From Parvibaculaceae bacterium (lineage in GTDB: Bacteria > Pseudomonadota > Alphaproteobacteria > Parvibaculales > Parvibaculaceae): a DNA stretch of 64,000 nt. Under the pieces are notes generated by a model, which was not told the DNA's origin, ran no database searches, and worked only from the letters and a program-made list of their open reading frames with translations. Shown piece by piece: positions 1 to 64,000 of the stretch. Positions within the stretch are counted from its first letter, which is position 1; each line of letters starts with the position of its first letter. The translations under genes were made by a program, and so were the position numbers. The stretch spans positions 1 through 64,000 of the forward strand of contig JAPWJY010000009.1 of the NCBI GenBank assembly GCA_028283765.1, read 5' to 3'.

Positions 1-744
1 CATGACCTTGGCATCCGCGGCACGGACATTCTGGCCGCGCTGGACCGCAACACCGCGAAGGTGACCTGGGCCGCGGGCCTGTTCAAGCCGCTGCCGCCGC
101 CATGCAGGCGATCATCTGGCAGTTTCCTGGCGCGAGCGAGACATTCCCCCCCAAGGCGATCACTGACCTGATCTACCCCGTCAGCAAGACGGATCTCCAC
201 GCCCTGCGCCTGCTGAGCTTCCTGTCGCTCCGCCTGGCTTGCCCGCATCACGGTCAGCCGCATCGAGGCGGACTGGTCGCGCGCGCCGCTTCGCTGGTTC
301 ACGCTGATCGGCCGTAACGGCCCGCCCTGCTTCACGCTCGGCACGATGATTTCGCTGGGCGGCGACGTGATCAATCTCAATACCCACGTGCCGGGCCTCA
401 GCTATGGCGTGGACGCGGCCGCCGTGCTGCTGATGGTATTCATCGCCTGGGTCACCGAGGAACTCGACCGGCGCAAGAAGGCGCGCGCCGCCGCCCTTGC
501 ACCGCAAACCGCTCCTGTGCCGGAAAATGCCGCCGTGCTGGCCCGCGCCAAGGGCGACGCCCTCCACCTACTGATCTGCACCGGGCTTTCCAGACAAGTT
601 CCCGGCAGTCATCGCACGGCCCTGCCCCCGGCCGGGCCGGAAGCGCCTGTTTCAGCCGCATTATCCTTCTTTTTGCTGAATATTGCGCCGCCGGGTTTCA
701 TGGCGCTCCTGGACATGGCCATCTCGCCAGACAGCCGCCTATGA
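1..744 (+). pseudogene. OpgC-like membrane acyltransferase, C-terminal fragment with frameshifts
   Basis: The window opens inside this gene. Reading frame 1 is open at the start, coding similarity moves to frame 3 at about 95-235 (a KTDLHALRLLSFLSL stretch), then returns to frame 1 from about 240 (APLRWFTLIGRNG, then a hydrophobic segment YGVDAAAVLLMVFIAWV). This pattern of a KT-x-L-x-x-LRLL helix, a LGR/IGRN loop and a last transmembrane helix is what I recall of the C-terminus of OpgC proteins, which substitute periplasmic glucans. At least two frame changes are needed, so the copy is either degenerate or carries sequence errors. After about residue 60 of the last frame the tail has no recognisable homology. 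The family call is from remembered motifs only. Confidence 0.45.
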
Positions 745-964
745 CAAGATACAATCAAATTCGAGCACAAAATTTAGGCAAATATCAGAATTTGATTATC
801 CTGAAAGCAAATTGATGTAGATTTGATCAGCGCAGGGTGGTGCGCATGGGGCGGGATTCAAGCGAAACAATCATTCCACGGTCGTGTTTTCGTCCGGCAT
901 AATGCTTTTTTTGAGAAATGGTACCGCGCAGGCATCCAATTCTGCAGAGGGGCGTAGGGAAGAA

Positions 965-2618
<1,654 letters not shown>

Positions 2619-2671
2619 GCGTCTTGAGGTGGGGGCGCTCTCCCCCACACCCAGCGGGTTATCCCGTTTTC

Positions 2672-2702
2672 AACCCGGAAGCTTATTGCTTCCGGGTTTT
2701 TT
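2672..2702 (+). terminator. Rho-independent terminator of amtB-glnK
   Basis: An 11-bp perfect stem (AACCCGGAAGC at 2672-2682 pairing with GCTTCCGGGTT at 2688-2698), a five-base loop and a run of six T. It lies 54 bases after the glnK stop codon. Confidence 0.92.
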
Positions 2703-2723
2703 GTTGTCTTGCGGCTATGGAGC

Positions 2724-2873
2724 TGTGGATAAGTTGCGGCTCAGCCGATCAGGGGAATCCCGCACCGGAGACGGGCCGGGCGCCTGGGGAAAAGTCAGCC
2801 ATGAAACGCCGGCACCGGCTGCGATTCGGGTACTCTGGGGATAATGCCCGCTTGATGCACAGCTTTATCCACA
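2724..2873. other. Cluster of DnaA boxes in a convergent intergenic gap
   Basis: The gap between the glnK terminator and the 3' end of the next (minus-strand) gene holds TGTGGATAA at 2724-2732, TGGGGATAA at 2836-2844 and TTATCCACA at 2865-2873. The first and last are perfect copies of the consensus DnaA box in opposite orientation, and the middle one differs at one base. Both flanking genes end here, so the boxes are not in a promoter. This fits an origin-like, DnaA-titrating or replication-timing site. There is no long AT-rich unwinding element inside the gap, so function is inferred. Confidence 0.5.
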
Positions 2874-2889
2874 GATCGGGGCGGCAACC

Positions 2890-4257
2890 TCAGATGCGCG
2901 ACGGCGCGGCCAGCCGGGTCATGCTGAGTCCCATGGCCACAAGGGCGAAGCCTGCGCCAAGGAACAGCGAGATATTGGTGAAATGATCGGGGGCGATGCC
3001 GAAAATGAGCGCGACCAGCGCCGCGCCCGTGGTCTGGCCGGTCAGCCGGGCGGTGCCCAGCATCCCGCTTGCCCCGCCGCTGCGCTCCGGCGGCGAGGAT
3101 GACAGCATGGCCCGGTTGTTGGGCGACTGGAACAGCCCGAAGCCGACACCGCAGAGAGCCATCCGCCAGATGATGTCGATGCTGGCCGGATTGGGGTGCA
3201 GGAAGCCCAGCGACAGGAGGCCAAGGGCGAAAATGAGAAGTCCGGCCCCACCCAGCAGCCCCGCCGGATAGCGGTCGGCGAGCTTGCCTGCGATGGGCGC
3301 GACAATGGCGATGGTCAACGGCCAGGGAGTCATGAGCAGGCCCGTCGCCACTTCCGAGCGCCCGGCGAAGGTTTGCAGGAAGAACGGCAGGCAGACGCCG
3401 GCCAGCGTCTGCGCCGCGAAGGCGAAGACCGACGTCGAGATCGAGAGCGCGAAAATCGGGATGCGCAGCAGGTCCACCGGCAAAAGCGGCGAGGGCCGCT
3501 CAAGCTGGCGCAGCACCAGAAGCACGCCGGACACGATCGCCAGCGCCATCAGTCCCAGCGAAAGCGGCAACCCGCCCCCGTGCGCGAACCCGTCGATGGA
3601 GGAGATGAACGACCCGAACATGACCGCGTTCAACCCGGCGCTGATCCAGTCGAAGCGGTGCCGGCCGCGTGGCGTCACCGGCAAGGTGCGGGCGACCATG
3701 ATGGCGACGAGCCCCAGCGGCACATTGATGGCGAACAGCCATTGCCAGCGCGCAACCGCCAGAATGGCGGCGGCGACCGTGGGGCCGACGGCCGACGAAA
3801 CGGCGACCACCATGGCGATGATGCCGACGGCGCGGCCGAGCTGCGCGCGGGGATAGATGAACCGGATCAGGGCGCTGTTCACGCTCATGATGCCCGCCGC
3901 GCCGAAGCCTTGCAGGATGCGGGCGACGGTCAGCGTTTCGAGCGAGGTCGAGAGCGCGCAGGCAAGGCTGGCGATGGCAAAAAGGATCAGCCCGCCTCGG
4001 TAGACCCGGGCATAGCCGAAAATCTCCCCGAGCGAGGCGAGCGGCAGCAGGGAAATGGTGACGGCAAGCTGGTAGCCGTTGACGATCCAGATCGCGGCGC
4101 CCGGACTCGTGCCCAGATCGTGGGTGATGGTGGGCAGCGCGATGTTGGCGATGGCGCCATCCAGCACGGCCATGGTGATGGCGAGCGCGACTGAAAAAAT
4201 GGCCCAGTAGCGCTGGGGGACGGGCAGGCCGTCTTGCTGTTGGGGGGAAGAGTTCAT
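2890..4257 (-). CDS. MFS drug-efflux transporter, DHA2 family-like
   Basis: A 455-residue inner-membrane protein with about 14 hydrophobic segments. The N-terminal part reads MAVLDGAIANIALPTI, the typical first-helix motif (LDxTIVNVALP type) of the 14-helix DHA2 drug:H+ antiporters. It is followed by WIVNGYQLAVTISLLPLASLGEIFG and the R-x-LQG-x-GAA motif of helix 4. The start at 4257 places this motif about 30 residues in. Longer in-frame starts add a non-hydrophobic tail and are less likely. It is convergent with amtB-glnK and divergent from the aminotransferase gene. The substrate cannot be read from the sequence. Confidence 0.85.
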   Translation of the reverse strand: MNSSPQQQDGLPVPQRYWAIFSVALAITMAVLDGAIANIALPTITHDLGTSPGAAIWIVNGYQLAVTISLLPLASLGEIFGYARVYRGGLILFAIASLACALSTSLETLTVARILQGFGAAGIMSVNSALIRFIYPRAQLGRAVGIIAMVVAVSSAVGPTVAAAILAVARWQWLFAINVPLGLVAIMVARTLPVTPRGRHRFDWISAGLNAVMFGSFISSIDGFAHGGGLPLSLGLMALAIVSGVLLVLRQLERPSPLLPVDLLRIPIFALSISTSVFAFAAQTLAGVCLPFFLQTFAGRSEVATGLLMTPWPLTIAIVAPIAGKLADRYPAGLLGGAGLLIFALGLLSLGFLHPNPASIDIIWRMALCGVGFGLFQSPNNRAMLSSSPPERSGGASGMLGTARLTGQTTGAALVALIFGIAPDHFTNISLFLGAGFALVAMGLSMTRLAAPSRI

Positions 4258-4495
4258 CGGGCGTCTCGAAAGCGATCCGCACCCTTTAGACCCATTCCAA
4301 CCGGCTGACCAGAAAAAGCAAACAATCTTCAGATTAATTCTCGCCATGCTTTTGGCGCGGTTTTCCCGGGAAAGTGCATGAAACCGGGGAGAAACCAGCG
4401 TTTCCCCACCGCAGGTTGCACCGCGGGGGGATAGGCGGCAATGTACGGCGCGATGCCGATTCATGGCCGCCGGGCCCGGCAGAGATTCCCTGCGG

Positions 4496-4529
4496 GTCTT
4501 CCCGAAGTCTTCCAAGGGTCTTCCCAAGG
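4496..4529 (+). repeat. Triple 11-12 bp tandem repeat upstream of the aminotransferase gene
   Basis: Three near-identical units of the form GTCTTCC(C)AAGG (GTCTTCCCGAA, GTCTTCCAAGG, GTCTTCCCAAGG) stand head to tail directly before the start region of the following gene. The last units also provide AAGG ribosome-site-like cores. It may be a regulator site or a slippage product. Confidence 0.5.
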
Positions 4530-4550
4530 ATCTGAGTGTGTCCAAGGATC

Positions 4551-5741
4551 ATGAGCGCTTCCCGTTTCGCCGACCTGCCTGAATCGCCCTTTGCCCGGCT
4601 TGCCTCCCTGATCGAGGGGCTGACGCCCGGAAAGCCGCCGATCGCCCTGTCGCTGGGCGAACCCCGGCATCCATTCCCGGCCTTCATCATGGAGGCCATC
4701 GCCGCCAATGCCGCCGATTTCGGGCGCTATCCGCCGATCATCGGCACACCGGCCTTCCGCGCCGCGGCCACCGGCTGGCTCAACCGGCGCTTCGGCCTGC
4801 CCGAGGGCTGGCTCGACCCGGAAAACCAGCTTTTGCCGGTCAACGGCACCCGCGAGGCGCTGTTCAACATGGCGATCGTGGCGACGCCGCTGGCCAAAGC
4901 TGGAAAAAAGCCCGCGATCCTGATGCCCAACCCCTTTTACCAGTGCTACGCCGCCGCCGCGCTCGCCGCAGGCGCCGAGCCCGTCTATGTGGCGGCGACC
5001 AAGGAAAACGGCTTCCTGCCGGATTTCGCCGCCCTGCCCGAAGAGCTGCTGGCGCGCACCTCCATGATCTATTTCTGCAGCCCGGCGAACCCGCAGGGCT
5101 CGGTCGCGGATCTCGGCTATCTCAAGGAACTCATCCTCCTTGCCCGCCGCCACGGCATCCTGCTCGCCATGGACGAATGCTATGCCGACATCTACGACCG
5201 CGCGGCCCCGCCCGGCGCGCTGAAGGCGGCCTTTGAACTCGACGGCACGGCGGACAATGTGATCGTGCTCCATTCCCTGTCGAAGCGCTCAAGCCTGCCG
5301 GGCCTGCGCTCGGGTTTCTGCGCGGGCGACCGGGCGTTCATCGCGAAATTCCGCTCCATGCGCAACATCGCCGCCCCGCAGGTGCCGCTGCCCCTTCTGG
5401 CGGCTTCCGCCCTTGCCTGGGCCGATGATGCCCACGCCGCTGACAATCGCACACTTTATCAGCGTAAAATCGACATGGCTGAGCGTATTCTGGGGAACCG
5501 ATTCGGTTTCTACCGCCCGGCCGGAGGCTTTTTCCTCTGGCTCGACGTGGAGGATGGCGAGGCGGCCACCCGCCGCCTGTGGACAGAGGCGGGGGTGAAA
5601 GTTCTCCCCGGTGCCTATCTGGCGCGCGATGATGAGAGCGTGGCCGGGGGCAATCCGGGCCGGGCCTTCATCAGGGTGGCGCTGGTCGAGGCGGAAAATG
5701 TGATGGAAGAGGCGTTGAAACGTATGGCGGAGGCTCTGTAG
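4551..5741 (+). CDS. dapC: Class I/II PLP aminotransferase, N-succinyldiaminopimelate aminotransferase-like (DapC)
   Basis: A 396-residue fold-type I aminotransferase. Visible motifs are GEPRHPFP near the N-terminus, PNPFYQCY, the CSPANPQGS substrate loop, DECYADIY with the PLP-pyridine aspartate, and [14 protein letters not shown] with the PLP lysine at about residue 245. The SKRSxxPGLRSGF pattern is typical of the proteobacterial DapC branch, which converts N-succinyl-2-amino-6-oxopimelate in lysine and peptidoglycan biosynthesis. Related aminotransferases cannot be excluded. A GTG at 4536 is an alternative start; both have AAGGA nearby. ftsK starts two bases after the stop, so the two are probably co-transcribed. 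Confidence 0.82.
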
Positions 5742-5743
5742 GG

Positions 5744-8293
5744 ATGGCGCGGACGAGGGGGCATCCCGGAGCGGTGTCTCACGGCAACAACGAACCTGAA
5801 ACCGTCGTGGACTTCATGCGCCGGCGGTTGCAGGAGGCGCTTGGCCTCGGCCTCATTCTCGTCTGCTTCGCCGGTCTTCTCGCCATTTCCACCTGGCACC
5901 AGAGCGACCCCAGCCTCAACAACGCCACCCGCAGCGTCGCCCAGAACTGGCTCGGCATCGTCGGGGCCTATCTCTCGGACCTGCTCCTGCAAACGCTGGG
6001 GCTGGGGGCCGCCGCCTTTTTCGCGCCGCCCGCCACATGGGGCTACAGCTTCCTCAAGCACCGCGAACCCGACGGGTTCCTCTGGCGCGTCTCCGGCTGG
6101 TTCATGGGCACGTTCTTCATGTCGGCCTTCCTCGCCACCCTGCCGGTGCCCTCGTTCTGGCCGCTCGCCTCCGGACTCGGCGGCGTCATCGGCCAGGCCA
6201 TCGTCAACGCCGGGCTGATGCTGACCAGCCTGTTCGCCTCGAACGGCATCGGCCATCTGATCATCGCCGCCGTTTCGGCCCTCTTCTCCATCGGGCTGAT
6301 CGTTTTCTCCTGTGCGCTTGAGACATCCGGCGAGAGCGGGAAAACGGAGAAGTCCGCCTCCGCGCGGTCCGCCGCCGGGCGCAAGGAACCCCAGTCTGCG
6401 CGCGCCCGGGCCGAAGCGAAGAAAGCCGGAACGCTGGTGGCGACCCGGCCCGGCGCGGACAATCCGCCCGCCGCCAAAACCGGCTTCGGCGCACGGCTTG
6501 GCTCGCTCCTCGCCCGCAAGGAGGAGGAAGCCCCGCTGGTCCGCGTCGAACCGCAGGTCGCCGGACGCGCCAGCGTGGTGCGTCCCCCTGTTGCCGCGGC
6601 GAGCGAAGATGAATTCGAGGACGACTACCCGCCGGAGGAGCCGGACGATTTCCCCGACGAGGTGGCCGACGAGGCCCCGGTCCGCACGCCGCGCGTCGAC
6701 CGGCCTGCGCCCAGGGCCAAACCCTCGGCCCGCGCCGAGCGGGAAAAGCAGCCCGCCCTGCCCTTCGATGAGCCCCGGAGCTACGAACTGCCGCCGCTCA
6801 GCCTGCTCGCCAAGCCGCGCGTGCTGCCCGCGGGCACCCAGCTTCCCGACGAGGCGCTGGAACAGAACGCCCGCATCCTCGAAACCGTGCTGGACGATTT
6901 CGGCATAAGGGGCGAGATCATCCATGTCCGCCCCGGCCCTGTGGTCACGCTCTATGAGCTTTCGCCCGCGCCCGGCATCAAATCCTCGCGCGTGATCGCG
7001 CTCGCCGACGACATCGCCCGTTCGATGAGCGCGGTCTCGGCCCGCGTCGCCGTGGTGCCCGGACGCAATGTCATCGGCATCGAACTCCCGAACCAGAAGC
7101 GCGAGATGGTCTATCTGCGCGAACTGCTGGAATCGGCCGATTTCGAGCATTCAAGCTCCAAGCTGCCGCTGGCGCTCGGCAAGAACATCGGCGGCGAGGC
7201 GGTGATTTCCGACCTGAGCCGGATGCCCCATCTGCTGATCGCGGGCACCACGGGTTCGGGCAAGTCCGTCGGCATCAACACCATGATCCTGTCGCTGCTC
7301 TACCGGCTGCCGCCGGACAAGTGCAAGCTGATCATGGTCGATCCCAAGATGCTGGAGCTTTCCGTCTATGACGGCATCCCGCACCTGCTCACCCCGGTGG
7401 TGACCGACCCCAAAAAGGCCGTGGTCGCGCTCAAATGGGTGGTGAAGGAGATGGAGAACCGCTACCGCTCCATGTCCAAGGTCGGCGTGCGCAATATCGA
7501 GGGCTTCAACCAGCGCGTGACCGAGGCGGCGGGCAAGGGAGAAACCATTTCCCGCACGGTCCAGACCGGTTTCGACCCGGAAAGCGGCAAGGCGATCTAC
7601 GAGACCGAGCGCATGGAGCTTGAGCCCATGCCGTTCATCGTCGTCATCGTGGACGAGATGGCCGACCTGATGATGGTCGCGGGCAAGGAAATCGAGGGCG
7701 CGATCCAGCGCATCGCCCAGATGGCGCGCGCGGCGGGCATCCACGTCATCACCGCGACCCAGCGCCCCTCGGTCGACGTCATCACCGGCACGATCAAGGC
7801 GAACTTCCCGACCCGAATCTCCTTTCAGGTCACCTCCAAGATCGACAGCCGGACCATTCTGGGCGAACAGGGCGCCGAGCAGTTGCTGGGCCAGGGCGAC
7901 ATGCTGTTCATGGCGGGCGGCGGCCGCATCCGCCGCGTCCATGGCCCGTTCGTCTCCGACGACGAGGTGGAGAAGGTCGTGAGCTTCCTCAAGCGGCAGG
8001 GCACGCCCGAATATCTGGAAGCCATCACCGACGAACCCGATGATGGCGGGTCGGAAACCATGAGCTTCGGCGGCACCGGCGAGGGCGACGAGCTTTACGA
8101 CAAGGCGGTCGCCATCGTCGCCCGCGACAAGAAGGCCACCACCAGCTATATCCAGCGGCGGCTCCAGATCGGCTACAACCGGGCGGCGGGCCTGATCGAG
8201 ATGATGGAAGAGCAGGGCGTGATCAGCGCGCCCAACGCGCAAGGCCGCCGCGAGGTTCTGATCGGCGAGCCGGGTGAAGGCGCAAGGTACTGA
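5744..8293 (+). CDS. ftsK: DNA translocase FtsK
   Basis: An 849-residue septal DNA pump. Four hydrophobic segments occupy about residues 28-200. A charged Pro/Glu/Arg-rich linker runs to about residue 340. The alpha/beta motor follows, with Walker A GTTGSGKS at about residues 500-508 and Walker [13 protein letters not shown] at about 630-640. The winged-helix gamma domain that reads KOPS sites is at the C-terminus ([20 protein letters not shown], then EEQGVIS). FtsK pumps chromosome ends at the division septum and activates XerCD at dif. The start is two bases after the upstream aminotransferase stop. The linker is shorter than in E. coli, as usual for alphaproteobacteria. Confidence 0.97.
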
Positions 8294-8446
8294 TTTCACT
8301 TCAGTTCCAGACGAAAAAGTGACCATAACCAGAATGGGTGAACCTTGACCGCTTCGTTCCCGCTGCCCCGGATTCGCCTGTTCGCGCCACGGAAGAACCC
8401 CCGCGTTTTCTTCATTCCGCCACAAACATTGCCTATTTCTCACCTC

Positions 8447-9148
8447 ATGAACGACCTTGAGCATAACAGGCGCATGAGACAGGGAGTGCTGCTGGCAGCG
8501 GCTCTCGTGGGTCTTGCCGTCATCGTTGTGGCGCTGCTGACTGCGGGCTCGTCACGCGCTCATGCGGCGACGGCGGCGGCCAATCCCGCGCCGCTGACGA
8601 CGCAGGACCGGCAGGATCTGCAATCTGTCAGCACCTATCTCAACGGCCTGACCAGCCTGCAGGGCAAGTTTCTCCAGATCGCCCCGGACGGCACCGTGAC
8701 CGACGGCAATTTCTATCTGCAACGCCCCGGCCGGCTGCGTTTTGAATATTCCGGCGACACGAAGATGCTGGTGGTCGCCGATGGCACCTGGGTGATCGTG
8801 CAGGAAGGCAATCAGGTCGAGCAGCGCTACCCCCTGAGTTCCACGCCGCTGGGCATCCTGCTCGAACCGGACGTGAAACTGGACGATGAGGCCCGGGTGC
8901 TTGGCGTCAGCCGGGACGCGGGCCGCCTGCGGGTGGTGCTGGCCGACAAGTCCGGCGAAGCGCCGGGCAGGCTTGCTCTCGACTTCTCGACACCCCATAT
9001 CGAATTGATGGAATGGACCGTCACCGACGCGCAGGGCCTGAACACCACGGTCGCCCTGCAGGACGTCCAGAAGGGCATAAAGGCGGACCCCGCGCTTTTC
9101 GTGCTGCGCAGCAATCAGAAGCCTGCGGTTGGCGCGAAGCCGCAATAA
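8447..9148 (+). CDS. lolA: Outer-membrane lipoprotein carrier protein LolA-like
   Basis: A 233-residue exported protein. A hydrophobic signal (GVLLAAALVGLAVIVVALL) ends in SSRAHA, a likely signal-peptidase site. The mature part has LolA family marks: a short helix with LNGLTSLQGKFLQ, GNFYLQRPGRLRFEY, then VADGTWVIVQEGNQVEQRYPL and a final VALQDVQKGIKADPALFVL. LolA carries lipoproteins across the periplasm from LolCDE to the outer membrane. The gene commonly follows ftsK, as here. An ATG at 8474 with a weak upstream ACAGG is an equally possible start; a TTG at 8345 would add a non-signal tail. Confidence 0.88.
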   Translation: MNDLEHNRRMRQGVLLAAALVGLAVIVVALLTAGSSRAHAATAAANPAPLTTQDRQDLQSVSTYLNGLTSLQGKFLQIAPDGTVTDGNFYLQRPGRLRFEYSGDTKMLVVADGTWVIVQEGNQVEQRYPLSSTPLGILLEPDVKLDDEARVLGVSRDAGRLRVVLADKSGEAPGRLALDFSTPHIELMEWTVTDAQGLNTTVALQDVQKGIKADPALFVLRSNQKPAVGAKPQ

Positions 9149-9169
9149 AGGCACAGGACGATGTTTGAT

Positions 9170-10033
9170 CTAACCCACTATTTCCACGACCGGGTGCGTG
9201 TCGGGCAGGCGCATCAACCCCTGAAACTCGGCGAGCGCGAGTTCGTCCCGGCCCGCCGCAAGGCTCGCGCCGACAATATCCGCCGTAACGCCGGCAGCCA
9301 GGGCAAGCGCTTCACCCGGACTTCCACGACCGGCCTGCGCCGCGCCTGACTGAGTATTCAGCAACAGGGCGCCCAGAAAGAGCCCCGCGAAGAGATCGCC
9401 TGCGCCCCTTTGGGCCTTGGCATGGCGGCGGGTTTCAACCCGCAATGCCTGATCCCGCATCACGGCGAGGCTGGCGATACGCCCTCCGGCCGCGAAGGAT
9501 GAGGTCAGAACCACAATGCCCGGTTTGAGAGTTCTTGCAAGCCCGATGGCGTCTCCCGTCGTCGCGGGTTTTTCTCCTGCCAGCACCGCCAGTTCGAAAA
9601 GATTGGGCGTGACGATGTCGGCGAGCCCGGCGAGTTCCTTCACGACATCGGCGATTTCGGGCGACGTATAGGCCCCGGTGTCCTCATCGCCCAATATCGG
9701 ATCGCACAGATAAAGCGCCGACGGGTTGGCCTGCTTCACCCGCCCGGCCGCCTCCGCGATCGCCGCGCCCTGATCCGTTTCCGCCAGATAGCCGGACATG
9801 ATGGCGTCGCAGCGGCCAAGCCAGCCCCGCGCCTCCAGCGCCTTCACATAGCCGAGGATTTCATCGCCCGGCGTGCGCCGGCCGAACGGCCTGCCGTGGC
9901 CGGGATGATGGGAGAGCAGCACCGTCGGGATCTGCCAGACCTCATGGCCCAGGGCCTGCATGGCGAACGCCGCTGCGCTGTTGCCGACATGGCCGTACAC
10001 CACCGCGCTCGAGATCGACAGGATATTGGCCAA
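9170..10033 (-). CDS. pdxY: Pyridoxal kinase PdxY
   Basis: A ribokinase-fold enzyme of 287 residues that phosphorylates pyridoxal to PLP in vitamin B6 salvage. It starts LANILSISSAVVYGHVGNSAA, the family N-terminus. It continues with the substrate loop VLLSHHPGHGRP, then SGYLA, LCDPILGD, and the anion-hole and catalytic aspartate motif GAGDLFAGLF. A TTG start at 10033 gives the usual N-terminus (family length about 286) and has AGGGAT nine bases upstream. A longer in-frame start at 10105 is also TTG and adds a basic tail. It is convergent with lolA and divergent from the CoA-ester lyase gene. Confidence 0.92.
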   Translation of the reverse strand: MANILSISSAVVYGHVGNSAAAFAMQALGHEVWQIPTVLLSHHPGHGRPFGRRTPGDEILGYVKALEARGWLGRCDAIMSGYLAETDQGAAIAEAAGRVKQANPSALYLCDPILGDEDTGAYTSPEIADVVKELAGLADIVTPNLFELAVLAGEKPATTGDAIGLARTLKPGIVVLTSSFAAGGRIASLAVMRDQALRVETRRHAKAQRGAGDLFAGLFLGALLLNTQSGAAQAGRGSPGEALALAAGVTADIVGASLAAGRDELALAEFQGLMRLPDTHPVVEIVG

Positions 10034-10143
10034 GGGCGGGCGATCCCTGCTGATTGATGGATGCGGGGCCTTCACCTCGCGCTTGCAGCACTTATAGTAG
10101 CCCAAATTGCCGTAAAGCCGTAAAGGCCCGAAAGGAGTGCTAC

Positions 10144-11043
10144 ATGAGCCGCCAGACCGTTCGCCCCAGACGCAGCGTCCTCTATATGCCGGGTTCCAAC
10201 GCCCGCGCGCTGGACAAGGCCCGCAGCCTGCCCGCCGACGCGCTGATCTTCGATCTGGAGGACGCGGTCGCCCCTGACGCCAAGGAAGAGGCGCGCGCGC
10301 AGGTGGCCGCCGCGACGAAGGAAGGCGGCTATGGCAAGCGCGAGATCGTGATCCGGGTCAACGGCCTCGACACGCCCTGGGGCGCGGAGGACATCAAGGC
10401 CGCGGTGGCGGCAGGGCCCGACGCCATTCTGGTGCCCAAGATCAATTCGCCCGAGGATGTGGCGCGCGCCGAAAAGGCGCTTGCCGAAGCGGGCGCCCCG
10501 GCCTCCCTGCAATTGTGGTGCATGATCGAGACGCCGCTTGCCATGCTCAACATTCAGGCGATCGCGGCGGTGGCGAAAAACCCGGGCGCGCGCATGAGCG
10601 TGTGGGTGATGGGCACCAACGACATCGCCAAGGAACTGCGCGCGGCGCATACGCCGGACCGCCTGCCCATGCTGACCTCGCTCGGCCTCGCGCTGCTCGC
10701 GGCGCGCGCCTATGGCCTCATCATCCTCGATGGCGTCTACAACGACATCCAGAACGCGGAAGGCTTCGTCGCCACCTGCGAACAGGGCCGCGACATGGGC
10801 TTTGACGGCAAGACGCTGATCCACCCCTCGCAGGTCGGTCCCTGCAACACGATCTTCGCGCCGGACCCCGAAACCGTCGAGTTCGCCCGCAAGACCATCG
10901 CCGCCTTCGAACTGCCGGAAAACAAGTCGAAGGGCGTCCTCAAGGTGGAAGGTCGCATGGTTGAGATCCTCCATGCCGAAATCGCCAAACGCACCGTCGC
11001 CATCGCCGATGCGATTGCCGAGCTTGAAGCCGCGAACGGCTGA
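10144..11043 (+). CDS. HpcH/HpaI aldolase / citrate-lyase-beta family CoA-ester lyase
   Basis: A 299-residue TIM-barrel enzyme of the CitE/malyl-CoA lyase superfamily. Motifs are RSVLYMPGSNARAL, the metal-site loop IFDLEDAVAPD, ILVPKINSPEDV and MIETPLAMLN. It starts after a strong AAAGGAG site. The next gene, nine bases on, is a mesaconyl-CoA hydratase-like protein. Together they fit cleavage or hydrolysis of (methyl)malyl-CoA in the ethylmalonyl-CoA pathway. The sequence is closer to the CitE-like and (3S)-malyl-CoA thioesterase branch than to the true malyl-CoA lyase Mcl1, whose N-terminus differs. Which reaction it carries out is an inference. Confidence 0.85.
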   Translation: MSRQTVRPRRSVLYMPGSNARALDKARSLPADALIFDLEDAVAPDAKEEARAQVAAATKEGGYGKREIVIRVNGLDTPWGAEDIKAAVAAGPDAILVPKINSPEDVARAEKALAEAGAPASLQLWCMIETPLAMLNIQAIAAVAKNPGARMSVWVMGTNDIAKELRAAHTPDRLPMLTSLGLALLAARAYGLIILDGVYNDIQNAEGFVATCEQGRDMGFDGKTLIHPSQVGPCNTIFAPDPETVEFARKTIAAFELPENKSKGVLKVEGRMVEILHAEIAKRTVAIADAIAELEAANG

Positions 11044-11052
11044 GGACAGACC

Positions 11053-12105
11053 ATGAGCATGAGCAAGACCAATTCCGGCAATTTCTTTGAAGATTTCCGC
11101 ATGGGCCAGGTGCTGGAACATGCAACGCCGCGCACCGTGACCGTGGGCGACGCCGCGCTCTATCAGGCGCTTTATGGCGGCCGCTTCGCGCTGCAATCCT
11201 CCGACGAGTTCGCGCGCACGCACGGCTTTCCCCGCGCGCCGCTCGACGATTTCCTCGCCTTCCATGTCGTCTTCGGCAAGACGGTGCCCGACATTTCGCT
11301 CAACGCCGTCGCCAATCTGGGCTATGCGGATTGCCGCTTTCTCGCCCCCGTCTATCCGGGCGACACGCTGAAAGCCGTGTCGGAGGTCATCGGCCTCAAG
11401 GAGAACTCCAACAAGGAAACCGGCGTCGTCTATGTCCGCTCGCGCGGCACCAACCAGAAGGGCGCGGTGGTGCTCGACTATGTCCGCTGGGTCATGGTCC
11501 GCAAGCGCACCGTCGAGGCGGCTGCGCCCGATGAGCATGTGCCCGCGCTGCCGAAGGCCGTGACGGCGGACCGGCTGGCGGTTGCCGCCGACGTGAAATT
11601 CACCGCGCTCGACAGCGATCTTTCCGGCTCGCGCCATCTCTGGGGCGATTATGAACCCGGCGAAAAGATCGACCATGTGGACGGCATCACCATCGAGGAA
11701 GCCGAGCATATGCTCGCGACCCGCCTCTACCAGAATACGGCCAAGGTCCACTTCAACCAGTTCACGGAAGGCAAGGGCCGCTTCGGCCGCCGCCTGATCT
11801 ATGGCGGCCATGTCATCTCGCTGGCCCGCAGCCTTTCCTTCAACGGGCTCGGCAACGCCTTCCAGATCGCGGCCATCAATGGCGGACGCCACGTCGCGCC
11901 CTGCTTTGCGGGCAACACGGTGTTCGCCTGGTCCGAAATTCTGGAACGGGCCGAACTGCCGGGCCGCGCGGACCTCGGCGCCCTTCGCATCCGCACCATC
12001 GCGACCAGGGATCTGCCGTGCACGGAATTCCCCGGCGCCGTGGACAAGGGCTATGCGGACGGCGTCATCCTCGATCTCGACTACTGGGTGCTGATCCCGC
12101 GCTAG
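11053..12105 (+). CDS. MaoC-type dehydratase, mesaconyl-CoA hydratase-like
   Basis: A 350-residue double hot-dog protein. The N-terminal unit (FFEDFRMGQVLEHATPRTVT, then TVPDISLNAVANLGYADCRFL) and the C-terminal unit (HFNQFTEGKGRFGRRLIYGGHVIS) match the layout of mesaconyl-CoA (2-methylfumaryl-CoA) hydratase of the ethylmalonyl-CoA pathway, which is about 340-350 residues. It interconverts mesaconyl-CoA and beta-methylmalyl-CoA. It lies nine bases after the CoA-ester lyase gene, the enzyme type acting next in that pathway. Other pathway genes (ccr, ecm, mcd) are not in this window, so the pathway itself is inferred. Confidence 0.85.
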   Translation: MSMSKTNSGNFFEDFRMGQVLEHATPRTVTVGDAALYQALYGGRFALQSSDEFARTHGFPRAPLDDFLAFHVVFGKTVPDISLNAVANLGYADCRFLAPVYPGDTLKAVSEVIGLKENSNKETGVVYVRSRGTNQKGAVVLDYVRWVMVRKRTVEAAAPDEHVPALPKAVTADRLAVAADVKFTALDSDLSGSRHLWGDYEPGEKIDHVDGITIEEAEHMLATRLYQNTAKVHFNQFTEGKGRFGRRLIYGGHVISLARSLSFNGLGNAFQIAAINGGRHVAPCFAGNTVFAWSEILERAELPGRADLGALRIRTIATRDLPCTEFPGAVDKGYADGVILDLDYWVLIPR

Positions 12106-12138
12106 CCTCACCCCCGAGACAGCCAGACAAGAGGTTCC

Positions 12139-12462
12139 ATGGCGAGTTTTGCCGCCTACGCCGCCGCAGCCCTTGCGGAAATCGCCGGCTGCTTCGCCTT
12201 CTGGTCATGGCTGAGGCTCGACAGATCGCCATGGTGGCTCGTGCCGGGCATGGGCTCGCTGGCGCTCTTCGCCTGGCTGCTGACGCTTGTCGACTCAGAT
12301 GCCGCGGGCCGCGCCTATGCGGCCTATGGCGGCGTCTACATCGTCGCCGCCATCCTTTGGCTCTGGCTCGTGGAACAGCACCAGCCGGACCGGTGGGACA
12401 TTCTGGGCGGGCTCATATGCCTCGCGGGCGCGGGCGTCATCCTGTTCGCGCCACGCGGCTAG
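12139..12462 (+). CDS. YnfA family small membrane protein
   Basis: A 107-residue protein with four predicted transmembrane helices: [57 protein letters not shown] and [16 protein letters not shown]. The [10 protein letters not shown] start and AYGGVYI motif are characteristic of the YnfA/UPF0060 family, a SMR-like inner-membrane family of uncertain role. It begins 33 bases after the hydratase gene with AAGAGG upstream. Its length equals that of the family. Confidence 0.92.
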
Positions 12463-12660
12463 ATTGCGCCCATAGTTGTCCACCACCCATTGCAGCCAGT
12501 CGAAGCCTGCGAAAGAGCCGGCCGCCGCTGTCGTCTTTCTTGGGCCGGACGGCGGCGGGTGGGCGGTCCGGCGCACGCTGTCATGAGATGCTTGCGCCCG
12601 GCGCGACGAACGGCTTTTCTGTTGCCAAGAATAATTCTGAAAAAACAACGGGAGAGAGAA

Positions 12661-13512
12661 ATGGCGATCAACTACGACAAGCTGATGTCGCTGAAAACCC
12701 AGGGCCAGGAATTCGAATATGGCGAGCGCGAGACCATGCTCTATGCGCTCGGCATCGGCTTCGGCCGCGACCCCATGAACACGAAGGAACTGCCCTTCGT
12801 CTATGAAAAGAATCTGGTGGCGATGCCGACGCTCGCGACCGTGGTCGCCTGGGGCGCGGGCAACATGCGCGAAAGCGGCATCAACTATCTGATGGTCGTG
12901 CATGGCGAACAGAAGCTGACCCTGCACAGGCCCATGCCTGTCGCAGCCCGCATCAGCGTGGACACCCGCACCATCGGCGCATGGGACAAGGGCGAGGGCA
13001 AGGGCGCCATCGTCGTGACGGAAACGGTGATCAGCGAAAAGGGCGGCGACAAGATCTGCACGCTCGAGAGCACGACCTTCGCGCGCGGCGACGGCGGTTT
13101 CGGCGGTCCGCGCGAAGGCGCGCCGGTGCCGCATGCCCTGCCCACGCGTGCCCCGGACCAGACCGTGGAACTCGACACCCGCCCCGATCAGGCGCTGCTC
13201 TATCGCCTTTCCGGCGACCGCAACCCGCTCCATGCCGATCCCGAGATCGCTGCGCTGGCGGGCTTTCCCCGGCCGATCCTGCATGGCCTGTGCACCTATG
13301 GCACCTGCGCGCGGGCGCTGGCGACAACCGTGGCGGACCATGATCCCTCGCGCATCACGGGCTTCGACGTGCGCTTTTCCAGCCCCGTCTTCCCCGGCGA
13401 GACGATCCTTGTGGATATCTGGAAGGACGGCGGCATCGCCTCGTTCCGCGCCCGGGTGAAGGAGCGCGACGTCGTCGTCATCAACAATGGCAAGTGCACG
13501 CTGAAGGGCTGA
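12661..13512 (+). CDS. MaoC family acyl-CoA dehydratase ((R)-specific enoyl-CoA hydratase-like)
   Basis: A 283-residue double hot-dog protein like the hydratase-2 part of peroxisomal multifunctional enzyme type 2. The N-terminal half has the FAYxERDVxLYALGIG-type segment (YGERETMLYALGIGFG). The C-terminal half carries the active-site motif YRLSGDRNPLHADPEIAALAGF with catalytic Asp and His, followed by PILHGLCTYG. It would hydrate 2-enoyl-CoA to (R)-3-hydroxyacyl-CoA, a possible PHA precursor supply. GGGAGAGAA stands directly before the start. The 198 bases upstream contain no convincing gene. A long hairpin follows the stop. Confidence 0.9.
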   Translation: MAINYDKLMSLKTQGQEFEYGERETMLYALGIGFGRDPMNTKELPFVYEKNLVAMPTLATVVAWGAGNMRESGINYLMVVHGEQKLTLHRPMPVAARISVDTRTIGAWDKGEGKGAIVVTETVISEKGGDKICTLESTTFARGDGGFGGPREGAPVPHALPTRAPDQTVELDTRPDQALLYRLSGDRNPLHADPEIAALAGFPRPILHGLCTYGTCARALATTVADHDPSRITGFDVRFSSPVFPGETILVDIWKDGGIASFRARVKERDVVVINNGKCTLKG

Positions 13513-13519
13513 ACGCTAG

Positions 13520-13564
13520 CCGCAGAAGCCACCGTCATGATCGCCATGACGGTGGCTTCTGCGG
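13520..13564. terminator. Long perfect hairpin between convergent genes (bidirectional terminator)
   Basis: A perfect 20-bp inverted repeat (arms 13520-13539 and 13545-13564, five-base loop) fills the 55-base gap between the MaoC gene and the prephenate dehydrogenase gene, which end toward each other. There is no strong T run on either side, so it may stabilise 3' ends as much as terminate. Confidence 0.75.
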
Positions 13565-13567
13565 GGA

Positions 13568-14518
13568 TTATTCCTCGTCCTTGGCCGCGGGCGTCAGATG
13601 CTGGGGGTTGCGCCCGAAGTTCGGCGCGGGGCTGTCCTGCCCTGCCGCGATGATCTGCCGGCGGATCGCCCGGGTCCGGGTGAAGCGGTCGAACAGGGTC
13701 TGGCCGTCGTCCCAGCGGATCGCGCGCTGCAACGCCATCAGTTCCTCGATGAAGCGGCCCAGCATCTCGATGGTCGCATCCTTGTTGTTGAGGAAAATGT
13801 CGCGCCACATGGTCGGATCCGACGCCGCGATGCGGGTGAGATCGCGAAAGCCGCCCGCCGCAAACTTTGTGACGTCGGCCTGCGTCACCTTTTCGAGATC
13901 GGCGGCGACGCCCACCATGGTGTAGGCGATGAGATGAGGCACATGGCTGGTAATGGCAAGCGTCAGATCATGCTGGCCTGCCTCCATCACCGCAACCTTC
14001 GCGCCGCACGCTTCCCAGAAAAGCTCAAGCTTCCTGACGGCATTCTCGTCGCTGCCCTCGACCGGCGTCAGGATGGTCCAGCGCCCCTCGAAAAGTTCAG
14101 CAAAGCCTGCGTCGGGGCCTGATTCCTCGGTGCCCGCAACTGGATGGCCGGGAATGAAATGGACGCCCGGGGGTATATGCGGACCGATATCGCGCACCAC
14201 CGCCGCCTTGACCGAGCCCACGTCCGTCACCGTCGCGCCCGCCTTGAGGACAGGCTTCATCTCGATGGCGAGCGCTTCCAGCGCGCCGACCGGGGTACAC
14301 AGAATGACGAGATCGGCATCCTTCACCGCGTCGGCCACGCTCGCCGCCGCCTCGTCGATGAAGCCGCGCTCAAGGCCGCGCGCGCGTGTCGCTTCCGATG
14401 AGGCATAGCCGGCGACGCAGCCTGCAAGATCGCCCCGCTTGATGGCGAAGCCGAGCGAACCGCCGATGAGGCCAAGCCCGATGATCGCGACCTTTTCATA
14501 GCGTGGGGACATGCCCAT
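13568..14518 (-). CDS. tyrC: Prephenate/arogenate dehydrogenase
   Basis: A 316-residue NAD(P)-dependent dehydrogenase of tyrosine biosynthesis. The N-terminal Rossmann motif VAIIGLGLIGGSLGFAI is followed by ILCTPVGA and TDVGSVKAAVV. The substrate-site stretch FIPGHPVAGTEESGPD and ITSHVPHLIAYTM are typical of TyrA/TyrC. There is no fused chorismate mutase or ACT domain; the mutase is the first gene of the same operon. The start at 14518 is three bases after the hisC stop; an ATG at 14512 is an alternative. Cyclohexadienyl specificity (prephenate or arogenate) cannot be decided from motifs. Confidence 0.93.
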   Translation of the reverse strand: MGMSPRYEKVAIIGLGLIGGSLGFAIKRGDLAGCVAGYASSEATRARGLERGFIDEAAASVADAVKDADLVILCTPVGALEALAIEMKPVLKAGATVTDVGSVKAAVVRDIGPHIPPGVHFIPGHPVAGTEESGPDAGFAELFEGRWTILTPVEGSDENAVRKLELFWEACGAKVAVMEAGQHDLTLAITSHVPHLIAYTMVGVAADLEKVTQADVTKFAAGGFRDLTRIAASDPTMWRDIFLNNKDATIEMLGRFIEELMALQRAIRWDDGQTLFDRFTRTRAIRRQIIAAGQDSPAPNFGRNPQHLTPAAKDEE

Positions 14519-14521
14519 GGA

Positions 14522-15658
14522 TCAGACCTCCCGGCTCATGAATGCGCCCAGCGCCTCGACCACCAGCCGGTTCGCCTCCTCGCCGCCGACGGTGAGGCGC
14601 AGATGATGCGGCAGGCCATAGGCCTTGACGTGGCGCAGGATCAGGCCGCGCTTCATCAGAAATTCATCCGCCTCGGTGACGGTGCGGCCCGGCGTATCGG
14701 GAAAGCGGATCAGGATGAAGTTCGCCACGCTCGGCGTCACCTCAAGCCCAAGCTTGCCGATCTCCTCGCTGAGCCACGCCAGCCACTGGCTGTTGTGGGC
14801 GATGGAACGGGCCAGATGCTCCGTATCCTCGATGGCCGCGACACCGGCGCGCATGGCCGGAATCGAGACATTGAAGGGACTGCGGATGCGGTTGATGACG
14901 CTCACGACATGCTCGGGCGCGTAAAGCCAGCCCAGCCGCGCGGCGGCAAGGCCATAGACCTTGGAGAAGGTCCGGGTCATCACGACATTGTCCGATTGCG
15001 AGACGAGTTCGATGCCCGCCTCATAATCGTTCCGGCTGACATATTCGCTGTAGGCGGCATCGACGACCAGCATGATGTCCGGCCGCAGCCCCGCCTGAAG
15101 GCGGCGAAGCTCCGATCCCGGAAGATAGGTGCCGGTCGGATTGTTCGGGTTGGCGATGAAAACCATCTTCGTGCGCGGCGTGACGGCCTCAAGAACAAGA
15201 TCGACATCCGCCGTCAGATTGGTTTCGCGCACAACGACAGGCGTGGCCCCCGCCGCCCGCGTCACGATCGGGTACACGAGGAAACCATGTTCCGTCATGA
15301 TCGCCTCGTCCCCGTCGCCGAGATAGCACTGGGCGATCAGGTGCAGCAGTTCGTCGGAGCCCGCCCCGCAGACGATACGCTCCGGCATCAGCCCGAAGCG
15401 CGCGCCGATGGCCTCGCGCAAAGGGGCTGCCGACCCTTCGGGGTAGATCCACAGATCCTCGCCCGCCGCGAGAAAGGCGGCTTTCGCTTTCGGCGAGGGC
15501 CCCAGCGGGGTTTCGTTGGCCGACAGCTTGAAGACGCGCGCGGCGCCGGGCGCCTGGGCGCGGCCGCCGACATAGGGCGCGATGTCCAGTATGCCCTTGC
15601 GAGGTACTGGACCGGACCGGGAAAAGGGCCGGTTCGCGGAACTGGAAGAAGAGGTCAT
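14522..15658 (-). CDS. hisC: Histidinol-phosphate / aromatic aminotransferase HisC family
   Basis: A 378-residue fold-type I aminotransferase. It has [15 protein letters not shown], the [14 protein letters not shown] motif of HisC proteins, [14 protein letters not shown], the [13 protein letters not shown] loop, [10 protein letters not shown] and the PLP-lysine motif [17 protein letters not shown]. It lies between chorismate mutase and prephenate dehydrogenase with spacings of 3-4 bases. A role as the aromatic (phenylalanine/tyrosine) aminotransferase is therefore likely, perhaps alongside histidine synthesis. The start at 15658 lies four bases past the mutase stop with GGAG upstream. Confidence 0.92.
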
Positions 15659-15662
15659 GGGA

Positions 15663-16547
15663 TCAGGCTCCGTCCCGGACGCGGCGAACGGGATTGGCGT
15701 AGCTGCCCAGCACCCGCACGGTTTCGATGAGATCGTCGCGGACAAGCTGCGCAAGGCGCGGATCGTCCGGCCGGACGAAGCCCGGCACGGCAAAAAGGCT
15801 GTAGCGCAGTTCATCCGGCACGTTGGAGGCGATCACGGAAAGACGCTCGCCGATGAAACCGGCAGCCTCGACCCGGGCGCTCATGCGGCCCTCGCTTCCC
15901 GTACCCGAGGTGCCAACGGCAAGAAGGGTGGTGTCGTCGCCGGTTTCCTCAAAGTCGGCCTGTGCGACGACAAGGGCGACCGGACCATTTTCCGCGCCCT
16001 CAATCTCAAGAAAAGGCAGACGGGCAACAATGCGTGGCGCATTTTCCCCGGAAACAAGGTTCAGCCACCAGTCGCCATCCTCATCGGGGCCGGGGCGGGG
16101 CAGGATGCCGATGGAAGCAGGGTCATTCGCCACCCTGCGCACGACATCGCGGGCGCTGGAATGCTGCTCCATGTCCGTCGACGAGCCGAAATAGCTGCGG
16201 GCCAGATCCCAGTAGGAAAGCGCCTGCGCGCCGCCGAACACCTCGACCCGGAACGGTCCCTGCATGCGGGTCGCGGTCGCCATGAGTTCGCGCCATATGC
16301 GGAAAATCACCTGCAAGGGCAGATCGCCCTGATGGCGCGCCGCGAGCGCTCTCATCACCTCGGCTTCCCGGCCGGGACGAAAGGCGGTGAAGCCCTGCGC
16401 TCCCGCCAGACCCGCTTCCTGCGCCTTGGCCTCCGCCACCCCGCGCACCAGTTCCGCCCGGCGCATGATCAGCGCGTGTATCTCGCCGTCGATCTTGTCG
16501 ATTTCGGCGCGGACCTCACTCAGTGGTTTCATCGCAAGCGGTTTCAT
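15663..16547 (-). CDS. Chorismate mutase (AroQ-type) with prephenate-dehydratase-like C-terminal region
   Basis: A 294-residue protein. Residues 8-95 form an AroQ helix bundle ([26 protein letters not shown], then KAQE and [13 protein letters not shown]) that converts chorismate to prephenate. The remaining 200 residues begin [21 protein letters not shown] and include [12 protein letters not shown]. The topology resembles prephenate dehydratase, but I do not see its Thr-Arg-Phe catalytic motif, so the region may be regulatory or inactive. It is the first gene of the mutase-hisC-tyrC operon and divergent from metX. Starts at 16547 and 16532 are both possible. No separate pheA is seen in the window. 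Confidence 0.85.
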
Positions 16548-16673
16548 CTGGCGTCTCGAACAGGCTAAAAAGACATTCTGACGGCCTTCCCGCTTCGGGA
16601 CAAAGGCCTTGTTTTCCCCTGCCGGGGAGAGCGGTATTCATACGGGGGCGACCCGTTAAAAGCAAAGAAAACA

Positions 16674-16703
16674 TTGACATTTCCGCCCTCCAATCCCTAC
16701 CTA
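16674..16703 (+). promoter_or_regulatory. Probable metX promoter and structured leader
   Basis: A perfect TTGACA at 16674-16679 is followed, with an 18-base spacer, by TACCTA at 16698-16703 as a weak -10. The 80-base leader before metX can fold into small hairpins (for example AAGGG-AGTA-CCCTT near 16745-16758). I could not match it to the SAM-II consensus. Confidence 0.45.
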
Positions 16704-16783
16704 TGCAGCCTCCCGCACGGTGCCGGGCAGGCGGCTCCGGAGCTGAAGGGAGTACCCTTGAAGGGGGTAATGAGAAGCTGACG

Positions 16784-17953
16784 ATGAGCGAGACGAGCCA
16801 GAAAGATCACCCGGCCCAACCGGATATAAAGGCGACGCGGGCCAAGATGACCTTTGGGCCCGGCGAGCCGCTGACCCTTGACTGCGGCGTCCAGCTCGCC
16901 CCCTTCACCATCGCCTATGAAACCTACGGCACGCTCAACGCGGACAAATCCAACGTGGTGCTGGTCTGCCATGCGCTGACCCTCGACCATCACGCCGCCT
17001 CGCAAAACCCGGTGACCGGCAAGCCCGGCTGGTGGAATTCGATCATCGGACCGGGCCTGCCCCTCGATACGGACCGTTTTTTCATTGTCTGCCAGAATGT
17101 GATCGGCAGTTGCATGGGCACGACCGGCCCCAAAGAGATCAACCCCCGCACGGGGACAGCCTATGGGCTCAACTTCCCCGTGATCACCATCGCCGACATG
17201 GTGCGCGCCCAGGCCATGTGCCTTGAGCAGCTCGGCATCCGGGACCTTTTCTGCGTCATCGGCGGCTCGATGGGCGGCATGCAGGTGCTGCAATGGGCAT
17301 CGGCCTACCCCGAGCGCGTCTTTTCCGCGATCCCGATGGCGACGGCGGCCCGGCATTCGGCCCAGAACATCGCCTTCCACGAGGTCGGGCGCCAGGCGAT
17401 CATGGCCGACGCGGACTGGCGCATGGGCGACTACATTGCGGCGGGCGTGACCCCCAGCAAGGGGCTGGCCGTCGCGCGCATGGCGGCCCACATCACCTAT
17501 CTGTCGGAACCGGCGCTGCACCGAAAGTTCGGGCGCAACCTTCAGGACCGGGAAAAAGTCACGTTCGGCTTCGACGCGGATTTTCAGGTCGAAAGCTACC
17601 TGCGCTATCAGGGCTCGTCCTTCGTCGACCGGTTCGACGCCAACAGCTATCTCTACATCACCCGGGCGATGGATTATTTCGACCTCGCAGCCGATCATGG
17701 CGGCGTGCTGGCGAACGCCTTCAGGAATACGAAAACCCGCTTCTGCCTGTTTTCATTTTCGAGCGACTGGCTGTTTCCAACCTCGGACAACCGCCAGATC
17801 GTCCATGCGCTCAACGCGGCGGCCGCCAATGTGAGTTTCGTCGAGATAGAGACGGACAAGGGTCATGACGCCTTCCTGCTCGACGAGCCGGAACTGTTTG
17901 CGACCCTGAACGGCTTCATCGGCTCGGCCGCCCGCCAGCGGGGCCTTGCATGA
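16784..17953 (+). CDS. metX: Homoserine O-acetyltransferase MetX
   Basis: A 389-residue alpha/beta-hydrolase-fold acyltransferase that activates homoserine for methionine synthesis. Marks are the N-terminal [25 protein letters not shown], the nucleophile elbow GGSMGGMQ (Ser at about residue 162), the aspartate in SFSSDWLFP and the histidine in DKGHDAFLL. The 5' part before the start includes possible leader structure. It overlaps metW by four bases (ATGA), the typical alphaproteobacterial metX-metW pair. Whether it prefers acetyl- or succinyl-CoA cannot be settled from this sequence alone. Confidence 0.96.
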
Positions 17954-18582
17954 GCGTGATCCGGACAAACGGCCCCTCTTCCCTGCGCGCAGACCTCAAC
18001 ATCATCGCGGGCATGATCACGCCGGGTGCCCGCGTGCTCGATGTCGGCTGCGGCGATGGCGAACTGCTCGACCTGCTGGCCCGGAAGAGGAATGTGGACG
18101 GGCGCGGCATCGAACTGAGCCAGGAAGGCGTGAACGCCTGCGTCACCCGGGGCCTGTCGGTCATCCAGGGCGATGCGGACACCGACCTGCGCGATTATCC
18201 CGACGACGCCTTCGATTACGTGATCCTGAGCCAGACCATTCAGGCGACATGGGAGCCGCGCGAGGTGCTGACCCAGATGCGCAGGATCGCCCGGCACTCG
18301 ATCGTGTCGCTGCCCAATTTCGGCCACTGGCGGGTGCGCCTGCAACTGCTGCTGGGCGGGCGGATGCCGGTCACGAAGGAACTCGGCCATAGCTGGTACG
18401 ACACGCCGAATATCCATTTGTGCACGCTTTACGATTTTGTCGATCTGGCCCATGAGGCGGGCTTCCGTATCGACGAGGCCCTGAGCGTCACCGGCTCGAC
18501 ATCGCAGCCCATCGGCACCGTCGGCCGCCGCGCCAACCTGTTCGCGGAACTGGCCGTATTCTCGATGTCGCGCCAGAGTTGA
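17950..18582 (+). CDS. metW: Methionine biosynthesis protein MetW
   Basis: A 210-residue class I methyltransferase-fold protein. It starts [32 protein letters not shown], carrying the SAM-binding glycine motif, followed by the MetW-specific [24 protein letters not shown] and VILSQTIQ, and ends with [26 protein letters not shown]. MetW is needed with MetX for methionine formation in several proteobacteria; its reaction is not firmly known. Translation is probably coupled to metX through the ATGA overlap. Confidence 0.95.
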
Positions 18583-18601
18583 ATTCCGGCGCGACGAAGC
18601 C

Positions 18602-18946
18602 TCAGGCGGCCACCGCGTCCGAATCCTTTTCACCCGTGCGGATGCGAAGCGCCGAAAGCAGGTCGAGCACGAAGACCTTGCCGTCGCCGATCCGGCCGGT
18701 ATGGGCGACCCTGGCGATGGTGTCGACAACGACATCCACCAGACTGTCATCGACGGCGATCTCGAAGCGGACCTTGGGAACAAGCGTCACCTCATATTCC
18801 GCCGAGCGGTATATCTCGGTATGGCCTTTCTGGCGGCCATAGCCCCTCACCTCGCTGACCATCAGACCAGAGATGCCGGTGTCAGTCAGCGCATCGATGA
18901 CCGCTTCGGTAACGGCGGGCTTCACCACGGCGATGATCATTTTCAT
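18602..18946 (-). CDS. P-II family nitrogen regulator, divergent second copy
   Basis: A 114-residue PII homologue starting MKMIIAVVKPAVTEAVIDAL. The T-loop YGRQKGHTEIYRSAEYEV keeps the tyrosine at residue 51, and the C-terminus has [27 protein letters not shown]. It differs from the amtB-linked copy at many positions normally conserved in GlnB/GlnK (FKLDEVR is replaced by AVTEAVI). AAGGAG stands upstream of the start. It lies tail to tail with metW and 23 bases downstream of a methyltransferase gene, with no glnA or amt gene adjacent. This suggests a non-classical target. Confidence 0.9.
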   Translation of the reverse strand: MKMIIAVVKPAVTEAVIDALTDTGISGLMVSEVRGYGRQKGHTEIYRSAEYEVTLVPKVRFEIAVDDSLVDVVVDTIARVAHTGRIGDGKVFVLDLLSALRIRTGEKDSDAVAA

Positions 18947-18969
18947 GTGGGGGTCTCCTTCTTGCCTCA

Positions 18970-19725
18970 TTATCCATGGCGTATCGCGGTTGCGCCAGCA
19001 ATGCCTGCAGGTGCCGGCGCGCCGAAAGCGGGAACCCGGACGCGCCTGCGGCGGACCGGCACCGGCGTTGCGGCATAAATCTGCTTTGTCGCCTCTATCA
19101 GGAACACCCCGGCGAACCGGGGCCACATGAGATCCCCCGCGCGCTCCCAGACATTGGCCGAGCGCAACAGAGGCTCCCAGTCGACAGGAGGTACATAAAG
19201 GGTTGAGGCCCAACCGCAAGGACTAAACATCGATTCGCGCAGAAGCCGGGTGATCTGGCCGCGCGAAAAGGGCTGCCCTTGCCCGAATGGCGTCGTCTCG
19301 CGCCGCGCCCACAGGCTTTGCCGGTTGGGCACCACGATGAGCAACCGGCCGCCGGGGGCCAGCACGCGCCAGATCTGGCGCAGCATGGCGCGCAGATTGT
19401 CGCTCCCCTCGATGCCGTGAACGACCAGCACGCGGTCCATGGTTTCATCGTCGAGCGGCAGATCGGCTTCATCGACCAGCGCGGTATGGGAGGGACCCGA
19501 AGCGGGCCAGTGCAGCACGCCTTGCGCCGCGGGCATGAATCCCAGCACCCGTTCAGCCTTGCCGATAAAAGGGGACAGATAGGGGGTGGCGAAGCCCAGA
19601 CCCAGCACATTAAGACCCGAAACCTCCGGCCACAGCTTCTGAATCTGGCCGTCAATGAGGCGGCGCGACACCCGGCCCAACGGACGGCTGTAGAAATCGC
19701 GCAGGTCGATCACATCCATGTGCAT
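18970..19725 (-). CDS. Class I SAM-dependent methyltransferase-like protein
   Basis: A 251-residue protein with a methyltransferase fold. GLNVLGLGFATPYLSPF replaces the usual glycine-rich SAM motif, and RVLVVHGIEGSDNLRAMLRQIWRVLAPGGRLLIVVPNR is a clear motif II/III region. Related proteins are commonly found divergent from gloB in alphaproteobacteria, as here. The substrate is unknown. The C-terminus is basic (VPVRRRRVRVP). The start at 19725 has an in-frame ATG alternative at 19719. The divergent PII gene lies just downstream in the same direction, so the two may be co-transcribed. Confidence 0.8.
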   Translation of the reverse strand: MHMDVIDLRDFYSRPLGRVSRRLIDGQIQKLWPEVSGLNVLGLGFATPYLSPFIGKAERVLGFMPAAQGVLHWPASGPSHTALVDEADLPLDDETMDRVLVVHGIEGSDNLRAMLRQIWRVLAPGGRLLIVVPNRQSLWARRETTPFGQGQPFSRGQITRLLRESMFSPCGWASTLYVPPVDWEPLLRSANVWERAGDLMWPRFAGVFLIEATKQIYAATPVPVRRRRVRVPAFGAPAPAGIAGATAIRHG

Positions 19726-19854
19726 CCGCGGAGCCTAAATCGCGCACAATGAAAGTGTAAGGGCCAGATACGCGAAAACATTCGAACGGGTTCATTTATC
19801 CCCGCCAACAGGCTAGTCTGTAATCATTCAAATAAGCCGTACCGGAGTACACCG

Positions 19855-20628
19855 ATGAGCAAGGGCCTCGAAGTCCACCAGTTTCCGTGCCTCGACGATA
19901 ATTACGGTTATCTCGTCCACGACCTCGAGACCGGCATGACCGCCGCCATCGACACCCCCGACGCGACGCCTATTCTCGCCGCCCTGAAGGAAAAGGGCTG
20001 GAAGCTGACCCATATCCTCAACACCCACCATCATGGCGACCATGTTGGCGGCAATCTGGCGCTGAAAGCGGAGACAGGCTGCACCATCATCGGGCCGAAG
20101 GTGGAGGAAGCCGTCATTCCCGGCATCGACCGCGCGGTCAGCGAGGATGATGTCGTCGAACTGGGCGCTTCCAGCGCAAGGGTGATCGAGGTGCCGGGCC
20201 ATACCCGCGGCCATATCGCCTACTCGTTCTCGGACGCAGGCGTCGCCTTTGTCGGCGACACGATCTTCGCGCTCGGCTGCGGCCGTCTGTTCGAGGGCAC
20301 ACCCGCGCAGATGTGGGATTCGATCCAGAAGCTCGCCGCCCTGCCCGACGACACGCTCGTCTATTGCGCCCATGAATATACCCAGTCCAACGCCCGCTTC
20401 GCGCTGACGGTGGAGCCGCAGAACGGCGCCTTGCAGGCCCGCGCGAAGGAAGTCGATGAAAAGCGCGCGCGCGGCGAGTGGACCGTGCCGACGACCATCG
20501 CGCTCGAAAAGGCGACCAACCCGTTCCTGCGTCCCGCGAGCAAGGACCTTCAGGAGACCGTGGGCCTCGCCGGCGCGCCGCTGGTGGACGTGTTCGCGGA
20601 AACCCGCCGCCTCAAAGACAATTTCTGA
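19855..20628 (+). CDS. gloB: Hydroxyacylglutathione hydrolase (glyoxalase II)
   Basis: A 257-residue metallo-beta-lactamase-fold thioesterase. It has all family metal motifs: NTHHHGDHVGGN, PGHTRGHIAY, FVGDTIFALGCGRLFEGTP and CAHEYTQSNARFA. It hydrolyses S-D-lactoylglutathione in methylglyoxal detoxification. The C-terminus (LRPASKDLQETVGL) carries the glutathione-binding region. It is divergent from the methyltransferase gene across a 129-base gap. The stop codon overlaps the ATG of the cupin gene by one base. Confidence 0.96.
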   Translation: MSKGLEVHQFPCLDDNYGYLVHDLETGMTAAIDTPDATPILAALKEKGWKLTHILNTHHHGDHVGGNLALKAETGCTIIGPKVEEAVIPGIDRAVSEDDVVELGASSARVIEVPGHTRGHIAYSFSDAGVAFVGDTIFALGCGRLFEGTPAQMWDSIQKLAALPDDTLVYCAHEYTQSNARFALTVEPQNGALQARAKEVDEKRARGEWTVPTTIALEKATNPFLRPASKDLQETVGLAGAPLVDVFAETRRLKDNF

Positions 20629-21092
20629 TGCCGGACATGATTCACGATCCCGACATGAGCGCGGACGATGTGATCGCGCGCCTCGGCCTCAGGCCTCATC
20701 CCGAAGGCGGCCATTTCCTTGAAACCTTCCGGGACGAAATGGGCGACGGCATCCGGTCGCATTCGACCGCGATCTATTATCTGCTCAAGGCTGGTGAAGT
20801 TTCGCACTGGCACCGGGTGGACGCCACCGAGGTCTGGCACTGGTATGCGGGCAGCCCGCTGCACCTGACGATGGCGGCCCACCTCGATGAAAAGGGCGCC
20901 CGGGACGCGGCCACGCTGCGCCTTGGCCCCAGCCTTGCCCAGGGAGAGCGCCCCCAGATCGTGGTGCCGACCCGCCACTGGCAGACGGCCCGGGTGCCGG
21001 ACGGCTGGACCCTTGCCGGCTGCACGGTCGCGCCGGGCTTCACCTATTCGGGCTTCAGGATAGCGCCCGCCCATTGGCCGCGCCCGGTGTAA
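20628..21092 (+). CDS. Cupin domain protein, DUF985 family
   Basis: A 154-residue small cupin. The family motifs are LGLRPHPEGGHFLETFRD, STAIYYLLKAGEVSHWHRVDATEVWHWYAGSPL (the beta-barrel metal/ligand region, seen in segments) and GCTVAPGFTYSGF near the end. The start overlaps the gloB stop (TGATG), which implies translational coupling. The family (YML079w-like) binds a small ligand, and its cellular reaction is not established. No further context is visible. Confidence 0.88.
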   Translation: MPDMIHDPDMSADDVIARLGLRPHPEGGHFLETFRDEMGDGIRSHSTAIYYLLKAGEVSHWHRVDATEVWHWYAGSPLHLTMAAHLDEKGARDAATLRLGPSLAQGERPQIVVPTRHWQTARVPDGWTLAGCTVAPGFTYSGFRIAPAHWPRPV

Positions 21093-21137
21093 AAAACAGA
21101 ACCCCCGCCCGGTAGCGGACGGAGGCATATTCAGTCA

Positions 21138-21872
21138 TCAGCCCGCGATGAACTGCGCGCCGTTGGCAGTCAGCGTCGAGCCGGTGATGAAGCTGGCATT
21201 TTCATCGGCGAGGAAAAGCACCGCATGGGCCATCTCGCCAGCGCTGCCGAGGCGTCCGACCGGGATACCGGCGATAATCCCCTCCAGCACTTTTTCCGGC
21301 ACCGCCGCGACCATGTCCGTGTCGATATAGCCGGGGCAGATCACATTGACCGTGACGCCCTTTTTCGCCACTTCCTGCGCCAGCGCCTTGGTGAAGCCGA
21401 TCACGCCCGCCTTGGCGGCTGAATAGTTGGTCTGGCCCATCTGGCCCTTCTGGCCATTGATCGACGAGATGTTGATGATGCGCCCGAAGCCCGCTTCCCG
21501 CATCTGCAGGATCAGCGGCTGGCACATGTTGAACATGGAATCGAGGTCGACCCGGATCACGTCGCGCCACGCCTGCGGCGTCAGCTTGTGCAGCATGGCG
21601 TCGCGGGTTATCCCCGCATTGTTGACGATGGTGTCGACCGGCCCAAGCTGCTGCTGGACAGCGGCAATGCCCTGCACACAGGCGTCATAATCGCCCACAT
21701 CCCATTTGAAGACGGGAATATCGTGCTTCTTGGAGAAGGCGTTGGCGGCCTCGTCATTGCCCGCATAGTTGGCGGCGACCTTGTAGCCAGCCCCCTTGAG
21801 AGCAACCGAAATCGCGGCTCCGATGCCGCGCGTGCCGCCGGTGACGATGGCGATGCGTTGTTTGTCGGACAA
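21138..21872 (-). CDS. phbB: Acetoacetyl-CoA reductase PhbB (PhaB)
   Basis: A 244-residue short-chain dehydrogenase. It has the NADPH motif TGGTRGIG, the VNNAGITRD stretch, and catalytic Ser-Tyr-Lys in [23 protein letters not shown], the sequence typical of PHB acetoacetyl-CoA reductases. It makes (R)-3-hydroxybutyryl-CoA, the monomer for poly-3-hydroxybutyrate. A TTG at 21872 is preferred: GAGGAAAAG lies just upstream and the length fits the family. An in-frame ATG at 21914 would add 14 residues. It lies 75 bases downstream of phbA on the same strand. Confidence 0.94.
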
Positions 21873-21947
21873 GTTCTTTTCCTCTGGCGTTTCTGGGAGC
21901 TGCGGGCGGGCCACCCCCCGGCGGTCCGCCCTCGGCGCCTGTGTTTG

Positions 21948-23129
21948 TCAGGCGCGCTCAATGCACATTGCAATACCCATACCGCCACCGATGCACAATG
22001 TGGCCAGCCCCTTTTTCGCGTCGCGCTTCTCCATTTCATGGATCAGCGTGACGAGAACGCGGGCGCCCGAAGCGCCGATCGGATGACCGATGGCGATGGC
22101 GCCGCCATTGACGTTCACGTTTGCCACGTTCCAGCCGAGGTCCTTGTTGACCGCAAGCGCCTGCGCGGCGAATGCCTCGTTGGCCTCGACCAGATCGAGA
22201 TCGCCGACGGACCATCCAGCTTTCTTCAGCGCCGCGCGCGAGGCGGGAATGGGCCCCGAGCCCATGACGGCAGGATCGACACCCGCCTGCGCCCAGGAAA
22301 CGATGCGGGCGAGCACCTTCTTGCCCTCGGCCTTCGCCCGTTCGGCGCTCATCAGCACCACGGCGGCAGCGCCGTCATTGATGCCGCTGGCGTTGGCCGC
22401 CGTGACCGAACCTTCCTTCTCGAAGGCCGGACGCAGACCCTTGATGCCGTCGAGCGTGACGCCGGGCTTGATATATTCATCCTCCGTCACGACGGTATCG
22501 CCCTTGCGGCCCTTGATCGTGACAGGCGTGATCTCATCCTTGAACCGGCCCGCCTTCTGGGCGGCTTCCGCCTTGTTCTGCGAAGCGACGGCAAAGGCGT
22601 CCTGCTCCTCGCGGGTGATCTGCCAGCGCCGGGCGACATTTTCAGCCGTCACGCCCATCGGGTAGCCATGGAAGGCATCGGTCAGGCCATCGAGCATCAT
22701 GGTGTCGACGAACTGGACATCGCCCATCTTGGTGCCATTGCGCAGGTGCGCGGCATGGACGGCCTTGCTCATGCTTTCCTGACCGCCGGCGACGACGATG
22801 TCGCTGTCGCCATTGAGGATCGCCTGAAAGCCCAGGGCCACGGCGCGCAGACCCGAACCGCAAAGCTGGTTGACGCCCCATGCGGGCACTTCCACGGGAA
22901 GACCGGCATTGACCGAGGCCTGACGGGCCGGATTCTGGCCCTGAGCGGCCTGAAGCACCTGGCCCATGATGACCTCGGAAACCTGATCGACCGCGACGCC
23001 TGCGCGCTCCAGCGCCGCCGTGATCGCGATCTTGCCCAGATCATGGGCTGGCAGGCTCGACAGAGCGCCGTTGAATGAACCGACCGGCGTACGTGCCGCG
23101 CCGACGATTACCACACCATTTTGCGACAT
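21948..23129 (-). CDS. phbA: Acetyl-CoA acetyltransferase (beta-ketothiolase) PhbA
   Basis: A 393-residue biosynthetic thiolase. The acyl-enzyme cysteine is in [12 protein letters not shown] (residue 90), and the C-terminal active-site motifs are [14 protein letters not shown] and [12 protein letters not shown]. It condenses two acetyl-CoA to acetoacetyl-CoA, the first step of PHB synthesis and of the ethylmalonyl-CoA route. The start at 23129 gives the usual family N-terminus, with GGAG upstream; ATGs at 23135 and 23141 are alternatives. It is divergent from the PHB regulator phaR, and a palindrome stands between them. Confidence 0.97.
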
Positions 23130-23268
23130 ACCCATCTCCATTTCACGATGACGGCGGCTCCCGGCCCGGTGAGCCAGCGTTCCATCCCCTGTTTGCGGCC
23201 ATGCTGCCCCACCCGGAGCCCCCACGCAAACGCGAAAAATCACTGCTCTCGCCTGTCATTGTCGCACC

Positions 23269-23297
23269 TTTGCCGCACACTTGCGCGCTACGGCAAA
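23269..23297. promoter_or_regulatory. Inverted repeat between phbA and phaR, candidate operator
   Basis: TTTGCCG at 23269-23275 and CGGCAAA at 23291-23297 form perfect 7-bp arms around 15 bases in the divergent phbA-phaR intergenic region. The position suits an operator for PhaR, which is known in other alphaproteobacteria to bind TGC/GCA-type sites and to repress PHB genes and itself. The assignment is inferred. Confidence 0.45.
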
Positions 23298-23449
23298 AGC
23301 GGGTGAGATAGCCGTCTGTGAGGTCCAGCGTGTGAGGTCGGACATATTCGGCACGGATCAGGGCAATGTCGGCAATCAGGACCATTCTGCCCGGCATGCC
23401 ATGGTCTGAAGTTGAACCGGCCAAGCCCGTACAACAGTTGGGTAGGGTA

Positions 23450-24073
23450 GTGGCAAAAAAATCCGCCGTAGGCGACGATGACGTGATCGTCATAAAAAAA
23501 TATGCAAACCGCCGTCTCTACAATACCGCGACATCGAGTTATGTGACGCTCGACCATCTCTGCGAGATGGTGAAAAACGGCCGCGAATTTCTCGTGCATG
23601 ACGCCAAGACCGGCGAGGACATCACCCGCTCGGTGCTCGCCCAGATCATCTTCGAGGAAGAAGGCAAGGGGCAGAATCTGCTGCCCATCAATTTCCTGCG
23701 CCAGCTCATCCGCTTCTATGGCGACAGCCTCCAGAGCTTCATTCCCTCCTATCTGGAAATGAGCATGGACAGTTTTTCGCGCGATCAGGCCAAGATGCGC
23801 GAACGCCTCGCGAACGCCTTCGGCGGCCGGGGCCGGTTCGAGCAGCTTGAGGATCAGGTGCGCCAGAACCTCGCCATGTTCGAAAGCGCCGTACGCATGT
23901 TCACGCCCTTCGCGCCCCGCATACCCGGCAGCGGCCGCAGCGAGAAAAGCGAGACGCCCGCCGACGCCGCCCAGACTCCTGAGCCCGCCCGCGAGACGGA
24001 ATTGAGCGAGCTGAAAGAGCAGATCGCCGCCATGCAGGAACAGTTGAAGGCGCTGGCGGAGAGCAAGAAATAA
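23450..24073 (+). CDS. phaR: Polyhydroxyalkanoate synthesis repressor PhaR
   Basis: A 207-residue regulator from the chosen start. The N-terminal DNA-binding domain has VIKKYANRRLYNTATSSYVTL. The PHB-accumulation domain has LLPINFLRQLIRFYGDSLQ and PSYLEMSMDSF. The C-terminus is a predicted coiled coil (SELKEQIAAMQEQLKALAE). PhaR senses PHB granules and represses phasin and other PHB genes. A GTG at 23450 gives the common short N-terminus; an ATG at 23396 and a more upstream start are possible. It is divergent from phbA and abuts the next convergent gene with no gap. Confidence 0.94.
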   Translation: MAKKSAVGDDDVIVIKKYANRRLYNTATSSYVTLDHLCEMVKNGREFLVHDAKTGEDITRSVLAQIIFEEEGKGQNLLPINFLRQLIRFYGDSLQSFIPSYLEMSMDSFSRDQAKMRERLANAFGGRGRFEQLEDQVRQNLAMFESAVRMFTPFAPRIPGSGRSEKSETPADAAQTPEPARETELSELKEQIAAMQEQLKALAESKK

Positions 24074-24466
24074 TCAATCCCCTTTGGGGCCTCCGCTCCG
24101 GGTGGCGATGACGAGCGATTGCAGGTCTGCAATCGCTCGTTCCAGTTTGGTGAATCGCGCGGAAAGCTCATCGAGCCGCTGGATCACATCGGCAAGACCG
24201 GCCGGGGCAGCAGAACCGGCCGAAGCCGGGAGCTTCGCCTGCGGCAGGGGTGTGGCGACCCCCGCATGGAGCACCACCTCCTCAGGAGATGCCCCCAGAA
24301 GCCGGGCGAGGGCTGCGACATCCCCCTGCCCCAGTTCGCGCTGATCCTTCCAGATTTCACGCACCGCCGCCTCGGGCAGGCGCAGGGCCGAGGCTACATC
24401 GGCAAGGCTGAGCGCGGCCTCCCTCAACCGGGCGTCGAACCAGTCCTGATCGAAGAACAGCGCCAT
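24074..24466 (-). CDS. Small helix-turn-helix (XRE-like) protein
   Basis: A 130-residue protein. Residues 10-65 look like a Cro/CI-type helix-turn-helix: LREAALSLADVASALRLPEAAVREI, then GDVAALARLLGASPEEVVLHAG. The C-terminal part is a predicted coiled coil (LDELSARFTKLERAIADLQSLV), which would allow oligomerisation. GGAGA lies before the start. It ends exactly where phaR ends on the other strand and lies 22 bases after the enoyl-CoA hydratase gene, so it is probably the second gene of that operon. Target unknown. Confidence 0.7.
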   Translation of the reverse strand: MALFFDQDWFDARLREAALSLADVASALRLPEAAVREIWKDQRELGQGDVAALARLLGASPEEVVLHAGVATPLPQAKLPASAGSAAPAGLADVIQRLDELSARFTKLERAIADLQSLVIATRSGGPKGD

Positions 24467-24488
24467 GATATTTGGTCTCCGGTCCGGC

Positions 24489-25313
24489 TCAGTTGCCGGT
24501 AAATCGGGGCGCGCGCTTCTCAAGGAAACTCGCCACGCCCTCGCGATGATCCGCCGTCTGGAACAGGGCGCCGAGCGTCTGGCTGACCCAGCCGCCGATC
24601 TCGTCGAGGTTGCCATAGGCCGTGCGGCGCAGGCCCTCCTTCATATAGCGCAGCGCCAGCGGCGCATTGGCGGCGATGCGGCTCGCAAGCACCCGGGCCT
24701 CCGCCAGCAGTTCGCCATGGGGCACCACTTTCGACACAAGCCCGATGCGGTGCGCTTCGGCAGCATCGATCACGTCGCCGGTGAACAGCAGTTCCGACGC
24801 CTTGGCCGGGCCGACCAGCGAGGGCAGCCGCCACAGGCCGCCGACATCGGAGACAAGCCCGCGCTTGATGAAGATCTCCCCCATCTGCGCCCGCTCCGAG
24901 GCGATGCGGATATCGGCGAAAAGCGTAAGTTCCATGCCCCAGCCGACCGCGGGGCCGTTGATCGCCGCGATCACCGGCACCTCGCATTCGAGCGCGGCGA
25001 CGGCTGCGGGCGTCGGCGCGGGCCGGACGGCCGTAAGGCGGGTGATGCTTTTGTCCTTTTCCGCGCCCGTCATCATTTCCTTCACGTCCTCGCCGGAACA
25101 GAAGGCGGGGTCCGAGCCTGTGACGATGAGACAGCGGACGTCCCGGTCGGCGGAGGCCGCGCGAAAACCCGCCTCAACCTCGGCATAGGCCCGCCGGTTC
25201 AGCGCGTTGCGCCGGTCCGGCCGGTTGATGGTGAGGATCGCGACATGCTCCGCGACCTCATAGGTGAGACATTCAAACTGGTCCGTTTCGATCCGCGCGG
25301 GCGCACCCATCAT
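24489..25313 (-). CDS. Enoyl-CoA hydratase/isomerase family protein
   Basis: A 274-residue crotonase-fold protein. Family marks are ILTINRPDRRNALNRRAY, the first oxyanion-hole loop PAFCSGEDVKEMM, the second AAINGPAVGWGMELTLFADIRIASE, GEIFIKRGLVSDVGG, and the C-terminal EGVASFLEKRAPRF. It would hydrate or isomerise an acyl-CoA ester. The usual second catalytic Glu region carries DVGGLWRLP, so the exact activity is unclear. It lies between the PHB genes and pheT and is followed by the HTH gene in the same direction. Confidence 0.88.
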   Translation of the reverse strand: MMGAPARIETDQFECLTYEVAEHVAILTINRPDRRNALNRRAYAEVEAGFRAASADRDVRCLIVTGSDPAFCSGEDVKEMMTGAEKDKSITRLTAVRPAPTPAAVAALECEVPVIAAINGPAVGWGMELTLFADIRIASERAQMGEIFIKRGLVSDVGGLWRLPSLVGPAKASELLFTGDVIDAAEAHRIGLVSKVVPHGELLAEARVLASRIAANAPLALRYMKEGLRRTAYGNLDEIGGWVSQTLGALFQTADHREGVASFLEKRAPRFTGN

Positions 25314-25353
25314 TCATTCTCCCTCATTTTTAATTCTCGTTGAGGAAAGAGTA

Positions 25354-25388
25354 GCGGGCTGGAGGGGTTTGTCACCCCCGCAGCCCGC
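25354..25388 (-). terminator. Hairpin after pheT, candidate terminator
   Basis: GCGGGCT at 25354-25360 pairs with AGCCCGC at 25382-25388, with an inner GGGGT/ACCCC stem. It lies 44 bases past the pheT stop on the minus strand and before the next gene. There is no clear T run. Confidence 0.5.
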
Positions 25389-25431
25389 CTGATGGAAAAG
25401 CCCCAAGGGGACGCCCCAAGGGAACGCAGCG

Positions 25432-27880
25432 TCAGGACCGCAGGCTGCCGCCTGTTGCCTTTTCGACCGCCGCGACGATCTTCTTCGAGACGGCCTCGAT
25501 CTCTTCTTCCGTCAGCGTTTTTTCGCGCGGCTCGATGGTGACCTCGATGGCGAGCGACTTCTTGCCCTCTCCGAGCGCGCCGCCCTCGAACAGGTCGAAC
25601 AGCGTAACTTCGGAGACGAGATGCTTGTCCGCGCCCCTTGCCGCCCTCAGCAGATCGCCCGCCGCTACCCCCGCATCGACCACGAATGCGAAGTCGCGCC
25701 GCAGCGGCATCAGGCCTGAAAGGTCCAGCGGCGGCCGTGCCCGCGTCGCCTTGCGCTTCGGCTCGGGGATCGCGTCCAGAAACACCTCGAAGCCAACCAG
25801 AGGCCCCGCCACATCCATGTCGTGAAGGACCGCCGGATGAAGCTCGCCAAAAGCCGCGAGCACCGTCTTCGGCCCCATGCGAACCACGCCGGAGCGGCCC
25901 GGATGATACCAGGCGGGCGCATCCGCCGTGATCTGGAGATTGGCTGCCGGCACGCCAAGAGCTGTCAGCAGCGCCAGCGCATCGGCCTTGGCGTCGAGCG
26001 CCTCGACCGGGCCCGCCTTGCCCGGCCCCCCCGTACTTTGCCAGTGACGGCCCGCTCCCTGTGGCCGGGCGGTCCCGCGCCGGATGCCGGATGCCGCCTG
26101 CTTCTGGTCCTCGGGACGGTCGCCCGCGAACTGCTGGCCGACCTCGAAGAGGGCGAGATCGGCAAAGCCGCGCGCCATGTTGCGTCCCGCCGCCGCGATA
26201 AGGCCGGCAAGCAGGCTGGGGCGCATATGGCTCATGTCGGCGGAAATGGGATTGGCGAGCCGCAATTGAGGGGCTGCCTCATCGCCGCCACCGAAAAGCG
26301 CCGCATCCCTCGCCGGAATGAAGGACCAGTTGACGGTTTCGACCAGCCCGCGCGCGGCGAGCACACGGCGCGCCAGCCGGTCGCGCCGCTGCGCGCCCGT
26401 GACCACGGGACGGGCCAATGCCCTCAGGCCGGGGCAGCGGCACGGAAACCACCTTGTCCAGCCCATGAACACGGACGATTTCCTCAACCAGATCGGCGGA
26501 GCCATCGATATCGGGCCGCCATGAGGGGGCCAGCACATCGAGAAGGGCACCCTGCGGCGTCACCTTGAAACCAAGCGCCGAGAGGATATTGGTCTGCTCG
26601 CTCACGTCCAGCGCAAGGCCGCTCAGCTTTTGCGTGCGCGCCGGATCGAACAGCACCCGCTTTTCCGGCTCGGGCGCACGGCCCGCTATAGTGATTTCGG
26701 AAGGCGTGCCGCCGCAGATTTCCACGATCATCCGCGTCGCGAGTTCAAGCCCCGAGACCACGAAGGCCGGATCGACGCCGCGCTCGAAACGATAGCGCGC
26801 GTCCGACACGATGCCCGTACGCCGCCCGGCCCGGGCGGTGCGAATGGGGTCGAACCAGGCGCTTTCGACGAACACGTCGGTGGTCGCCCCGGTCGAGCCT
26901 GAAGCCTCGCCACCCATGATGCCGGCAAGCCCCAGCACGCCCGCATCGTCCGCGATCACGCACATCTCCGCGTCCACGTCATAGCTCTTGCCGTCGAGCG
27001 CGGTGAAGCTCTCGCCCTCGCGGCCCAGCCGGGCGCGGATGCCACCCTGAAGCTTCGCGGCATCATAGACATGCAGCGGGCGGGCCCGGTCGCAGGAGAT
27101 ATAGTTCGTGACGTCGACCAGCGCATTGATCGGGCGCAGGCCGACCGCGCGCAGGCGCCGTTGCATCCATTCCGGCGACGGACCGTTCTTGACGCCCCGG
27201 ATCAGCCGCCCGGCGAACACCGGACAGGCCGTGTCGCTGTCCGGTTCAATCGCGATCACCACCGGATTTTCAAATGCGCCCGCGACCGGTGCAATATTGC
27301 CCTGCCGCAGCAGGCCGAGGCCCGACGCCGCCAGATCGCGGGCGATACCGTAAACCCCGAGGCAATCAGGCCGGTTCGGCGTGATGGCGATCTCGATCAT
27401 TGGATCGTTCTGACCCAGCGCTTCCGCCGCCGGGGTGCCGACCTCGAAGCCCTCGCCCAGCTCGATGATGCCGTTATGTTCGTTCGAGAGTTCAAGCTCC
27501 CGCTCGGAACACATCATGCCGTTCGACTCGACGCCGCGAATTTTCGTCGGCTTCAGCACCATGCCGTTGACCGGAATGGTCGCCCCCGAGGGCGCGAAAA
27601 TGCCGAAAATGCCGGACCGTGCATTGGGTGCGCCGCAGACGACCTGCTGGATCTCGCGCTTGCCATCAATCAGCGTTTCGACCTTGCAGAGCTTCAGCTT
27701 GTCGGCATCGGGATGGGGCACCGCCTCGATGATCTTCGCCACCGTGAAGGCCGCGAGCTTCTTCGCCGGATCGGTGATGCCCTCGACCTCAAGGCCGAGC
27801 GTGGTCAGCCGCTCCGCGATCTCATCGAGGGTCGCGTCGGTTTCAAGATGATCCTTCAGCCAGGAGAGGGTGAATTTCAT
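25432..27880 (-). pseudogene. pheT: Phenylalanyl-tRNA synthetase beta subunit, frame broken by one extra base
   Basis: Reads as one PheT of about 816 codons if one base is removed. Residues 1-480 start [25 protein letters not shown], include the tRNA-binding (EMAP-like) domain (PHPDADKLKLCKVET), B3/4 (EIAITPNRPDCLGVYG) and B5 regions, and run into PLPRPEGI. The frame then shifts at 26415-26416, where dropping one C of the CC pair restores GIARPVVTGAQRR. The rest continues to the C-terminal FDX-ACB domain (RRDFAFVVDAGV, then EKTLTEEEIEAV). PheT with PheS charges tRNA-Phe and is essential, so a true null is improbable. The start overlaps the pheS stop (ATGA). Confidence 0.93.
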
Positions 27881-28971
27881 AGGGAAAGCCCTCCCGGGAG
27901 CGTCGGTATATTCAGTGCGGAAAAGCCGTAATGGCGCAGCCAGCGCAGGTCGCTTTCAAAGAAGGCCCGCAGGTCCGGGATGCCGTATTTGAGCATGGCG
28001 AGCCTGTCGAGCCCGATGCCCCAGGCAAAGCCCTGATAGCGCTCTGGGTCTATGTTCGCGCTCTTCAACACATTGGGATGGATCATTCCGCAGCCCAGAA
28101 TTTCCAGCCAGTCGTCGCCCTCGCCGATGCGGATCTCGTTGCCGAGACGCGCGCAGCGGACATCGACCTCCATGGAGGGTTCCGTGAACGGAAAGAAGGA
28201 GGGACGAAAGCGCAGCTCCACGCCATCGACCTCGAAGAAGGCGCGCAGGAATTCCTCCAGCGTCCATTTCAGATGGCCCAGATGGGTGTTTTCATCGACG
28301 ACGAGGCCCTCGATCTGGTGGAACTGGGGTGTATGGGTCTGGTCGCTGTCGCAACGGTAGGTGCGCCCGGGCGCGACGAAGCGGAACGGCGGCTGGCCCT
28401 TTTCCATGGTGCGGATCTGGACCGGGCTCGTGTGCGTGCGCAGCAGCGGACGGGTGCCATCCGCGCGGGGCTCGAAATAGAAAGTATCGTGCATTTCCCG
28501 CGCCGGATGGCCTTCGGGAAAGTTGAGCGCGGTGAAATTGTAGAAATCGCTTTCGATGTCCGGGCCTTGCTCTACGGCAAAGCCGAGATCGGCGAGGATC
28601 GTCACCACCTCGTCCCAGACCTGGGTGAGCGGGTGGATGCGGCCCGCCTCAAGCGGGCTTTCGCGCACCGGAAGCGTGACGTCGATGCGCTCGCTGGCAA
28701 GGCGCGCGGCCAGCTTCAGGTCGTGGAGTTCGGCCTTGCGGGCGGCGAGCGCTTCGCCGATCCGGTCCTTGAGGCCATTGAGCAGCGGACCCATGGACTG
28801 GCGCTCTTCGGCGCTCATGCCGCCGAGCCCCTTCATCAGGTCCGAAATCCGGCCCTTTTTGCCCAATGCCGCCACACGCACGGCATCGAGCGTCGGCTCG
28901 TCCAGTGCGTCCTTCACGGCGGCCAGAAACTCGGCTTCAAGCCGTTCCAGCGTTTCGATGTCGCTCGACAT
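27877..28971 (-). CDS. pheS: Phenylalanyl-tRNA synthetase alpha subunit
   Basis: A 364-residue class II catalytic subunit. The N-terminal coiled coil ([18 protein letters not shown]) binds tRNA. Motif 1 follows [10 protein letters not shown], motif 2 is [27 protein letters not shown], and motif 3 is [17 protein letters not shown], with the family [11 protein letters not shown] before it. It forms an (alpha-beta)2 enzyme with PheT. The start at 28971 follows a terminator-like hairpin between rplT and pheS. The last bases overlap pheT (ATGA), so translation of the two is coupled. Confidence 0.97.
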
Positions 28972-28989
28972 GGTGTCATCCCGGATGTC

Positions 28990-29032
28990 AAAAGCAAAAG
29001 GGTTCGGACCCCTCACGGAACCCCGAACCCTT
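28990..29032 (-). terminator. Hairpin plus T tract between rplT and pheS (terminator or attenuator)
   Basis: Read on the minus strand, AAGGGTTCGG (29032-29023) pairs with CCGAACCCTT (29007-28998), a 10-bp stem with a 15-base loop, followed by TTTTGCTTTTG. The 90-base gap between rplT and pheS holds no other gene. Because I see no good promoter between it and pheS, partial read-through (attenuation) is likely. Confidence 0.72.
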
Positions 29033-29061
29033 GTACGGTCAGTTATGCGGGCAGCGCTATA

Positions 29062-29421
29062 TCAGGCTGCGAGCGCCTTTTCCGCCTGATCGACCAGGGC
29101 CTTGAAGGCCTCGGGCTGATGCACGGCGAGATCCGCAAGCACCTTGCGGTCCACCTCGATACCAGCCTTGTTGAGGCCGTCGATAAATCGGCCGTAGGTC
29201 AGGCCCTGTTCGCGGGCGGCGGCATTGATGCGCTGGATCCACAAGGCGCGGAAGTTGCGCTTCCTCGCGCGGCGGTCGCGATAGGCATACTGGGCTGCCT
29301 TTTCGACCGCCTGCTTGGCGATGCGGATGGTATTCTTGCGACGGCCATAATAGCCCTTCGCCTTGTCCAGAACCTTTTTATGACGGGCATGGGCTGTTAC
29401 ACCCCGTTTCACGCGCGACAT
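29062..29421 (-). CDS. rplT: 50S ribosomal protein L20
   Basis: A 119-residue highly basic protein, the normal length of L20. It starts [28 protein letters not shown] and has [24 protein letters not shown] and [12 protein letters not shown]. It is an early 23S rRNA assembly protein. It follows rpmI by 28 bases and precedes pheS, the widespread rpmI-rplT-pheST order. No infC gene is present upstream. L20 represses its own operon in E. coli; the 130-base rpmI leader here could serve that role. Confidence 0.98.
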
Positions 29422-29449
29422 GATGAGAACTCCTTATAAGCAGATGGTT

Positions 29450-29653
29450 TCAGAGCCCGTAGGGCGCGAAAATTTTCACAATGCGCTCGGCATCCCGTGC
29501 ATTGACCACGGTTGTGCCGCGCAGATTGCGAATCTGCTTGTTGGTGCGCTTTATCATGCCGTGACGCTTGCCAGCCTGGCCGCGCTTCACCTTGCCCGAT
29601 GCGGTGAGAGAAAAACGCTTCTTCACACCACTCTTCGTCTTCAACTTGGGCAT
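29450..29653 (-). CDS. rpmI: 50S ribosomal protein L35
   Basis: A 67-residue basic protein starting [31 protein letters not shown] and ending with [17 protein letters not shown], matching L35 over its whole length. TAGGAGAG lies a few bases before the start. It is the first gene of the rpmI-rplT-pheS-pheT operon on the minus strand. Confidence 0.98.
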
Positions 29654-29782
29654 TTTGCTCTCCTAAGATTTTTGTCGCCACCCGCTGAAGATCCCGGCAA
29701 AGCCAGGGAATTGGCGGCGAACGATACGCATTTCGGGCGGCCACGGCATGCCCTTCAAGCCGGACGGCCCCGAGAGCGGGGA

Positions 29783-29810
29783 TTTATAAGGGTTTTCCCC
29801 GGCGGGTCAA
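29783..29810 (-). promoter_or_regulatory. Sigma-70-type promoter of the rpmI operon
   Basis: On the minus strand TTGACC (29810-29805), a 16-base spacer and TATAAA (29788-29783) form a good housekeeping promoter about 130 bases before rpmI. The remaining 29654-30000 gap holds this leader and, near 29885, an AT-rich tract that may serve amn; I see no gene in it. Confidence 0.65.
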
Positions 29811-30000
29811 GCGAGAGACGCACATGGCGAGCGGGCCGGGTGTCACAGATGCCCGGCACAGCATGATTCCCGGAATGCGCCTCATATATTATCCATAATC
29901 AATACCCTGTTCTGAAATGAGCAGCGAAGGATGAACCACCCTTGCCTGCGCGCGTCAGTCATGACGCAATGTCGGCCTGACGCACCGGAGCCCCTTCTTC

Positions 30001-31494
30001 ATGACCACAATCCCCCAGCCCGCCCATCCGGCCCGCAATCTCAAGCGCTGCCGGAGCGTGGATGAGGCGATGGCCCATATTCATGAAATTTATGGCCGCT
30101 CGGCCAGGACCATACGGAACCGGTTCGAGCGGTTCGGGGCGGGGGAGCGCACGGGCGATCCGGCCGGCGCGGCGGCGGACGGCGCCTGCTATCCCTATCT
30201 GGGCATCAGCGTCGGGCCGGAAGACCTTGTCTATGACCGCCGCCCCTCCTGGGGCACGCTGCCCTATCCCGGCACCTATGGCACCACACTGACGAGGCCC
30301 GACCTTTTCGACGACTATTACCGGGCCCAGATCGAGCGGCTGATCAGCTATCACGGCGTCGAGGTGCTGGTCGGCGTGAGCCACCGGCCCGTGCCGCTGC
30401 CCTTCATCGTGGAGGAAGCGACCACCGACATCGGCCCGGACTCGGTCCGGGACCTTCAGGCCGTTTTCGCGCTGCCTGACCTCGCGGAAATCGACGACAC
30501 CATCGTCAACGGCACCCACCGGACTCCGCCGGGCGGAGCCTTCCCGCTGGCCCTGTTCACCGCCGAGCGGGTCGATCTCGCCCTGATGCGGCTCTATCAC
30601 TACACCGGCACCAACCCGAAGCATTTCCAGCGTCTGGTCCTGTTCACCAACTATCAGCGCTATGTCGACGAATTCATCGCCTTGGGCCGGGACCTCATGG
30701 AACAGGGCGGCGGTCCTGAAGGGTATGTCCGCTTCGTCGAGCCGGGTGACCTCGTGCAGGAATGCGGCGCGCCGCCCCCCGATGCGAGCCTGCGGCCCCC
30801 GTCGCCGCCCCAGATGCCCGCCTACCATCTCGTCCGCGAGGACAGTCTGGGCGTCACCCTCATCAATATCGGCGTCGGCCCCTCCAACGCCAAAACCATC
30901 ACGGACCATCTGGCCCCGCTGCGCCCGCATTGCTGGCTGATGATCGGCCATTGCGGCGGCCTGCGCCGCTCGCAGATGCTGGGCGATTATGTGCTCGCCC
31001 ATGCCTATGTCCGCGACGACCATGTCCTCGATCACGACCTGCCGCCCTGGGTGCCGGTGCCCACCATCGCCGAGGTGCAGGTCGCCCTTCAGGAAGCGGT
31101 CGAGCGCGTCACCGGGCTTGGCGGCCCCGACATGAAAACCCGGATGCGCACCGGCACCGTGGTTTCGACCGACGACCGCAACTGGGAACTCCGGTATGAC
31201 GAGCTTTACGTCCGCTTCAACCAGTGCCGCGCCATCGCCGTGGACATGGAAAGCGCGGCGGTGGCCGCCAACGGCTTCCGCATGAGGGTGCCCTACGGCA
31301 CGCTTCTATGCGTGTCGGACAAGCCGCTCCACGGCGAGATCAAGCTGCGCGGCATGGCCAACAGTTTTTACCGCCAGCGCGTGAGCCAGCACCTGTCCAT
31401 CGGGCTCGAGGCGCTGCGCCTCATCCGCGAGAACGGAGTGGAAACCCTGCACTCGCGCAAGCTGCGCAGCTTCGACGAACCCGCCTTCCGCTAG
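30001..31494 (+). CDS. amn: AMP nucleosidase
   Basis: A 497-residue enzyme that splits AMP into adenine and ribose 5-phosphate. The N-terminal AMN domain carries RTIRNRFERFGAGE and YPYLGISVGPEDLVYD. The catalytic PNP/UDP-phosphorylase-like domain has TLINIGVGPSNAKTITDHLAPLRPHCWLMIGHCGGLR, AIAVDMESAAVAANGFR with the conserved Met-Glu-Ser, and CVSDKPLHGEIKL. The length fits the family. Its TAG stop shares the palindrome CTAG with the stop of the next, convergent gene. Confidence 0.96.
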   Translation: MTTIPQPAHPARNLKRCRSVDEAMAHIHEIYGRSARTIRNRFERFGAGERTGDPAGAAADGACYPYLGISVGPEDLVYDRRPSWGTLPYPGTYGTTLTRPDLFDDYYRAQIERLISYHGVEVLVGVSHRPVPLPFIVEEATTDIGPDSVRDLQAVFALPDLAEIDDTIVNGTHRTPPGGAFPLALFTAERVDLALMRLYHYTGTNPKHFQRLVLFTNYQRYVDEFIALGRDLMEQGGGPEGYVRFVEPGDLVQECGAPPPDASLRPPSPPQMPAYHLVREDSLGVTLINIGVGPSNAKTITDHLAPLRPHCWLMIGHCGGLRRSQMLGDYVLAHAYVRDDHVLDHDLPPWVPVPTIAEVQVALQEAVERVTGLGGPDMKTRMRTGTVVSTDDRNWELRYDELYVRFNQCRAIAVDMESAAVAANGFRMRVPYGTLLCVSDKPLHGEIKLRGMANSFYRQRVSQHLSIGLEALRLIRENGVETLHSRKLRSFDEPAFR

Positions 31495-32753
31495 CTGGCC
31501 GCCGATCCCGTTGCCGGTGTGCTGGACTGATTGACCTGCGCCTTGGCGACGGAGGCGCGGACGACCGGGATTTCATCGTCGGCCAGCGGCTTCATCCAGT
31601 TCTTGCGGGCGAGCGCCGCCTCGATATAGGGGGCCAGTTCCCGTGCCTTGCGCTCCTCGCGCGCCGCCACCTCCGCCTTGAATTCAGGCATGACCTCCCG
31701 GGCGAAAAGCTCCAGCGACTCGCAGATATGCTCATGCCGGTTGCGGCCCGCCTGCTGCATGAAGATCACCTGATCGACGCCCGCCTCCTGAAAGGCGCGA
31801 AGGTGCGCGCGCATGTCGTCGGGCGTGCCGATGCCGGAGGCGTTGTCGCCGGTGCCGACAGCGTCGATGATTTCCTGCGTGCGGTTGCCGCGGAGAGCCA
31901 GATATTCACCCCACAGATCAGTGCGCCCCGGCACCGTGTCCCGCGCCACCATCGCGTTGAGCGCATAGCTGAAAAACTCGAACCCCTCATGCCCGCGCCG
32001 GATCGCCTCGGCCCTGTCATGATGCACCGAGAAATTGGAGACCATGGCGATGTTGGCGTTGACGCTGTGCCCGATGGGCCGGCACTGCTCCGAGCGGATG
32101 ATACCGTAATAGATTTCCGACCAGGCATGGGCTTCGGCGGGATCGAGAAACGAAAAGGCCAGCGCGCCGACGCCAAGCGAGGCCGCCACCTTGATCGTGT
32201 CGCGATTGGTGCAGGCCATCCACATGGGCGGATGAGGCCGCTGGAAAGGCTTGGGCAGGACATTACGGCAGGGCATCGAAAAATATTTACCCTCGAATCC
32301 GGGATAGGGATCGAGCGCCAGCATGTTCGCGATCTGCTCGGCGGCCTCAAGCGCCATGGCGCGCTTTTCCCTGGCCGGAATACCGAACCCGCCCAGTTCG
32401 AGCCGCGTCGCCCCCTCGCCGATGCCGAACTCCGCACGCCCGTTCGAAATCAGATCGAGCGTCGCCAATGTTTCGGCGGTGCGGGCCGGATGGTTGTAGT
32501 TGGGGATGACCTGACGGATGCCATGCCCCAGACGGATGTTCCGGGTACGCGATGCGGCCGCGGCCAGAAACACTTCCGGTGCTGAGGAATGGGAATATTC
32601 GTCGAGAAAATGATGCTCGACCTCCCATGCATGATCATAGCCCAGCCGGTCGGCCAGTTCGACCTGATCGAGCGCCTGATGAAACAGGCGGTGCTCGTCA
32701 CCTTCCGCCCACGGCTTGGGTAATTGCAGTTCGTAAAACACGCCAAAACGCAT
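31491..32753 (-). CDS. LLM class flavin-dependent monooxygenase (luciferase-like)
   Basis: A 420-residue TIM-barrel flavoprotein. It starts MRFGVFYELQLP and has EVEHHFLDEYSHSSAPEVFLAA, GHGIRQVIPNYNHPARTAE and FGIGEGATRLEL, the bacterial luciferase-alpha-type motifs for FMN binding. Such enzymes oxidise small organic compounds with FMNH2 or F420H2 supplied by a partner. The substrate is unknown, and no reductase gene is adjacent. It ends in the shared CTAG with amn. The C-terminal 50 residues (RKARELAPYIEAALARKNWM) form an extra helical region. Confidence 0.9.
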   Translation of the reverse strand: MRFGVFYELQLPKPWAEGDEHRLFHQALDQVELADRLGYDHAWEVEHHFLDEYSHSSAPEVFLAAAASRTRNIRLGHGIRQVIPNYNHPARTAETLATLDLISNGRAEFGIGEGATRLELGGFGIPAREKRAMALEAAEQIANMLALDPYPGFEGKYFSMPCRNVLPKPFQRPHPPMWMACTNRDTIKVAASLGVGALAFSFLDPAEAHAWSEIYYGIIRSEQCRPIGHSVNANIAMVSNFSVHHDRAEAIRRGHEGFEFFSYALNAMVARDTVPGRTDLWGEYLALRGNRTQEIIDAVGTGDNASGIGTPDDMRAHLRAFQEAGVDQVIFMQQAGRNRHEHICESLELFAREVMPEFKAEVAAREERKARELAPYIEAALARKNWMKPLADDEIPVVRASVAKAQVNQSSTPATGSAAS

Positions 32754-32869
32754 CGCTTCCTCCCACCATTTTTATGTTTATGGAGGAAGCATAGCCGAGC
32801 ATTTTATATGAGCCAGAGATTTAGAATGCCGGATCCATGAACCGGTCAACGGCTATCCGCCCGCCGGAT

Positions 32870-33103
32870 TCAGACCGGTAAATTCCGGGATTCAAGCTCC
32901 TGCCGGGCCGCTATCCGGCGCGCCTCGCTGGGATCAGACAGCAACACCTGACGCAGTGCGTCTTCACTGTGCCTGGTCATGTCAATCCGCAATCCACCTT
33001 GACTGGATGCAGAAGACCTACGCGCCTTTATCTGGGTCTCATAGAACGAGAGCTTCCGGCGGCGCAAGCGCCACCCTCTCAACCATGACGTCCATATGGA
33101 CAT
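32870..33103 (-). CDS. Hypothetical small protein, doubtful
   Basis: A 77-codon frame, rich in Arg and Ser. The last 37 residues (MTRHSEDALRQVLLSDPSEAR onward) look like a plausible amphipathic helical protein with GC-rich codon use like its neighbours, and could start at the internal ATG near 32980. The first 40 residues are low-complexity basic. I recognise no family, and there is no clear ribosome site. It lies in a 1-kb stretch without firm genes. Confidence 0.3.
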   Translation of the reverse strand: MSIWTSWLRGWRLRRRKLSFYETQIKARRSSASSQGGLRIDMTRHSEDALRQVLLSDPSEARRIAARQELESRNLPV

Positions 33104-33754
33104 ACGCCACCTTTGTCTTCTATCCCGGGATCAATCCCGAAATCCGCTCTCGAACTCATGAGAGCAATCTGACAGGCATGAAATGCCATACCCTGCTCGC
33201 CCCGCGCATGATGCACATGCGAGAAATCAGCCCTCCCACCGCTGCGGCATGGACGCCTCAACCAATCCGAAAGAGCCCGTTAAATGCATGCTCAATAGTA
33301 ACATGCTAACTCATATATTAAACTATATTTCAATGCGGGGGAATTTCATAATATTTGCAATATTTCTTTCTTTTTTACCTGATAAATATGTGGTCCAGAA
33401 TGTGAATAGGAAATCGAGTTTCTTGACTCCATCCGCGAAAAACTTACTTTACGTACAAGAATTCCGGAACTTAATTCCAGAACTTTCCATAGCCAAACTG
33501 TCCTCAATGCCCATATAAATCGCTCAAAATGTTGAATTAATTTGGAACCCGGCCAATCCGGCCCCGGGCCGCCCGGCCAGCAATTATTAAATTTTGTTCA
33601 AATATTCGGACTAGTTCCTCTGTATATTTGTAAGTCACGCCTCCTTGCCGGAGGATATCGCAGCGCAATATTCTCCTGCCAACAAGCTTCTCGCCTTTCC
33701 CGAGGAATCAGGAGATCGTGGCGGACAAATGCGCACACCCCTGAATGAGCCGTC
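33104..33754. other. Gene-poor region with AT-rich island
   Basis: No convincing gene. Bases about 33280-33640 are clearly richer in A+T than the rest of the window. They hold a 13-base tandem repeat (AATTCCGGAACTT at 33460-33472, AATTCCAGAACTT at 33473-33485). Open frames at 33183-33518 and 33542-33748 have atypical composition and no recognisable motif. The island may be a remnant of foreign DNA. The promoter of the downstream phosphodiesterase gene should lie near its right end. Confidence 0.5.
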
Positions 33755-34720
33755 ATGAGTCGCTCCATCCCCCTTCAGATCGCCCATCGCGGCGGTGCGG
33801 GCCTATGGCCGGAAAACACGTTGGAAGCCTTTTCCCACGCCATCGAGGCGAGTGCGGATGGCGTCGAACTGGACGTCCATCTCAGCCGCGACGGCATTCT
33901 GGTCATTCATCATGATGAAAGCCTGAAGCCTGCCATCGCCCGCGGGCCGGACGGCCAGTGGCTCTCGCGGCCGACACCGCTGATCAAGGATCTCACCCTC
34001 GCCGAACTGGAACGCTACGACGTCGGCCATCTGCGCCCCGGATCTGGCTATGGCTCCCGTTACCCCGACCAGACGCCCATGGATGGCGCGCGTATCCCGA
34101 CGCTCGATCAGTTGCTCACGCTGGCGAAGGAAAAAGCCGGGCCTCGTTTCCGTCTCTACATCGAACTGAAGACGGCCCTGCTCGACCTCAGCCAGTCCGC
34201 CAGCCCGGAGGAGCTTGCCGCCGCCGCCGTGGCGCTGGTGCGCCATCATCGGCTTGAAGCACAAACCATATTCGTGTCTTTCGACTGGCGGGCGCTGGCG
34301 CAGGCGAAATCGCTCGCCCCCGAGATCGCCAACGCCTTCACGACCCTGCCTTTTCACGAGGTCGACCCGGCGGATTTCTCCGCCAGCACCGACAAGCCCG
34401 GATCGGAAGGCGCGCTGATCCGCGCCGCCTCCGCCCGGGGAGCTCCATGGTGCGGCGGCTATGACTGGCGCGCGCAGGGTGGCCAGGACTTTGCCGAGCG
34501 CATGATCCGCGCCATCGCGGCGGCTCCCGCCGACGGCTGGTTTGCCTGGCATGGCGACGTGACGCCGGAAACAGTGGTGCTCGCCCGCAGCTTCGGCCTG
34601 ACCGTCTCCTGCTGGACCGTCGATGAGCCCGCCGACATGCGCCGCCTGGCTATACTCGGCGTCGATGCGATCCTGACCGACCGGCCCGACACGCTGAAAA
34701 CCGTGCTCAGCGCGCCATAG
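33755..34720 (+). CDS. Glycerophosphodiester phosphodiesterase family protein
   Basis: A 321-residue TIM-barrel enzyme. The N-terminal catalytic motif is IAHRGGAGLWPENTLEAFSHAIEASADGVELDVHLSRDGILVIHHDE, seen in segments, with the two catalytic histidines and metal-binding Glu-Leu-Asp. RIPTLDQLL, YIELKT and the C-terminal VSCWTVDEPADMRRLAILGVDAILTDRPD complete the family pattern. It hydrolyses glycerophosphodiesters to glycerol 3-phosphate and an alcohol. No signal peptide, so probably cytoplasmic. Its 3' end overlaps the convergent moeB by 14 bases. Confidence 0.95.
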   Translation: MSRSIPLQIAHRGGAGLWPENTLEAFSHAIEASADGVELDVHLSRDGILVIHHDESLKPAIARGPDGQWLSRPTPLIKDLTLAELERYDVGHLRPGSGYGSRYPDQTPMDGARIPTLDQLLTLAKEKAGPRFRLYIELKTALLDLSQSASPEELAAAAVALVRHHRLEAQTIFVSFDWRALAQAKSLAPEIANAFTTLPFHEVDPADFSASTDKPGSEGALIRAASARGAPWCGGYDWRAQGGQDFAERMIRAIAAAPADGWFAWHGDVTPETVVLARSFGLTVSCWTVDEPADMRRLAILGVDAILTDRPDTLKTVLSAP

Positions 34721-35498
34721 ATACGGGCGGCCTGCCGGTCAATGGATTGGCCGGATCGTGCCTCAGCCGGATCTTGCGGAAACGGGTTTCCAGCGCGTCG
34801 TAGATGAGCAGGCTGCCGGCAAGGCTTTCACCGGCTCCGGTCAGTTCCTTGATGACCTCAAGCGCCTGAAGCGATCCCATCACGCCGGTCAGCGCCCCGA
34901 CCACTCCCGCCTCCTCGCAGGTGGGAATACTGCCGGGTTCGGGCATCTCAGGCACCAGATCGCGATAATTCGGCAAGGGCACCCCGTTTTCATCGTTCAG
35001 ATGCGACTTGAAGGTGGCGAGCTGGCCATCGAAGCGCCCGACCGCCGCCGAAACGAGCGTGACCTTCTCGAAATGGCAGGCGTCGTTGACGATGAACCGC
35101 GTTTCAAAATTGTCGCAGCCGTCCGCCACCAGATCATATCGGGCGACAAGATCGCGCGCATTGTCCTGCGTCAGGCGAAAAGGGTGAGGGACGATCTTCA
35201 CGTCCGGGTTGATGCGCGCCGCCGCCCGGGCCGCCCGCTCCACCTTGGGCGCACCCAGATCCTCCATGCCATAGGCGATCTGGCGCTGAAGATTGGACAG
35301 CGAAACAATGTCGTCATCGACGATGCCGATGGTGCCGACCCCCGCCGCCGCCAGATAGAGCAGGCAGGGGCTGGCGAGCGCGCCTGCGCCGACCAGCAAG
35401 ACCCGGGCATCCAGCAGCTTTCGCTGCCCCGGACCACCGATTTCCTTCAGCAGAATGTGGCGTGAATAGCGTTCAAGCTGGGTGTCGTTCAGGGCCAT
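34707..35498 (-). CDS. moeB: MoeB/ThiF/HesA family ubiquitin-like activating enzyme
   Basis: A 263-residue E1-like adenylyltransferase. It starts LNDTQLERYSRHILLKEIGGPGQRKLL and has the nucleotide loop VLLVGAGALASPCLLYLAAAGVGTIGIVDDD, LSNLQRQI, then DLVADGCDNFETRFIVND. It lacks the usual CxxC zinc pairs at about residues 170 and 245 of E. coli MoeB. It would activate a sulphur carrier such as MoaD or ThiS; no moa/thi neighbour is present to choose between these. It is divergent from the HxlR gene. Confidence 0.88.
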   Translation of the reverse strand: MALNDTQLERYSRHILLKEIGGPGQRKLLDARVLLVGAGALASPCLLYLAAAGVGTIGIVDDDIVSLSNLQRQIAYGMEDLGAPKVERAARAAARINPDVKIVPHPFRLTQDNARDLVARYDLVADGCDNFETRFIVNDACHFEKVTLVSAAVGRFDGQLATFKSHLNDENGVPLPNYRDLVPEMPEPGSIPTCEEAGVVGALTGVMGSLQALEVIKELTGAGESLAGSLLIYDALETRFRKIRLRHDPANPLTGRPPVSMAR

Positions 35499-35607
35499 GG
35501 CGCCAGTCTATCCGCCCCCACGCCGGACGGGAACGGCAAAGAGTGATCGTTGGTTCCGTTTCCGAACCCTAGAAGCTATACTGCGCCAGATCAGAAGGAG
35601 GCCCCTC

Positions 35608-36111
35608 ATGCGCTGGGAAGATCTGGATCAACAGCCCTGCTCCCTTGCCCGCACGCTGTCCGTCATCGGCGACCGCTGGACGCTGCTGATCCTGCGGGAC
35701 TGCTTTCTCAAGGTCCGCCGCTTCGAGTCGTTCGAGCTTCGGCTGGGCATTGCCCGGCACATTCTGGCCGACCGGCTGAAGAAGCTGGTGGAGGCGGGGG
35801 TGCTGGACAAGGTGCTCTATCAGGAGCGGCCCCGGCGCGAGGAATACCGGCTGACCCGCAAGGGCCTCGACCTCTATCCGGTGCTGCTGGCCATGCTCGA
35901 ATGGGGCGACGCCTATATGGCGGACCCGGAAGGGCCCGCCGTCATTCGCCGCCACAAGAAATGCGGCGCGGTGCTGGCGAGCCGCCCCGTCTGCACGAGC
36001 TGCGGCGAGGCCGTGACCGCGCACGATGTCAGCGTGGAAGCAGGTCCCGGCGCAGGCGACGCGGACATCTACCTTCACGCCGCAACGGCTGTCCGCTCAT
36101 CCTCCGCATAA
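35608..36111 (+). CDS. HxlR family transcriptional regulator
   Basis: A 167-residue winged-helix regulator. CSLARTLSVIGDRWTLLILRDCFLKVRRFESFE, then ILADRLKKLVEAGVL and EYRLTRKGLDLYPVLLAMLEWGD are the family hallmarks, with the N-terminal Cys typical of redox- or electrophile-sensing members. The C-terminal part carries a possible metal-binding pair of CxxC type (KKCGAV, then CTSCGEAV). AGAAGGAGG stands before the ATG. The gene overlaps the convergent transporter gene by 37 bases. It may regulate a neighbouring gene, possibly moeB or the transporter. Confidence 0.92.
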   Translation: MRWEDLDQQPCSLARTLSVIGDRWTLLILRDCFLKVRRFESFELRLGIARHILADRLKKLVEAGVLDKVLYQERPRREEYRLTRKGLDLYPVLLAMLEWGDAYMADPEGPAVIRRHKKCGAVLASRPVCTSCGEAVTAHDVSVEAGPGAGDADIYLHAATAVRSSSA

Positions 36112-37061
36112 CGTCCCGCGATCACGCTGACGATGACGAGTTGTGAAAAGTGGAAGATCATCAGGGGCGCGATGATCAGCCCGAGCCCGGGAACCGCACC
36201 GAAAATGACGGGGGCCAGAGGCACCCCGGTCGCCAGCGACTTCTTCGAGGCGCAGAAGACGCAGGCGATCGTGTCCTCCCGGTTCATGCCGAGGAACCGG
36301 CAGACCGCCCTCACGATAAAATAAATGATGAAAAACAGCACGATAGCGCCGACGAACATCTCGGCGATCACGCTCGGGTCGTGCTTCGACCAGAGCTGCT
36401 CCATCATCGAATCCGAGAATGAATTGTAGACAATGGCCAGAATGACCACCCGGTCGGCGAGCTTGATCGTCTTGTGATGCCTCGTCGCCCATTCATAAAG
36501 CCAGTGGCGGGCGATCTGACCGAGCGCGATGGGCACCAGCACCAGCATGACCACCTTGAGGATGACCGGGCCGACCGCCATGTTGCCTCCCGTCGTGCTG
36601 ACGAACCAGGCCATGAGCAGCGGCGTCACGAAAACCCCGAGCAGGCTCGACAGGCTGGCGTTGAAGATGGCGACCGGCACGTTGCCCCGCGCAAGAGAGG
36701 TCATGGCGACGGAAGAGGACACGGTGGAAGGCAGCGCGGCAATATAGAGGAAGCCCAGCCAGAGTTCCGGCGGAATGCGGTCCCTGACGAAAAAGCCGAG
36801 GCCGAGCACCACAAGGGGGAAGAGCACGAATGTGCCGAGCTGGATCGTGATATGCACCGGCCAGCGCATCAGGCCCGCCTTCATTTTCTCCGGCGCGAGC
36901 GTGAGTCCGTAGAGGAAAAAGACGACGGCAAGGCCGTAGCTCGTCACATATTCAATGTGGAGAAAACCGCCGGTCGCCCCCGGTTCCGGCCAGAGGACGG
37001 CCAGCGCCACCATCCCCACCAGTCCGATCACAAAGCCGTCAATCTTGATTTTACTCAACAT
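36075..37061 (-). CDS. Bile acid:sodium symporter family transporter (SBF-like)
   Basis: A 328-residue inner-membrane protein with about ten hydrophobic helices. The sequence has YGLAVVFFLYGLTLAPEKMKAGL, the LPSTVSSSVAMTSLARGNVPVAIFNASLSSLLGVFVTPLL region, and FCASKKSLATGVPLAPVIFG, which match the SBF-like (YfeH/RCH1-type) branch of the BASS superfamily. The solute is unknown. It is 59 bases downstream of cysK on the same strand, so it may be the last gene of the coaBC-dut-rrf2-cysK unit. Confidence 0.9.
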   Translation of the reverse strand: MLSKIKIDGFVIGLVGMVALAVLWPEPGATGGFLHIEYVTSYGLAVVFFLYGLTLAPEKMKAGLMRWPVHITIQLGTFVLFPLVVLGLGFFVRDRIPPELWLGFLYIAALPSTVSSSVAMTSLARGNVPVAIFNASLSSLLGVFVTPLLMAWFVSTTGGNMAVGPVILKVVMLVLVPIALGQIARHWLYEWATRHHKTIKLADRVVILAIVYNSFSDSMMEQLWSKHDPSVIAEMFVGAIVLFFIIYFIVRAVCRFLGMNREDTIACVFCASKKSLATGVPLAPVIFGAVPGLGLIIAPLMIFHFSQLVIVSVIAGRYAEDERTAVAA

Positions 37062-37120
37062 GGAAACCTGTCCAACTACCCGGGGCGGCGCCGAACCGCC
37101 CCGGACCAGGTTCCGGTTCC

Positions 37121-38083
37121 TCAAAGCCCGTCGAAAAGGGCCGTGGAAAGATAGCGTTCGGCAAAGGAGGGAATGATGACCACTATGGTCTTTCCCTTCA
37201 TTTCGGGTCTTACACCAACTTCGAGCGCGGCGGCAATCGCGGCGCCTGAAGAAATACCCCCCGGCACCCCTTCAAGGCGGGCGGCCTTGCGCGCCGTCTG
37301 GAACGCCGTTTCGTTGCCGATGGTGATGACCTCGTCGATCAGCGAAACATCCATGTTGCCGGGAATGAAGCCCGCGCCGATGCCCTGGATCTTGTGGGGC
37401 CCGGGCTGGCCGCCGGACAGGATCGGGCTGTCTTCCGGCTCGACCGCGATCATCTTCAGGCCCGGCTTGCGGGCCTTGAGCACGGAGCCGATACCGGTGA
37501 AGGTGCCGCCGGTGCCTACGCCCGCAATCACGGCATCGACCGCCCCGTTGGTGTCATTCCAGATTTCCTCCGCCGTGGTGCGGCGGTGGATTTCGGGGTT
37601 CGCCGGATTGTTGAACTGCTGCGGCATGACCGCATTGGGGTTCTGGCTCAGTATTTCTTCGGCGCGCGCGACCGCCCCCTTCATGCCCTTCTCGGCAGGC
37701 GTCAGGTCAAGCTGGGCGCCGAGCAGCAGCAGCATCTTGCGCCGCTCGATCGACATGCTCTCCGGCATGCAGAGAACCAGCTTGTAGCCTTTGGCCGCGC
37801 AGACGAAGGCGAGCGCGATGCCCGTATTGCCGGACGTGGGCTCGACGATGAGGGTGTCCTTGTTGATCTTGCCCGCCGCCTCCAGCGACTCGATCAGGGC
37901 GACGCCGATACGGTCCTTGACGCTGCTCAGCGGATTGAAGAATTCGAGCTTGAGCAGGATGTCGGCACCCACGCCGGCTTCCTGCGAGAGGCGGTGCAGA
38001 CGCACCAGCGGCGTGTCGCCGATGGTGTCGATGATGCTGTCGTAAATCCGGCCCCGGCCGGGTTTCTTCGTGGAGTTGCTCAT
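37121..38083 (-). CDS. cysK: Cysteine synthase A (O-acetylserine sulfhydrylase)
   Basis: A 320-residue PLP enzyme. It has the PLP-lysine motif [12 protein letters not shown] (lysine at about residue 56), the [12 protein letters not shown] substrate loop, [12 protein letters not shown] for phosphate binding, and [12 protein letters not shown] near the C-terminus. It makes cysteine from O-acetylserine and sulfide. It lies 69 bases downstream of an Rrf2-type regulator on the same strand; Rrf2 proteins next to cysK often respond to cysteine supply or Fe-S status. Confidence 0.97.
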
Positions 38084-38152
38084 ATTGGCCTCTCTGACTT
38101 CCTTAAGGTTGTGCCCAACCGGCGGAACAGGCCCTCACCGGGCCGTTCCGGA

Positions 38153-38603
38153 TCAAATCGTGAAATCGGCGGCGCTGCCCTCGCTCGCCGCGCCCGTATT
38201 TTCGGCCTTGCGGCAGAGATCCTCGATGGTGATGTTGTCGAGCCGCGCCATCAGGTCGGTCTGGACCTCTTCCCAGAGCGGTCCCACCACTTTCTCGCCC
38301 AGTTCGGACGGCCCCACCACGAGAGGGTCTTCCGCCTGCTCCATCGCCCCGACGACGCGGACGATCTCGCCGACCGTGATGCGCCGGCGCTCGCGCGCCA
38401 GCCGGTAGCCGCCGCGCGGGACCCCGCACCCCCTTGAGGATACCCGCATGGACAAGCTGCTGCATCACCTGCTCAAGGTAGCGCTGGGGGATGCCCTGCC
38501 GTTTGGTGATCTCCTTCGACTGTACCGGATCGGGGCGGGCGTTGACCGCCACATCGACCACCGCCTCCAGCGCAAGGAAGGTCTTTCGCGATAATCGCAG
38601 CAT
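38153..38603 (-). pseudogene. Rrf2 family transcriptional regulator, frame broken by one extra base
   Basis: Reads as one regulator of about 150 residues if one base is dropped. The first part is MLRLSRKTFLALEAVVDVAVNARPDPVQSKEI, then QRYLEQVMQQLVHAGILKGVRGP; dropping one base of the GGG at 38418-38420 restores RGGYRLARERRRITVGEIVRVV. The helix-turn-helix and wing are complete. I do not see the three-cysteine cluster of IscR; there is one cysteine near the C-terminus. That is closer to CymR-type Rrf2 proteins, which control cysteine genes. It sits between dut (18 bases) and cysK (69 bases). Confidence 0.85.
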
Positions 38604-38621
38604 GTTACCGGTCCTCCCCGA

Positions 38622-39086
38622 TCATGAGCCTGAAGCCGTGCCGGTCGAGCCGAAACCGCCCGCCCCGCGCACCGTTTCAGGCAACGCCGCCACCTCGACG
38701 AGGGTTGCCCGCGTGACCGGCGCGATGACCATCTGCGCGATGCGCAGGCCCCGCACGATCTCAAAGGGCTGATCGCCAAGATTGACCAGAATGACCTTCA
38801 CCTCGCCGCGATAGTCCGCATCGACGGTGCCGGGCGAATTGAGCACGGTGACCCCGTTTTTCGCCGCAAGACCGGAGCGCGGGCGCACCTGCGCCTCATA
38901 GCCGCGCGGCAGGGCGATGGAAAGGCCGGTCGGCACCAGCGCGCGGGCGAGAGGCGCCAGCACCAGCACCTCGCCGTCGGCCAGCGCCGCGCTCAGGTCC
39001 ATCCCGGCCGCATCCGCCGTTTCATAGCGGGGCAGGGCCAGGCCCTCGCCATGGGGCAGTCGCTTCACATCGACCGTTACGCTCAT
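38622..39086 (-). CDS. dut: dUTP diphosphatase
   Basis: A 154-residue trimeric dUTPase. The five motifs are visible: [46 protein letters not shown] and the C-terminal GAGGFGSTG. It hydrolyses dUTP to dUMP, limiting uracil in DNA and supplying thymidylate synthesis. The ATG overlaps the coaBC stop (ATGA), and rrf2 follows after 18 bases, all on the same strand. Confidence 0.97.
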
Positions 39087-40399
39087 GGCTGATCCCAATC
39101 CATATCGTCAGCCGTCATTGTCGTGGCGTTGAGTTCCCCGGCGATCCGGCTCGCCAGCCTTTGCGCCACGTCCTGCTTCGACATTTCCGGCCAGTCCTCG
39201 ATATTGCCGCCGGTGATGAGGTGAACGGTATTGGCGTCCCCCCCCATGATCCCGGTTTTCGGGGACACATCGTTGGCGACGATCCAGTCGCAGCCCTTGC
39301 GGATGCGCTTGGTGATGGCGAACTCGACCACATTCTGCGTTTCCGCGGCAAAGCCGACGACCAGCCGGGGGCGGGCGCTGGCGTGATGCGACAGGGTGGC
39401 CAGAATGTCGGGGTTCTCCACAAGCCGGAGCGAAGGGGGCTCGCCGCCCGGCTGCTTTTTCATCTTCTCGTCCGCATTGCTGGCGACGCGCCAGTCGGCC
39501 ACCGCCGCGGCACAGATCGCGGCATCGACCGGCAATGCCGCTTCACAGGCACGAAGCATCTGGTCCGCCGTCTCGACATGCACAACCTCGACACCGGCAG
39601 GGTCCGGCAGGGCGACAGGGCCGGAAACCAGCACGACCTCAGCCCCCAGCCGGGCCAACGCGCCAGCGATCGCATGTCCCTGCTTGCCCGAGGAGCGATT
39701 CGCCAGATAGCGCACAGGGTCTATCGGCTCATGGGTCGGCCCGGAGGTAACAAGGATGCGCTTGCCGGAAAGCGGCTGCGGCCCGGTCACGGGCGCGGAA
39801 ACCGGGTCGGGTGAAGCAAGCCTTGGCGTTGCCAGCGCCTGAGGCGCATCACCCCTGTCGAAGAATTTTTCAATCGCAGCGACGATTTCCAGCGGCTCCG
39901 CCATGCGGCCGAACCCGAACTCGTTGCAGGCCATCGGCCCCTCGTTGGGGCCCACGACCAGCACGCCGTCTTCCTGCAATTGAGCGAGATTGCGCCGGGT
40001 CGCCCGGTGCTCCCACATCCGCACATTCATGGCGGGCGCGATCAGTACCGGCTTGTCGGTGGCCAGAAGCGCCGTCGTCGCGAGGTCGTCGGCGAGACCT
40101 GCCGCCATCCGCGCCATCAGATTGGCGGTAGCCGGGGCGACCACCAGCAGATCGGCGGCACGCGACAGCTCGATATGGCCAATCTCGGCTTCATCGGTCA
40201 GGCTGAACAGGTCCTGATAGACCTTGTCGCCGGTCAGGCTCGCCACCGACAGCGGCGTGACGAACTCGGCGGCGGCGCGTGTGAGGATGGCGCGCACGGA
40301 CGCGCCGCGCTCGCGCAGGCGCCGGATGAGATCAAGCGTCTTGTAGGCCGCGATGCCGCCCCCGATGACGAGCAGAATGCGGCGTTCGCCAAGTGACAT
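39083..40399 (-). CDS. coaBC: Bifunctional phosphopantothenoylcysteine decarboxylase / phosphopantothenate-cysteine ligase
   Basis: A 438-residue bifunctional enzyme of coenzyme A synthesis. The N-terminal flavoprotein CoaC has [57 protein letters not shown], and the [10 protein letters not shown] motif. The C-terminal CoaB has [31 protein letters not shown] and the [26 protein letters not shown] region. Start at 40399 has GGTGGAG upstream; a GTG four codons earlier is possible. It heads the coaBC-dut-rrf2-cysK unit. Confidence 0.97.
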
Positions 40400-40537
40400 G
40401 CCAGGCTCCACCTTGCCGAAAGAACCACACCGTCCGGCAGGCTCTATTGTATCAGCAGTTTGTGGGGAATCCAGTTATTCACGAAAGATACCGGTAAATT
40501 ATTGTTTATCCTCAGTCCACCGGGAAAAAGCGCCGCT

Positions 40538-41164
40538 TTACCGGTCGAGGTAATTGGCGAGATAGGCATATTGCATCTTGAAAACCTCTCCCACCAGCGT
40601 CAGGTCCTTCTCGCCGAAAAGCGGGCCATTGGACAGATAGAGAAACCGGCTGGAGCGGACCAGCGTTTCCGCTATCGCCATCGCCTGCGTTTCGGAAAGG
40701 GAGGTTTTGCGCCGCCGCAGCCCTTCGGCAAAAATGCCGGCAACCGCCCGGTCATGTCCTTCGGCGACAGCAGCAAGCCGGGGATCGGCACTCATGGCGC
40801 GGCGGAGGGATTCCAGTCCCTTCTGTCGGAGCGCAACTTCAAGCAGCCGGGTCAGGCCGCAATTGATCACCGGCCGCCAGTCCTCCGTACTCGCTATTTT
40901 CTCGGGAAAATCCGAAAGCGCTTCGCGATATTCCGCCAGAATCCGCTCCGCGAGGGCCGTGATGATCGCATTCTTGTTGGAGAAGTACTGATAGATCGAT
41001 GCGATATTCACACCTGCACGCCGGGCAACCAGATTGGTCGTGAGTCTGGAGAAATCATGCTCCTCCATCAATTCGGCGGTGGCATTGAGAATGGCGTCGA
41101 TGCGCGCCCGGGCACGCTGCTGACGTGGCTCGCGACGGGGCGAAATGCCGTTCTTTTCAGCCAT
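40538..41164 (-). CDS. TetR/AcrR family transcriptional regulator
   Basis: A 208-residue regulator. The N-terminal helix-turn-helix is ARARIDAILNATAELMEEHDFSRLTTNLVARRAGVNIASIYQYFSNKNAIITALAERI (in segments), typical of TetR. The C-terminal ligand domain is variable and not assignable. AAAGGGGGG precedes the ATG at 41164. It lies between ubiB and coaBC, 58 bases past ubiB on the same strand. The 138-base gap towards coaBC contains no palindrome strong enough to call its operator. Confidence 0.92.
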   Translation of the reverse strand: MAEKNGISPRREPRQQRARARIDAILNATAELMEEHDFSRLTTNLVARRAGVNIASIYQYFSNKNAIITALAERILAEYREALSDFPEKIASTEDWRPVINCGLTRLLEVALRQKGLESLRRAMSADPRLAAVAEGHDRAVAGIFAEGLRRRKTSLSETQAMAIAETLVRSSRFLYLSNGPLFGEKDLTLVGEVFKMQYAYLANYLDR

Positions 41165-41222
41165 GTGCCCCCCTTTCCCGGTCTTCCGCCTGTTCAAGCC
41201 ATAGGCGTTGACAGGCGGTGCG

Positions 41223-42830
41223 TCAAGAAAGGAGGAAGCTGGCGCAGACACCGATTAGAAGCCCCGCAAGCGCCCAGAAAAGACGGCTCCCGCGCCGGTT
41301 TGAGCGGGCAAGCTGCTCCAGCGATGCCGGATGAAGTTTCAACCCGCTTGAATCGAGCGCGCCACCAAGCGCAACCGAGACGCGCTCGGCCCGGCCCAGC
41401 ATGTCCGGCAACTGACCAAGCATCCGGCTTATCCGCAAAAGAGAATCAGCCGTTTCCTGCAACCGGGTTTCGGGCGCGAACCGCGCCATCATCCAGTCCT
41501 TCAGGACCGGCTCGGCGCTTTCCCATATGTTGTGATCCGGATCGAAGTTTCGCGCGACGCCCTCGATGACGACCATTGTCTTCTGCAGCAGGATGAGTTC
41601 CGGCCGCGTGCGCATGTCGAACTGCTCCGTCACCTGAAACAGCTGGGCAAGGAGCTTTCCCATCGAAAGATCGCGAGCGGAACGTCCGAAGATCGGCTCG
41701 CCGATGGACCGCAAGGCCTGGGCGAAATCATCGACGTTCTTGATCTCGGGCACATAGCCCGCCTCGAAGTGCAGTTCCGCGACCCGGCGATAATCGCGGC
41801 GCACAAAGCCGTAGAGGATCTCCGCCATGATGCGGCGGGACTTCGCGTCAAGCCTGCCCATGATGCCGAAATCGACGGCAACGAGCGTCCCGTCCGGGTC
41901 CACGAACAGATTGCCCTGATGCATGTCGGCGTGGAAGAAACCATCGCGCATGGCATGACGCAGGAACGACTGGATGATGTTTGTCCCGAGCCTTTTCATG
42001 TCGAGACCGGCGGCCCGCAGGCTTGCGACGTCGCCCGCAGGCGTGCCGCCGACCCACTCAAGCGTCAACACGCGCTGGCCGGTACGCGCCCAGTCAACCT
42101 CAGGTACCCGGAAGCCCTCATCGTCCGCGACATTCTCGGCCATCTCGGACATGGCGGCGGCCTCGAGCCGCAGATCCATTTCGAGTTTCACGGAATCGGC
42201 CAGGGTCTGGACAACCTGTGTCGGACGCAACCGGCGAATGGACGGCGTGTGACGCTCTGCGCGCGCCGCGATCCAGAAAAAGCTCGCCAGATCATCGGCG
42301 AACTGCGCCTCGACGCCCGGGCGGAGCACCTTCACCGCGACCTCGCGGCCTTCGGGATAAAAACTGTCCGGCACGGTGCGCGCCCGGTGAACCTGGGCAA
42401 TCGACGCCGCCGCGATCGGCTCGCTGAATTCGGTGAATATCTGGTCCAGCGGCCGGCCCAGTTCCTGCTCGACGATCGCAATCGCCGTCTTGCGGGGAAA
42501 GGGCGGCAAGCGGTCGCGCAGTTCGCCCAGATCGTCGGCGAGCGCGCCGCCGATAATGTCCGCCCGGGTCGCCAGAAACTGGCCGAGCTTGATATAGGAT
42601 GGCCCGAGCGCCGCGAGCGCGACGGCGAGCCGCTCCCCCTCGGTGTTGTCGCTGCGGACGACCAGCTCGGGCTTTGCCTCCCATGGAAAGCGCAGCCGGG
42701 CGAGCGCGATCAGGACGGACGTGCCGGGCGGCAGTTGTGCCCTCAGTTCGCCGGGAATCAGGGCATCGTGGCGGCTCATGACGCGCGCCGCGCGCGCAAG
42801 CCGGATCAGGTGATGAATCGAGGAAAACAT
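41223..42830 (-). CDS. ubiB: Ubiquinone biosynthesis accessory kinase-like protein UbiB
   Basis: A 535-residue ABC1/ADCK/UbiB-family protein. It has the KxGQ signature (GPSYIKLGQFLATRADI), the ALA-rich loop (EPIAAASIAQVHRA), the kinase-like HADMHQGNLFVDPDGTLVAVDFGIMGRL, and a C-terminal membrane hairpin (LFWALAGLLIGVCASFLL). UbiB supports coenzyme Q synthesis, probably as an ATPase. It follows ubiE by seven bases, the usual ubiE-ubiB pair. The start at 42830 fits the family N-terminus. Confidence 0.96.
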   Translation of the reverse strand: MFSSIHHLIRLARAARVMSRHDALIPGELRAQLPPGTSVLIALARLRFPWEAKPELVVRSDNTEGERLAVALAALGPSYIKLGQFLATRADIIGGALADDLGELRDRLPPFPRKTAIAIVEQELGRPLDQIFTEFSEPIAAASIAQVHRARTVPDSFYPEGREVAVKVLRPGVEAQFADDLASFFWIAARAERHTPSIRRLRPTQVVQTLADSVKLEMDLRLEAAAMSEMAENVADDEGFRVPEVDWARTGQRVLTLEWVGGTPAGDVASLRAAGLDMKRLGTNIIQSFLRHAMRDGFFHADMHQGNLFVDPDGTLVAVDFGIMGRLDAKSRRIMAEILYGFVRRDYRRVAELHFEAGYVPEIKNVDDFAQALRSIGEPIFGRSARDLSMGKLLAQLFQVTEQFDMRTRPELILLQKTMVVIEGVARNFDPDHNIWESAEPVLKDWMMARFAPETRLQETADSLLRISRMLGQLPDMLGRAERVSVALGGALDSSGLKLHPASLEQLARSNRRGSRLFWALAGLLIGVCASFLLS

Positions 42831-42837
42831 CGCCGTT

Positions 42838-43638
42838 CTATAGCCGCCAGCCGGAATGGATGGCCGCAACCCCGCCGGTGAGGTTGCGATATTGCACGCG
42901 CCGGAACCCCTCCGCCTCGATCATGGAGAGGAAGCGCTCCTGATCGGGGAATTTGCGGATGCTCTCGACCAGATATTGATAGGGCTGGCCATCCCCCGTG
43001 ACCCATTTGCCCATGCGGGGGATCATGTTGAAGGAGTAGCTGTCATAGATCTTGTCGAGGAGTGGCACCGCCACCGCTGAAAACTCCAGACAGAGGAACC
43101 GGCCGCCGGGCTTGAGCACCCGCCAGGCCTCGGCGATGGCTCTGTCTATATGGGTCACGTTGCGGATGCCGAAGGCGATGGTGTAGGCGTCGAACGAACG
43201 GTCGGGAAAGGGCAACCTTTCCGCGTCGCCGCAGGCAAACTCCACCCTGCCCTCATAGGCCCGGGCTTCGGCGCGGGACCGCCCCACGCCCAGCATGTGC
43301 CGGTTGATGTCGCAGACCGCGACGCTGGCGTTCGGCCCGGCCCGGTCGAGCAGCCGGAAGGCGATGTCGCCGGTACCACCCGCCACGTCGATGAGCCTGA
43401 AGGGCCGCCCGTTCTGTGGCGGCGAGAGCCAGTCGATCATCGCCTGCTTCCAGGCCCGATGGAGACCGCCGGACATCAGGTCGTTCATCAGATCGTAGCG
43501 TCCGGCTACATGTTCGAAGACATCGTGGACAAGCTTCGCCTTTTCGGCTTCGGGAACGTCCCGATAGCCGAAATGCGTGGTTGCGCCATCATCGGCGCGC
43601 GCGGACTCGTCCGGTGAGATATGAGGTTCGCCATTCAT
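42838..43638 (-). CDS. ubiE: Demethylmenaquinol / 2-methoxy-6-polyprenyl-1,4-benzoquinol methylase UbiE
   Basis: A 266-residue C-methyltransferase of ubiquinone (and menaquinone) synthesis. Family marks: [43 protein letters not shown] (in segments), the SAM loop [38 protein letters not shown], and [10 protein letters not shown]. The ATG at 43638 and one four codons upstream at 43650 are both possible, with no clear ribosome site for either. It is divergent from mutM across a 70-base gap. Confidence 0.97.
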
Positions 43639-43716
43639 GCGCGCGACCATAGCGCAGGCCGCCGCCGGGCGCTACGCTGGACGGCGCGACAGAATTAACC
43701 AGAAGTCAAAGACCTC

Positions 43717-44631
43717 ATGCCCGAATTGCCTGAAGTAGAAACCGTCCGGCGGGGACTTGTCCCCGCTCTGGAGGGCAAGCGCATTGCCCGCGTACTCCAG
43801 CGCCGCGCCGGCCTGCGTTACCTGCTGCCCGAACGCTTCGTGGAGCGGCTGACCGGGCGGCGGATCGAGCGGCTCGACCGCCGGGCCAAATATCTGCTGC
43901 TGCATCTCGACAATGGCGAGGTGCTGCTGTCGCATCTGGGCATGTCCGGCCGCTTCACCGTTATGGCCCCGTCCGGGGTGGTCCGGCCGGGCCGGTTCCA
44001 CCACCCCATGCCCCATGGCGGCCCCGGCGGCGAAGAGGGGCTCGGCCTCCACGATCATATCGTCTTCGACATGGAGGATGGCGGCCGCGTCATCTATGCC
44101 GACCATCGCCGGTTCGGCTTCATGGACCTGATCGCCCCCGATGGCGCCGGTGACGAGCCTGGCTCAGGATTGCGCGCCAACCGCCATCTGGCCGCGCTGG
44201 GGCCGGAACCGCTGGGCAATGACTTCTCAGCCCCCGTTCTCTCCGCCCGGCTAAAGGGGCGGGCCACCTCGATCAAGGCCGCCCTGCTCGACCAGCGCAC
44301 CGTTTCGGGCCTTGGCAACATATATGTCTGCGAAGCACTGTTCCGGGCCGGCATATCTCCGCTGCGCACCGCATCGAGCGTGGCGGGGCCCGTACGCACC
44401 GAGCGGCTCGTCCGCGCCATCCGCGACGTGCTCACGGACGCCATCATGGCTGGCGGCTCGACCTTGCGCGATTACGCCCGGACCGATGGCGAACTCGGCT
44501 ATTTCCAGCACCAGTTTCAGGTTTATGGCCGCGAGGGCGAGGCTTGTTCAAGGCCCGGCTGCGGCGGTAGGGTCGTTCGTATCGTCCAGTCGAACCGCTC
44601 GACCTTCTATTGTCCGGGATGCCAACGATGA
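43717..44631 (+). CDS. mutM: Formamidopyrimidine-DNA glycosylase MutM (Fpg)
   Basis: A 304-residue bifunctional glycosylase/lyase that removes 8-oxoguanine. The N-terminal [13 protein letters not shown] carries the catalytic proline and glutamate. [20 protein letters not shown] and [12 protein letters not shown] follow, and the C-terminal zinc finger is [10 protein letters not shown] to FYCPGCQR. A 30-residue insertion ([17 protein letters not shown] region, residues 85-115) makes it longer than the E. coli enzyme. The ATGA overlap couples it to the small exported protein gene. Confidence 0.96.
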
Positions 44632-45047
44632 CAGATGCGGCAACTGCCAGCCCGGCCCGCCGCGCCGCCCTTTGGTGCGGCGCCCTGATGCTGGGCCTGC
44701 TGGTGCACATGTCATCCGGCAGGGCCGCCGCCTATCTCTCCGCGGTCGAGGACATGCCGCTGATGCCGGGGCTGACGGAGCAGAAGGACAGTTCCTTCAT
44801 GTTCGACGCCCCCGACGGCCGGATCGTACGGGCCGGAGCCCGCGGCCAGGTCGCAAGCAGCGACGCCGCCGCCTTCTACAAAAGCAGCCTGCCCGCCCTC
44901 GGCTGGACGCCCACCTCAGCCAGATCCGGCCCGAAGGCTGGCGAAACCCGCCTGACCTTCGCCCGAGAAGGAGAACGCCTCGAAATCGACGTGCTCGCCG
45001 CGAAGGCAGGCATGACCGAGGTGCATTTCTCCATCGACCCCGATTGA
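44628..45047 (+). CDS. Small exported or membrane-anchored hypothetical protein
   Basis: A 139-residue protein with an N-terminal hydrophobic segment ([22 protein letters not shown]) that looks like a signal peptide. The mature part has [27 protein letters not shown], then [14 protein letters not shown] and [16 protein letters not shown]. This pattern of a periplasmic domain with a GW-x-P turn is seen in small alphaproteobacterial proteins encoded between mutM and an enoyl-CoA hydratase gene. I know no function. It overlaps the mutM stop by four bases. Confidence 0.8.
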
Positions 45048-45086
45048 TATGCGGACAACAAAGAAGTGAACCGTCAGGAGGACCCC

Positions 45087-45864
45087 ATGGGGTATCAGAA
45101 TATCATTGTCGACAAGCGTGGCGCGGTCGGCCTCATCACCCTCAACCGGCCCGAGGCGCTCAATGCGCTCAACAAGGCGCTGATGGACGAGGTGACGCTG
45201 GCCGTCGACGCCTTTGAGGCCGACGACGCGGTGCATTGCCTCGTCGTGACCGGCTCCTCCAAGGCTTTTGCCGCCGGGGCGGACATCAAGGAAATGCGGC
45301 CCAAATCCTACATGGACGTCTACAAGGAGGATTTCATCACGGCCAACTGGGAGCGGGTCGCCCGCTGCCGCAAGCCCGTGGTCGCCGCCGTTGCCGGTTA
45401 TGCGCTGGGCGGCGGCTGTGTAACTCGCCATGATGTGCGACTTCATCATCTGCGCCGACAATGCCAAATTCGGCCAGCCCGAGATCAAGCTCGGCGTGAT
45501 GCCGGGCGCGGGCGGCACCCAACGGCTGACCCGCTTCATCGGCAAATCCAAGGCCATGGAAATGGCCCTGACCGGCCGCCTGATGAATGCCGCCGAAGCC
45601 GAGAGCGCCGGGCTTGTCAGCCGTATCGTCCCCCTCGACAGCCTGCTCGACGAGGCCCTGAAGGTCGCCGAAACCATTGCCGGCATGTCGCTCCCCATCG
45701 CCATGATGACCAAGGAAAGCGTCAATCGCGCCTATGAGACGACGCTGAGCGAGGGCGTCCGCTTCGAAAGGCGGCTGTTCCACTCCATGTTCGCCACCGA
45801 CGACCAGAAGGAAGGCATGGATGCCTTCATCGCCAAGCGGGAGCCCAAATTCACCAACAAGTGA
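45087..45864 (+). pseudogene. Enoyl-CoA hydratase, frame broken by one extra base
   Basis: Reads as one crotonase of about 258 residues if one base near 45421 is dropped. The first part is MGYQNIIVDKRGAVGLITLNRPEALNALNKALMDEV, then AAGADIKEM for the first oxyanion hole; the second part continues from [34 protein letters not shown], typical of short-chain enoyl-CoA hydratase (FadB/PaaF-like). At the break the sequence reads TGTGTAACTC where TGTGAACTC (Cys-Glu-Leu) is expected. AGGAGG precedes the start. Intact short-chain hydratases hydrate crotonyl-CoA. Confidence 0.9.
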
Positions 45865-45919
45865 GCCAGGCGGGGCTTTAATGCCCTGTAACCCCTTGCA
45901 AACAGACTCTGAACCGGAG

Positions 45920-45948
45920 TTGACGGACGGCGGGACCCCGCGTATAAC
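45920..45948 (+). promoter_or_regulatory. Promoter of rpsT
   Basis: TTGACG at 45920-45925, a 17-base spacer and TATAAC at 45943-45948 give a strong housekeeping promoter about 160 bases before rpsT. The long leader could allow S20 autoregulation. Confidence 0.75.
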
Positions 45949-46106
45949 CCGCCGTCTCAGGAACATCTGGTTCAGGATGCGCGGTTCCGCCGTTCGTCCC
46001 CGCCTGTCCGTTCCGATTGAAATTTTTGACCGGCCACCTCGCGCATCAAGGCCTGATCGACAGATCGGGTTGTCATGAGGCTGGTATCAGGAAAACTGGT
46101 AGTTCG

Positions 46107-46376
46107 ATGGCAAATACACCTTCAGCGAAAAAAGCGATCCGCAAGATTGCCGCCCGCACCGACGTGAACAAGAACCGGCGCACCCGGATGCGCTCCTTCA
46201 TCCGCAAGGTTGAGGAAGCAATCGCCTCCGGCAGCGCCGATGCCGCCGCCGCCGCCCTTGGCGCGGCCCAGCCGGAGATCATGCGCGCCGCCCAGAAGGG
46301 TGTGGTGCACAAGAATACGGCATCGCGCAAGGTTTCGCGTCTGGCAAAGCGCATCAAGACCCTTGCCACGGCCTGA
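46107..46376 (+). CDS. rpsT: 30S ribosomal protein S20
   Basis: An 89-residue basic helical protein starting [36 protein letters not shown], with [21 protein letters not shown] at the end, matching S20 throughout. It binds 16S rRNA. The promoter with 17-base spacing lies about 160 bases upstream and a strong terminator about 60 bases downstream. It is the usual left neighbour of dnaA in alphaproteobacteria, here separated by a non-coding gap and a rhodanese gene. Confidence 0.98.
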
Positions 46377-46433
46377 TCTCGCGAGCGAGATAAGTTCAAC
46401 AAGTATTCGTTGAGCAGCAACAAGATGTTAACG

Positions 46434-46465
46434 AAGCCCGCTATCCCTGATAGCGGGCTTTACTT
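46434..46465 (+). terminator. Terminator of rpsT
   Basis: A perfect 12-bp stem (AAGCCCGCTATC at 46434-46445 with GATAGCGGGCTT at 46449-46460), a three-base loop and a short T-rich tail. Confidence 0.9.
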
Positions 46466-46843
46466 ATATCTGGCGCAGGCCTCCTTCACAGGCCTCGGGA
46501 TGCCGCAATACGCACCCTTGCAATGGGACCTACTAGATATGGGGACAGTCTAATAAACCCATATTTTACAGTGGTTTTAAACTATTTTTGCGAAGCATCG
46601 CCGATGTGTGGCCCCCGCGACACCTGGGCAAATGAATAGCTCTTTGACGTACTTTTTTTGACGATGCGGGATCATCGCACTTGCCTCCCGGGTGGCTTGC
46701 CGTTATCGTCTTAGAACTCCGGCGGCGCGATGAATACTTTGCCAATTTGCTAAAAATTGAGCAACGTTTAGAGAAGACACAGTTGCACTGACGGATTCTA
46801 AAGTAATCATCTCAGTTTATTTTTTTAAACGGCGGGCAGATTC
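46466..46843. other. AT-rich non-coding gap between rpsT and the rhodanese gene
   Basis: No open frame looks like a gene. The DNA is richer in A+T than its surroundings, with tracts such as ATTTTACAGTGGTTTTAAAC near 46562 and CTAAAAATTGAG near 46750. Its place next to dnaA invites an oriC call, but I find no TTATCCACA or one-mismatch copy in it. Confidence 0.6.
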
Positions 46844-46888
46844 TATAATCTCGTCCGGGAGGAGACGTTTGTTACCACTTGGGTAACA
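46844..46888 (+). promoter_or_regulatory. Rhodanese-gene promoter with palindromic operator
   Basis: TATAAT at 46844-46849 is a perfect -10 with a poor (T-rich) -35. Just beyond the expected transcription start, TGTTACC (46870-46876) and GGTAACA (46882-46888) form a perfect palindrome with a five-base centre, a position suited to a repressor site. The regulator is unknown. Confidence 0.6.
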
Positions 46889-46910
46889 GACAAATAAATG
46901 CGGGGGCAGA

Positions 46911-47387
46911 ATGAGCGACGCGAAGACACACATTGTTCTGCCCGTCGTATCTGGCGACTTGCCTTCCAGCTATGCTGGCGATATTTCGGCAGACGAGGCG
47001 TGGCGGACATTAGCCGGGAATCCGCAGGCCGTTCTGGTCGACGTCCGCACCCAGCCCGAATGGAATTTCGTCGGCATTCCCGACCTTTCACCGCTGGGAC
47101 GCGACCCTGTTCTCGTCGAGTGGCAGACCTATCCGGCCATGACCGTCAATCGCGATTTCGTGAAGGATGTGACATCCAGTCTTGGCGCCATCGGCAGGGA
47201 TACCCCGATCCTGCTGCTCTGTCGCTCGGGCGCCCGCAGCCGGGCGGCCGCCATCGCGCTCAGCGCGGCCGGTTTTACGCATAGCTACAACGTCGCAGGC
47301 GGATTTGAGGGCGACCTTAATGAGGCGCGGCAGCGGGGGACAGCCAATGGCTGGAAGGCCTCCGGGCTCCCCTGGCGGCAGAGTTAG
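46911..47387 (+). CDS. Rhodanese-like domain protein
   Basis: A 158-residue single-domain rhodanese. LVDVRTQPEWNFVGIPDL is the start of the fold, and the active-site loop LLLCRSGARSRAAAIAL has the catalytic cysteine at residue 104. The loop CRSGARS suggests a sulfurtransferase activity. The C-terminal ASGLPWRQ is typical of short alphaproteobacterial rhodaneses. It stands directly upstream of dnaA on the same strand with its own operator-bearing promoter. Its sulphur partner is unknown. Confidence 0.9.
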   Translation: MSDAKTHIVLPVVSGDLPSSYAGDISADEAWRTLAGNPQAVLVDVRTQPEWNFVGIPDLSPLGRDPVLVEWQTYPAMTVNRDFVKDVTSSLGAIGRDTPILLLCRSGARSRAAAIALSAAGFTHSYNVAGGFEGDLNEARQRGTANGWKASGLPWRQS

Positions 47388-47442
47388 GCCGCGACGCCGG
47401 ATCCTGAACCGGTCTGGCGTGTAAGAGAATGAACGTGGGGAT

Positions 47443-49038
47443 GTGCGCCTTTCAGAGCGCGCGGGATTCAAGACGAGGCCGACGAATTTGGACAAGACCG
47501 CTCCGGCGACCACTCATAGCGGCCGCGGTATAAAAACAAACAATCCAGGTACGGCTGACTCCTCCAGCAAGAGCGCGAGCCCCATACCCGATTCAGCCCT
47601 TGCCTCCGCATGGCGGCGCGTGCGCGCGCGGCTGCAGGCCGATCTGGGCGAAGCCACCTACAACAGCTGGTTTGCCCAGGTCGAGATGATCGGCGTCCAT
47701 GCCGGACGGGTTGTCCTCGGTGTGCCGACCCGCTTTGTGCGCAACTGGATCGCCTCCCACCATATGGACCGGCTGGAAGTGCTCTGGCAGGAGGAAGACC
47801 CGACGCTCCAGCGGGTGGAAGTGGTGGTCCATGCGAGAGACGGCCAGGATGACGCGCCCGCGCTTGCCGTCAGCGGTTTCAACGAGGCGGCCCAACCCGC
47901 ACAGTTCGCCGCCGCCCATGCCGGTTCCGGCGAATCCGTCCGCGAGGTGACGCCTGTCCACGCCACCTCCTCGACGCTCGAAGAAGCCGGTGTCGGCGCG
48001 CCGCTCGACCAGCGCTTCACGTTCGACGCCTTCATCGTCGGCAAGTCGAACGAACTGGCGCACGCCGCCGCGCGCCGGGTGGCCGAAGCCAGCGACGTGA
48101 GCTTCAACCCGCTGTTCCTCTATGGCGGGGTCGGCCTCGGCAAGACGCATCTGATGCATGCGATCGCCTGGGACATCCGCCGCCTCCACCCCGAGCGCAA
48201 GGTGCTGTATCTCTCCGCCGAGAAATTCATGTACCAGTTCGTGCGCGCCCTCCGGTTCAAGGACACGATGGCGTTCAAGCAGCAGTTCCGCACCGTGGAC
48301 GTGCTGATGATCGACGACGTGCAGTTCATCTCCGGCAAGGACTCGACGCAGGAGGAGTTCTTCCACACCTTCAATGCGCTGATCGACCACAACCGGCAGG
48401 TCATCATCTCCGCCGACCGTTCTCCTTCCGATCTGGAAGGGATCGAGGAGCGCATCCGCTCGCGGCTCGGCTGGGGCCTTGTCGCCGACATCCATCCGAC
48501 GGATTATGAATTGCGCCTCGGCATTCTTCAGGCGAAGGCCGACGAGATCATGGCCCGTTCCGGCCATATCGACATGCCGGTGGGCGTGCTCGAATTTCTG
48601 GCCCACCGCATCATCTCGAACGTGCGCGAGCTGGAAGGCGCCCTGAAGCGCGTCGTCGCCTATGCCTCGCTCGTCGGGCGTCCCATCTCTCTCGACATGA
48701 CGCAGGAGGTTCTCCGCGACCTGCTCCGCTCGAACGACCGCAAGGTCACCATCGAGGAGATCCAGCGCAAGGTGGCGGAATATTACAATGTCCGCCTTGC
48801 CGATCTGCTGTCGGCCCGGCGCTCCCGCCAGATTGCCCGGCCGCGTCAGGTCGCCATGTACCTGTCCAAGCAGCTTACCACCCGCTCGCTCCCTGAAATC
48901 GGCCGGAAATTCGGCGGCCGGGACCATACGACCGTGATTCACGCGGTCCGCAAGATCGACGAACTGTGCCAGAGCGACGCCGGACTGGAAGAGGATGTCG
49001 ATCTGCTCCGCCGGATGCTCGAAAACGCCAGCCATTGA
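47443..49038 (+). CDS. dnaA: Chromosomal replication initiator protein DnaA
   Basis: A 531-residue AAA+ initiator from the GTG at 47443. Domain I is near ALASAWRRVRARLQADLGEATYNSWFAQVEMI, a variable linker follows, Walker A is GGVGLGKTHLMHAIAW (about residues 228-240) and Walker B is VLMIDDVQF. The C-terminal DNA-binding domain carries GGRDHTTVIHAVRKI. It recognises TTATCCACA boxes and opens oriC. A TTG at 47488 (MDKTAPAT) is an alternative start. The 55-base gap from the rhodanese gene has no terminator, so partial co-transcription is possible. Confidence 0.97.
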   Translation: MRLSERAGFKTRPTNLDKTAPATTHSGRGIKTNNPGTADSSSKSASPIPDSALASAWRRVRARLQADLGEATYNSWFAQVEMIGVHAGRVVLGVPTRFVRNWIASHHMDRLEVLWQEEDPTLQRVEVVVHARDGQDDAPALAVSGFNEAAQPAQFAAAHAGSGESVREVTPVHATSSTLEEAGVGAPLDQRFTFDAFIVGKSNELAHAAARRVAEASDVSFNPLFLYGGVGLGKTHLMHAIAWDIRRLHPERKVLYLSAEKFMYQFVRALRFKDTMAFKQQFRTVDVLMIDDVQFISGKDSTQEEFFHTFNALIDHNRQVIISADRSPSDLEGIEERIRSRLGWGLVADIHPTDYELRLGILQAKADEIMARSGHIDMPVGVLEFLAHRIISNVRELEGALKRVVAYASLVGRPISLDMTQEVLRDLLRSNDRKVTIEEIQRKVAEYYNVRLADLLSARRSRQIARPRQVAMYLSKQLTTRSLPEIGRKFGGRDHTTVIHAVRKIDELCQSDAGLEEDVDLLRRMLENASH

Positions 49039-49045
49039 GCCCCAT

Positions 49046-49080
49046 GCCTCATTCGCCCTGAAAGCGAGGGCGAATGAGGC
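49046..49080 (+). terminator. Hairpin after dnaA in a 331-base gap
   Basis: A perfect 14-bp stem (GCCTCATTCGCCCT at 49046-49059 with AGGGCGAATGAGGC at 49067-49080) directly follows the dnaA stop, without a T run. The gap up to dnaN (49039-49369) also holds TATACT at 49130-49135 as a possible -10 for dnaN; I see no gene in it. Confidence 0.6.
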
Positions 49081-49369
49081 CGGGTTGGCGGATTTGAGCC
49101 GAAAAAGGTGCACAGGGCACTGAAACTGTTATACTCACCCACCTGCATCTCCGCGGACACCGGCCAGCAACCGGGAGCAGCCCGCGGGCGGTTTCGTCCT
49201 GGCCCCGATGGGCCTGCCGGCGATTGCCGCCCTCCCCCACGTTCAGGACCTGGGGCAGATTGCACTCCGATGAAGGGTGCGACGGCGTATGCTCACCCCT
49301 CGCGGGCAGGAATCCGGCGGCCAGCAGGCCGTGAACCTTGAATTTTGCGTCGGGAGCCCGAGGGGGACC

Positions 49370-50488
49370 ATGAAAATCACGATCGAGCGCGGCGCGCTCC
49401 TCAAGTCGCTGAACCACGTACAATCCGTGGTGGAACGCCGCAACACCATCCCGATCCTCTCCAATGTGCTGATCCGGGCAGCAGACGGGGAACTGATCCT
49501 GACCGCGACGGACCTCGACATTGAGGTCGTCGAATCGGTTGCGGCCAATGTTTCCCAGGCAGGCAGCATCACCGCCCCCGCCCAGACGCTCTATGACATC
49601 GTGCGCAAACTGCCGGACGGAGCCCAGGTCGAACTCTCGATCGGCGCCGACGAGGGCCGCCTGTCGCTGACGGCCGGACGTTCCCGCTTCGCGCTGCAGG
49701 CGTTGCCCTCGGAAGACTTCCCGGTCATGTCCGCAGGCCAGCTCAGCCATCACTTCACCCTGCCGGGAGAAGCGCTCGCGCGGCTTATCGACAAGACCCG
49801 GTTCGCCATCTCGACCGAGGAAACCCGTTATTACCTCAACGGCATCTATTTCCACGCCGCCGACAAGGCGCCAGGTCAGGTGCTGCGCGCGGTCGCAACG
49901 GACGCGCACCGCCTGGCCCAGGTCGATCATGCCCTTCCGGCAGGGGCCGAGGGGATGCCCGGCATCATCGTCCCCCGCAAGACCGTGCTGGAGCTCCAGA
50001 AGCTGCTGGACGGGCACAGCGCGGACGTGGCGATCAGCGTTTCGGAAACCAAGATCCGCTTCCAGTTCGGCGAGGTGGTGCTGACCTCCAAGCTGATCGA
50101 CGGCACCTTCCCCGATTACAGCCGCGTCATCCCGGTCAACAATGACCGGCTGATGCAGATCGAGGGCAAGCGGCTGGCGGAGGCCGTGGACCGCGTCTCG
50201 ACCATTTCGACCGAGAAGTCTCGCGCCGTGAAGCTGAACATCGAGGAAGGCCGCCTGACGCTCTCGGTCTCGAATCCGGACAGCGGCAACGCCACCGAGG
50301 AAATCTCGGTGAGCTATGACAGTCCGCCCATGGAGATCGGATTCAACGCCCGCTATCTGCTCGACATCACTTCTCAACTCGACGGCGAGGAGGCCACCTT
50401 CGCCTTTGCCGACTCGAACTCCTCCACGCTCGTCAAGGACAGCGAAGACGAGGATGCGATCTATGTGCTCATGCCGATGCGGGTATGA
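49370..50488 (+). CDS. dnaN: DNA polymerase III beta sliding clamp
   Basis: A 372-residue three-domain clamp. It starts MKITIERGALLKSLNHVQSVVERRNTIPILSNVLI and has EDFPVMS, the YYLNGIYFH strand, RLAQVDH and the C-terminal YVLMPMRV. The two-fold ring holds polymerase on DNA. GAGGGGG stands before the ATG. It lies between dnaA and recF on the same strand. Confidence 0.98.
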   Translation: MKITIERGALLKSLNHVQSVVERRNTIPILSNVLIRAADGELILTATDLDIEVVESVAANVSQAGSITAPAQTLYDIVRKLPDGAQVELSIGADEGRLSLTAGRSRFALQALPSEDFPVMSAGQLSHHFTLPGEALARLIDKTRFAISTEETRYYLNGIYFHAADKAPGQVLRAVATDAHRLAQVDHALPAGAEGMPGIIVPRKTVLELQKLLDGHSADVAISVSETKIRFQFGEVVLTSKLIDGTFPDYSRVIPVNNDRLMQIEGKRLAEAVDRVSTISTEKSRAVKLNIEEGRLTLSVSNPDSGNATEEISVSYDSPPMEIGFNARYLLDITSQLDGEEATFAFADSNSSTLVKDSEDEDAIYVLMPMRV

Positions 50489-50512
50489 GGCTGAAACGAG
50501 GCCCGGAACGGA

Positions 50513-51727
50513 GTGGCATTGACGGCTGAGATCCTCGACAGGGGCATGATGGATGCAACCGGGAGCACCGTGCCTGCACGGCGCGAGGCGGTTGCGCGGG
50601 GCGCGACGCTCGCCCGCCTCGTGCTCACGGATTTCCGCTCCTATGCGCGCGCCGAATTCAGCTTCGACGGGCGGCCCGTGACGCTGACCGGCGACAATGG
50701 CGCGGGCAAGACCAACCTGCTGGAGGCCATCTCGCTGCTGTCGCCTGGACGAGGCCTGCGCGGGGTGCCCTATGCAGATCTGGCGCGCGTCCAGGGCGCG
50801 GGCGGATGGGCGGTGGCGGCGGCGCTGGACACGAAATGGGGTCCCTTGCGCATCGGCACCGGCATCGAGCCGCACAAGGCTGAGACGGCCCGCTCGCGCA
50901 CCGTGCGTATTGATGGAGAGGCCGCGACAGGCTCCGGCGCGCTGGCCGATCATCTGCGTATCGTCTGGCTGACGCCCGCCATGGACCGGCTGTTCATGGA
51001 GGCGGCTGGCGAACGACGGCGCTTCCTCGACCGGATCGTGATGGGATTCGACCCCGCCCATGGCCGCCGGGCCAATGCCTATGAGCGCGCGCTGCGCGAA
51101 CGAAACCGGCTGCTCGCCGACAATGTGCGGGAACCCGGCTGGCTTTCCGGCCTTGAAGAGCAGATGGCCGAGCACGGTGTGGCGCTGGCGGCGGCGCGGG
51201 TGGAAACCATCGCCCGGTTGAAGGGTGCTTTCGAGGCCGCAACCGAGAGCGCTTTTCCCCGGGCCGCCATCGCCCTTGAAGGCACACTGGAGTCGGAACT
51301 GGCTGAACATGCCGCCGTCGAGGTTGAGGACCGGTTTCTCAGGCGTCTCGCCGAAACGAGGGCGCGGGATGCCGCCGCCGGACGCAGCCTCGAAGGGCCG
51401 CACCGCAGCGACCTCCTCGTGCGCCACGCCGCCAAGGATCAGGAAGCGCGCCTGTGCTCGACCGGCGAACAAAAGGCGCTGCTGATAGGCATCGCACTCG
51501 CCAACGCCCGGCTGCTGGCCGCGCGCGGACATCCGCCGCTGCTGCTGCTGGACGAGGTGGCCGCCCATCTCGACGAGACGCGGCGCGCGGCGCTGTTCGA
51601 TGAAATTGTGGAATTGGGCCTTCAGGCCTTCATGACGGGAACCGACCGGGCGCTCTTTACCGCCTTCGGCTCCCGTGCTCAGGGGTTTTGCGTCGAACGC
51701 TCGACGGCCACCCCGCTGGATGATTGA
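50513..51727 (+). CDS. recF: DNA replication and repair protein RecF
   Basis: A 404-residue SMC-like ATPase. Walker A is LTGDNGAGKTNLLEAISLLSPGRGLR, the signature region STGEQKALLIGIALANARLL, and Walker B LLLLDEVAAHLDETRRAALFDEI. RecF helps load RecA at gapped DNA. The GTG at 50513 with GGAACGGA upstream is one possible start; TTG at 50519 and ATG at 50546 are others. It follows dnaN by 24 bases and precedes gyrB by 48. Confidence 0.96.
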   Translation: MALTAEILDRGMMDATGSTVPARREAVARGATLARLVLTDFRSYARAEFSFDGRPVTLTGDNGAGKTNLLEAISLLSPGRGLRGVPYADLARVQGAGGWAVAAALDTKWGPLRIGTGIEPHKAETARSRTVRIDGEAATGSGALADHLRIVWLTPAMDRLFMEAAGERRRFLDRIVMGFDPAHGRRANAYERALRERNRLLADNVREPGWLSGLEEQMAEHGVALAAARVETIARLKGAFEAATESAFPRAAIALEGTLESELAEHAAVEVEDRFLRRLAETRARDAAAGRSLEGPHRSDLLVRHAAKDQEARLCSTGEQKALLIGIALANARLLAARGHPPLLLLDEVAAHLDETRRAALFDEIVELGLQAFMTGTDRALFTAFGSRAQGFCVERSTATPLDD

Positions 51728-51730
51728 TGA

Positions 51731-54226
<2,496 letters not shown>

Positions 54227-54232
54227 CGGCCC

Positions 54233-54265
54233 CGGATACCCGGGATTATCCCCGGGTATCCGTTT
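54233..54265 (+). terminator. Terminator after gyrB
   Basis: A 12-bp perfect stem (CGGATACCCGGG at 54233-54244 with CCCGGGTATCCG at 54251-54262) and a TTT start, between gyrB and a convergent TetR gene. Confidence 0.85.
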
Positions 54266-54275
54266 CTGCCGGACG

Positions 54276-54860
54276 TCATCTCTTTCCCAGCACCATCAGG
54301 AACATTTCGGCCATTGATACAGCCTGCGCTTCAAGCGGATCGGCGTGATATTGTGCGATCAATACCGGATTATGAAACTTCAGAAGCGCATCCATGAAGA
54401 CCGGAGCCGTGGCGTCCGGATCGCCGTCGGCGAATTCGCCCGATTCGATCCCCGAACGGACGATCTCCGCCAGAAGCGACGTCATGATGTCCCGATGACG
54501 GCGCGCCGCGGGCCAACGCTCGCGGCTGGCCATTTCACAGATTTCATGCACCTTCGCGCCCGACGTGTGCTGACCGCGAACCTGCCGGTGAACCTCGATC
54601 ACGAACTCCCTGAGCCTTTTCGAGGCCTTGCCTTTCCGCCTTGCAATGACTTCAGCCAGACGCCGGGTTTCCTGTAGCCACAGCTCCGCCACGGCGTCCA
54701 CCAGTTCATGCCGGGTGGGGTAAAAACGATAGATATTCGCCGGCGACATTCCGCAGCCCTTGGCCACGTCGCTCATTGTTGTTTTGACATAACCATACTG
54801 TAGAAACTGTGCACTCGCGGCTTCCAGTATGAGGTTTCTATTTTCCTCTATTGTTTTCAT
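54276..54860 (-). CDS. TetR family transcriptional regulator
   Basis: A 194-residue regulator. The helix-turn-helix region is NLILEAASAQFLQYGYVKTTMSDVAKGCGMSPANIYRFYPTRHELVDAVAELWL (in segments), with the C-terminal TetR_C-like part ending LEAQAVSMAEMFLMVLGKR. AGGGGAGG stands before the ATG at 54860. It is divergent from the DUF1329 gene across a gap containing palindromes, so it is a natural candidate for its regulator. Confidence 0.93.
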   Translation of the reverse strand: MKTIEENRNLILEAASAQFLQYGYVKTTMSDVAKGCGMSPANIYRFYPTRHELVDAVAELWLQETRRLAEVIARRKGKASKRLREFVIEVHRQVRGQHTSGAKVHEICEMASRERWPAARRHRDIMTSLLAEIVRSGIESGEFADGDPDATAPVFMDALLKFHNPVLIAQYHADPLEAQAVSMAEMFLMVLGKR

Positions 54861-54901
54861 CGCTTGGCGCCTCCCCTCGCCTGACGTGAAAGTGCGTGAT
54901 C

Positions 54902-54963
54902 TTAACATCGGTTTAAGAGTTTTTGCATTTAGTTGCACATCAACAGAGATTTGATGATTGACA
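54902..54963. promoter_or_regulatory. Divergent control region with CtrA-type motif and palindrome
   Basis: TTAA-N7-TTAA (54902-54916) is a perfect CtrA-type motif. CATCAA-N7-TTGATG (54938-54956) is a 6-bp palindrome. TTGACA at 54958-54963 is a good -35 for the rightward DUF1329 gene; its -10 is unclear. The TetR gene next door is the likely reader of the palindrome. The CtrA reading is tentative. Confidence 0.45.
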
Positions 54964-55049
54964 AAAAATCATAAATCTCACTCATTAGACGTCACAAAAA
55001 GACGGACAAGGTTGCGTGCGGCCTTAAGTTACGTAATCGGGAGGTTTCC

Positions 55050-56435
55050 ATGAGATCAAGGATGAAGGTAGCCGGGCTGCGTCTGGCATTGGGTGGGTTT
55101 GCGGCGGCCGCCATCGCGGGCGTAGCCTGTGCCGCGGTGCCTGCCGGCCAGGTGGCGCGCATCGGCCAGGACCTCACTCCTTTCGGCAGTGAAAAGGCCG
55201 GCGAAAAGACCCCGATCGGGGATGTGGGAGAGTGGACCGGCGGTCTTGCCACGGTGCCGTCCAACGTGACCTACAAGGCGGGCGATCATCTCGCCGACCC
55301 GTTCGCCAGCGACAAGCCGCTGTTCACGATCACGGGCGCGAACGCCGACAAATACAAGGATTACCTCAACGCAGGCCATCAGGCGCTGCTGAAGCAGTAT
55401 TCCGACTACAAGATGAACGTCTACCAGTCGCGCCGCACCTGCGCGCAGCCTGAAGCCGTTTACAAGGCAACCAAGAACAACGCGGCCATTGGCGAACTCA
55501 TCGGCGGCGGCAATGGCGTCGGCAAGGCCATCCTCGGCTTCCCGTTCCCCATTCCCAACAATGCGCTTGAAATCGTCTGGAACCATCTGCTGCGCTACCG
55601 CTCCTTCAAGTCGACGCGCCAGTATGCTTTCGCTCCGGTGACCCAGAGCGGCGACTACACGCTCAGCAAGGTGCAGGACGAGGCGATCATCCAGTGGGCC
55701 GATCCGACCAAGAAGAGCGCTGAGGATCTGAACAACATCTCGCTCTATTACATCCAGAACACGATTGCCCCTGCCCGCGTGGCCGGTAACGTCATTCTGG
55801 TGTACGAGAGCATCAATGCGCAGATCCAGCCCCGCCAGGCCTGGCAGTACAGCCCCGGCACCCGCCGCGTGCGCCGCGCGCCGACCATTTCCTATGACAA
55901 TCCCGGCACGAACGCGGACGGCCTGACCACCTCCGACGCCTTCGACGGCTACAATGGCGCACCGGACCGCTATGACTGGTCCGTGGTCGGCATTGCCCCG
56001 CAGATCGTCGCCGCCAACGACTTCAAGGCCGAAGTGACGCCGTACAAGGACTATCTCCAGCAGCAGCATCTCAATCAGGATGTGATCCGCTATGAGTTGC
56101 GCCGCAACTGGGAAGTCCGGGCGACCCTTAAGCCCGACCAGCGCCACGTGTACGCCCGCCGCGACATGTATCAGGATGAGGACGGCTGGCAGGTCACGGG
56201 TACCGATCTCTATGACGGCCGCGGTCAGCTCTGGCGGACCCAGGAAGTCCAGATGATCCAGCGCTACAATGTTCCTTCCTGCGGACAGGCGACAGAAGCC
56301 GTTTACGACCTTCAGGCAGGCCGCTACCTCGCTATGACGATGCAGAACGAAGAGCCCCCGGCGAACTATTTCGCCGACGAACTCGACGTCAATCGCTATA
56401 CGCCGGGAGCCCTGCGCCAGCTTGGCGTGCGTTAA
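55050..56435 (+). CDS. DUF1329 family exported protein
   Basis: A 461-residue protein with a signal peptide (MKVAGLRLALGGFAAAAIAGVACAA) and a mature part typical of DUF1329: VARIGQDLTPFGSEKAGE near the N-terminus, then IPNNALEIVWNHLLRYRSF, AWQYSPGTRRVRRAPTISYDNPG, DAFDGYNGAPDRYDWSVVG and the C-terminal YFADELDVNRYTPGALR. The family has a LolB/LppX-like fold and is linked to envelope lipid or hydrophobic-compound handling. GGGAGG precedes the start. The regulator is probably the divergent TetR. A strong terminator follows. Confidence 0.94.
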   Translation: MRSRMKVAGLRLALGGFAAAAIAGVACAAVPAGQVARIGQDLTPFGSEKAGEKTPIGDVGEWTGGLATVPSNVTYKAGDHLADPFASDKPLFTITGANADKYKDYLNAGHQALLKQYSDYKMNVYQSRRTCAQPEAVYKATKNNAAIGELIGGGNGVGKAILGFPFPIPNNALEIVWNHLLRYRSFKSTRQYAFAPVTQSGDYTLSKVQDEAIIQWADPTKKSAEDLNNISLYYIQNTIAPARVAGNVILVYESINAQIQPRQAWQYSPGTRRVRRAPTISYDNPGTNADGLTTSDAFDGYNGAPDRYDWSVVGIAPQIVAANDFKAEVTPYKDYLQQQHLNQDVIRYELRRNWEVRATLKPDQRHVYARRDMYQDEDGWQVTGTDLYDGRGQLWRTQEVQMIQRYNVPSCGQATEAVYDLQAGRYLAMTMQNEEPPANYFADELDVNRYTPGALRQLGVR

Positions 56436-56461
56436 CCCTCCACGTGTTACCACGCATACTG

Positions 56462-56494
56462 AGCGGACCGATCTCACGATCGGTCCGCTTTTTT
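56462..56494 (+). terminator. Terminator after the DUF1329 gene
   Basis: A perfect 12-bp stem (AGCGGACCGATC at 56462-56473 with GATCGGTCCGCT at 56478-56489), a four-base loop and a run of six T. Confidence 0.93.
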
Positions 56495-56547
56495 GTTTAT
56501 GCGGCAGTCTTTCACAGCTGCCATGAGAGCCGCGGGAGACGGTGGCT

Positions 56548-56949
56548 CTAGAGCAGATCCATCAGCATGGGAATCAGGGGTTCGTCGGCCGGCGGCATGG
56601 GAAATTTCCGCAGGTCGCGCGGAAACACCCATTTCAACGCCTGGCCTTCACGGCCCGCGGGGATGCCTTCCCAGCGCCGGCACACATAGAGCGGCATCAG
56701 CAGGTGGAAATCTTCATAGGCATGGCTGGCGAAGGTGAATGGCGAAAGGCAGGCGGTGTTGACCGCGATGCCCAGTTCCTCGTCCAGCTCCCGGACAAGG
56801 CAGGCTTCGGGCCCCTCGCCCGGCTCGACCTTGCCGCCGGGGAACTCCCAGAGCCCCGCCAGCGTCTTTCCTTCCGGCCTCTGCGCGATCAGCACGCGCC
56901 CGTCGGTATCGACGAGAGCGACCGCCGCGACCAGCAGCAGGCGCTTCAC
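56548..56949 (-). CDS. mutT: MutT-type Nudix hydrolase (8-oxo-dGTP diphosphatase)
   Basis: A 133-residue Nudix protein. VKRLLLVAAVALVDTDGRVLIAQRPEGKTLAGLWEFPGGKVEPGEGPEACLVRELDEELGI (in segments) carries the Nudix box G-x5-E-x7-REUxEExGU. It hydrolyses 8-oxo-dGTP to prevent mutation. A GTG at 56949 with GGAG eight bases upstream is preferred; an ATG at 56985 would overlap argJ. It is the second gene of an argJ-mutT pair. Confidence 0.94.
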   Translation of the reverse strand: MKRLLLVAAVALVDTDGRVLIAQRPEGKTLAGLWEFPGGKVEPGEGPEACLVRELDEELGIAVNTACLSPFTFASHAYEDFHLLMPLYVCRRWEGIPAGREGQALKWVFPRDLRKFPMPPADEPLIPMLMDLL

Positions 56950-56965
56950 CGGATCACTCCGGGCT

Positions 56966-58486
56966 TCAACTGCGGTAATCCGCATTGATGCGGATATATT
57001 CGTAGGTAAGGTCGCAGGTCCACACCGTCGCGGACGAGGCGCCAACGCCGACATCCACCTCGATCACGATATTCTGCCCCTTCATGTGGGCCGCGACCGG
57101 CGCCTCGTCATAGCCGGTGACGGCCATGCCATTGCGGGCGACATCGATGCCGCCGATATTGATTGCGAGCTTGTCGCGGTCGGCGGCCTCGCCGGATTTG
57201 CCGACCGCCATGACGATGCGGCCCCAGTTGGCGTCCTCGCCGGCAATCGCCGTCTTGACCAGCGGCGAGTTCGCGATCGCCATGCCGATCCGGCGGGCAG
57301 CCTGATAGGACTGGGCGCCGCCGACCGTGATCTCGACGAATTTGGTCGCGCCCTCCCCGTCCTTCACCACCTGATGGGCAAGATCGAGCATCAGTTCGTT
57401 GAGCTTCTCGCGGAACTCCTTGAGCCGGGGATCGGCAAGCCGGGTCACCGGCTCCTCGCCCTTCATGGCGGCCCCGGTCGCGAACAGCAGCACCGTGTCG
57501 CTGGTGGAGGTATCGCTGTCCACCGTGATCGCGTTGAAACTGTCGCGCGCGCCCTGCTGGAGCACCGGCTGAAGGGCGGACGCCGCGATGGCGGCATCGG
57601 TGAAAATGAAGACAAGCATGGTGGCAAGGTCGGGCGCGATCATGCCCGAGCCTTTGCCGATACCGTTGATGGTGACCTCGCGCCCGCCGATCTTTGCCGT
57701 GCGGGTGGCAAGCTTGGGGAAAGTATCCGTGGTCATGATGGCGCGCGCCGCCGCCATCCAGTGAGCGGACTCATCGCCCGCCGCGGCCAGCGCGTCTTGC
57801 AGCCCGGCAACGACGGGCGCGGGATCGAGCGGCACGCCGATCACCCCGGTCGAGGCCATGTACACATCCTTGTGGCGGCACCCTCCGGCCTTGGCCGCCG
57901 CCGCCCCCACTGTGCGCACGCTCTGGGTGCCGAGCTTGCCGGTGAACGCATTGGCGTTGCCTGAATTGACGACGAGCATCCGCCCCTCGCCAAATTCGAC
58001 AAGATTGGCCCGGCACCATTCGACCGGCGCGGAAGCCGTCTTCGAGGTGGTGAAGACGCCGGCCGCCTGCGTGCCTTCGATCATCCGCGCGACCATCACG
58101 TCGTCGCGTCCCCGATATTTGATGCCGGCTGCCGCCGTGCCGAGCACGACGCCGCCGACGGGCGGCAGCGAGGGATAGGAGGCAGGCGCAAGCGGCGAAA
58201 CCTTCGGGCCCTTCGACACGGCCTTGGCGACGACCCTTGCCTCGATTTTCCGCTTGCGGGAAACCGGGGCTTTCTTGGCCACGGGGCTCTTGACGGCGGC
58301 AACCGGCTTCGCCGCGGAAGCCGCTTTCCCCGCTGCCGTCCCCGGTTTGGATCCGGGTTTGGCGGCGGGCGATTTTGCCGCGGCTTTTTTGGCCGCCGGC
58401 TTTTTGGGCGCCGCCTTGCGCGTGGCGCCCGCCTTGGCCGGGCTCTTCTTCTTTTTCGTCTTCAGCCGCTTGTTCAGGTCTTCCAT
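56966..58486 (-). CDS. argJ: Glutamate N-acetyltransferase / amino-acid N-acetyltransferase ArgJ with basic N-terminal extension
   Basis: A 506-residue protein. The ArgJ core (about residues 95-506) has [55 protein letters not shown], and the self-cleavage region [11 protein letters not shown] with the Thr nucleophile. It acetylates glutamate from N-acetylornithine in arginine synthesis and is normally about 400 residues. The first 95 residues are an unusual Lys/Ala/Pro-rich tail ([21 protein letters not shown] and similar). Start at 58486 has AGGGCGG upstream; a GTG at 58507 adds seven residues. Confidence 0.95.
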
Positions 58487-58606
58487 GGCCGCCCTCGAAT
58501 CAGTCACGCCGGGCCCCGGTGATGATCATCGGACTCCCGGCGCGACAATTAACGAGGCGGACAATTCCCGCAACCCCGAATGGCGTGGTTGCGGCAGAAA
58601 TCCACC

Positions 58607-59572
58607 CTATTGGGGTGCAACCGGCGCGGGGGCGAGCTGCGGCTGATCGGCAGGCTGTTGCTGGCCTGCGACGTCGCTCGCCTTGCCGAGCTGGGCGGCG
58701 ACGGGCTTGCCGTCCGGGCCGATGAACTCGACCTTGGATTTCTGCCGCATCTCCTCCATCAGCTTCTGCCCTTCCTGCTGGGCAAGCGTCTGGATGATCT
58801 GCGGCTTCATCTGCTCGAAGGTGGGCTTCGGCTTGTCGCGGGTCTCTAGCACCTTGATTACATGCCAGCCGAATTCGGACTGGACCGGCCCGGAAAGCGT
58901 GCCAGGCTTGAGCGAAAAGGCGGCATCCGCGAACGCAGGCACCATCTGGTCCTTCGTGAACCAGCCCAGATCGCCGCCCTTGGCCGCGCTGCCGTCCTTG
59001 GAAACTTCCTTGGCGACATCCTCGAAGGATTTTCCGGCCGTGATCTCGGCGATGGCTTTTTCAGCCTCTTCCTTGGTGCCGACAAGGATATGTTCGGCGT
59101 GAACCTCCTCCTGGGGTTTGGCCTCCGAAATCTGCTTGTCGTAATAGGCCTTGGCGTCGGCGTCGGTGATCCGCGACTTCATCAGCTCGATCCAGTAGAC
59201 GTCCCGCACAGCCTTTTCATCATAATAGGCTTCCCGGCGCTTCACCCGGGGATCGTCTTCCATCTTCTGCTTGTGGGCCGCGATCTGGATGATCCGGCGA
59301 TCAATGAGCATACTGAGAAGATACTGGAAGCGAATTTCCTCCGGCAGGCGCGAAAGGGCCGGGCCAACCTCTTCCTCAGCCATCTCTATGTCCGAGACCC
59401 GGATGGGGGTGCCATCGACGGTTGCGATGATGTCCCCGCTGGATGGCGTTTTCGCATCCTTGGCATCCGTGGCCGTCGCCGCGAGGGCGATGCCGGACAA
59501 GCCCCCCGTGAAACCCATGCCCATAGCGGAACCAAGCAGGGTGATGGTAAGGAGCCTGTTAAGACGCCGCAT
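58607..59572 (-). CDS. Parvulin-type peptidyl-prolyl cis-trans isomerase (PpiC/SurA-like)
   Basis: A 321-residue exported isomerase. A signal (LLTITLLGSAMGMGFTGGLSGIALA) precedes a SurA-like chaperone part and the parvulin domain at about residues 155-255: VHAEHILVGTKEEAEKAIAEI, KGGDLGWFTKDQMVPAFADAAFSLKPGTLSGPVQSEFGWHVIKV (in segments). The C-terminus is Pro/Gln-rich. It would help outer-membrane protein folding in the periplasm. It is divergent from secA across 310 bases and lies upstream of argJ on the same strand. Confidence 0.94.
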   Translation of the reverse strand: MRRLNRLLTITLLGSAMGMGFTGGLSGIALAATATDAKDAKTPSSGDIIATVDGTPIRVSDIEMAEEEVGPALSRLPEEIRFQYLLSMLIDRRIIQIAAHKQKMEDDPRVKRREAYYDEKAVRDVYWIELMKSRITDADAKAYYDKQISEAKPQEEVHAEHILVGTKEEAEKAIAEITAGKSFEDVAKEVSKDGSAAKGGDLGWFTKDQMVPAFADAAFSLKPGTLSGPVQSEFGWHVIKVLETRDKPKPTFEQMKPQIIQTLAQQEGQKLMEEMRQKSKVEFIGPDGKPVAAQLGKASDVAGQQQPADQPQLAPAPVAPQ

Positions 59573-59731
59573 GAATATTTCCCATATGTGTTGAGCAGCC
59601 GGAAACGATGAAAACCGGCATATATAGCGGTCCGCATCATGGCGAAGACCAGCCCCCGCCGCAACCGCGCCCGTGAGGCTAAAACTTTACCGATTGGCAA
59701 TATCCGCCCCTGATCCATATGGGCCCTGCCG

Positions 59732-59760
59732 TTGACAGAGGCGAGGGCGCCCCTTACATG
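59732..59760 (+). promoter_or_regulatory. Promoter of secA
   Basis: A perfect TTGACA at 59732-59737, a 17-base spacer and TACATG at 59755-59760 stand about 125 bases before secA. The 59573-59882 gap also holds TATATA at about 59620, which may serve the divergent isomerase gene; no gene is seen in it. Confidence 0.55.
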
Positions 59761-59882
59761 TCGTCCAATCATCAGACCGCCATTCCGGCTCCGCCGGAGG
59801 GGGGTTCGCGGCCCCGACCCCGCGTTCCATAAGCGGCCAGACGCCTCCCGGGCGTTGCGCCGCCGCATAAAGGATTTATCCG

Positions 59883-62612
<2,730 letters not shown>

Positions 62613-62642
62613 AAGCCCGGCCGCCAGGTCATAATACGCAAT

Positions 62643-62679
62643 AAAAAGCCCGATACGGATGATCCGTACCGGGCTTTTT
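62643..62679. terminator. Bidirectional terminator after secA
   Basis: AAAAAGCCCG (62643-62652) pairs with CGGGCTTTTT (62670-62679), with an inner TACGGA/TCCGTA stem. The T run is on the plus strand for secA, and the symmetric A run would serve the convergent transporter gene. Confidence 0.93.
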
Positions 62680-62694
62680 CATGTCGATGCGCCT

Positions 62695-63975
62695 TCAGAC
62701 TTTCGACGGATGGTGCTCCGCCTCCATGCGCCGCACGTCCTCGGGATAGGTCTTGCCCGCCCAGTAATAATGAACCGCCGCCCACACCCCGATGAAGGAG
62801 GTGAGGAACAGGGCATAGCGCAGGCTTTCCTCGCCATAGTGCGGATGCAGCAGATCGCTGATGATGCCGACCGCGAGCGGCCCGAAACCAAGGGCGATGA
62901 AGTTGAGGATAAACAGCATGACCGCCGAAGTGAGCGAGCGCATATGCAGCGGCGTCATGCTCTGGATCATCGCGAACGACGGCCCGAGGTAGAAGGCGCC
63001 AAGCAGGGTGGAAACCACGTAAAGCGGCATCATGACGCTGAGGTTCGAGGACATGTAGAAGACGACGGTAAGCGGCATGCCTATCACCTTTGCGAGCGCA
63101 ATCATCCAGCTGTTCCAGCGCATGTCGCGTTTCGCCAGATAATCGGCGAGAAAGCCGCCGCTGATGGCGCCGATGCCACCCACAATACCTGCGACCGGGC
63201 CCAGCAGCAGACCGGCGGCCTGGGGCGAGAGACCGAGGCTCCGGGCGAAAAAGGACGGCCCGAAAGTGAGGCCGCCATAGCCCACGAAGGAAACGAGCGT
63301 GAGGCCGATGACGATGTGCCGGGCCGACTTCGTGTTCCACAGATGCCTGAACACATGCAGCACGTTCGCGCGCACCTGCGTGTCATGGACCATGCCATCG
63401 GCATGGCCGCGTACCGGTTCCTGAATGGTGAAGCGGACCAGCAACGCGATCAGCAGACCGGGAATGCCCATGACGAAGAACGTTTCCCGCCAGCCATAAT
63501 GGGTTGCGACATAGCCGCCGCCGACAAGACCGATCATGGCGCCGAGATAAACGCCCACGGAATAGAACGACATGGCGGTCGAGCGGTTTTCCTTGGGATA
63601 AATATCGGAAAGCATGGAATGCGACGGCGGGCTCGATCCGGCCTCGCCGATGCCGACGCCGATGCGGGCGGCCACCAATGCAGGGAAACTGCCCGCCAGA
63701 CCGCACAGGGCCGTCATGGCACTCCAGATCGTGACCGAAAGAGAGATGATGTTGCGCCGGTTGGAGCGGTCGGCCCACATGGCGACGGGAATGCCGAGCG
63801 TGGCGAACAACACCGCGAAGGCGAGACCGGAAAGCAGCCCCAGCGCCGTATCGCTGACATGGAACTCGTTCTTGATGGGCTGCATCACGATATTGATGAT
63901 GCCGCGGTCGATATGGCTCGATGTATAGGCGAGCGTCAGAATGATGAGCGCATAATGTCGTTTCAGGAAAGACAC
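62695..63975 (-). CDS. MFS transporter, spinster-like
   Basis: A 426-residue protein with about 12 transmembrane segments. It has the early ITLAYTSSHIDRGIINIVMQPIK-type N-terminus, LFATLGIPVAMWADRSNRRNI, and GIGEAGSSPPSHSMLSDIYPKENRSTAMSFYSVGVYLG, the marks of the spinster-like (Spns) family. The substrate is unknown; bacterial members are often next to lipid or aromatic catabolic genes. The GTG at 63975 is the first start seen, but the frame is open to the window edge and the true start may lie further upstream. It is convergent with secA. Confidence 0.92.
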   Translation of the reverse strand: MSFLKRHYALIILTLAYTSSHIDRGIINIVMQPIKNEFHVSDTALGLLSGLAFAVLFATLGIPVAMWADRSNRRNIISLSVTIWSAMTALCGLAGSFPALVAARIGVGIGEAGSSPPSHSMLSDIYPKENRSTAMSFYSVGVYLGAMIGLVGGGYVATHYGWRETFFVMGIPGLLIALLVRFTIQEPVRGHADGMVHDTQVRANVLHVFRHLWNTKSARHIVIGLTLVSFVGYGGLTFGPSFFARSLGLSPQAAGLLLGPVAGIVGGIGAISGGFLADYLAKRDMRWNSWMIALAKVIGMPLTVVFYMSSNLSVMMPLYVVSTLLGAFYLGPSFAMIQSMTPLHMRSLTSAVMLFILNFIALGFGPLAVGIISDLLHPHYGEESLRYALFLTSFIGVWAAVHYYWAGKTYPEDVRRMEAEHHPSKV

Positions 63976-64000
63976 CTTGAGGGGTGCCTCTCCTGCGATT

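Follow-up and report, generated by a model that had tools for sequence, protein, structure and literature searches.

We propose, with a probability of about two in three, that a small cluster of DnaA boxes in a Parvibaculaceae genome is that genome's version of a predicted DnaA/CtrA operator found upstream of an aminotransferase gene and ftsK in related Parvibaculaceae; this version would comprise an element at 2833..2875 (+) and an outlying box at 2724..2732 (-). The window analyzed here opens contig C4 (257 kb), covering its first 64 kb; C4 is one of 9 contigs in an assembly of 3,236,079 bases (3.24 Mb). Several things can be read directly in the DNA: that the boxes exist, how they are conserved, placed and spaced, that the site matches the element, and that a gene intervenes. 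The proposal makes no claim that ftsK is still controlled from this site in the window genome.

The site lies between convergent genes, as the first-pass annotation had stated. On one side are amt, an ammonium transporter gene (884..2257 (+), start per the ORF list), and glnK, a PII-type nitrogen regulator gene (2280..2618 (+); best models, below cut-offs), with a terminator-like hairpin 3' of glnK at 2672..2698 (+), just upstream of the boxes. On the other side, an MFS efflux-type transporter gene (2890..4257 (-); EmrB-like, below the model cut-off) ends at 2890, facing the end of glnK at 2618. This gene separates the element from an aminotransferase gene (4536..5741 (+); nearest to succinyldiaminopimelate transaminase models, below cut-offs), which ends 3 bases before ftsK, encoding the cell division DNA translocase (5744..8293 (+); best model, below cut-off). 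The distance of 45 kb to dnaA given in the same annotation was also right (dnaA, 47443-49038).

Three boxes occur at the site, all at the coordinates first reported for them. The box at 2724..2732 (-) is an exact TTATCCACA and an extra copy beyond the conserved element; the box at 2836..2844 (-), the first of the conserved element, has one mismatch here (TTATCCCCA); and the box at 2865..2873 (+), second and inverted, is exact (TTATCCACA). A scan found no other exact copy in the window, in agreement with the first-pass annotation, and the claim that such clustering is unlikely by chance was borne out by dinucleotide shuffles of the window, none of which (0/100) had two exact boxes. When the 271-bp interval was simulated 200,000 times, at least one exact box arose in 0.07% of cases and two in none. 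Scattering the 11 or 12 exact non-origin copies randomly gave a probability of 0.005-0.006 for a pair within 141 bp. Per 200-bp segment of contig C4, using penalties set by hand, the site reached a box score of 2.03, just under the 2.08 of the likely origin described below, and the best segment elsewhere scored 0.14 (14-fold lower).

Across the whole assembly, exact TTATCCACA occurred 15 times versus 20 for a reversed control pattern; the total number of DnaA boxes is not enriched, and their clustering is. Close-spaced exact boxes were found at two places only, namely this site and a triplet at C4:204106-204424. The triplet is flanked by hemE on one side and by COG1806, maf, aroE and coaE on the other, and the Caulobacter origin is described as flanked by hemE and COG1806 (PMC1914354). 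Cumulative GC skew along contig C4 drops until 200.6 kb and then climbs, and the keto skew minimum on this contig is at 205.4 kb. We therefore consider the hemE/COG1806 locus at C4:204 kb the likely chromosomal origin, on the basis of gene content, boxes and skew. It lies 201 kb from the site on the same contig, or about 6% of the assembly. The first-pass annotation had offered an origin as one candidate for the site and had looked to a skew minimum near 2.8 kb; because a hemE/COG1806 locus with three exact boxes lies near the skew minimum 201 kb away, and the contig C4 minimum is not near 2.8 kb, that candidate did not hold. At the site itself the flanks are glnK and the MFS gene, not hemE and COG1806, and there is neither a C4 skew minimum nor an AT-rich stretch (peak 60-bp AT content of 0.55 near the site versus 0.67 at the likely origin). 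We also searched 40 family genomes, which make up the order-level set as well, for an exact-box pair at the spacing of the site. Such a pair was present here and in G018, where it adjoins hemE, i.e., the likely origin; the reversed control pair was present in 0/40.

A search for exact boxes in nine relatives led to a box ahead of the aminotransferase gene. Of 104 loci put through an aminotransferase filter (bit score, and a start within the stretch), 62 passed, with G011 counted as two of them; the drop-outs include G016, for which just 900 bases were covered, and four named family loci (L060, L062, L063 and L065). Most of the family set (27/40 genomes) belongs to the neighboring genus g5, which includes Parvibaculum sedimenti, and the region ahead of the aminotransferase gene was examined in 12 genomes of g5, 2/2 of g3, 5/7 of g2 and 1/2 of g4. 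In all 12 g5 genomes an exact DnaA box precedes the extrapolated aminotransferase start by 147-207 bp, always oriented alike, and both g3 genomes have a one-mismatch box at the corresponding place. Conservation in relatives, which the first-pass annotation had proposed as a check, was thus found for the element. An exact box is also present in each of the seven named family loci retained by the filter; three of these share 300 bp with loci of the genome set and were not recounted there. No exact box was found ahead of the aminotransferase gene in five g2 genomes, one g4 genome, one genome of another family and 31 distant named loci, of which four have one-mismatch box words and one has a CtrA-like site.

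The box in relatives has a constant partner. A perfect TTAA-N7-TTAA CtrA site starts exactly 32 bp upstream of it in 12 of the 14 g5 and g3 genomes; the exceptions are G013, with one mismatch, and G019, with the second half-site only. The locus of P. sedimenti equals that of G019. Among the seven named family loci, four have a perfect CtrA site and three do not, one of the three being identical to G019. Downstream of the conserved box, most relatives have CCACAG followed by an inverted TTTTCCAC-type box. Pairwise identity within g5 (ungapped, 66 pairs) is 89% over the 38 bp from the box onward and 55% over the 65-bp stretch after that; the elements of G021 and G023 are identical across the 120 bp compared. 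Full CtrA sites in the interval ahead of the aminotransferase gene were present in 10/12 g5, 2/2 g3, 5/5 g2, 1/1 g4 and 0/1 other-family genomes. In the g2 loci (L149, L150, L182, L183 and L185) the full site lies 95-96 bp before the aminotransferase gene, with no DnaA box at one mismatch or fewer. Since g2 has the CtrA site without the DnaA box, CtrA control may be the older part.

Gene order in relatives runs from ammonium-transporter genes to the aminotransferase gene and then ftsK, which is the same syntenic interval as in the window, and ftsK was found to follow in 19 of the 22 relative loci. The 1.5 kb after amt in 19 loci held no exact box and two one-mismatch words. A DNA similarity search with the stretch across the 40 genomes returned its own genome only, and the contigs of G001, the sole other genome of the same genus compared, lack the sequence corresponding to window 2588-4059.

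We then compared the window with the relatives' element using a matrix built from 12 distinct sequences out of 15 relative loci; 11 of these loci came from g5 genomes, the other 4 were named loci, and the window was left out. Scanning all 257 kb of contig C4, the matrix gave 16.0 bits to 2833-2875 (+), in the same orientation as in relatives, and -9.6 to the runner-up. When the first-box columns were removed, the site still ranked second of about 515,000 positions. The element also aligned without gaps to G013 over 51 columns. Plain local alignment was more modest: the score was 23 versus a maximum of 18 in 60 mononucleotide shuffles, and with both exact 9-mers masked it fell to 14, when shuffles averaged 13.3 and reached 18 at most. 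From the matrix match, the box at 2836 most likely corresponds to the conserved first box, the box at 2865 to the inverted partner and the box at 2724 to an addition; the first of these is exact in 12/12 g5 genomes examined, and the second is mostly TTTTCCAC-type in relatives.

Several features set the window genome apart. The end of the element at 2875 is 1.66 kb from the aminotransferase start at 4536, with the MFS gene between, and no gene starts at the element. This MFS gene was present in 0/22 relative loci, one of which spans only 900 bases. A homologue (62% identical; query 2890-4248) occurs elsewhere in the G019 genome, and in G001 the start of the same MFS gene adjoins the aminotransferase gene at a contig end. 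No CtrA site at one mismatch or fewer was found in 2619-2890 or 4249-4536, and no CtrA-like site lies 32 bp upstream of the box at 2724-2732. A scan of 2500-3100 for promoters of the sigma-70 type found none at the site. The first-pass annotation had dismissed promoter control on the grounds that neither flanking gene starts here. The relatives speak against that dismissal: in them the element precedes the aminotransferase and ftsK genes by 147-207 bp, and the MFS gene turned up in none of the 22 loci, which makes promoter control the best explanation. The earlier interpretation thus survives in part, as a predicted DnaA-binding element is a good reading of the site, and an origin and the exclusion of a promoter are not.

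We suggest that the binding site of CtrA in relatives would be TTAA-N7-TTAA, and that of DnaA the box starting 32 bp downstream, along with the inverted, weaker partner box that starts about 29 bp further on. The aminotransferase gene and ftsK are probably one operon in relatives, and the two proteins together would tie transcription of genes including ftsK to replication. By contrast, the window genome has the MFS gene between the proposed operator and the ftsK genes and lacks the CtrA site, yet DnaA sites are kept: the old first box is weakened, its inverted partner fits the consensus perfectly, and one more perfect box is present upstream. An operator separated from its genes in this way may work over a distance, may serve to hold DnaA, or may be no more than a relic. 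Binding by DnaA and CtrA and an effect on transcription are what we infer from these sequence patterns, as is retained DnaA binding at the window site, which is probable.

The arrangement resembles the promoters of Caulobacter crescentus that are co-regulated by CtrA and DnaA, in that relatives have TTAA-N7-TTAA and DnaA sites before a division gene (PMC4287350). In that report, the regions listed as having both a CtrA motif and ChIP enrichment for CtrA include the Caulobacter ftsK promoter region, and 25 CtrA sites are found in promoters that contain DnaA motifs (PMC4287350). Unlike those promoters, the relatives show a fixed 32-bp spacing between CtrA and DnaA sites and an inverted DnaA partner box, and the window genome has no CtrA site and another gene in between. 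If our reading is right, DnaA as well as CtrA would directly control FtsK genes in a family of Alphaproteobacteria outside the usual models, and the fixed spacing suggests that both proteins meet on the DNA. The window genome would then be a natural experiment on why DnaA sites are retained, be it promoter control or DnaA binding itself. Some evidence runs against the proposal. In the window genome no gene start adjoins the element, the CtrA site is missing and the first box is mismatched; the exact box is confined to g5 among the examined genomes of the set, the plain alignment gives a modest score, and G019 retains a CtrA half-site only, with the site imperfect or missing in 3/7 named family loci. 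In Sinorhizobium, CtrA is described as acting on ftsK2 indirectly (PMC11500502), a slight argument against a general rule. DnaA sites have been described as poorly conserved across the class (PMC2877005), and the main text of that paper, by word search, mentions neither ftsK nor Parvibaculum. Among the matches listed in literature searches on DnaA-box clusters, ftsK or Parvibaculum with DnaA or CtrA, no title or abstract concerned the element.

Other readings of the cluster deserve weighing. The site could be a stand-alone DnaA reservoir, perhaps derived from an old ftsK operator, that would bind DnaA once replicated and restrain re-initiation; we regard this as unlikely, though not negligibly so. 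It is the sole box cluster besides the likely origin, lies 201 kb from it on the same contig and keeps two perfect boxes despite the separated promoter, which plain decay would not favor. As a non-origin chromosomal DnaA-box cluster it is like datA of E. coli and the near-origin clusters of Bacillus subtilis and Streptomyces (PMC4585315), and a datA-like titrating site was indeed among the first-pass candidates; DnaA-box density near the E. coli origin, described in PMC12371093, is background to this view. The site differs in having fewer boxes than these systems, with two exact and one one-mismatch box versus five plus an IHF site in E. coli datA (PMC4585315), and no IHF-like site (WATCAANNNNTTR, the E. 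coli consensus) at one mismatch or fewer occurs near 2700-2890. Moreover, the relatives' copy usually comes with a CtrA site and sits at a set position ahead of genes, pointing to transcription control. A related and slightly more doubtful possibility is that an old operator, cut off by another gene, was rebuilt into a stand-alone DnaA-binding site, in which case the CtrA site would have been lost, the inverted box perfected and a further perfect box gained. A datA-like DnaA reservoir would then have been caught evolving from a division-gene operator. To our knowledge, no such rebuilt reservoir has been described in Alphaproteobacteria, and none appeared by title or abstract among the matches listed in the literature searches above.

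Somewhat less probable again is a non-functional relic, whose role would have been lost once the MFS gene intervened and whose exact boxes would be chance survivors. The mutated first box, the missing CtrA site and the lack of a promoter-like site nearby fit this, as does the fact that one difference between the genome's two copies hits a box. The two perfect boxes count mildly against a relic, being improbable in a 271-bp interval in the simulations above. Pure coincidence, in which DnaA-like words merely happen to fall in intergenic DNA, would suit the genome total, which is lower than that of the reversed control, and the masked alignment, which is no better than shuffles. We consider it very improbable given a clustering probability of about 0.005, a matrix match in the expected place and orientation, and the second rank on the contig even without the first-box columns. 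A replication origin at the site, for which the clustered boxes would speak, is the least credible reading of all, as it is C4:200-205 kb that has the origin genes, the triplet of exact boxes, the higher AT content and the minimum in skew. The proposed displaced operator remains our preferred explanation.

Between the exact boxes are two TCCCCA cores, one at 2785..2790 (-) and one at 2836-2841 (-), the latter inside the mutated conserved box. They are like the weak W-boxes of the Caulobacter origin, for which PMC4285127 gives this consensus. Unlike those, they are not at an origin, and since one core is a mutated conserved box, they may be products of chance or decay. The first-pass annotation had missed these cores, and also that the whole segment recurs on contig C3.

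Window positions 1-2884 match C3:9367-12328 on the reverse strand, with 99.3% identity over 1001-2884, 95.9% over 1-1000 and 87 extra bases in C3 between the two pieces. The end of opgC is broken in the C4 copy; in the C3 copy opgC is unbroken and glnK is frameshifted. The box at 2724..2732 is identical in both copies, the difference that falls in a box concerns the one at 2865 (TTATCCGCA in C3), and the C3 element scores 15.7 bits by the matrix. Upstream DNA on the C3 side is collinear with L053, apparently the G001 contig, and the C4 side has the gene order of G001 and g5 relatives. Past the junction, C3 has a reading frame ending at the breakpoint and genes for a Y2-type transposase and a tyrosine recombinase (L050 6808-9366), and 9.4 kb of it gave only matches below 100 bases in the five relatives tested. 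This repeat would fit an assembly artefact as well as a genuine duplication in which accessory DNA separates the copies. We rejected the idea that the boxes are the terminal repeats of a small mobile element, despite 13-nt inverted arms, because there are two genomic copies only, both within the larger duplication, and no DNA match in the 39 other family genomes. A small or structured RNA was also rejected: the Rfam match over the terminator reached 23.8 bits versus a gathering score of 49.5, and the fold is ordinary (z -0.64). A second weak Rfam match lies inside amt.

Finally, we made several observations on the likely origin and other box clusters. At C4:204015-204525 (L009 10016-10526), no full CtrA site at one mismatch or fewer was found within the 20-kb locus, and the intergenic stretch had no IHF-like site at one mismatch or fewer. 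Close exact-box pairs also occur in G011 (C1:1403630-1403671, L187) and G013 (C3:332495-332544, L188); neither hemE nor COG1806 was present in the 4-4.5 kb surrounding them. In G001, three exact DnaA boxes at C207:8899-9217 have spacings of 186 and 124 bases, the same as those at the likely origin of the window genome.
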